Source: Candidatus Bipolaricaulota bacterium (GTDB lineage: Bacteria > Bipolaricaulota > Bipolaricaulia > M55B111). Taken from it: DNA of 39,371 bases. The position numbers were made by a program, and so were the translations under genes. Below, in pieces: positions 1-39,371 of this stretch (positions within the stretch are counted from its first letter, which is position 1; every line of letters begins with the position of its first letter). Location of the stretch: NCBI GenBank assembly GCA_018334915.1, contig JAGXLB010000008.1, forward strand, positions 1 through 39,371. Reading direction: 5' to 3'. Below the pieces are notes generated by a model. That model was not told the origin of the DNA and made no database searches. It was given only the letters and a program-made list of their open reading frames with translations.

Positions 1-200
1 TTTTCATGGCATTTGGGACCGGTACTTCAAACCTCCCAACCTGTCGCCTCTTTGTGAGCCATAAGGCATAGACGAATTAAGAGCTATAGTCGAGGATAGG
101 CTAAAATACCGGAACGAAGATGGAAGACATTCAACTCACTTCTTTCACCTCTGACCAAAGTTCTTTTCTGTCATCAATAGTCCCTTGAACTATTCAAGCA

Positions 201-267
201 GGGTGGGCTCCAACGCCCGCCCGATAGTCTCGATAAAGACCTATCGCTCGAGCGTGGGAGCTCGAGC
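201..267. repeat. Pair of REP-like hairpins in inverted orientation (copy A minus 201-227, copy B plus 241-267)
   Basis: A read on minus: CTATCGGGCGGGCGTTGGAGCCCACCC; B: CTATCGCTCGAGCGTGGGAGCTCGAGC. Same 27-nt architecture as copies at 6661, 12558, 12607 and 15629. CGATAGTCT/AGACcTATCG pairs between them. Confidence 0.7.
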
Positions 268-498
268 TCCTGGGGAGGTGGGACTTTTCAGTTCGTCGGG
301 ATAAAATTTGCAATGCCCTATACCGATTGATTAAACTAGATGAGATCAAGAATGGGACTCGATCGGAGTAAACCAAAAAAAGAAGAAGTGGGAACAGGTA
401 GAATTTCTGAGATCCACGATGTAAAATAACTCAACTTTTTTACAACTTTTGGGGCAAGTGCTTTTTAACTTTTAGGAAACTAAAGGAGATCGAAAACC

Positions 499-693
499 GT
501 GAGTAATATATTGTCTTCCACCTGGGCGGTCACACTTCTGGTCGTGCTAAACTTAATCCTAAACTGGGGTCTGAATAGAATACCGGAAGAAGAGAGGTCC
601 TCCACAAAGGGAAAATTAATCAAAGGTTCGATGGTCGTCATAACCGGGTTGTTAGTGGTTTCCATCGTTTTTACGGTCATGAACATGCTTTAA
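499..693 (+). CDS. Small two-TM membrane protein, hypothetical
   Basis: GTG start with AAAGGAG upstream; two hydrophobic segments separated by a charged loop. Confidence 0.7.
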   Translation: MSNILSSTWAVTLLVVLNLILNWGLNRIPEEERSSTKGKLIKGSMVVITGLLVVSIVFTVMNML

Positions 694-832
694 GTTGGCT
701 CTGTCTGTCCTCTCACAGGGTAGGCATTTTTCAACAATCAAACCTTTCACCATTATAAAACTGCTTTACGATTTTGGACCTGAAAACTTCAACCCAGCAA
801 AACTTCAGCCTGAGGAGACAATTTATAATAGT

Positions 833-980
833 CGATAGCCAGGGTTTTCGAACCCTGATGTAATCAAAGGTCTAAGTGTTTTGTCCTTTACTTTGGTAAT
901 ACTAACGTGGAATCTACCGAAGAAGATAATTCTACACTTCAACCAACCAGGACAGCGGGCCTAGAAAGGCCCGCCTATCG
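833..980. repeat. 148-bp structured repeat module, copy 1
   Basis: Terminal CGATAG/CTATCG; hairpin CAGGGTT-TTCG-AACCCTG; inner stem CTTTGGTA/TACCGAAG; long-range GGTCTAAGTGT/ACACTTCAACC (9/11); hairpin GCGGGCC-TAGAAA-GGCCCGC. Confidence 0.8.
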
Positions 981-1028
981 CAATAGGGTGAAAGCCACGA
1001 TCAAACCTAATTGCCATTAAACACCATT

Positions 1029-1176
1029 CGATATCCGGGGGTTTCTACCCCCGGTGTAAGCCCGGGTTGAAGTGTTTGGTTGTTTGCTTTGGTAGTAATT
1101 ACGCTAAACATAACAAAGGATATATCTATACACTTCAACCACCCACAACAGCGGTGCTAGAAAGCACCGCCTATCG
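1029..1176. repeat. 148-bp structured repeat module, copy 2
   Basis: Same length and same stem offsets as copy 1: CCGGGGGT-TTCT-ACCCCCGG; GGTTGAAGTGT/ACACTTCAACC (11/11); CTTTGGTA/TAACAAAG (7/8); GCGGTGC-TAGAAA-GCACCGC; ends CGATAt/CTATCG. Confidence 0.8.
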
Positions 1177-1232
1177 AAGAATCGAGGTGGTAAAAGAATT
1201 GAGCAATAATAATATAGGTGAAGTAACCAGCC

Positions 1233-1703
1233 TTAGTTCTCTCTGTATCCGATCTTCTGGCCTTCACACCAGTATTTAGCAATTTCGGCAAAGCGCTTCC
1301 TTTTGAACCTGAACCAGTCCCGGGTTACGTCGTTCTGAAGTACTTTCTCTTTGAACCTCCGAAAGGGATCGCTGCCGTTGATTGCGTCCATAAGTTCATT
1401 TTTTATGCTCTCGTCTCCTTGCTTCTGAATAAAATCGATTATGATTTCCCACTCGTATATGTCGTAGTTGCTCGGAATACGGAGGTATTTGCCTGTAGTC
1501 AAAATTTCCTCGGCAAGCTCGTACTCGTTCTTTTCCTCATCGGAGGAGAAATCATCCAGCTGAAACCCGGATTCTACGTAATGCAGGAATTTCTCGCGCA
1601 CGCCGACGTACTCGCCGGTCTCTCTGTTATAAAATACTGGAATCTCTTCCATCTGGTCGTCCATTTCTTTGACCAGTTCGGGGATTTTTACTTTTTCTGT
1701 CAT
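1233..1703 (-). CDS. UPF0158 family protein
   Basis: 156 aa, intact; UPF0158-like pattern (PVFYNRETGEYVGV..., FRRFKEKV...WFRFKRKRFAEIAKYWCE). Confidence 0.75.
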   Translation of the reverse strand: MTEKVKIPELVKEMDDQMEEIPVFYNRETGEYVGVREKFLHYVESGFQLDDFSSDEEKNEYELAEEILTTGKYLRIPSNYDIYEWEIIIDFIQKQGDESIKNELMDAINGSDPFRRFKEKVLQNDVTRDWFRFKRKRFAEIAKYWCEGQKIGYREN

Positions 1704-1948
1704 TTTTTGGTCCTTTTCTCGGTCAGGGTGATTCGAATGCCGTAATTATCCTAACCTATGATTGTGAATATTCAATGTAGTTGAGTGGAGAGTCAGTGAA
1801 ATTTTTAAGAAAAAAATCCACATAAAACTCTCAAACTTCCTTTAATGGTACAATTCATAGAGCTAAATAGCCTATCATCTGCAAATTTAGCTCAGAGGTA
1901 GCTTATCCTATACAGTAATCTGTTTTCTTATCTTTCCTCTATATTTGT

Positions 1949-2140
1949 TTATTCTTCCGTTGGATAAGTTAGTTCTGGGAGTTCTTTGCCCCTTTCTTCA
2001 AGTATGTTTCGGATAGCTAGAAGACTAGCCGCTGTCGATCTAGCCATATCGTATCTCTCATGAAAATCAAGTAACTTTTCAGTGTCGAGGTCTTCGAATT
2101 GATCCTTTACGTCTTCTGCAAGATCTTCAATGTAACCCAA
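1949..2140 (-). CDS. Small acidic hypothetical protein with ERGKELPE motif
   Basis: ORF extends to 2182; a TTG start at 2140 follows GGAGGTG at good spacing. Shares (L)xERGKELPE with the next upstream gene. Confidence 0.55.
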   Translation of the reverse strand: MGYIEDLAEDVKDQFEDLDTEKLLDFHERYDMARSTAASLLAIRNILEERGKELPELTYPTEE

Positions 2141-2252
2141 AAAGACCACCTCCAAATTGTTATAAGCATTGTGGGACAACAAAATGGACGAACAAGTTAA
2201 AACCTGCTGGTTCCTGGAAAAACCCTTACTTTTTTCAACCGCTCCCTCTGCC

Positions 2253-2726
2253 TCATCCTCTTTTGTTTATCAACTTAACCAGTAACTTGTTTTGCTGGTT
2301 CATCACTTTCTTCAGCATAGAAATCAGCGTTGCAAAGCCCCACCCAATAAACCCTAGATTAATCAGCAAGATGCTTGATATTTCCCGAAACCATCCTGCC
2401 GTAGATTCTCCCGAATAAAGATTCCAAAGTAGCATAATTCCAATAATTACGGAAAGAACTCCAAATACGCCAAGGATTAGAGTAGGGATGCTACCGCCAC
2501 CTTCCGTAAAATCCTCTTCGTTTAGTGCTTTACTCTTTGCGGTGGAGCTTTCTCCTTTGGAGCCTTTTGTTGAAGGTTCTTGTTCTGGTAATTCTTTCCC
2601 TCTTTCTTTTAAGAGTTCGCCAGCCATTTCTATAGCTTCTTTCCGCCACTTGTCCCTATCGTTTTCCCTGTATATTTTCTGTAATTCCTCGTTACTTTTT
2701 TGTCTTAAATTTTCTTTGATGCTCAT
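2253..2726 (-). CDS. Hypothetical membrane protein with N-terminal ERGKELPE-type helical motif and two C-terminal TM segments
   Basis: 157 aa, ATG preceded by AAAGGGG; hydrophobic stretches GSIPTLILGVFGVLSVIIGIMLLW and ISSILLINLGFIGWGFATLI. Confidence 0.7.
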   Translation of the reverse strand: MSIKENLRQKSNEELQKIYRENDRDKWRKEAIEMAGELLKERGKELPEQEPSTKGSKGESSTAKSKALNEEDFTEGGGSIPTLILGVFGVLSVIIGIMLLWNLYSGESTAGWFREISSILLINLGFIGWGFATLISMLKKVMNQQNKLLVKLINKRG

Positions 2727-3176
2727 ATTATCGCCCCTTTATAACTGCATTATCCGAAAACAGGCTTGAAAAACCAAATTATGGGGGTAAACATTCCACG
2801 TTAAACTTCAAGGTATCAATCTATTGAATGGTGGAAAGGGCTTTAATATGAATACCCATCAATTTGAGAGGAGTCTAGAGGCTTTGAGCAGGCTAGTTCC
2901 TACCTCACTAAGGGCCTATTCTCGGAAGTTTTTCACGTGCATGTTATAAATCCTGAAAGGCTTTTAAGGCACCCGTCCTAAAAATCCCATGAATCTTTTG
3001 GCTTTCGGTACCCACCCTGTAGAAGTTGGTGAGCAAGGTTTGATTAATGATAAAGGTACCATCCACCTGAAAGTCTACTAGATCTGAATATAAAAAAGGC
3101 CTCTGACATAAATAGTTGGGTGTAGATACGGGTTAAGTTGTTAAATCACACGGACGTCGATCCTAGTTCTTCTAGA

Positions 3177-3779
3177 CTAATTTCTAACTTGTTTAAGTCT
3201 AGGTTTCCCCTGGGCAAACAGCTTGTTTTTACCTTCCTCTTTCTTCTTTTCGATAGCCCCAACCCGCTCTGCATAATCTATTTTCGGGGCCCATTTTCTC
3301 CCGTCAACGTCGAACTCGTCCCATAACTCGCTTTGCGGGAACCCAGGATTTTCTTCCAGAAACTCAAGTATTTCATCCATCATCTCAGCAACCTCTAACG
3401 CATTCCCTACATCCTCTACCCAATCTTCATCTAACTTAGGGTCGGAGCTAATTATCTTTTTAATTCCGAGCAATTCCGTTCTTCCTTTTTTCACTGCAGG
3501 AAGATATTTGAAAGCTTCTACCAGAGGCCAAATTACCTGGATATCCTCTCTTCCATCTACTCTTTCAAAGTAAGGTAGAGCTTCAAGTGCAAACTTCAAA
3601 GCCTTCAAATAATCGTCATCTTCCTTTGCCTCATTGCACTTTTCTTTCAGCTCAAAATACTTTTCTTCGCCTTGCCTCTTTTCAAAACCACTTCTTGTTA
3701 CTTTTACACGCTGACTTCCTTTCTTTTCTGACCAGCCAAATAACCAATCAGAGATTTTTTCAAATAATGTTTTTGACAT
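3177..3779 (-). CDS. Hypothetical protein, possible C-terminal winged-helix-like region
   Basis: ATG at 3779 with AAAGGGG upstream (ORF track starts at 3803). C-terminus ILEFLEENPGFPQSELWDEFDVDGRKWAPKIDYAERVGAIEKKKEEGKNKLF resembles a small wHTH. Confidence 0.6.
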   Translation of the reverse strand: MSKTLFEKISDWLFGWSEKKGSQRVKVTRSGFEKRQGEEKYFELKEKCNEAKEDDDYLKALKFALEALPYFERVDGREDIQVIWPLVEAFKYLPAVKKGRTELLGIKKIISSDPKLDEDWVEDVGNALEVAEMMDEILEFLEENPGFPQSELWDEFDVDGRKWAPKIDYAERVGAIEKKKEEGKNKLFAQGKPRLKQVRN

Positions 3780-3900
3780 TTTCCCATCCCCTTTATAAGC
3801 CACTGTTATTATGCAGAAATCTGATATGATAACAAAATTGGTATTTATATGAGGGTAAAGTTTCAGTTCGGACTCCAGTGTATCTAATTAGGAAATAATC

Positions 3901-5064
3901 TTAAAGAATCCATTTATAATACTGCTCAACTACGTGAGCTGCGGGTTTCTTGGAGTAATCGGTGCGAAATACGCCAAAGTGTAGCTCGTAATCTTTAAAG
4001 TTATCATTGGCATCCTTGTCGTAAACGTAGCCCATTCCTTCTTGTTTTGTCAATTCCTGAGGGTTATCGAATAACCTCCAGAAATAAAATCCAGACAGGT
4101 TTTCTCCTTCCGAGAAGATGTTTTTATAATACTGCTCTTCTGACTCTTCGTTTCCACTATAGTTCGGATTAGTTTTGCTTTCCTCAAGCGTAGCACGGCC
4201 AAATTCGCTCAGGACAAGTGGTTTAGTGGAGTAATCCCTTGCCTGCTCTATTTCCCCCTCCAATTTTCTTGGCCAATCATAATGGTGAAACGAACAATAA
4301 TCCGTTCTTAAGCCATATTTTAAGTTTTCGGACGACTTCCAACCAACTGTAGTAGGATGTATCTCGTCGATTTCTCCCACATAGTCAATCATCTCTTCGA
4401 GAAAATCTAGGAGTTTTCTATCGGAACCTTCGGGAAAGAACGAATATACATCTGGTTCATTTTTTACGTCCCAAGCAATTATGCGTTCATCATCTTTAAA
4501 TTCTGGAAACCACTGTTCGAGGTAGCTTTTTCCCACATCCCAAAAATCAGGTTCATAAAGCTCCCAATAAGCGTGGTCAAAGAGAATGGGCATTACCTTA
4601 ATACCATGGCTGTCTGCGATATCCAAAAACTTGTCGAAATTCTCGAAATATCCCTCATCAATATCCGCTACCCGTGGAGAGCCCGTATATTGTCCAGAGT
4701 CGTCGAAGATTCTATCTCTGCCTATTGAGTATACGTAATTTATGCCCGTCCTGATGGTGTTGATGCCTAGGTTTTCGGCTAACTTTAGCTCTTTATCTAC
4801 CTTCTCTGGATCGAATCTTTTTATCACCCTCCACGGATTGTCTCTGGATAGGTAGTTTGCACCTTTCATGACGTACTCCTCCCCACCTCTATAGAAATTT
4901 CCGTCCCTGATTTCGAGGAATTCTTTGTCAGAAGAAGTGGTAGATTGGCCGAGATAGTCTATTATCGTGGGTGCAACCAGAGCGGAAGAGCCGGCTATTG
5001 TCGCTTTAAGGAAGTCTCTTCTGGTGAACTTGCCGCAAGTTTCGTCCGAATCTTGGTCTTTCAA
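3901..5064 (-). CDS. Tat-exported GH5-like (cellulase/mannanase superfamily) glycoside hydrolase
   Basis: TTRRDFLKATIAGSSALVAP twin-arginine signal; MKGANYLSR...NTIRTGINY; AWDVKNEPD (acid/base Glu) and PLVLSEFGRA (nucleophile Glu). Confidence 0.85.
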   Translation of the reverse strand: MKDQDSDETCGKFTRRDFLKATIAGSSALVAPTIIDYLGQSTTSSDKEFLEIRDGNFYRGGEEYVMKGANYLSRDNPWRVIKRFDPEKVDKELKLAENLGINTIRTGINYVYSIGRDRIFDDSGQYTGSPRVADIDEGYFENFDKFLDIADSHGIKVMPILFDHAYWELYEPDFWDVGKSYLEQWFPEFKDDERIIAWDVKNEPDVYSFFPEGSDRKLLDFLEEMIDYVGEIDEIHPTTVGWKSSENLKYGLRTDYCSFHHYDWPRKLEGEIEQARDYSTKPLVLSEFGRATLEESKTNPNYSGNEESEEQYYKNIFSEGENLSGFYFWRLFDNPQELTKQEGMGYVYDKDANDNFKDYELHFGVFRTDYSKKPAAHVVEQYYKWIL

Positions 5065-5095
5065 GGTATTGCCTCCTTCTAATTCTTCACCTTGA

Positions 5096-6127
5096 CTATT
5101 CTTTCTCTATCGGCTTCTTATATACTTTAATCTCGTCCCACCTGCTTTTACCCGTATAATGTCTTTCTGGAACGCAACCAGTATACATATTATGTGTTTC
5201 AAGTAGAACCTTGAATACGTCCGAATAATTGTGTTTCTGGGTGAGGACTTCTTCGTTTATATGGGCTACTTTATCATCAATCTGGAGTTCCAATATCTTC
5301 CTGCTAGTCGGGTTAGATTCGTATCTTCCGACAAATTCGAATTTATGCCAACTTCCGCTTTCGTCAAGCTTGAATAGTTTCTTATAAGGAAAATCATCAT
5401 TGCTTTCCGTAGGACACATTACCCACTCATATGCTGGTTCATAGCCCTTATGGATATACCATAAGAAACTGTTGTAGCTTTCCATGTTGGAGCTATTTAT
5501 GTACTGCAACTCCATATCCAGTAATTCGACTTTCGTATCGGGAACTTTTTTGAAGTAGCCTTCTACTTTGTAGAGGTGGTCGTCCTCAAATGGTACATCT
5601 CTTACCGTTATTGCATTGACGAATGTTCCGCCTTCATTATTTGGGTTGGCCACTATTTCTAATACGTAATCTCCATCTGGGGTAGTCTTATCTTTAACTG
5701 CGTGAGCTAGAACGTCTTCTCTGGTGGGCGGGTACTTTTCACAGCCTACCCCGCCGTCGACCCAAGCTTTACTAAATCCGTCCCGATCGCCCTCTTCGAA
5801 ATCGGATTCCCAGATAAGTGACCAGCCTTCTTCGTTGGCACTTTGGCCTGTAGCCCGCCCTTCTTTGGTGTAACTGTGTTTCTCTAAGTACTCCTTGCTA
5901 ACCCAAGATATGGGTACAGTCACTTTAGATTTGGTGAGCTGTTCGGTGGATAGTTTTTCCATTTTTACGACTTGGTTTATGGGTACGGTGATTTCCTTTT
6001 CTTCTGCAACAACAGGTGCGCTGGAAAAAGTAAAGCCTACAATGATACCTACAGTTAGTAAGGCCATAACCGCTTTTCTGCTCCAATTGATAGGCCGATA
6101 ATTAGATTGCTTTTGTGGGTAGTTCAC
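5096..6127 (-). CDS. Secreted protein, possible carbohydrate-binding/jelly-roll domain
   Basis: Hydrophobic signal AVMALLTVGIIVGFTFSSAPVVAEE; SLIWESDFEEGDRDGF and later segments look beta-sandwich-like; upstream of and codirectional with the GH5 gene; GTG start with GGGGAGG RBS. Confidence 0.6.
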   Translation of the reverse strand: MNYPQKQSNYRPINWSRKAVMALLTVGIIVGFTFSSAPVVAEEKEITVPINQVVKMEKLSTEQLTKSKVTVPISWVSKEYLEKHSYTKEGRATGQSANEEGWSLIWESDFEEGDRDGFSKAWVDGGVGCEKYPPTREDVLAHAVKDKTTPDGDYVLEIVANPNNEGGTFVNAITVRDVPFEDDHLYKVEGYFKKVPDTKVELLDMELQYINSSNMESYNSFLWYIHKGYEPAYEWVMCPTESNDDFPYKKLFKLDESGSWHKFEFVGRYESNPTSRKILELQIDDKVAHINEEVLTQKHNYSDVFKVLLETHNMYTGCVPERHYTGKSRWDEIKVYKKPIEKE

Positions 6128-6660
6128 AGTTGCCTCCCCATTAGAAAATCACCATATCTCTTTCACTTCTCATTAAATCATCTTTGTGGAGAACATGCAA
6201 ACTACTGCTTGGAGGGCTAGCTGAGGGCTATTTAAGCGGGTTTATTGAGGTTATGCCTACCATGGCTAGGGTCTTTTTGTGGAATATTTTCACGTGTACG
6301 TGAAAAGCTACTGTTACCATGTGAGAGAAGAAAAGGGCATCCTCGAAAAATCTTTATAGCACATTTAAACTCTACGTTCAGTTCTTATTTACTAACCCCA
6401 AGTCAATTCCTATTATGTATTCAGCCACTAGAGATACTTTTTCTCTGGAGATTTGTTTAAATGAACAATGAAGGAGATATCAAGGATATTAGGAATGGAT
6501 TGAGAGTTGCGTGGAAAAGTGTAGTAAATACTCTAAATGCCGCCCCGTATCTGTCTTTGCCCTATTATAGTGGTAAGTCATCGGGGAGACGTGCAACTTG
6601 ATACTACGTCTGCTTTATCGATATCCGAAAAAATATAAGTGAGATTGATGTTAGGAGACC

Positions 6661-6687
6661 CTTTCGGGCGAGCGCGGGGACCCGCCC
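6661..6687 (+). repeat. REP-like hairpin copy C
   Basis: CTTTCGGGCGAGCGCGGGGACCCGCCC; stem GGGCGAG/CCCGCCC (6/7), loop CGCGGGGA. Confidence 0.6.
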
Positions 6688-6919
6688 TTCTGGGGTGGAG
6701 GAGCCGGAGACGATAAAAGGGTAGATTTCGGTTCTGAAGCTCATGACCTCAACCGTTATGTTGCCGACCCCGTGAAATAAGAGGATCTTTTGCCGAAGCG
6801 TCCGGAATCTCGTCGCCCGGGCACGGGATTGTTTACCTGATGAATAGATTTTCTTGATTAATATTAATTTTTAACTTAAAATTAATTCGTATTAAAAATT
6901 TACCGTAAGAGGTGGAAAT

Positions 6920-7198
6920 ATGGACGTAAACGAGAAATTAAAATGTGTTAGCATGATGGATTACGTTGGAAACTGGGGCGAATGGAGAGATAATTTGAGC
7001 CAGGCGGTAAGTGCGGGAAAAAAAGTGGGAATGTCCCAGGAACAGATGGAAAATTTGGCGACACAGATCGGTGACTTCCTTGCCGAAAACGTCTGTCCGG
7101 AGACTCCGGAAGAAGAATTACTACAAGAAATGTGGAACGCGGCGGAGCCTGAGGAAAGAGAGACGATTGCCAGGTTACTCGTAAAGATGTCCGAATAA
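6920..7198 (+). CDS. DUF3243 family protein (YmfJ-like)
   Basis: W..WR..L..A...GK..GMS.......A..IG.FLA..V....EE.LL.E.W..A...E...IA.LLVK pattern of DUF3243; AGAGGTGG RBS. Confidence 0.85.
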   Translation: MDVNEKLKCVSMMDYVGNWGEWRDNLSQAVSAGKKVGMSQEQMENLATQIGDFLAENVCPETPEEELLQEMWNAAEPEERETIARLLVKMSE

Positions 7199-7239
7199 TT
7201 CTCTGGTTTTAATTTCAGCATGTCATTTCTGGAATATAT

Positions 7240-7289
7240 AGCGCGGTTAAGGTAAAAAGCGAAAACTCTAAGCCTACCGCGCTTTTTTA
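7240..7289 (+). terminator. Rho-independent terminator after the DUF3243 gene
   Basis: AGCGCGGT (7240-7247) / ACCGCGCT (7276-7283) followed by a T run. Confidence 0.7.
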
Positions 7290-7308
7290 ATGATTGAGGG
7301 GGGAAACC

Positions 7309-7941
7309 ATGAAAACTGCGATGGTCTGGGGATCTTCGGGTGGAATTGGCTCGGCTACGGTCGAGAAACTGGTGGAGGAAAACTGGGACGTCCTTGCCGT
7401 ATCCCGAACTTCGGGTAATTTTGCTAGTTCTGTCACTGAGGCAGAGATAACTGATATCAGAGATCCTGATGAAGTCGCCACTGTCGTTGATAAGTATCAG
7501 GACAAGCTGAATAAGGTCGATCTCTGGGTGTACGCGATTGGCGATATTACCTCCAACCGGATTGCCGATATGGATCCCGAGGACTGGAATCGAATTACCG
7601 AGACCAATTTAAAAGGATCCTTTCTAGCTTCCAGATATAGCCTCCCTTTACTGAAAGACGAGACTCACATGGTATTTATTGGCGCAGTAAGCGAGCGAAC
7701 GCAACTGCCCGGTCTTGCAGCTTACGTATCGGCAAAGGCAGGGCTTGAGTCATTTGTCGAGGTGCTTCGCAAGGAGGAACGCGACCGGACACTTTCTATA
7801 GTCCGACCCAAAGCGGTCGATACCCCATTCTGGGACAAAGTTACATTTGACTTACCTCATGGGGCTCAGGAACCGGAAGAGATAGCCAGCCGTATTTTAG
7901 AGGCTTACGAGCAAAAAGAAGATGGCAAGATAGATTTCTAA
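7309..7941 (+). CDS. SDR family NAD(P)-dependent oxidoreductase
   Basis: ATG at 7309 with GAGGGGGG; WGSSGGIGSATVEKL Rossmann motif; YVSAKAGLESF catalytic YxxxK. Confidence 0.9.
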   Translation: MKTAMVWGSSGGIGSATVEKLVEENWDVLAVSRTSGNFASSVTEAEITDIRDPDEVATVVDKYQDKLNKVDLWVYAIGDITSNRIADMDPEDWNRITETNLKGSFLASRYSLPLLKDETHMVFIGAVSERTQLPGLAAYVSAKAGLESFVEVLRKEERDRTLSIVRPKAVDTPFWDKVTFDLPHGAQEPEEIASRILEAYEQKEDGKIDF

Positions 7942-7995
7942 TCCCCCGGAGGCTCACACTGCCCATCTCTTTGACCTCCTCTGGCAGATTTTTTG

Positions 7996-10134
<2,139 letters not shown>

Positions 10135-10158
10135 TTAAGTCAACTAAAACCCTTTTCA

Positions 10159-10240
10159 GACCTCTATAGCTTCTGGTGTTGACTAAGTCTTCGGGCTCCA
10201 GTCAGTCCTTTCAGGGCTGTCTGAACAGAAGCTAAAGGTC
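10159..10240 (+). other. Candidate structured RNA element (three-way junction) between divergent ligA and tex
   Basis: P1 GACCT..TAGCTTCTG/CAGAAGCTA.AGGTC; P2 AGTC-TTCG-GGCT; P3 CAGTCAGTCCT-TTC-AGGGCTGTCTG. Confidence 0.5.
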
Positions 10241-10411
10241 CTTAGTAACCGATTTTATTACTAACTGGATTATATCTCAAAGGCGTCCTGAGGTGAAGGT
10301 TATACTGCTATATTTCATTAGCTAGATAATACCTAAATCGTTCGAAACAACATCTTAATTTGGCTATAATATTTGGGATATTTATCACTAAAAACGCATG
10401 GGGAGATTACA

Positions 10412-12550
10412 CTGACCAAAGAAACTAAAAGTATAGCTGAAGAACTCGAAATAGAATTAGGACAGGTTAAAGCCGTAAAGTCACTGCTCGAGGATGACAA
10501 CACCATCCCGTTCATTGCCCGTTATAGAAAGGAAGAGACCGGATCGCTGGACGAAGTCCAGATAGGAGAAATAAAGGACGAGCTCGAAAGAGTCAAAAAG
10601 CTTGAAAGTCGCAGAGATACAATAATAGGATCGTTAAAAGAACAGGAAGAACTCACTGACGAACTTCGGAAGGAAATTGACCAGGCCACCAGCCTATCGG
10701 AACTAGAAGATATCTACCTCCCCTACAAGCCCAGCAGGTCAACTAAAGGCTCGAAGGCAAAAGAAAGGGGGCTGGAGCCTCTGGCGGATATAATTCAAGA
10801 ACAGCGTCCGGGACTGAACCCCGAGGTAATTGCAAAAAGCTACGTGGATGAAGAGAAGGGTGTCGACGATCCGGAAGCGGCCCTCCAGGGTGCACGGGAC
10901 GTAATCGCGGAAAACGTAAATGAAAATAAGGAAGTACGTCAGAAAATGAGGGAGTTCTTTTTCGAGAACGGTTCCATAAAGTCGGAGCTAAAGGATTCCG
11001 AGGCCGACCCCGACGAAAAGTATCGGGAATATTACGACCTGGAAGAGCCCGCCCTGAGCGCTCCCAGCCACAGAGTTCTGGCGATATTCAGAGGCGAAAA
11101 CGAGGACGTACTCAGTGTCAAAGTCAGGCCGCCAAAAGAGGAAGGAATAAAGAAGCTCAAAGGGTTGATAATAACTGGTAATTCTAGGTCGAGCGATCAG
11201 GTAAAACTGGCTATAGAGGATTGCTACAAGCGCCTCCTGGCTCCCTCGCTTGAGACTGATTTAAGAAATAAAGTTAAAGAAAAAGCCGACAAGGAAGCCG
11301 TCGAGGTCTTCGAGGATAACCTGGAAGAACTTTTGATGTCCCCTCCTCTGGGACAGAAACGCGTGCTCGGTATTGATCCCGGGTTCAAAAGCGGCTGCAA
11401 GCTGGCCGCCCTCGACGCGCAGGGGAAATTTCTCGATTACGAAGCGGTATTTCCCCACGAGCCACAGAACGAGACGGATAGTGCGACGGAAACTATAAGC
11501 GAATTTGTAAGTAAATACGATCCCGAAGCGATAGCGATCGGAGACGGAACCGCGAGCCAGGAAACCGAGTCGTTCGTCAGGGGGCTGGACCTTTTGGGCG
11601 ATATCACCGTAGTCAGGGTCAACGAGGACGGGGCGTCGGTATATTCCGCCTCGGAGATCGGCCGGGAAGAATTTCCCGAGCAGGACGTTACGGTAAGAGG
11701 TGCCATTTCGATAGGTAGAAGGCTTCAGGACCCACTTTCCGAACTGGTAAAGATAGACCCGAAGTCACTGGGTATAGGCCAATACCAGCACGACGTCGAT
11801 CAAAATCTTCTGGAGAATAAACTGACCGAGGTCGTCGAGAGATGCGTAAACAGGGTGGGCGTAAACGTGAATACGGCGAGCGAAAAATTACTGACTTACG
11901 TGGCGGGCCTGGGCCCCACACTCGCCGGCAACATCGTAGGATACAGAACGGATAACGGTCAGTTCACAAATATTGAGCAGTTAAAAGAGGTTCCAAGAAT
12001 CGGTCCGAAGACCTTTCAGCAATCTGCCGGATTCCTCCGAATAGTTGACGGCGACAATCCCCTGGACAACAGCGGAGTTCATCCCGAGGATTATTCGGTA
12101 GTAGAAAAGATGGCAAATGATCTGGAATGCGCGATAACCGAAATGGTTAACAATTCGGAGATTCAGGAAGAGATAAACCTGGAAAACTACGTCGATTCGG
12201 AAGTCGGTCTTCCCACTCTCACCGACATTCTCGACGAACTCGAAAAGCCTGGACGTGATCCGAGACCGGAATTCGAACCGTTCGATTTTTCCGACGATAT
12301 TAACGAAATCAGCGACCTAGAGGAAGGACTGGTGATCCCGGGGGTCGTCACCAACGTGACCAACTTTGGCGCATTCGTGGATATTGGTCTGAAATCGGAC
12401 GGTTTAATTCATATAAGCGAATTATCGCAGGATTACGTGGATCATCCGCGAAATGTCGTTAAGTTAAATCAGAGGGTTCGGGTAAAGGTATTAGACGTAG
12501 ATAAACCAAGGAAAAGAGTCTCCTTGAGCCTTAACTTCGAAGAGGATTGA
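10412..12550 (+). CDS. tex: Tex family RNA-binding transcription accessory protein
   Basis: N-terminal Tex domain (IPFIARYRKEETGSLDE), YqgF-like VLGIDPGFKSGCKLAALD, HhH, C-terminal S1 (GLVIPGVVTNVTNFGAFVDIGLKSDGLIH). ORF opens at 10373; CTG at 10412 has GGGGAG 6 nt upstream. Confidence 0.95.
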   Translation: MTKETKSIAEELEIELGQVKAVKSLLEDDNTIPFIARYRKEETGSLDEVQIGEIKDELERVKKLESRRDTIIGSLKEQEELTDELRKEIDQATSLSELEDIYLPYKPSRSTKGSKAKERGLEPLADIIQEQRPGLNPEVIAKSYVDEEKGVDDPEAALQGARDVIAENVNENKEVRQKMREFFFENGSIKSELKDSEADPDEKYREYYDLEEPALSAPSHRVLAIFRGENEDVLSVKVRPPKEEGIKKLKGLIITGNSRSSDQVKLAIEDCYKRLLAPSLETDLRNKVKEKADKEAVEVFEDNLEELLMSPPLGQKRVLGIDPGFKSGCKLAALDAQGKFLDYEAVFPHEPQNETDSATETISEFVSKYDPEAIAIGDGTASQETESFVRGLDLLGDITVVRVNEDGASVYSASEIGREEFPEQDVTVRGAISIGRRLQDPLSELVKIDPKSLGIGQYQHDVDQNLLENKLTEVVERCVNRVGVNVNTASEKLLTYVAGLGPTLAGNIVGYRTDNGQFTNIEQLKEVPRIGPKTFQQSAGFLRIVDGDNPLDNSGVHPEDYSVVEKMANDLECAITEMVNNSEIQEEINLENYVDSEVGLPTLTDILDELEKPGRDPRPEFEPFDFSDDINEISDLEEGLVIPGVVTNVTNFGAFVDIGLKSDGLIHISELSQDYVDHPRNVVKLNQRVRVKVLDVDKPRKRVSLSLNFEED

Positions 12551-12557
12551 CTCCTAC

Positions 12558-12584
12558 CTATCGGCTGGGCGCGGGGACCCAGCC
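12558..12584 (+). repeat. REP-like hairpin copy D
   Basis: CTATCGGCTGGGCGCGGGGACCCAGCC; perfect 7-bp stem GGCTGGG/CCCAGCC. Confidence 0.65.
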
Positions 12585-12606
12585 TGCTTTTCATTTTCAT
12601 CAAGAA

Positions 12607-12635
12607 GCCCGAGCCCCCACGCTCGGGCGATTTTT
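12607..12635 (+). terminator. Terminator-like hairpin downstream of tex; also REP-like copy G on the minus strand
   Basis: GCCCGAGC-ccccac-GCTCGGGC then GATTTTT. Minus strand reads AAATCGCCCGAGCGTGGGGGCTCGGGC, matching the REP-like family. Confidence 0.65.
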
Positions 12636-12637
12636 GA

Positions 12638-12841
12638 CTACCTGCTTGAGTATTCTTCCTGAATCCTGTTTACTGCTTCGACGAAATTATGGAGTTCATC
12701 CTTTCCCGGCTCCAGGTTAACGGCGGTCGACTGTTCAGGGGAGCTCAACAGGATGGTAACCACACCGTGCTCCGGGTGGTACTCCGCTCCAACTTCCAGA
12801 CTGTCACCAACCAGGGTCTGGCCTATTAGTTCTTCTGGCAT
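12638..12841 (-). CDS. Small hypothetical protein (67 aa)
   Basis: ATG with AAGGAGG RBS; intact. Confidence 0.6.
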   Translation of the reverse strand: MPEELIGQTLVGDSLEVGAEYHPEHGVVTILLSSPEQSTAVNLEPGKDELHNFVEAVNRIQEEYSSR

Positions 12842-12919
12842 CAGTTTGCCTCCTTGTTTTTTAGGTTTTCGGTTCCAGGTTTTGGGTCTTTAGTTAGTCC
12901 ATCAGGGTAATTGGACTTT

Positions 12920-13069
12920 TTACTTAAAGAACAACTTCGACAGCAGGCTCCTACCTACGGCCTTGTTTGCCGCCCTCTTAGCTACACGACTGGGCTTTCC
13001 GCTGGCAACCTTCGAGACGTCGTTCGCGCTCCTTGCCGCTTTGTATAATATGCTCACTATACTACCCAT
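12920..13069 (-). CDS. Short cationic hypothetical protein (49 aa), absent from the ORF track
   Basis: Read directly: MGSIVSILYKAARSANDVSKVASGKPSRVAKRAANKAVGRSLLSKLFFK*, GGAGGTGAACC immediately before ATG. Confidence 0.65.
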   Translation of the reverse strand: MGSIVSILYKAARSANDVSKVASGKPSRVAKRAANKAVGRSLLSKLFFK

Positions 13070-13317
13070 GGTTCACCTCCGAGTTTTATCTGCTACCCGG
13101 AATAACTCTAAAACTTTGATAGTTATTTGCAAATAACTGGAGATGCGAAACCGTCCCGACGCGGGAATTATTTGGAATCAGGGTTTGAGATATCTTTTTT
13201 ATTCGCCCACAACTCCTGGATTTATTCAAGGTTTTTCACCTATAATGGAGAATCAGGTCCAAAAAGGATCTAAAACCGGAATATTTCACTTAAGAAGACC
13301 AAAAAGGGGTTTTGTAA

Positions 13318-14505
13318 ATGAGATTACAATTGAGCGAAGACGAGCTGGCGGGTCACAGGGAAACTGTGCGGGATAAAATGGTCGATAAGAACCTCGACGG
13401 TCTCTGTCTATTTAGTCCTCGGGACATTTTTTATTTGACCGGGCTATATCTTATCCAGACGGAGCGTCCGGTGGGTCTACTGTACGACGGTAATAATACC
13501 TCGGCTTTTGTTCCAACTCTAGAGGTCGAGCACGTGGAAAAGCTGGGCGGAGTTGACGAGGTAATTAGTTACGAAGAGTACCCGGGCGAGAAACACCCGA
13601 TGGAAATACTTGCCGATAGGATCGAAGATCGGGATATCGCCAACCTGGGAGTGGACAGCGACGGTTACCCGGGAGGTTACGGCTACGAAGGTCCAGCCCT
13701 TTCCGAATTTCTTGGCGACGGGAACGTAGAAGAACTACCCAAAATGATCGAAAAGACAATGCGGGTCAAAACCAACGAAGAGGTTGAATTAATAAAAGAA
13801 AGCTGCCGCTGGGGAAACCTCGCCCACCGCTACCTCCAGGACTACACTGAACCGGGAAAGACGGAAAACAAGATATCGACTATGGCTTCTCTCGATGCTT
13901 CCAGAGCGATGCTCAATACAGTCGGTGACGATTATTACTCGCCAAAGGGCGCTACTACCCCTGCTTCTGCCGGTTTTCGCGGGCAAATCGGAAAAGGAAG
14001 TGCTATTCCGCACGCACTTACTACCAATGAAACTATTAGTGAAGGAGACGTAGTGGTTACCGGCGCTTCCGCAAATGTAGGTGGGTACGTCAGTGAACTT
14101 GAGCGAACGATGGTGGCGGGAGAACCGAGTGAAGAACAGATACGATACTTCAAACTAATGCTCCAGGCGGGAGAATTGGCGATTGATGAAATCGAACCCG
14201 GTAAGAAGTTTTCCGAAGTAGATAAAACAGTAAGGTCATTCTACCGTCAAAACGAACTGGAAAATTACTGGCGCCACCATACTGGCCATTCTATAGGCTT
14301 TGCCGGGCACGAAGCGCCCTACCTGGACAAAGGCGATGATAGAAAGCTCGAACCGGGGATGGTGGTAACCGTAGAACCGGGAATCTACGTACCAAATTTC
14401 GCAGGCTTTAGACATTCCGACACGGTACTGGTCACGGAAGAAGGCGCCGAACTCCTTACCTATTATCCCAGAGATCTTGAAAGTTTAACTATAACCGCGC
14501 ATTAA
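13318..14505 (+). CDS. M24 family metallopeptidase (Xaa-Pro aminopeptidase/dipeptidase-like)
   Basis: Creatinase N-domain; HHTGHSIGFAGHEAPYL and VVTVEPGIYVP...GFRHSDTVLVTEEG motifs. Confidence 0.85.
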   Translation: MRLQLSEDELAGHRETVRDKMVDKNLDGLCLFSPRDIFYLTGLYLIQTERPVGLLYDGNNTSAFVPTLEVEHVEKLGGVDEVISYEEYPGEKHPMEILADRIEDRDIANLGVDSDGYPGGYGYEGPALSEFLGDGNVEELPKMIEKTMRVKTNEEVELIKESCRWGNLAHRYLQDYTEPGKTENKISTMASLDASRAMLNTVGDDYYSPKGATTPASAGFRGQIGKGSAIPHALTTNETISEGDVVVTGASANVGGYVSELERTMVAGEPSEEQIRYFKLMLQAGELAIDEIEPGKKFSEVDKTVRSFYRQNELENYWRHHTGHSIGFAGHEAPYLDKGDDRKLEPGMVVTVEPGIYVPNFAGFRHSDTVLVTEEGAELLTYYPRDLESLTITAH

Positions 14506-14773
14506 TATTTCGCGCCGAGGAAGCCCCGCGGCCTACTGAAGGGAGGAATCTTCTGGGTAAATTCCCGGTTGTTAACATTAAAGTTCTGTTGGTCCTATGT
14601 TTTCAAGCCCTGTCCCTCGGGGCGGTGCTTCTTGACTTTAGCCTTGAGTAGATATAGGATACGCTCTCGATTAAGATCTATTCGGGGAAAGGAGCCATTC
14701 TCGAATTGGAAACACCTGTAAATCGGAAATCCAGCCAGAAAATTTCTGAATCCTGGGAAGGTGAGTCATCACT

Positions 14774-15574
14774 TTGACAGATACCAAAGAGCTAAAAGGA
14801 GTTCTTGTTACCGGAGCATCCAGAGGCATAGGTTATGAATTAGCGCGACTCGCTGCGGATGACGGTTATAATCCGGTGCTGGTGAGTAGAACCGAGGAAG
14901 ACTTACTGGAGGTAAAAGATATACTCGAGGAAGAGTTCGACGTCCAGGGGAAGATTATAACCGGAGACCTCAGTGAACCAGATACTCCGGACAGAATATT
15001 CAAGGAGATTGAAAATTCAAACTACCGAATAGACCTACTGGTAAATAACGCAGGCCGAGGTCAAATGGGGGAATTCACCGAGACGGACTGGGAGACGGAC
15101 CGGGAAATGATGCACCTCAACATGGACGCCGTAATCCACCTGACGAAATTGTTTCTTCCCGGAATGAAGGGGAGAGGCGAGGGTGGAATAATTAACGTTT
15201 CTTCTCTTGCTGCATTTCAGCCGGGACCACTCATGGCACTGTACCACGCTTCCAAGGCTTTCGTCCAGTCGTTCTCCGAATCCCTTGCTGAAGAGATCGA
15301 AAATCAGGGTATTAACGTTACTGCTCTCTCCCCCGGACCTGTCGATACGGGATTCCTAATAAAAGGAAATTCTCCTCCTCCGGAAGAATCGGACAGGTCC
15401 ATATCTCTCGATCCTGAATACGTAGCCGAAGCCGGTTACCGGGGGTTAAAAGCGGGAAAGAGAATCGTAATACCGGGGAAACTTACTTCAATAGCACCAC
15501 AACTGATCAGATTCCTGCCTCGAAAGTTAGTCACAAAATTTGTCAAAAAGCTAAACGATTATCGGCTGGAATAA
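14774..15574 (+). CDS. SDR family oxidoreductase
   Basis: VTGASRGIGYELARL, NNAG, YHASKAFVQSFSESL; TTG start. Confidence 0.9.
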   Translation: MTDTKELKGVLVTGASRGIGYELARLAADDGYNPVLVSRTEEDLLEVKDILEEEFDVQGKIITGDLSEPDTPDRIFKEIENSNYRIDLLVNNAGRGQMGEFTETDWETDREMMHLNMDAVIHLTKLFLPGMKGRGEGGIINVSSLAAFQPGPLMALYHASKAFVQSFSESLAEEIENQGINVTALSPGPVDTGFLIKGNSPPPEESDRSISLDPEYVAEAGYRGLKAGKRIVIPGKLTSIAPQLIRFLPRKLVTKFVKKLNDYRLE

Positions 15575-15628
15575 GAGACCCGACCTGTTTTTTGCGAGTT
15601 ATAATAGCGCGGATGGTCTCCATCGGAA

Positions 15629-15655
15629 TTATTGGTCGGGCACGGGGACCCGGGC
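15629..15655 (+). repeat. REP-like hairpin copy E
   Basis: TTATTGGTCGGGCACGGGGACCCGGGC; conserved CACGGGGA loop, degenerate stem. Confidence 0.5.
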
Positions 15656-15762
15656 TTCCCGATATAATCAACAATGACACCAAATCCAGAAAAATTCTGC
15701 TATCGAGATAAAAATAATTGATCTAACCTTCCAGTCGATCGCCGGGCGTACCCAACGGAGGC

Positions 15763-17172
15763 TTAGCCCAGAGTGGAGAGCCTGGTTTTAGAGAAAAAGT
15801 AAACGCTCACAAGAAATAGCAACACGGTCAATCCCACCAGAAAGCCAATATCCACCACTACTTCGCCCGGACCGCCGCCAAAGATTAACAGAGTTCTCAG
15901 AGCATCCGCGGCATGCGTCCAGGGAAGTACGTCGTAGAGCTCGAAAGTGCTTCCAAATAACTGCCCCAACGCTATCTTTGGGAGGGGGAAGAACGCTCCG
16001 ACGATAAAACTAAGTGGTACGGCAATTAGAGTCCCGAGATTGCTAGCGTGACTTTCGTTTTCCGCAAAAGCCGCTATTAGTAACCCAAGAGAAACCGAGG
16101 CTACCCCCGCTATTACGGATACGAGCACCGCTAAAATCAGGGAAATGATTCCTCCGGCCCAGTTAAATCCAATAAGCAGGGCGACGGCAAAAAGGATCAA
16201 GACCTGAACCACGGCCATAACGCTCCAGGGAATCAGCGTGCCGAAAAGTAGGTCAAACGACCTCATCCGTGAGAGCTTCAACCTCTCCAGGGTCCCGGAC
16301 TCCACTTCCCGCGCCAGGGAACCAGCTACCCCAATAGCACTCATCAACAGAGCAAACACGAATATACCCGGAGCCTGGTAATCGAATGACGATAGGCTTT
16401 GAGTTCCTGATACGCTCTCTGATTCTATTATCAGGAACTTGCCTCTCGAAGAGTATTCCTCATCAAAGTAAGAAGAGGTACGCTCCCGGGCACGATCAAC
16501 GACTTCGTCCCTGAACTGACCAATCACCCCATTCAGGATCCCTCGAGCCTGGCCATACGCCATATAACCCGGATCCCCCTTAATCGTTATACTCGTTGTC
16601 AGGTTCTCCACTTCGGGCAGACTCCTGACATCGCCGTCGGCGGCAAGGCTATCCATTTCCTCTGTCGAAAAGTTATCTGGTCCGAAGTTGCCTCCTTCGT
16701 TAGAGGAAACGTCGTTAAATTGTGTAATAACCATTTCTCCAACTCTACTCGTAACTTCATTTCTAACCGTACTTTTTATGAGCTGTTGGACCGAATGGGA
16801 AAAGTTCGAAGGTATGGATACTACTGCGGCAACGTCCCTGTCCTTAAGCAAGGATTCGCCCTCCTCTTCCCCCACCAGCTTGACTTCAAACAGGGGAACT
16901 TCGCTGTCCTCGAAAGTTAAATCTTCTAAGAGGCCAACTAATTCTGCCCCAAAATTCCGCTCTTCTTCGGCTTCCCCGGAAAGGGACATTACTGTTCCTC
17001 GATCCTGGTTTAAAACCCCGATGTTGTAAGAGGTGTTATCCCCCTGACCTCCGCTGAAGGCAAACCCGAATACCAGCATGAATATTGCGGGAAAGGCGAG
17101 GATAAAAGCCAGGCCCCTTCTATCTCGAAATATCTCTTTCAGTCCCTTGATAGAAACGTGAACGAATTTCAC
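15763..17172 (-). CDS. ABC-2 type exporter permease
   Basis: N-terminal TM, large extracytoplasmic domain, C-terminal TM bundle with AREVESGTLERLKLSRM; 4-nt GTGA overlap with the ATPase gene. Confidence 0.88.
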   Translation of the reverse strand: MKFVHVSIKGLKEIFRDRRGLAFILAFPAIFMLVFGFAFSGGQGDNTSYNIGVLNQDRGTVMSLSGEAEEERNFGAELVGLLEDLTFEDSEVPLFEVKLVGEEEGESLLKDRDVAAVVSIPSNFSHSVQQLIKSTVRNEVTSRVGEMVITQFNDVSSNEGGNFGPDNFSTEEMDSLAADGDVRSLPEVENLTTSITIKGDPGYMAYGQARGILNGVIGQFRDEVVDRARERTSSYFDEEYSSRGKFLIIESESVSGTQSLSSFDYQAPGIFVFALLMSAIGVAGSLAREVESGTLERLKLSRMRSFDLLFGTLIPWSVMAVVQVLILFAVALLIGFNWAGGIISLILAVLVSVIAGVASVSLGLLIAAFAENESHASNLGTLIAVPLSFIVGAFFPLPKIALGQLFGSTFELYDVLPWTHAADALRTLLIFGGGPGEVVVDIGFLVGLTVLLFLVSVYFFSKTRLSTLG

Positions 17173-18116
17173 GATTCCAACCTCCTTCCAGTCAGGTGGA
17201 TGAATACGTCCTCCAGTGTATTCGTGCGGCTAATTGAAACGTCGGATATCTCAAACCCATTTCCTTCGATCTTTTCCGTCAGGTCCGCCATCCTGCCTAC
17301 AGCATCCATAACCCTCAAAACCAGGTTTTCGTCTATTTCATTCGCCTCGATGACTTCGTCCATATTTCTTAACATATCCAGTACCTCCTGGTTTTGACCT
17401 TTATCCTCCAGCTCTAAAGATATAGAATCTCCCTTCCCGACGCTCTTTTTCAGGTCTTCCGGCGTGTCGACAACCAGTAGCTTTCCCCTGTCGATAATCG
17501 CTACCCTGTCACTCAGCCTGTCCGCCTCTTCCATTAGATGGGTTGTCAGTATGATACATCTCCCCTGCTCTTCCTTCAGATTTCTAATGTAGTCCCAGAC
17601 AGAGTGCCTTGATTGAGGATCCAGTCCGGCTGTCGGTTCGTCCAACACTACTAAATCCGGTTCGTGGACGATACTCATACCCAGGTTTAGTCTCCTCTTC
17701 ATCCCCCCGGAGAGTTCAGAGGCGGGACTATTTCTTTTTTCGGTCAGCTTTAAGTCTTCGAGGATCGACTCGACTCTTTGCTCCAGTTCATCCGAAGGAA
17801 CGTCGTACATTTTACCCATGAAGTATATGTTTTCGTAACTGGTAAGTTCTTTCCATATCACTAAGTTCTGAGGACATATACCTACCCTTTCATTCGGTTC
17901 CCCCGTGGCGTCACCCTCAATTTTAACCTTTCCCTCCGTTGGAGAGAGCAACCCTACCATCATCCTTATTGATGTGGTTTTCCCTGCTCCGTTTGGACCA
18001 AGAAATCCAAATATTTCATTCTCTTTTATCTTAAGGTTCAGACTGTCAACGGCAGTAAAGTCCCCGAAGTTTTTGGTGAGATCCTCAGTCTCAATCAGAT
18101 ACTCATTCGACCCCAT
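17169..18116 (-). CDS. ABC transporter ATP-binding protein (drug/ABC-2 exporter type)
   Basis: Walker A GPNGAGKTTSI, signature ELSGGMKRRLNLGMSI, Walker B LVVLDEPTAGLDPQSR. ATG at 18116 with GGGAGGAG; ORF track starts at 18179. Confidence 0.93.
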   Translation of the reverse strand: MGSNEYLIETEDLTKNFGDFTAVDSLNLKIKENEIFGFLGPNGAGKTTSIRMMVGLLSPTEGKVKIEGDATGEPNERVGICPQNLVIWKELTSYENIYFMGKMYDVPSDELEQRVESILEDLKLTEKRNSPASELSGGMKRRLNLGMSIVHEPDLVVLDEPTAGLDPQSRHSVWDYIRNLKEEQGRCIILTTHLMEEADRLSDRVAIIDRGKLLVVDTPEDLKKSVGKGDSISLELEDKGQNQEVLDMLRNMDEVIEANEIDENLVLRVMDAVGRMADLTEKIEGNGFEISDVSISRTNTLEDVFIHLTGRRLES

Positions 18117-18369
18117 AACTCCTCCCTGCAACTTTTCATAGTTCGTAAATTGTCGTAAATATTTCGCCAGATACAACATTTACCCGGGCCAAAAATTGAT
18201 TAGCCGGTTATGCTTCCTCGCGTCATTTGTGCTGGACCTAAATTTGAAGCTTTAAACCCTCTACTGCTGAGGTTTAACAGTTAAATTATTTGCCGCGAAG
18301 GGGCAGAAAGCAGTTATACGGACCAGAAGGATAAGCCCACCGCGGGGCGGGTAATTAAATAGTCTTTAG

Positions 18370-18398
18370 TTGACCTGGCAACTGGGGTGTAATATTAT
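18370..18398 (+). promoter_or_regulatory. Sigma70/A-type promoter for the LTD gene
   Basis: TTGACC (18370-18375), 17-nt spacer, TATTAT (18393-18398). Confidence 0.55.
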
Positions 18399-18442
18399 AG
18401 TTAAAAGGTATGGAAAAATAGGCTTCCAGATGGGGGTGCCCG

Positions 18443-18910
18443 ATGAAAATCAATACATTTAACAAAAAGCTGGCAAATTTTTTACTACTTTCGACTATTA
18501 TTTGTTTGCTGGGAGTATTTTCGGTATCAACTTTCGTGCCCGTCCAGGCTGCCGAAACACACGGTGACGAGCTTGCAATAATTCAACTCATCCACGAGGG
18601 CCCGCACGAGACAGTTCTAATCGTCAACTTAACAACAGAGAAGATTGATCTTTGCGATTACAGTTTGAAGGCCGAAAAAGCCGGACTTACGTTCAATTTC
18701 GACGTGCAGGCCGACTGCAGAGTCACTGTAGCTCCTCTTAGCGTAATTCGTCTGCACAGCGGCGCGGGGTCCAGTCAGTATTACGCGAGCTGGAACGACG
18801 TTCCCTGGACCCAGCAAGACGTATGGGACGACAATTCCGATAAAGCAACCCTTATTGGTCCTGACGGAAACGTAACTTCAGCTTTCAGTTACGGAGAGGA
18901 CTACGAATAG
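18443..18910 (+). CDS. Secreted stand-alone lamin-tail-like (LTD) domain protein
   Basis: Signal peptide ending VPVQAAE; beta-rich ETVLIVNLTTEKIDLCDYSLKAE...QQDVWDDNSDKATLIGPDGNVTSAFSYG typical of LTD. Confidence 0.65.
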   Translation: MKINTFNKKLANFLLLSTIICLLGVFSVSTFVPVQAAETHGDELAIIQLIHEGPHETVLIVNLTTEKIDLCDYSLKAEKAGLTFNFDVQADCRVTVAPLSVIRLHSGAGSSQYYASWNDVPWTQQDVWDDNSDKATLIGPDGNVTSAFSYGEDYE

Positions 18911-18981
18911 CTTTTGAGAAAGGGCGATTAATTAGTCTTTTTCATAGCTCTCTATACTTCTAAAATAATCTTTCTAAGAGA

Positions 18982-19017
18982 CGACCCGGGATTTATTTCC
19001 CGGGTCGATTTTTTTTC
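18982..19017 (+). terminator. Rho-independent terminator after the LTD gene
   Basis: CGACCCGGGA-TTTATT-TCCCGGGTCG (10-bp perfect stem) followed by ATTTTTTTT. Confidence 0.9.
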
Positions 19018-19203
19018 TGAGTGACATAATTCCCCGGTTTAGCAACCCGTTTGCTGTATAGATTTTATCTGAAGCAATCTTACCTTCACCAGTTACTATC
19101 ATATTTCTTTTCCTCCTATCCTGACAGGGTGGAAAAGCGATTTATTTATAACTATTATTAATTAGAAGTCTATATTATATCGAATTCCCTATGGAGGTCA
19201 AAA

Positions 19204-19962
19204 ATGTCAAAACATTTTATCTATATTACCTTCACTCTTCTTTTATTAGTCCTGCTAGCTGGTCTAATCGGAATGTCTGCTCTTGCGGCCGAGGAAAAAT
19301 CTGAGAAATCGGAAATACCTGCTATCGATCAACGGGAATACGAAAACTTAAAGACCGCCACCTTCGCTCTTGGCTGTTTCTGGGGCGGAGATGCAAGGTA
19401 CGGAGCAGTACCTGGAGTTATAAGGACCCGGGTCGGTTATGCCGGAGGAGCCATGGAAGATCCGACTTACCACGACCTGGGTAACCACACGGAATCGATT
19501 CAGGTAGATTTTAACCCGGAAGTCGTCTCGTACGAAGAGCTGGTAGATATTTTCTGGAATAGGCACGACCCGTACTCCGTAAGTTATAACACTCAATACG
19601 CCAATATACTTTTCTATCACGATGACTACCAGAAAAATATAGCCGAAAGAACGAACCGGGAACTAAATGAAGAGAGCAATCAGGAAGTCCAAACTCAGGT
19701 AAGACCGATAGAGAAATTTTACCCGGCGGAGCCTTACCACCAAAAATACCGATTGAAACAGAGTAGTCCATTTATCAGCGTACTGAATGATATATATCCG
19801 GACAGCGAAGACCTGAGAGATTCGACTGCCGCCGCCAGACTTAACGGCTTTCTGGCTGGCCACGGAACTCCGGATCAGGTAGAAGAGCTGGCGGATAAGC
19901 TCGGACTGACTGAAGACGCGAGGGGAAAACTACTTAACAGGTTCGGGTTAAATGGGAGCTGA
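19204..19962 (+). CDS. msrA: Exported peptide-methionine (S)-S-oxide reductase
   Basis: N-terminal signal/anchor; TFALGCFWGGDARYGAVPGVIRTRVGYAGG, NPTYHDLGNHTESIQVDFNP-like region; GGAGG RBS. Confidence 0.92.
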   Translation: MSKHFIYITFTLLLLVLLAGLIGMSALAAEEKSEKSEIPAIDQREYENLKTATFALGCFWGGDARYGAVPGVIRTRVGYAGGAMEDPTYHDLGNHTESIQVDFNPEVVSYEELVDIFWNRHDPYSVSYNTQYANILFYHDDYQKNIAERTNRELNEESNQEVQTQVRPIEKFYPAEPYHQKYRLKQSSPFISVLNDIYPDSEDLRDSTAAARLNGFLAGHGTPDQVEELADKLGLTEDARGKLLNRFGLNGS

Positions 19963-19977
19963 CGGCCAGCTTAAGGG

Positions 19978-20874
19978 CTAATTTCGAACTGTGGTAATGA
20001 TACCCGATATTACGGTTAACCCGCCGACTGCCTGCAACCAGCTAACGGGTTCTCCAAGCAGAACAAATGCCACAGTAAAGGCGACTATAGGCGTCATATT
20101 ATTAAATACTGCTGCTCTGGTGGGACCAATTGCCCTTACCGCCGTAAACCAAACAATATAACCGACTACAACTGCAAACACCGCTGCGTAAACCATTACT
20201 CCCCAGGAGGTAAGCGTCAGAGTAGACCAGTTCTGCGCCACGACTTTTCGTCCGGCGAATATCCATAATCCTCCCGTTCCAAATAACATGGTCACGGCCG
20301 TGAGCCTCAGTGGCGAGTACCGTTCAAGCAGGTCCCGGGAAAGTACCGTGTATAACGATAACGAAAGAGCTGCCGCTATCGTTAATATGTCCCCGGTGGT
20401 CTTCGAGCCCCCAAAGGATAGCCTGCCTTCCCCACCAAGCGTCACAAGGAAAACTCCGACAAAGGCCAGGATTATGCCCAGCCAGGCTCTTCTCGTAACG
20501 TCATCCTTCTTCAATATCCCGGAAATCAGGGCAGTCCAGATCGGCGAAGTAGCGATTAGAAGAGAGGAGTTCCCTGCAGTCGTGAGCGACAGTCCGTTGA
20601 TGAAAAAGATCTGGTAAATTGAATGACCCACAATTCCCAGGGCTGCCATTTTTAAGAGGTCGATCGGCGGCATTGTTCGCCAGCCTTCTTTTACCGTCAG
20701 AACGGTCAGAATTAATAGTGAAGCAATCGATAGCCTCACCACGTTGAAAGCAAGGGGTGGTACCCGGGAAATTACCCACTTGACGAAACTGAAATTGAAT
20801 CCCCAGATTACAACTACTAGTGCCAGAAGTATGTATACAATTGCCGGTCTTGTTTTGGATGTGGACATTTTCAC
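19978..20874 (-). CDS. EamA/DMT family transporter
   Basis: About ten TM segments, two EamA repeats; VVIWGFNFSFVKW, LLGEPVSWLQAVGG. Confidence 0.9.
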   Translation of the reverse strand: MKMSTSKTRPAIVYILLALVVVIWGFNFSFVKWVISRVPPLAFNVVRLSIASLLILTVLTVKEGWRTMPPIDLLKMAALGIVGHSIYQIFFINGLSLTTAGNSSLLIATSPIWTALISGILKKDDVTRRAWLGIILAFVGVFLVTLGGEGRLSFGGSKTTGDILTIAAALSLSLYTVLSRDLLERYSPLRLTAVTMLFGTGGLWIFAGRKVVAQNWSTLTLTSWGVMVYAAVFAVVVGYIVWFTAVRAIGPTRAAVFNNMTPIVAFTVAFVLLGEPVSWLQAVGGLTVISGIITTVRN

Positions 20875-21183
20875 AGATACTAATCAATGCTGGAAAGCAA
20901 TTCAAAGTTTTCTAACCAGGAGATACGAACTTGTCCCATTTTAACCTCCGGCGGACGGCGGAATAAATCCGGAAAAACTCTATACTTCCGATAGTCGAAA
21001 CTTCTGACCAGTTTTTGTCGGTAGACTTTTTGATTAGCGGAGTGGATTGGCTATAATTCAGATTGTATTGGACTTTAATGTGTATTTCGGGTCTAATAAA
21101 AATATCGGTAATTCTGGCTGAGGTGCACTGGTGCGACACTGGACCTGGCTTCTACCTGAATCACTCACTAAGGGGTGAAGTAA

Positions 21184-22044
21184 ATGATTGAACGAAGAGA
21201 TTTCGGCTCAACCGGGCACGAGAGTACAGTAACTCTGTTTGGAGGAGTGTCTCTCGCCGACGTAACTCAGGAAGAAGCAAACAGGACTCTCGAGGTCCTG
21301 CTCGAGTACGGCGTTAATCATATAGACACTTCTGCAAACTATGGTGATTCCGAACTTCGAATTGGACCCTGGATGGAAGAATATCGAGACCGTTTCTTCC
21401 TTGCCACAAAAACGGGAGAGAGAACTTACGATGAAGCCAAAGAAGATATACGAAATTCCCTCAACAGACTCCGAGTAGAGCAGATAGATCTGCTCCAATT
21501 ACATAACCTCATCCGGCCGGACGAGTGGGAAACTGCTTTTGGTGAAAACGGCGCCTTGAAGGCCGCTATAGAAGCGAAAGAGGAAGGTCTTGTCAGATTT
21601 CTGGGAGTAACCGGCCATTCTCTGAAGGTGCCAAAAATGCACATGAAGAGCCTGAGTGAGTACGATTTCGACTCCGTTCTGCTACCTTACAACTATCCTT
21701 TGATGCAGAACGAGGAGTACGCTTCCGATTTCGAAGAGCTTCTGGAGGTCTGCAGAGAGAGAGGAGTTGCTGTTCAAACGATAAAGTCGGTGGCCAGGAG
21801 GCGGTGGCATGAAGGTGAAAAGAACAGAGCTACCTGGTACAAACCATTGGAAGATCAGAAATACGTGGACCGTGCCGTAAGCTGGGTACTTGGAAGGTCC
21901 GACCTGTTCCTCAATACGGTTGGAGATATAGACTTACTTCCAAAAATACTTGATGCAGCAAGCCGGTTCGAGGAAAGACCTTCCAGCGGAGAAATGGAAA
22001 AAATGAGAAAAGAGAAAAAGATGGAGGCGCTGTGGCCGGAGTAA
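21184..22044 (+). CDS. Aldo/keto reductase family protein
   Basis: [49 protein letters not shown]. Confidence 0.92.
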
Positions 22045-22124
22045 TCGAGTTGTAGCACCACTCTGGTTTTAAACCAACCAACTGTCAGCGCCTGGTAAAA
22101 ATATTTACCAAAGGGGGTATTATC

Positions 22125-22640
22125 ATGGAAGTAAAAGACGCAGTTGAAATCCGAAGGTCGGTAAGGTCCTACAGGGACGAGAAGGTACCGCGAACCATTA
22201 TTAAAGATATTATGGAATCGGTCAGAATGGCTCCGTCTGCGAGCAACAGGCAGGACTGGAAGTTCGTCATAGTGGATGAAGAGACCGTCAAGGATCAACT
22301 TTATAAAGCCGCAAACGAGCAATCATTCGTCCGGGAGGCACCCGTGGTAATAGCAGGAGTAGCTACGGAACCGGAGGAAATGATGAGCTGTGGGGTTAAA
22401 GCGGGAACTGTGGATCTTTCAATTGCCCTCGACCACCTAACCCTGCGAGCAGCCGAAGAGGGACTGGGAACATGCTGGATCGGAGCGTTCGACCAGGATA
22501 AAACCAGGGAAATCCTCGAAATTCCGGAAGATCATAAAGTCATCTCTCTAATGCCTCTGGGTTACCCAAAGTACGACCTTACCCGGGAGGACAAGAAGAG
22601 AAAAAAGCTCGAAAAAATAATTAGCTATAACAATTTCTAG
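22125..22640 (+). CDS. Nitroreductase family protein
   Basis: EIRRSVRSYRDEKVP, MAPSASNRQDWKFVIV, GLGTCWIGAFD, LMPLGYPKYD. Confidence 0.92.
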   Translation: MEVKDAVEIRRSVRSYRDEKVPRTIIKDIMESVRMAPSASNRQDWKFVIVDEETVKDQLYKAANEQSFVREAPVVIAGVATEPEEMMSCGVKAGTVDLSIALDHLTLRAAEEGLGTCWIGAFDQDKTREILEIPEDHKVISLMPLGYPKYDLTREDKKRKKLEKIISYNNF

Positions 22641-22693
22641 GTCCTGATGGAAACGCAGGTTAATTGGGACAATTTTAAAAAACAGGAGTTTAA

Positions 22694-23497
22694 ATGAACA
22701 CTGAAAAACTCCGGGAGCTGCTAAACGAATTGAGTCAGGGAAAAGTTAACGTTGAAGACGTGATGCACCAACTCGAGGACCTCCCTTTCAAAAATCTGGA
22801 GCACACAAAAATTGACAGTCATAGGTCGCTCCGGAGAGGTGCACCAGAGGCCATTTACTGCGAGGACAAGACCGAAAACCAGGTCTTAGAAATTATCGAG
22901 GAAATGGTCCCGGAAAGTAGCGTGCTGGCTACGCGCGTGAACCCCAAAGTTCTTAAAAAGATACAAGATATATACCCCGAGGCACTGACCTATCCGGAGT
23001 CAAACCTTGCCTTTATAGGAGAATTTCCCGGCGACACCAGAGGTAAAGTCGCCGTGATTACCGCTGGTACTTCCGACATTCCGGTAGCCCGAAAATCAGA
23101 AGTCACGGCTCGTTCCATGGGCGTTGAAGTGGACACGATATTCGACGTCGGTGTCTCCGGCCTCCACAGGGTAATAAGTGTCAGGGACAGGATAGTTGAA
23201 GCCGACATGGCGATAGTAGTAGCGGGAATGGAAGGAGCTCTTCCAAGCGTGGTGGCGGGTTTGGTCGATACCCCCGTAGTAGCCGTGCCAACAGACGTCG
23301 GTTATGGAACAAATCTCGACGGAATTACTCCTCTTCTCGGGATGCTCAATGCCTGTGCGCCTGGCATAACGGTAGTCAATATCGGAGATGGATACGGGGC
23401 TGGCTATTTTGCGGCTGCAACCATCAATAAAATCAAGGACAATTCCAGGACTGCTTCAAAAAACGAGGGCAAGGAGGACAGTAATTATGACTGCTAG
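22694..23497 (+). CDS. larB: Nickel pincer cofactor biosynthesis protein LarB
   Basis: NCAIR mutase-like (PurE-like) C-terminus: VAVITAGTSDIPVA, VVAVPTDVGYGTNLDGITPLLGMLNACAPGITVVNIGDGYGAG. Confidence 0.92.
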   Translation: MNTEKLRELLNELSQGKVNVEDVMHQLEDLPFKNLEHTKIDSHRSLRRGAPEAIYCEDKTENQVLEIIEEMVPESSVLATRVNPKVLKKIQDIYPEALTYPESNLAFIGEFPGDTRGKVAVITAGTSDIPVARKSEVTARSMGVEVDTIFDVGVSGLHRVISVRDRIVEADMAIVVAGMEGALPSVVAGLVDTPVVAVPTDVGYGTNLDGITPLLGMLNACAPGITVVNIGDGYGAGYFAAATINKIKDNSRTASKNEGKEDSNYDC

Positions 23498-24698
23498 CCG
23501 TACTGAAATACTGTTGGTTGAACCTTCTTCAGGCATAAGTGGAGATATGTTTATCTCCAGCCTGCTGAACCTGGGGCTGGACAGTAGTTGGTTAATAGAG
23601 AATATCAAAAAGGTTCTTCCCGAAGACCCGCAAATCAAGATCAGTGAAGGTAGCCGGGGCGGGATCTCGGGTACCACGTTTGAGGTGCGGGGTGGGGATG
23701 GAGCTAGCCGTAGAAACCTGAAAGATATTAAAGACCTCATTGAGCGCTCTTCTTTGCCCGAAGGTATAAAAAAACGGGCAACGAATATGTTCGAGCTGCT
23801 GGCCGAGGTTGAAGCCGACGTTCACGGCGTGGGCGTGAAAGAAGTCCATTTTCACGAAGTGGGAGCCCTGGACTCTATTGCGGACATCATCGGGGCGTCA
23901 GCGGGAGTCTGGAAGGTTGATCCCGACAGAGTATTCTCGACACCCGTAAACCTGGGGAGTGGCACGGTAGAGACCGCACATGGCGAACTACCGGTACCTG
24001 CCCCCGCCACAGCCGAAATTCTTCGAAGGTGCGAGGCTCCTTCCTATTCTACCGACGTAAACAAGGAATTAACGACTCCCACCGGCGCTCTTATTCTGGC
24101 CACTTTCGTCGACGACTTCTTTCGACCGAAAATGAAATCCCAGAAGATAGGATACGGAATTGGGTCCCATAAGGTTGAAGGGCGCGGAAATTTTCTCCGA
24201 ACCACCCTCGGTATCAGCGAGGAGGACAAAAATAACGGGGAAGGCGGACACGAACTCGTACTCGAAACAAATATAGACGACATGAACCCGGAACTGTTGC
24301 CGGTAGTGGAAGAGAAACTGCTCGAGGCAGGAGCACTTGACGTCTTTACAACTCCAGTCCAGATGAAAAAGAACCGCCCGGGAGTAAAACTCACCGTTAT
24401 TTGCGACCGTTATAAAGAGGAAAAACTTGCCAGAATAATTTTCCAGGAAACGACCACTCTGGGGATTCGAACCCGGGAAGTGGATCGATGGAAACTTGAC
24501 AGGGAAATAAAAAATCTGGAAACTGAATTCGGTCCCGTTAAAATAAAAATCGGTTACCTCGACGGCGAACCCGTCAACTACTCTCCCGAGTTTGAGTCCT
24601 GTCAGCGACTGGCCGAAGAAAACGACGTGTCGCTAAAAGAAGTCTACCGAGAAGCAATAGCTAGCACGAGAGAACAACTAGATATTCATTTAAGCTAG
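23487..24698 (+). CDS. larC: Nickel insertion protein LarC (single ORF)
   Basis: PSSGISGDMFISSLLNLG, HFHEVGALDSIADIIGA, ETNIDDMNPELL. ATG at 23487 overlaps the larB end by 11 nt with AAGGAGG inside larB; the ORF track starts at 23388. Confidence 0.93.
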   Translation: MTASRTEILLVEPSSGISGDMFISSLLNLGLDSSWLIENIKKVLPEDPQIKISEGSRGGISGTTFEVRGGDGASRRNLKDIKDLIERSSLPEGIKKRATNMFELLAEVEADVHGVGVKEVHFHEVGALDSIADIIGASAGVWKVDPDRVFSTPVNLGSGTVETAHGELPVPAPATAEILRRCEAPSYSTDVNKELTTPTGALILATFVDDFFRPKMKSQKIGYGIGSHKVEGRGNFLRTTLGISEEDKNNGEGGHELVLETNIDDMNPELLPVVEEKLLEAGALDVFTTPVQMKKNRPGVKLTVICDRYKEEKLARIIFQETTTLGIRTREVDRWKLDREIKNLETEFGPVKIKIGYLDGEPVNYSPEFESCQRLAEENDVSLKEVYREAIASTREQLDIHLS

Positions 24699-24896
24699 AC
24701 ATAGTACATAGTTTCCAGCATTAGCTTTTGCATTGAGTCAAATCAATTAGTCTTTCTCGAAGGGCTTCGATTTTAACCTCCCTCTTCTCACCTTCATGGA
24801 ACTGTTATTAGCCAGAAAAATATTTTCTTCTACTGGCGCATTCATAAAACCGTTATATAGGGTATTAGAGATGGTTCAATCATCAAAGTACAAAAC

Positions 24897-24925
24897 TTGA
24901 CAGGCATTTTCATCTTTGATACACT
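24897..24925 (+). promoter_or_regulatory. Sigma70/A-type promoter of the LacI-family gene
   Basis: TTGACA (24897-24902), 17-nt spacer, TACACT (24920-24925). Confidence 0.6.
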
Positions 24926-24966
24926 AAAATCGCTTCGAATTTTAAAGCAGGGAGTCTTAGTGAGTT

Positions 24967-26049
24967 ATGACAGATAAAGCGACGATTGAAGACGTTGCTC
25001 AAAAAGCTGGAGTTGCACCTTCCACCGTATCACTTGCACTTAACGGCAAACCAAATGTCAGTTCCGAGACGAGAAAAGCCGTCATCAAGGCCGCCAGGGA
25101 GCTCGATTATCAACCGCATTCAGCCGCAAAAAGTCTGGCCACAGGGCAATCCGAAACTATTGGACTGCTCATCCCAATAGAACTTAAAAGCGTTTTTTCC
25201 TCCACGGAATTCTTCCAGAAAATGATCTCCGGAATGCACAGAGCCGCAGGAGAAATGGGAATGACCCTTTCTCTCCAGATTGTTGAATCCGAAGAAGAGG
25301 CAATTGAGCGGATAGAATACGCAGCACGCTCCAACAGCGTTAGTGGTTCCGTAATTACCCACCCAACTAATGAAATGCCTTACCTTGAAGTCATCCGTAA
25401 GTACGATTACTCCGTGGTTTTCCTTGGTGATCCCGTCGAGAACGTGCCATACGTGGATAATGACAATATTGACGTAAGCAGAGTAGCCACGGAACACCTC
25501 ATAAACCACGGTCACGAAAGGATCGCGATGTTGTCCGGTCCGAGCAGGTTCACTGTTTCCAGAAACAGGCTAATGGGTTATAGGTCGGCGCTCGAGGAAG
25601 CTAGTCTACAATTCCAGGAAGAGCTCGTCTGGGAGTCCGATTTAAATGAACAATCTGCCTATGAAACAGTGCTAGCAAACGCGCCGGAACAGGATTTCTC
25701 GGCCATGTACGTCTCCGTGGAAGTTCAAGGGGTTGGGGCATTAAGAGCCCTGCGGGAGCTGGAATTAAAAGTACCGGACGAGGTAGCTCTAGTGGTTGTA
25801 GGGGAATCGGAACTGGCAAAACACCTTGCTTCGCCTCTGACTACGGTCGACCTAAACACTGAAAGGCTCGGCTATCTTTCAGCCAAAAAACTCATAAGGA
25901 TAATCAAAGGAAAGGAAGAAGAACCGCACTTAATAGTTCCTGCTGACCTTAAGATCAGGGAGTCGTGCGGCTGCAACAGAGTCGAAACAAAAACAGGAGG
26001 TGAAAAAAACAAAAATTTAACTCAAAGAAGGAGCAACATTGATGGATAG
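24967..26049 (+). CDS. LacI family transcriptional regulator
   Basis: TIEDVAQKAGVAPSTVSLALNGKPNVSSETRKAVIKAARELDYQPHSAAKSL N-terminal HTH plus periplasmic-binding-like domain. Confidence 0.95.
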   Translation: MTDKATIEDVAQKAGVAPSTVSLALNGKPNVSSETRKAVIKAARELDYQPHSAAKSLATGQSETIGLLIPIELKSVFSSTEFFQKMISGMHRAAGEMGMTLSLQIVESEEEAIERIEYAARSNSVSGSVITHPTNEMPYLEVIRKYDYSVVFLGDPVENVPYVDNDNIDVSRVATEHLINHGHERIAMLSGPSRFTVSRNRLMGYRSALEEASLQFQEELVWESDLNEQSAYETVLANAPEQDFSAMYVSVEVQGVGALRALRELELKVPDEVALVVVGESELAKHLASPLTTVDLNTERLGYLSAKKLIRIIKGKEEEPHLIVPADLKIRESCGCNRVETKTGGEKNKNLTQRRSNIDG

Positions 26050-26080
26050 ACTACTTATCTTTAAAAGGAGGTTAAACTTC

Positions 26081-27469
26081 ATGAAAAAAATTATTTCATC
26101 CTTACTTGTGCTTTCCTTAATTGTTGGCTGCGCCGTAGTTGGGTTATCCGACAGCCACGAGAAAGAAGAAAAAGTTATAAAACAAAAAGTAATGACGGTC
26201 CAGAGCGCCGGAATAGAACGAGCACCTTATATAGGTCCGTTAGAAGGAGAAAAGATGAAGGGGGAAGTCCCGGATTACGTCTACTACCACTTCCCTACTA
26301 CTAAATACGAGACGGAACACCCAGGTGTGGATATCCAGCTAAAAGGGGAAGTTTACCCTTACGGTGACATGCTGAAATCCATCATGCTCGCGGTCACTTC
26401 TCAGTCGACTTTTGATTACGTAGAAATGGACGATATCTGGCTCGGCAAGGTCGCTGCAAGCGGGTACCTATCCGGGAAATATTCCGACCAGTACGAAAAA
26501 TGGGCAAACGACCTCGGGATGTACGACGTTTTCAAGAAGGGTTCAAGCTACAAAGGCACCTACTACGGACTCTGGCGGTCCACCGATACGAGAGCTATCT
26601 GGGTTTGGAAGGACGTTCTCCACGAAGCAGGCTACACGATGGAAGACATCATGTCCTCTGAGGGCCTGCTTGAAGCTCTGCCGGATATTACAGAGACTGC
26701 TAAAGAGGACTTCGACATGGCCGGCGGTCTGGAGTACCCCTTCAACGGTAAATGGGTAGTCGATCAGTGGTACGGCTGGCTCTATCAACTAGGCGGAAAG
26801 ATCTTGAAGCAGAACGATGACGGAGAATGGGTCGCGGGCTTCAACAACGAAGCCGGTTACAGGTCTCTGAAATACGTCAAGGAACTAAAAGAAGCTGGCG
26901 CAACTATGCAGAGGTCCTGGCAGTGGATGCTTGCCAACTTTCTGGACAGGAACTATGCCATGACTTACGAAGGTAGCTGGGATATCGCGGCCATTCACAG
27001 CAAGTATCCGGACCTAACCGTCCAGGAAATCAAGGAAAAAATAGGCGTCATCCCCACCACCGTTTTCGAGGGTCATGATATGAGAGTCCTTACTGGTGGC
27101 TGGCTCTGGACCATTCCGGAAACCGCAAATCACCCGGACGTAGCATTCGATGTCCTTATGGAAGTATTCGAAGACCGGGAAGCCTATGCAGAAATGACCG
27201 CCTACCAGGGTGAGTTCCCGACTACAGAATGGGTCTGGGAGTCCCCAACTTATCAGGACAGGATGATTGGCGAAACTTTACCAGAAGAATGGTTTAACAG
27301 GTTCAGAGAGGGAGTTGCCGGCGGAGTTTGGCGACCATTCTTCCCCGAATACCCGGAAATTCAAAAGGAACTCTGGGATGCTACACAAAAAGTCGTCATG
27401 GGTAAAGCCACGGCCAAAGAGGCACTATCGACGGCCGAGGAAAAGGTTAACAACTTAATGGAAGGCTAA
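26081..27469 (+). CDS. Sugar ABC transporter substrate-binding lipoprotein
   Basis: ATG at 26081 with AAAGGAGG; MKKIISSLLVLSLIVGC lipobox; family-1-like SBP body. The ORF track starts at 26039. Confidence 0.85.
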   Translation: MKKIISSLLVLSLIVGCAVVGLSDSHEKEEKVIKQKVMTVQSAGIERAPYIGPLEGEKMKGEVPDYVYYHFPTTKYETEHPGVDIQLKGEVYPYGDMLKSIMLAVTSQSTFDYVEMDDIWLGKVAASGYLSGKYSDQYEKWANDLGMYDVFKKGSSYKGTYYGLWRSTDTRAIWVWKDVLHEAGYTMEDIMSSEGLLEALPDITETAKEDFDMAGGLEYPFNGKWVVDQWYGWLYQLGGKILKQNDDGEWVAGFNNEAGYRSLKYVKELKEAGATMQRSWQWMLANFLDRNYAMTYEGSWDIAAIHSKYPDLTVQEIKEKIGVIPTTVFEGHDMRVLTGGWLWTIPETANHPDVAFDVLMEVFEDREAYAEMTAYQGEFPTTEWVWESPTYQDRMIGETLPEEWFNRFREGVAGGVWRPFFPEYPEIQKELWDATQKVVMGKATAKEALSTAEEKVNNLMEG

Positions 27470-27494
27470 TTTTTATCAATAACCAGCAGATTTG

Positions 27495-27532
27495 CCACGA
27501 AGGGGGACAATTAGTCCTCCTTCGTGGTTTAT
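27495..27532 (+). terminator. Intercistronic stem-loop between SBP and permease (attenuator/mRNA-stabilising hairpin)
   Basis: CCACGAAGGgGGAC-aatta-GTCCtCCTTCGTGG, 14-bp stem with one G-U, followed by TTTATT. Confidence 0.75.
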
Positions 27533-27557
27533 TCTATGACTATGAGACGTGATAGAT

Positions 27558-28433
27558 ATGCGACGATATAGCTTTCTAATACCGGCGCTGTTCCTTTTGC
27601 CGGCAATTGGTGTTCTATTCTTCCTTCAATTTTTCGCCTGGGGCTGGAATATCAATCTCGTTCTCCATGACGTTACATTAATGAATTTTATCGGGGACTG
27701 GAATTTTGTCGGTCTGCAGAACTTTCAGACTGTATTAACAGACACTCGCACCCTGACCTCTCTGGCAAATACTGCGATATTTGCTTTTACGAGTATCGCC
27801 CTTCAGATGATTATCGGAACCGCAATTTCTTACCTACTTTATCGAGCGGTACCAAAAGTGGAGAGGTTCTTTCGGCCAATCGTAATTCTTCCCTGGCTCT
27901 GTTCTGTGCTCATAGCCGCTTTTGGCTGGCAGTTGCTGCTCAGCAAAGATATCGGACTCCTCAATATGGTGATCACGAGTATTGGATTCCCCAGGATAGA
28001 CTTTTTCGGCGGTTCAACTACAGCCATGATATCAATCATACTGGCTAATACCTGGTGGGGAACCCCGTTTACGATCCTCCTAATGGGGTCTGGAATGACT
28101 TCCATCTCTCCCCAACTTGTAGAAGCGTCCAAAGTGGACGGAGCCAGCGAGTGGATTTTCTTTACCAGGGTGGCGTTACCGATCATCTTACCTTTCATTC
28201 TAATAAATTTGATCTTAATAACGGTCTGGACGATCAACATGTTTGGGTTAATTCTGGCCATGACCGGTGGAGGCCCCCTAAACGCTACCAGGGTCTTTCC
28301 GCTCCACGGATATCTAGCCGCGTTTGACTCGGGGAATTTTTCGTACGGAGCGACAGTGACGGTTTTCTCGGTATTTATTAATCTAATTTTGATCTACATT
28401 TACGTAAAAGTAGCCAACGTAGAGCTCGTTTAA
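27558..28433 (+). CDS. Sugar ABC transporter permease
   Basis: MalF-like six TM; EASKVDGASEWIFFTRVALPIILPFILI EAA loop. Confidence 0.93.
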   Translation: MRRYSFLIPALFLLPAIGVLFFLQFFAWGWNINLVLHDVTLMNFIGDWNFVGLQNFQTVLTDTRTLTSLANTAIFAFTSIALQMIIGTAISYLLYRAVPKVERFFRPIVILPWLCSVLIAAFGWQLLLSKDIGLLNMVITSIGFPRIDFFGGSTTAMISIILANTWWGTPFTILLMGSGMTSISPQLVEASKVDGASEWIFFTRVALPIILPFILINLILITVWTINMFGLILAMTGGGPLNATRVFPLHGYLAAFDSGNFSYGATVTVFSVFINLILIYIYVKVANVELV

Positions 28434-28443
28434 GGGGGTTGAA

Positions 28444-29256
28444 ATGTCTGAAAAAGCTACCAGGATAATACTGCTTATTGCCTATTCACTATTCGCTTTA
28501 CTGCCAATTTACTGGGTGACAAGCTTATCTCTCCAGCAAAAGATCAGTTTTCCCCCGAAGATTTTACCGACAAACCCGACCCTTTCTCATTATATAGGAC
28601 TTATAACCGAACCCGGCATCCTTATTAGTATACTAAATTCCGTCCTGGTTGGACTTTCCGTCGGATTTATTTCGGTATTGATATCTTCTATGGCCGGTTA
28701 CGCATTTTCCAAGCTCGAGTTCAGAGGAAAGAAAATCATCTTCCTCGGTGTTATTTTAACGTTCCTCTTACCCCCACAACTAAATATCGTCCCGCTTTAT
28801 TCTTTATTTGCTGAGATGAATTTACTGAATAATCGTCTAGGGATGATATTCCTCTATCAAATCCTCGTTTTACCCCTTAACATTTTCCTATTTATAAATT
28901 ACTTCGATACAATTAAGAAGGCGATAGTAGAGTCAGCTATCATCGACGGAGCGGGCCCAATCAGGCGTTATTACAAAATCTTTATTCCCCTGTCAAAACC
29001 CGCTATAATTGCTGCATTTATCTTCGGATTTCGTTTCTCCTGGGCAGAGTACGTGTTTGCTACGACATTTATCAGGTCCGAGCCCAAAATGCTCTTTACC
29101 GCAGCTTTAAAACGAGCAGTTTTCGCGGGGCAGTATACCATTAATTATGACTACATGGCAGCGGGTGCAATACTACTCCTGATTCCTACCTTACTGGTTC
29201 TAATATACGGACAGAAGTACCTCCAAATCGGGCTTCAACTAGGCGGTGTAGACTAA
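28444..29256 (+). CDS. Carbohydrate ABC transporter permease
   Basis: MalG-like; ESAIIDGAGPIRRYYKIFIPLSKPAIIAAFIF EAA loop. Confidence 0.94.
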   Translation: MSEKATRIILLIAYSLFALLPIYWVTSLSLQQKISFPPKILPTNPTLSHYIGLITEPGILISILNSVLVGLSVGFISVLISSMAGYAFSKLEFRGKKIIFLGVILTFLLPPQLNIVPLYSLFAEMNLLNNRLGMIFLYQILVLPLNIFLFINYFDTIKKAIVESAIIDGAGPIRRYYKIFIPLSKPAIIAAFIFGFRFSWAEYVFATTFIRSEPKMLFTAALKRAVFAGQYTINYDYMAAGAILLLIPTLLVLIYGQKYLQIGLQLGGVD

Positions 29257-29287
29257 GTTTTGATATCCCCATCTGATTATATCAAAA

Positions 29288-29965
29288 ATGTTTAATGGAG
29301 TTTATCAAATCGACGATTTTATCGAAGCTGTCAAAATTTACGGTAGAAATTTTTTTCGCCTCATTCTTCCGTTTATCCTGTTTTTTGGGCTTTCCCTGGG
29401 TGCCGGATTTTATGAGCCTACCGAAGTATTGTTGATTAAAGCAATCACTGGGTTAATACTGGGGTTATTCGGACTGTTTGCTGCCGGCAACGCCGTTATA
29501 GACACCTGGGGCGCTTTTTCCGGCCTGGAGTTCGACCTAAGTGAAAACTGGAAATACGCCTGGAGAAAGTTCCCCGTACTATTATCTTCAACGGCAATAG
29601 TTATTGTTCCATGGTTGCTAATATTTTACCTATTCTTGAATTTCTTCAGCTTCTTGCTTTTCGTTGTCCTGGCAGTTTACCCCTTTTTCTTTACCTACCT
29701 TATTCCGAGTCTACTAATTGGAGAAAACGGCCCCCTTTCAGGAATCAAGGAATCTTTCCAAACCTCGTTGTCGAACTCGACCCGAACGGCGGTGGTGACT
29801 TATTTACCCTGTTTTTTGGTTGTTGGATTGATATCAATAGAAATTTATTCCCCGATTGTGCTCTTAATTGCTCCAGCCTGGCTTGTTCTCGTAACAGTTA
29901 CCTACTGTAAATCAAACCAGTGTTCTGGCCCAGTCGAGGATTTTAATCAAAGGAGGTCTACTTGA
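29288..29965 (+). CDS. Hypothetical integral membrane protein (possibly YesL/DUF624-like)
   Basis: Five to six TM segments, directly downstream of the sugar permeases; family assignment tentative. Confidence 0.6.
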   Translation: MFNGVYQIDDFIEAVKIYGRNFFRLILPFILFFGLSLGAGFYEPTEVLLIKAITGLILGLFGLFAAGNAVIDTWGAFSGLEFDLSENWKYAWRKFPVLLSSTAIVIVPWLLIFYLFLNFFSFLLFVVLAVYPFFFTYLIPSLLIGENGPLSGIKESFQTSLSNSTRTAVVTYLPCFLVVGLISIEIYSPIVLLIAPAWLVLVTVTYCKSNQCSGPVEDFNQRRST

Positions 29966-29997
29966 GATCTGGATACTCAGGCGGACTGGTCTCATTA

Positions 29998-30140
29998 TTA
30001 GATCACGCAGAATACCCCGTCCTGTGGACGGGGATGAATGCGTCAGTTTGTAGTTGTTTAGAAATCGCGGTGGCGAAGCCATGAATCGGGCGTAATGCCC
30101 CGCTCTATGGGCGGGGATAGCGCGATTCAAGCGATTTCTT
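29998..30140. repeat. Tandem IS200/IS605-end-like hairpins (solo element or remnant)
   Basis: aataCCCCGTC-ctgtg-GACGGGGatgaatgcg (30011-30042) and aatgCCCCGC-tctatgg-GCGGGGatagcg (30094-30122), the second nested in GAATCG/CGATTC and GAAATCGC/GCGATTTC. Confidence 0.45.
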
Positions 30141-30536
30141 TACTATAACCTAATTTAAGCGGTTTTGACAGGTTAGCTGAAAGTTTAGTATTGCTTATCA
30201 TTTATACCTTACAAGCAGGAGTTTGTCCTCCAGCACTGGTTGAGGATAGTAATCTGGTTATAATGAGGTAACTTTATTAACTTAGGTTGCTCTGGGTTTT
30301 AAAACGCACAAACCTTTGATCCAGGTGATGCAACTCAACTAGTACTGGACATCTGGGTGCTGGTTGAAAGTTCCGAGAGAGCAAGTTGGTCTGAACCTCT
30401 TAGAGGTTATCAACTGGATGAAGCAATTAAATTTTTCAAACAGTAGTTAGTTCATCTTGTATACTGATTTAGAAGTTGGTCTCGAGTGAGAGAATCACAT
30501 AACTTAGGTACAAATTAAAGGCCAGAAGGTGGTAAT

Positions 30537-33500
30537 ATGGAAGTTACGAAAAATAAAAGAGCAAATCATACTGAAAAGAAGTTAAAGGATTTAATATTTA
30601 GTCAACCTAAAGAGATTGAGGACCTGTCCTACCACATATCTCAGGACTTCCTGAAGCCAGAAGAAGTGAGAAAAAAGGATTTTACTCCCTGCGAACCCGG
30701 ATTTTCCTGGAAAAGGGAGAGAAGAAGGGTGGACCGTTCAGAACTGAACGGCGAAATAGATATTAATAACTCCGCACAACTCCCTCAAGAACTTTCTCTT
30801 GGAAACAACGCCTGGTTCAAGTTAATTTTCGAGATCCCCAAAGATTTTTCCCGAAACAATACAGCTCTTCGATTCTCTGTTCGGGGTGCTTCTGCTTCGA
30901 AAATGTCACCCATAGAGGGAAGGCCGGCCGCAGAAGCACAGTGTTATGCGAATGGTAGTCCTTTACAGTCATTCGACCATGGCCACGAGTTACTCAGACT
31001 TGCGGACGTTCCAAGTGAGGGCGGAAAGTTCGATTTACTGATTGAGGTCGGCACTACTTTTCTCTGGGGCGGACTTGATATTGACGAATTCATTCTTGAA
31101 AAGGCCGAAATAGCCGAGATTCGGGAGGAAATTAGAAAGCTGTATTTCGAATACAAGAGTTTCAACGATCTTAGGAAGAAGCTGCCGGAAAAATCGCCTC
31201 TCGGAAAAAAAATACTCAACCGCTTAACCGAGGCAAGTCATATCTTTCCGTTTAGTGAGGGCTCAACCTCTCAGTTAGCCAGTGGCTCAAAAGAGGCCCA
31301 AGAGGTATTAAGCCCATTAAAAGATTTTAAGTCTGAGTTTTCCGATTTTAAATTAACCGCCGTCGGGCATGCCCATTTAGACTCGGCCTGGCTCTGGCCC
31401 TGGAGCGAGACTGTACGAAAAGCTGGAAGAACTTTTTCTTCCGCTCTGAAGTTAACAGAGGAATACCCAGACTTTCGATTCCTCCAATCTCAGCCTCACC
31501 TATACGAGTTCGTCAGACAGCGGTATCCCGAAATTTTCAAGAAAATAAAGGAAAAGGTGAAATCCGGCAACTGGGAAACCGTCGGGGGCACCTGGATAGA
31601 GTGCGATGTAAATATTAGCGGAGGAGAGGCCCTTGCCCGTCAGTACCTATATGGAAAACGCTACTTTAGGGAGGAGTTCGACGTGGATCCCAAAATAACA
31701 TTTATCCCGGATGTATTTGGTTATTCCGCTTCCTTGCCAGGGATAGCTAAAGCAGCGGACTGTCCGTATTTCTTCACTCAGAAAATGAGCTGGAGCGAGG
31801 TCAACGAATTTCCTCACCATTCCTTCGTCTGGGAAGGTATCGACGGTTCTCAGATTATCGCTCACTTCCCTCCTGCCGATACTTACAACGGAATGACCTT
31901 CGACGATCCTGTTAACGAAGTAGTAAAATCCGCAAGAGACTATAAAGAAAAAGACCAGCTGAACAGGGCAGCTTACCTGATAGGCTGGGGGGACGGAGGT
32001 GGGGGAGCAAACAGAGATATGGTTGAACAGGCGGATAGTATAAACGAAATTGACGCGCTTCCAGATCTTGAATTTGGTCAACTAAAAGACTTCTTTAGCG
32101 AGTTGGAGAACAATCGTGATAAACTGGAGAAATGGGTAGGGGAACTATATCTGGAAAGACACCGAGGCACACTGACCACCCAGGGAGTTACCAAGCGTAA
32201 TAATAGAAAGCTCGAGTTCGCGTTGAGAGAAGCAGAAATCTGGTCATCAATAGCTCTTCTGGGCGATAACGATTTTGACTATCCAAAGGAGGAACTTGAT
32301 TCCACCTGGAAGACGCTCCTTTTTCACCAGTTCCACGACGTGCTTCCCGGTTCATCAATTGGAGAGGTCTACGAGGATGCCGATAGGGACTACGGAAAGG
32401 CTTTTGAAACAGTCGAGACCATAATATCGGAGGCCAGGCACGAACTCGTCGGAGACCTGGAGACCGCTGACAAGTGTTTCGTGTACAATTCTCTGCCCTG
32501 GAGGATGGACCGCCTGGCAAAAACTGAACTACCGGACTTCGAAGGAGGAAAAATAACCGCGGTCGACTCCGAAGGTAACAGGTATCCGACTCAATCCTCC
32601 GGCAAAAACGACGACGCAGTTGTCTTCAATGCTGCTGGTCTGCCGGCGCTGGGCGGAAAAACCTTCAGGTTCGAGCCCGGGACGAATGATGTACACAATG
32701 AACTAAAAATATCCGAAAATCGCCTCGAAAATTCTCTCATCAGGGTCACATTAGGAAAAGACGGTATGATATCTACACTGCTGGACAAGTCAGCAGATCG
32801 CGAAGTACTTGAAAGTCCTGGAAATAGATTCGGACTGTACAGAGATTTACCGACCGAATTCGATGCCTGGGAGATAGAAGGGGATATCTACGAAGTGAGT
32901 AAAGACCTCCCCCCACCCACTACAACAAAAGTTATAGAAAACGGTCCTGTAAGAGGAATATTAAGACAGGAAAGGACCTTCGGAGACTCTAAAATCACTC
33001 AGGATTTAATTATTTACCGGGGAAGCAAAAGGCTTGACTTCGAGACGTCAGTGGACTGGCACGAGAAAGATAACTTGTTGAAAGTCCACTTCCCCATTGC
33101 CGTTAGGTCAAACGAAGCAACTTACGAAATCCAGTACGGCCATTACAGGCGCCCAACCCACTCAAATACGAGCTGGGATGAGGCCAGATTCGAAGTTCCT
33201 CACCAGAAATGGGTTGACGTAGCCGAGCACAACTACGGTGCCGCCCTGCTCAACGATTGTAAGTACGGAGTTAACGTCGACGGAACGGAGATTGGTCTCA
33301 GCCTGCTCCGGGGCCCCAGTTCTCCCGACCCTGAATCGGATATGGGCCCACACCAGTTCACCTACTCTCTTCTCCCTCACCAGGGAGATTTCCGGGAAAC
33401 GGGAGTAATTAAACAGTCTTACGAGTTAAATACAAGTCCCGGAACGAACCCGTCCGAGGATATGATGGAACTAGAGCCATTAGTCAAAGTAGAGGATGAC

Positions 33501-33740
33501 GGTGTGGTTATAGAAGCAATTAAACGTTCCGAAGTCTCACCAAATGCACTCGTTATCAGAGCCTACGAGTCCTGGGGCAGGAGAGTTTCCACGGACCTTC
33601 ACTTCGGATTTGATTCGAAAAGTGTGAAAGAGACAAATATTATCGAGGACGAACTTACCGACTTAGAACTAAAGGAAAACCAGGTCCGGCTTGATTTCTC
33701 ACCCTTTGAGATAAAAACCCTTAAAGTTTTTTACGAATAA
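30537..33740 (+). CDS. GH38 alpha-mannosidase
   Basis: AVGHAHLDSAWLWPWSET, GGTWIECDVNISGGEALARQ, FIPDVFGYSASLPGI; 1067 aa. Confidence 0.95.
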   Translation: MEVTKNKRANHTEKKLKDLIFSQPKEIEDLSYHISQDFLKPEEVRKKDFTPCEPGFSWKRERRRVDRSELNGEIDINNSAQLPQELSLGNNAWFKLIFEIPKDFSRNNTALRFSVRGASASKMSPIEGRPAAEAQCYANGSPLQSFDHGHELLRLADVPSEGGKFDLLIEVGTTFLWGGLDIDEFILEKAEIAEIREEIRKLYFEYKSFNDLRKKLPEKSPLGKKILNRLTEASHIFPFSEGSTSQLASGSKEAQEVLSPLKDFKSEFSDFKLTAVGHAHLDSAWLWPWSETVRKAGRTFSSALKLTEEYPDFRFLQSQPHLYEFVRQRYPEIFKKIKEKVKSGNWETVGGTWIECDVNISGGEALARQYLYGKRYFREEFDVDPKITFIPDVFGYSASLPGIAKAADCPYFFTQKMSWSEVNEFPHHSFVWEGIDGSQIIAHFPPADTYNGMTFDDPVNEVVKSARDYKEKDQLNRAAYLIGWGDGGGGANRDMVEQADSINEIDALPDLEFGQLKDFFSELENNRDKLEKWVGELYLERHRGTLTTQGVTKRNNRKLEFALREAEIWSSIALLGDNDFDYPKEELDSTWKTLLFHQFHDVLPGSSIGEVYEDADRDYGKAFETVETIISEARHELVGDLETADKCFVYNSLPWRMDRLAKTELPDFEGGKITAVDSEGNRYPTQSSGKNDDAVVFNAAGLPALGGKTFRFEPGTNDVHNELKISENRLENSLIRVTLGKDGMISTLLDKSADREVLESPGNRFGLYRDLPTEFDAWEIEGDIYEVSKDLPPPTTTKVIENGPVRGILRQERTFGDSKITQDLIIYRGSKRLDFETSVDWHEKDNLLKVHFPIAVRSNEATYEIQYGHYRRPTHSNTSWDEARFEVPHQKWVDVAEHNYGAALLNDCKYGVNVDGTEIGLSLLRGPSSPDPESDMGPHQFTYSLLPHQGDFRETGVIKQSYELNTSPGTNPSEDMMELEPLVKVEDDGVVIEAIKRSEVSPNALVIRAYESWGRRVSTDLHFGFDSKSVKETNIIEDELTDLELKENQVRLDFSPFEIKTLKVFYE

Positions 33741-33763
33741 ACTAAAATTTTTGGAGGAAATGA

Positions 33764-35452
33764 ATGAAAAAAGAATGGTGGAAGGAAGCAGTTGTCTATC
33801 AAATCTATCCGAGAAGTTTCAATGATTCTGACGGGGACGGTATTGGAGATCTCCCCGGAATTAGGGAAAAAGTGGACTACCTCGACTACCTGGGAATAGA
33901 CCTGGTCTGGTTGAACCCCGTCTACGATTCCCCAAACGACGATAACGGATACGACGTCAGAAATTATCGAAAAATTATGGACGAATTTGGAGAAATGAGA
34001 GACTGGGAGCAACTCCTGGATGAGCTGCATAGAAGGAATATAAGGCTGGTAATGGATTTCGTTCCGAACCACACTTCCGACGAACATCGCTGGTTTCGTC
34101 AATCCCGAGAATCTAAGGAAACCCCCTACCGGGATTATTATTTCTGGCGAAAAGGAAACGGGGAAGAGCCACCGAATAACTGGGAATCAATTTTTGGGGG
34201 ATCCGCCTGGGAGTTCGACGATCCCACCTCGGAGTACTATCTTCATCTATTTTCCCGGAAGCAGCCAGATCTCAACTGGGACAACCCTGAAGTAAGGCAG
34301 GAACTTTACGAGATAATGAACTGGTGGATGGAAAAAGGGATAGACGGTTTTCGGCTGGATGTAGTAAATTTCATTTCCAAAGATCCCGATTTACCCGATG
34401 ACCCAGAGAAAGGTCCTTACGGCTCCCGCGGTAGCAAGTATTACGTAGACGGACCAAACGTCCATCGCTACTTTCAGGAGATGAATAGAGAAGTTTTTGC
34501 TGATCGGGATGCCGTAGCGATTGGCGAAACGCCCCTTGTTTCAACGGAAGACGGAGTTAAGTACGTTGATCCTTCGCGAAACGAACTCGACATGATATTC
34601 CAGTTCGATCACGTTACTTTTGACCTCAACGAGGGAGGGTTTTGGGCTCAACCGCGAGACTGGAAGCTGACGGAACTGAAAGAAATTCTCAATAGATGGC
34701 GTAAACTCACTTCTAAAACAGGCGGTTGGAATGCGACGTACCTGAGTAACCACGATCAGCCAAGGATGGTTACCCGATTTGGGAATGACGGGGAATTTCG
34801 GCGGGAATCAGCAAAAGCTCTCGCTATGCTGCTGTTGACTATATCAGGGACACCGTTTATTTACCAGGGAGAAGAGCTTGGGATGACCAACTATCCGTTT
34901 TCCGACATTTCGGAGCTAAGGGACGTCCAGACCATTCAGCAGTTTAACGAGATGAAACAGAAGGGCAAGGTAGAAAGTTTCGACGAGGTAAAGGAGGAAG
35001 TTAGGTTCTGGAGCCGAGACAATGCTCGAACTCCAATGCAGTGGTCTTCGGAGGAGAACGCTGGCTTTACTGACGGTGATTCCTGGATCAACGTTAACCC
35101 TAACAAGGATCAAATTAACGTAGAGCGGGAAAAAGAGGACGAGAACTCCGTCCTCCAGTTCTATCGAAAACTTATTTCTTTAAGAAACGAACACGAAGTT
35201 CTGGTCTACGGAAGCTACAAGCCATTCCTGAAAAGTGACGAGGAGATATTTGCTTTTCGGAGAAAAAGTAGTAAAGAAGCTACAACGACTATGCTTAACT
35301 TTTCAGCTGAAAAGAAAGATTTAACTATTCCTGACGAATTAACCGGAACTGAATCGGAATTACTCCTGTCAAATTATCCGACCAGGGACTCAGAACTCTC
35401 CGATGTAATAAGTTTCCGACCTTACGAGGCCAGACTATATAAGTGGCAATAG
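33764..35452 (+). CDS. GH13 alpha-glucosidase/oligo-1,6-glucosidase
   Basis: WWKEAVVYQIYPRSFNDSDGDGIGDLPGI, DFVPNHTSDEH, GFRLDVVNFI, YLSNHDQPR; GGAGG RBS. Confidence 0.95.
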   Translation: MKKEWWKEAVVYQIYPRSFNDSDGDGIGDLPGIREKVDYLDYLGIDLVWLNPVYDSPNDDNGYDVRNYRKIMDEFGEMRDWEQLLDELHRRNIRLVMDFVPNHTSDEHRWFRQSRESKETPYRDYYFWRKGNGEEPPNNWESIFGGSAWEFDDPTSEYYLHLFSRKQPDLNWDNPEVRQELYEIMNWWMEKGIDGFRLDVVNFISKDPDLPDDPEKGPYGSRGSKYYVDGPNVHRYFQEMNREVFADRDAVAIGETPLVSTEDGVKYVDPSRNELDMIFQFDHVTFDLNEGGFWAQPRDWKLTELKEILNRWRKLTSKTGGWNATYLSNHDQPRMVTRFGNDGEFRRESAKALAMLLLTISGTPFIYQGEELGMTNYPFSDISELRDVQTIQQFNEMKQKGKVESFDEVKEEVRFWSRDNARTPMQWSSEENAGFTDGDSWINVNPNKDQINVEREKEDENSVLQFYRKLISLRNEHEVLVYGSYKPFLKSDEEIFAFRRKSSKEATTTMLNFSAEKKDLTIPDELTGTESELLLSNYPTRDSELSDVISFRPYEARLYKWQ

Positions 35453-35498
35453 ATAGAGATAATTTGATTGTATTTCGTGGGGCCGAGCTTAATCGAGG

Positions 35499-37790
35499 TT
35501 AACCAGGGTTGATTACCTCTGTCTCGGTCCAGAATGGCTCGTAACCGTCGTGTTTTACTTCTAATTCCGGGGCCGTGCCTTCTCCGCCTTCCTCAATAAG
35601 GAACTCCCCGTAAAAGTAGTTTCCTCGATCGTACCCTTTTGACTCTCCGTCATCGTGATAGATAGGTACACTTACTTCCTTTTTGCCGCCGGGGCCGGGG
35701 TTTATCTTAATTTTTAACACGTTCCGTAATTTCTCAGTATGCTGGACTGGCTCCGTATACGGTATACCTTTACCTTCTCGAATAAAGATCGGCATTACGT
35801 CGAGCGCCGTCTCAAGTAGGTTATACCCACTTTCGAGCCGATCCCCCGTCCACCAATCAAGCCAGGAAATATCCCGATTACCATCTTCGTAGGGCAGATA
35901 GACCAACCGTCTTTCAGCATTCCTTTCCAGTACTGGAGCAACAAGCATGCTATTACCTAACAGAAACTGATCGGATACAGAATAAGTTTCTTCATCTCCG
36001 GGGAATTCCATAAAAAGAGGTCTCATAATCGGAACCCCGCTCCTGTGAGTTCGAAAGAATTCAGTATAGAGAAAAGGTAAAAGACTGTACCGGAGCGAGA
36101 TATATTTTCTGTTTATTTTCTCGTATTTTTCGCCATACGACCAGGGTTCCTGGGGGGCTGTATCGAGGCTTGAATGATTTCGAAAGAAGGGTAATACCGA
36201 TCCGAGCTGGATCCAGCGCGTTAAAAGTTCAGGCTCCACGTCTCCGTCAAACCCACCAATATCCGGTCCCACGAAAGGCAAACCGGACATACCAAGATTT
36301 AGTGACATATAAACTGACATCCTCATGTGCTCCCAGGTGGAAGAGTTGTCGCCAGTCCACTTGGCGGCAAACTTCTGTATCCCGGGGAAACCCGCCCTCG
36401 TTAAGATAAATGGCCTTTTATTGGGTCTCTTGCGCTCGAAAGCTTGTTCCGTTGCCATCGCTTCGTATAGAGCGTATAGATTGTGGACCTTGCCGTGATC
36501 TATTTTTTCACCTTTGTCAGTCTCGTGAACCATTGAGTTCGTACTGCTCTCACCTATATTCAACAATCGATTTTTGCAGCTAAAATCCAGGTGATCTTCA
36601 TCTGAAAACCTGTCCAGGAGTTCAGAGGCAATTTCCTTAATCTGTTTTTTCCCGAAGAAGATAGCTGGCTCGTTCATATCATTCCAGATTCCGTCGACTC
36701 CCTGGTCCAGAATTTTTCCGTTTTGCCGAGCCCACCAGTCCCGGACGCCTTCTCTAATAAAGTCGGGAAATACACAAAAACCGGGCCACACAGAACCGGA
36801 ATAGTCATCTCCTTCTTTATCTTTTACAAAGACTTCACTCTCCTTACCGGAATCGTAAATTTCGTAACCTTCCTCTTCTTTAACTCCGGGATCGACTATA
36901 TTTACCACCCGGTAGTTCATCTCGTGGAGCTTTTCTATAAGGGACTCGGGCTCGGGGAACCGGTCCTCATCCCAGGTAAAAACCCTTTTGTTATCCATGT
37001 GTTGAATATCAAAATAAATAGCATCGCAGGGTATCTCCCTATTACGAAATTCTTTAGCTAGTTCCAGAGTCTCATTACTGTCACTCGGGACGCCATATTT
37101 TGAATGATGGTAACCAAGGGCCCACTTTGGCGGGAAAAGCGGTTTGCCGGTCAGTCTCGTGTAACCTTTCACCACCTGTTTTATTTCCTCTCCGGTAATT
37201 AAATAAAGCATTGTTTTAGGAGAAGACACGGTGACCCCCACACCATACGGTCTCTCCCCGTATTTTATATTGAACTTGCTCCTTTCAGCCTGATGCAGGT
37301 AAACTCCAAGGAAATTACAAGTTTGACAGCTACCGTCTTCCTGAACTATGTAGAATGGTATCGAGGAATAAAGTGGATCCTCGTTGTGAGTATAAAATCC
37401 GTTTGTATCGCGATTCCACATTTCATATGATCTCCCGCTCTTTTCCAGGTAACCAGTTTTCTCTCCCAGGCCAAAAACCCTTGAATCATCAGCTAATTTA
37501 TGTATCAGTCTTAACCAGTGTCCATTATTTTGTCCATCAACCGGGTCAGGAGAAACTTCTTTCAATTCAGTGAATTCCGCAACTGGAAAGCCAGAAGATT
37601 CCACCGAGAAACCATCCGATTTTTTATTCAACTCCCAGTGGGTCTCACCATCTGTTTTTTCTATATCTAATGGAGGGATGAGATCGTTTACAAAATCTTT
37701 CTCCGGGCGCGTTGAAACATTCAATCTTGAGATCTTACGATCCAGCCCTTCCAGTTCTAGCTTGTAATTTTCCTCGTGCGATACATTCAT
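35499..37790 (-). CDS. GH31 alpha-glucosidase
   Basis: GVDGIWNDMNEPAIF nucleophile region, RPFILTRAGFPGIQKFAAKWTGDNSSTWEHM, GLPFVGPDIGGFDG. Confidence 0.95.
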   Translation of the reverse strand: MNVSHEENYKLELEGLDRKISRLNVSTRPEKDFVNDLIPPLDIEKTDGETHWELNKKSDGFSVESSGFPVAEFTELKEVSPDPVDGQNNGHWLRLIHKLADDSRVFGLGEKTGYLEKSGRSYEMWNRDTNGFYTHNEDPLYSSIPFYIVQEDGSCQTCNFLGVYLHQAERSKFNIKYGERPYGVGVTVSSPKTMLYLITGEEIKQVVKGYTRLTGKPLFPPKWALGYHHSKYGVPSDSNETLELAKEFRNREIPCDAIYFDIQHMDNKRVFTWDEDRFPEPESLIEKLHEMNYRVVNIVDPGVKEEEGYEIYDSGKESEVFVKDKEGDDYSGSVWPGFCVFPDFIREGVRDWWARQNGKILDQGVDGIWNDMNEPAIFFGKKQIKEIASELLDRFSDEDHLDFSCKNRLLNIGESSTNSMVHETDKGEKIDHGKVHNLYALYEAMATEQAFERKRPNKRPFILTRAGFPGIQKFAAKWTGDNSSTWEHMRMSVYMSLNLGMSGLPFVGPDIGGFDGDVEPELLTRWIQLGSVLPFFRNHSSLDTAPQEPWSYGEKYEKINRKYISLRYSLLPFLYTEFFRTHRSGVPIMRPLFMEFPGDEETYSVSDQFLLGNSMLVAPVLERNAERRLVYLPYEDGNRDISWLDWWTGDRLESGYNLLETALDVMPIFIREGKGIPYTEPVQHTEKLRNVLKIKINPGPGGKKEVSVPIYHDDGESKGYDRGNYFYGEFLIEEGGEGTAPELEVKHDGYEPFWTETEVINPG

Positions 37791-38215
37791 AATTGTTTCA
37801 CCCCTCCTACTGGTTGACGGTAATTTAAGCCGGAATACTTCCCCTGACTAGGTTTTACCGGAATAAAGTTATTCGAACGCTGTTTCCGATCCATACAATA
37901 ACAAAAACTCCTATAAAAGGAAACTTTCCCCGTTTGATATTAAAATAACTCTTAGAAGGATCCGGCCCGTAGCCAAAAAATCCTTCAAAAACCTATAAAG
38001 TTATCAGCAAACTAGAGAAACCGACAATCTAATTCCGATCTAGATGCAGGGTCTGAATCCGGCCTACCTATAAGTTGATGTGAAACTCCAAAGAGTTTAA
38101 CGAGCTAAGAAATAAACGGCCTGATTCTGCCCCCGGCTAATGCGTTTCGAAAGATATTATCTGAAAGAGAAGCGGAGTTCAAAGTCTCAGGAGGGAATCG
38201 CTAGAATTTTAATTA

Positions 38216-38251
38216 AAAAAGGAGGGACGAAAAAACCCGCCCCTCCTTATG
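38216..38251 (-). terminator. Rho-independent terminator of the rbs-like operon (minus strand)
   Basis: Minus strand reads AAGGAGGgg...cCCTCCTTTTTT. Confidence 0.7.
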
Positions 38252-38262
38252 ATTCCGAAAAG

Positions 38263-39204
38263 TTACATGGCCATTTCCAGATTATCCTTGGTAATGAGTT
38301 TCAGCGGTACGGGAACAAACTTTGTCTCGCCTTCTTCGACGTCAATTTCCCCTTCGAGAAGCTGAACGGCCTGTCTTACGCCCATTTCTCCCATTAGAGC
38401 CGGCTGCTGCATGATGGTTGCCGACATCCTGCCGTTGTCGATCGCCTCAATTGCTGGATCGACGGCATCAAATCCTACGACGAACATTTCGTCCAGCCGA
38501 CCAGCTCCTTCGATTGCCTGAAGGGCACCCAGAGCCATCAGATCGTTCTGGGCAAATACGGCGTCAATTTCAGGCTGTGCTGTCAGGATGTTCTGCATTA
38601 CCTCATAGCCTTCGTTCTGAGCAAAACCGGCTGGCTCAGAAGCTACTATATCCAGTCCTTCCAGCGAGTCTATTACTTCGGCAAAGCCCTGTCCACGTTC
38701 ACGAGCGGCGGAAGTACCGGGTATACCTTCCAGCATCACAATTTTCCCTTGAAGGGCCATTTTTGCCGCCGTGTAATGAGCTGCCATTTTTCCTCCGGTG
38801 ACGTTATTGGACGCGACGTAAATCGCGACGTCACCACCGCTTATTCCTCTGTCTATAGCCAGCACAGGAATCCCTGCTTCATTCGCTTCTTCTACGGCAG
38901 GAACAACTGCTTCTCCATCCGTGGCGTTAATCAAAATTGCATCCACTCCACGGGAAATTAGATTTTCTATATCCGACATCTGGGTTGAGACACTGTCCTG
39001 ACCGTCGGCAACTACAAGATCCACACCTAACTCTTCGGCGGCATCTTTTGCGCCGTCTCTTAGACTTACGAAAAACGGGTTATTCAGCGTCGAAACTGAC
39101 AGACCTAAAGTATAATCCTGAGCGCTAACCAGCGCCGTCGTACCACCAATTAGTAGTAAAGCGACCAAAACACTTACGATTAATTTGGAACCTCCTGTCT
39201 TCAC
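38263..39204 (-). CDS. Ribose-type sugar ABC transporter substrate-binding protein (RbsB-like)
   Basis: Signal peptide; LGLSVSTLNNPFFVSLRDGAKDAAEELG, DAILINATDGEAVVPAVEEANEAGIPVLAIDR; GTG start. Confidence 0.92.
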   Translation of the reverse strand: MKTGGSKLIVSVLVALLLIGGTTALVSAQDYTLGLSVSTLNNPFFVSLRDGAKDAAEELGVDLVVADGQDSVSTQMSDIENLISRGVDAILINATDGEAVVPAVEEANEAGIPVLAIDRGISGGDVAIYVASNNVTGGKMAAHYTAAKMALQGKIVMLEGIPGTSAARERGQGFAEVIDSLEGLDIVASEPAGFAQNEGYEVMQNILTAQPEIDAVFAQNDLMALGALQAIEGAGRLDEMFVVGFDAVDPAIEAIDNGRMSATIMQQPALMGEMGVRQAVQLLEGEIDVEEGETKFVPVPLKLITKDNLEMAM

Positions 39205-39254
39205 GGGAGGTCACCCCCTTGTGTAAATTTGATTTGAAATTAATCAAACAGTCC

Positions 39255-39371
39255 TTACGACTGCCTGAGCTTCTTATCCAGAAGGAGGGCAAGAATAATT
39301 ATCCCTCCTTTTACAATATACTGAAAGAAAGTCGGAATACCGGTCAGTATCATTCCATTATTTATCACGGA
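39255..39371 (-). CDS. RbsC-like ribose ABC permease, C-terminal fragment (runs off window)
   Basis: Read directly: ...SVINNGMILTGIPTFFQYIVKGGIIILALLLDKKLRQS*, in frame to the window edge; just upstream of the RbsB-like gene. Not in the ORF track. Confidence 0.8.
   Translation of the reverse strand, partial: SVINNGMILTGIPTFFQYIVKGGIIILALLLDKKLRQS

Follow-up and report, generated by a model that had tools for sequence, protein, structure and literature searches.

A dispersed 148-bp doublet of GATAG-tagged hairpins in Bipolaricaulota, probably a mobile element of the REPIN/BIME kind

RAYTs are HUH/Y1 nucleases related to the IS200/IS605 transposases. REPINs are inverted doublets of REP sequences whose spacer can form a hairpin and in which compensatory changes occur (PMC3116915, Bertels and Rainey 2011). 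Published search models give the REP tag as GTAG or GTGG (PMC6006769), and some RAYTs can recognise bases of the loop (PMC8266576). REPs have been described to accumulate near the rayt gene, and their copy number usually exceeds 100 per genome, a value that is usual and not strictly defining (PMC2817692).

The stretch of Candidatus Bipolaricaulota DNA analysed here (39,371 bp, hereafter the window) carries two copies of a 148-bp element that resembles REPINs (PMC3116915) and the GTAG 'HH dimers' (PMC3733652). Shared features are inverted tagged hairpins with the tags outward, a conserved spacer length, the capacity to form a larger hairpin, compensatory changes, intergenic location and a tie to RAYTs. 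However, the tag is GATAG in the element and GTAG or GTGG in REPINs and HH dimers, and the host family of the element yielded no GATAG REPtron (a RAYT gene with hairpins of the same tag at its sides). Its copy number, in the tens per genome, is below the REP-typical value, while REPINs reach hundreds, and it differs from canonical REPINs in having a conserved stem as its spacer and half-units added on both sides. BIMEs of enterobacteria, Stenotrophomonas and others (PMC2817692) are likewise composites of oppositely oriented REPs with tandem additions in variable numbers, but BIMEs alternate, whereas in the element left-type units repeat upstream and right-type units downstream, each keeping its own orientation. 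TIRYT/TIRtron repeats and the 'atypical secondary structures' of tnpA-Y1 subclasses also combine Y1 genes, flanks without GTAG and non-autonomous copies elsewhere; by the motifs stated in those papers, as distinct from their full sequence tables, their feet or motifs are CnGA (class 3) and GGGGWSAS (TIRs) as opposed to CGATAG (PMC3733652, PMC6006769).

The element thus has the inverted pair of tagged hairpins and the intergenic dispersal of a REP/REPIN, and lacks the GTAG/GTGG foot and the high copy number. Since the foot is CGATAG in nearly all copies, we did not file it as a canonical GTAG REP; because the architecture agrees but tag and copy number depart from what is canonical or usual, we regard it as a variant class that would work like a REPIN. 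We did not encounter a GATAG class in the REP literature compared, so the initial statement that the modules matched no recognised family was a fair one.

The window copies are each exactly 148 bp long and align without gaps at 74% identity, with a start-to-start distance of 196 bp (Table 1). The two modules, and the identical offsets of their stems, had been proposed from the sequence alone, and both were borne out by the alignment. The compensatory changes described for the two hairpins are also present, as A9-T24 to G-C and T13-A20 to G-C in hairpin 1, and as G127-C138 to T-A and C128-G137 to G-C in hairpin 4.

Table 1. Coordinates in the window of the two copies of the 148-bp element, their parts and the left flank
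Feature	Position	Strand	Evidence
Copy 1 of the 148-bp element (GATAG REP doublet)	833..980	+	covariance-model match, 159.6 bits; repeat-family detection; fold
Copy 2 of the 148-bp element	1029..1176	+	covariance-model match, 157 bits; fold
Copy 1, left REP-like unit: tag CGATAG and hairpin, loop TTTTCGA	833..858	+	GATAG with 7-bp hairpin at 834; helix 2
Copy 1, right REP-like unit, minus-strand reading CGATAGGCGGGCCTTTCTAGGCCCGC	955..980	-	8-bp hairpin at 979; helix 6
Copy 2, left REP-like unit; tag CGATAT, one base off	1029..1054	+	alignment
Copy 2, right REP-like unit, minus-strand reading CGATAGGCGGTGCTTTCTAGCACCGC	1151..1176	-	8-bp hairpin at 1175
Copy 1, spacer of 96 bp, a long imperfect stem	859..954	.	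helices 3-5
Copy 2, spacer of 96 bp	1055..1150	.	helices 3-5; inverted repeat detected
95-bp left flank of copy 1	738..832	.	common to copies on G000:C287 (L058) and G003:C64 (L042)

The sequence-only reading had made its case depend on further copies in the host genome and its relatives and on significant covariation among them, and both were found. A covariance model built from eight copies had roughly twelve matches in the own genome (assembly G000, 2.9 Mb in 316 contigs, 84% complete). Of the five further genomes of the host family, four contained copies, whereas 34 genomes from other families of the class had none. The window modules are therefore two among many copies of a dispersed repeat and not an isolated pair. 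Matches to the right-end hairpin numbered 14 in the own genome and 21 in the relative G003. When the right-hand-end pattern was scanned across 84,980 species genomes, the hosts were Candidatus Bipolaricaulota assemblies with isolate names starting GSL and Tobar, which from the names alone we take to be salt lakes, together with one Nitrospirae, one Deltaproteobacteria and one Schekmanbacteria genome. The same end pattern had no matches in IMG/VR. Bipolaricaulota are little-studied bacteria, and we found no paper on REPs in this group.

The fold of the 148-bp module is four-way and cloverleaf-like. A 6-bp stem (CGATAG/CTATCG) closes it, terminal hairpins lie at positions 7-26 and 123-142, and a long arm has stems at 27-29/120-122, 37-47/102-112 and 59-66/83-90. 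In the ideal drawing, zero bases are unpaired at the four-way junction where the arms meet. Compared with dinucleotide shuffles, folding gave z scores of -4.6 (copy 1) and -6.2 (copy 2) as RNA, and of -4.6 and -6.3, respectively, as DNA. The likeness to a tRNA cloverleaf that had been suggested was not supported, as ARAGORN found zero tRNAs in the window. Twenty-one copies align ungapped over exactly 148 columns, with a mean identity of 71% and a minimum of 55%, and 90.0% of their paired cells hold standard pairs. Both sides were changed in 65 cells, compared with 25 ± 5 in column shuffles and 5-15 with slid partners, and the terminal hairpins were richest in compensatory changes (22 cells in one, 33 in the other). 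This covariation shows that pairing has been kept in the family; alone it does not discriminate between RNA and DNA, and palindrome-templated copying errors could be an added source of it.

Evidence for the kind of element came from the matches in other phyla. CGATAG-tagged hairpins were counted at 26-35 per genome in the three genomes of other phyla (G040, G041 and G042), with 0 for the reversed control. Class genomes outside the host family had GATAG hairpins at control level only. The loops in the Nitrospirae, Deltaproteobacteria and Schekmanbacteria genomes read TTTCNA or ATTCTTG, so part of these hairpins share the loop of the element. All seven close plus/minus hairpin pairs in the three genomes have their tags outward (spans of 56, 56, 63, 63, 83, 87 and 111 bp), an arrangement that matches the 148-bp element except for a shorter spacer. 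REPtrons of the GATAG class are present in all three. At locus L107 the order is CGATAGGCAGGGTTTTCTAACCCTGCC, a 154-aa RAYT and GGCGGGACAAGAATGTCCCGCCTATC, with both hairpins near the gene and tags outward, and the GATAG hairpins that flank the RAYTs at L105 and L112 are arranged in the same way. The L105 and L107 proteins exceed the NCBIfam cut-off for REP_Tyr_transpos; the L112 gene is without an intact ORF of 120 aa. Hairpins of the GATAG class are thus associated with RAYT genes in one genome each of three other phyla.

Taken with the dispersed distribution, this makes it likely that the 148-bp module belongs to the mobile DNA elements of the REPIN/BIME kind and is non-autonomous. In it, two REP-like units, each with a CGATAG tag and a 20-nt hairpin with the loop TTTCNA, stand inverted with tags outward around a 96-nt stem spacer. 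As the spacer also forms a long stem, the whole doublet folds into the four-arm structure on single-stranded DNA. The analogy with known systems suggests that a RAYT would bind the tag and the loop where single strands are exposed, make a cut close by, and then transfer or copy the doublet to intergenic sites. That these particular copies are moved by a RAYT, and by this route, is what we infer from the analogy. No target-site duplication above chance was found at the copies (mean of 1.17, compared with 1.31 with shuffled partners), as expected for Y1 enzymes. On the other hand, no clean empty site was identified for the element; this counts against the reading, as do the GATAG tag, the low copy number, the lack of a GATAG-flanked RAYT in the searches of the host family and the GCAG hairpins around the RAYTs of that family.

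The constant length, strong fold and covariation could also belong to a structured non-coding RNA of about 148 nt with several genomic copies, and the sequence TATAAT stands a short way upstream of copy 1, as it does at the L042 and L058 copies. However, a scan around the copies gave no two-hexamer promoter match. Rfam, where a match had been proposed as a check, gave none at the gathering threshold and only chance-level scores below it, the best being 16.4 bits compared with 100 needed. The module is an imperfect palindrome, so the reverse strand folds too and both strands match the covariance model. The strand with the tag at its 5' end shows a TTTCNA-type loop at both ends, in 22 and 21 of 23 copies; the conserved loops of the two ends are mutual reverse complements, and conservation is symmetric under reverse complement. 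This symmetry fits one DNA-binding protein per end better than a single folded RNA. The gene context is also not fixed, with neighbouring genes in all orientations, and the same hairpins flank RAYT genes in other genomes. We therefore consider an RNA very improbable. Of the options left by the sequence-only reading (structured non-coding RNA, MITE or mobile single-stranded DNA substrate), the RNA is unsupported, and the last two are favoured by the dispersed, intergenic and orientation-independent distribution and by the RAYT-type tagged hairpin ends. No ORF of at least 110 aa underlies 27 of the 29 copies, while ORFs of roughly 120 aa overlap the remaining two.

The palindromic form, the length of 148 bp and the dispersal would also suit a classical MITE, derived from a DDE-transposase insertion sequence and bounded by 47-bp inverted ends, and the two 47-bp ends of the element do resemble each other (mean similarity of 61%). 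This origin is less probable still, since those ends are hairpins with a compensated stem and not plain inverted repeats, since the target-site duplication is not above chance, and since no DDE element bounded in this way was noticed in passing. Least probable is a host-domesticated structural DNA site (for example for a nucleoid protein, gyrase or a four-way-junction protein) whose length is fixed by host selection, as proposed for some BIMEs: the constant 148 bp, the pairing retained at 71% identity and the several elements that occupy the corresponding intergenic interval in related genomes would agree with it, but copies per genome are few and decayed copies and half-units are many, and such a role is compatible with a mobile origin.

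The REPIN/BIME-like element also occurs in arrays. Many loci have added left half-units upstream at a spacing of 63-67 bp and added right half-units downstream at a spacing of 80-94 bp. The left and right numbers are unbalanced across loci: L039 has several left half-units and one right, and L035 at 19548 has one clear left and three right. The lengths of a left and a right half-unit sum to about 146, which had prompted the idea that half-units arise by nested insertion of a copy into the centre of another. This origin was set aside because the half-units are unbalanced and the outer halves differ at the junction; single cases may still fit it.

The window holds a tandem pair; on contig C287 of the own assembly and on contig C64 of G003 the element stands alone, preceded by the same left flank of 95 bp. 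The stretches 1683-1925 of L042 and 1278-1519 of L058 match window 738-980, and their surroundings further out are dissimilar. As the flank recurs at otherwise dissimilar loci, a longer composite may also move, and the flank is possibly the outer part of such a unit. Separately, the 738-832 flank and a right flank at 1177-1203 like AAGAATTGAGGTGGTGAAAGAATTGAG were seen to recur at unrelated loci (L042, L058, L055 and L064), and AATTCTTTCACC and GGTGAAAGAATT resemble the outer inverted ends of a longer composite.

The host family has one RAYT gene in G003 and one in G001. None was found in the own assembly (84% complete) or in G002, G004 and G005 (the four assemblies being 70-84% complete), and no GATAG-flanked RAYT was found in the family, also with the L105 and L107 proteins as query. 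A Y1 match in the own genome (C241) was rejected as a RAYT, as it resembles a TnpA of the IS200 type interrupted by a stop codon. The G003 and G001 RAYTs lie amid hairpins tagged GCAG and not GATAG, with 29 GCAG hairpins per 20 kb in L035 compared with 1.2 in shuffles. In favour of a RAYT link, six of the 13 GATAG loci of G003 cluster on its 31.6-kb RAYT contig (P of about 1e-7 if loci were placed at random), and a GATAG half-unit is present on the RAYT contig of G001, which is 3.5 kb long (0.014 expected). Either the RAYT moves GATAG elements too, or the two hairpin families share permissive intergenic regions.

More broadly, GATAG repeats may form a separate RAYT-mobilised class across several phyla. 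In this Bipolaricaulota family its members would have become four-way-junction units of a constant 148 bp, extended by half-units and mobilised in trans by a RAYT with GCAG hairpins around its own gene; we put this forward tentatively, as possible rather than probable. The element extends the REPs by a class whose guide tag differs, RAYT-linked in genomes of three phyla and present in a fourth, the Bipolaricaulota. The GATAG tag and the TTTCNA loop lead to concrete predictions about variation in guide recognition between RAYTs, and the fixed 148-bp length despite heavy drift is a test case for selection of spacer structure for transposition as opposed to host function.

Some minor observations concern RAYT remnants and GCAG repeats. 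A weak RAYT-like fragment (15.5 bits with the L105/L107 profile, two in-frame TGA) lies at G004:C79:7109-7276 (L133) and may be a decayed gene or a chance match. The GCAG REP family is much denser (e.g. GCAGGCTGGGTCCCTGTGCCCAGC) around the RAYTs, at L035:11284-12866 (G003:C76) and at L095 (G001:C118). The window itself has one GCAG-family hairpin at 12562-12587, and two G+C-rich, hairpin-like palindromes, GGGTGGGCTCCAACGCCCGCCC and CTCGAGCGTGGGAGCTCGAG, at 195-285, about 550 bp upstream of copy 1, are similar to GCAG REPs.
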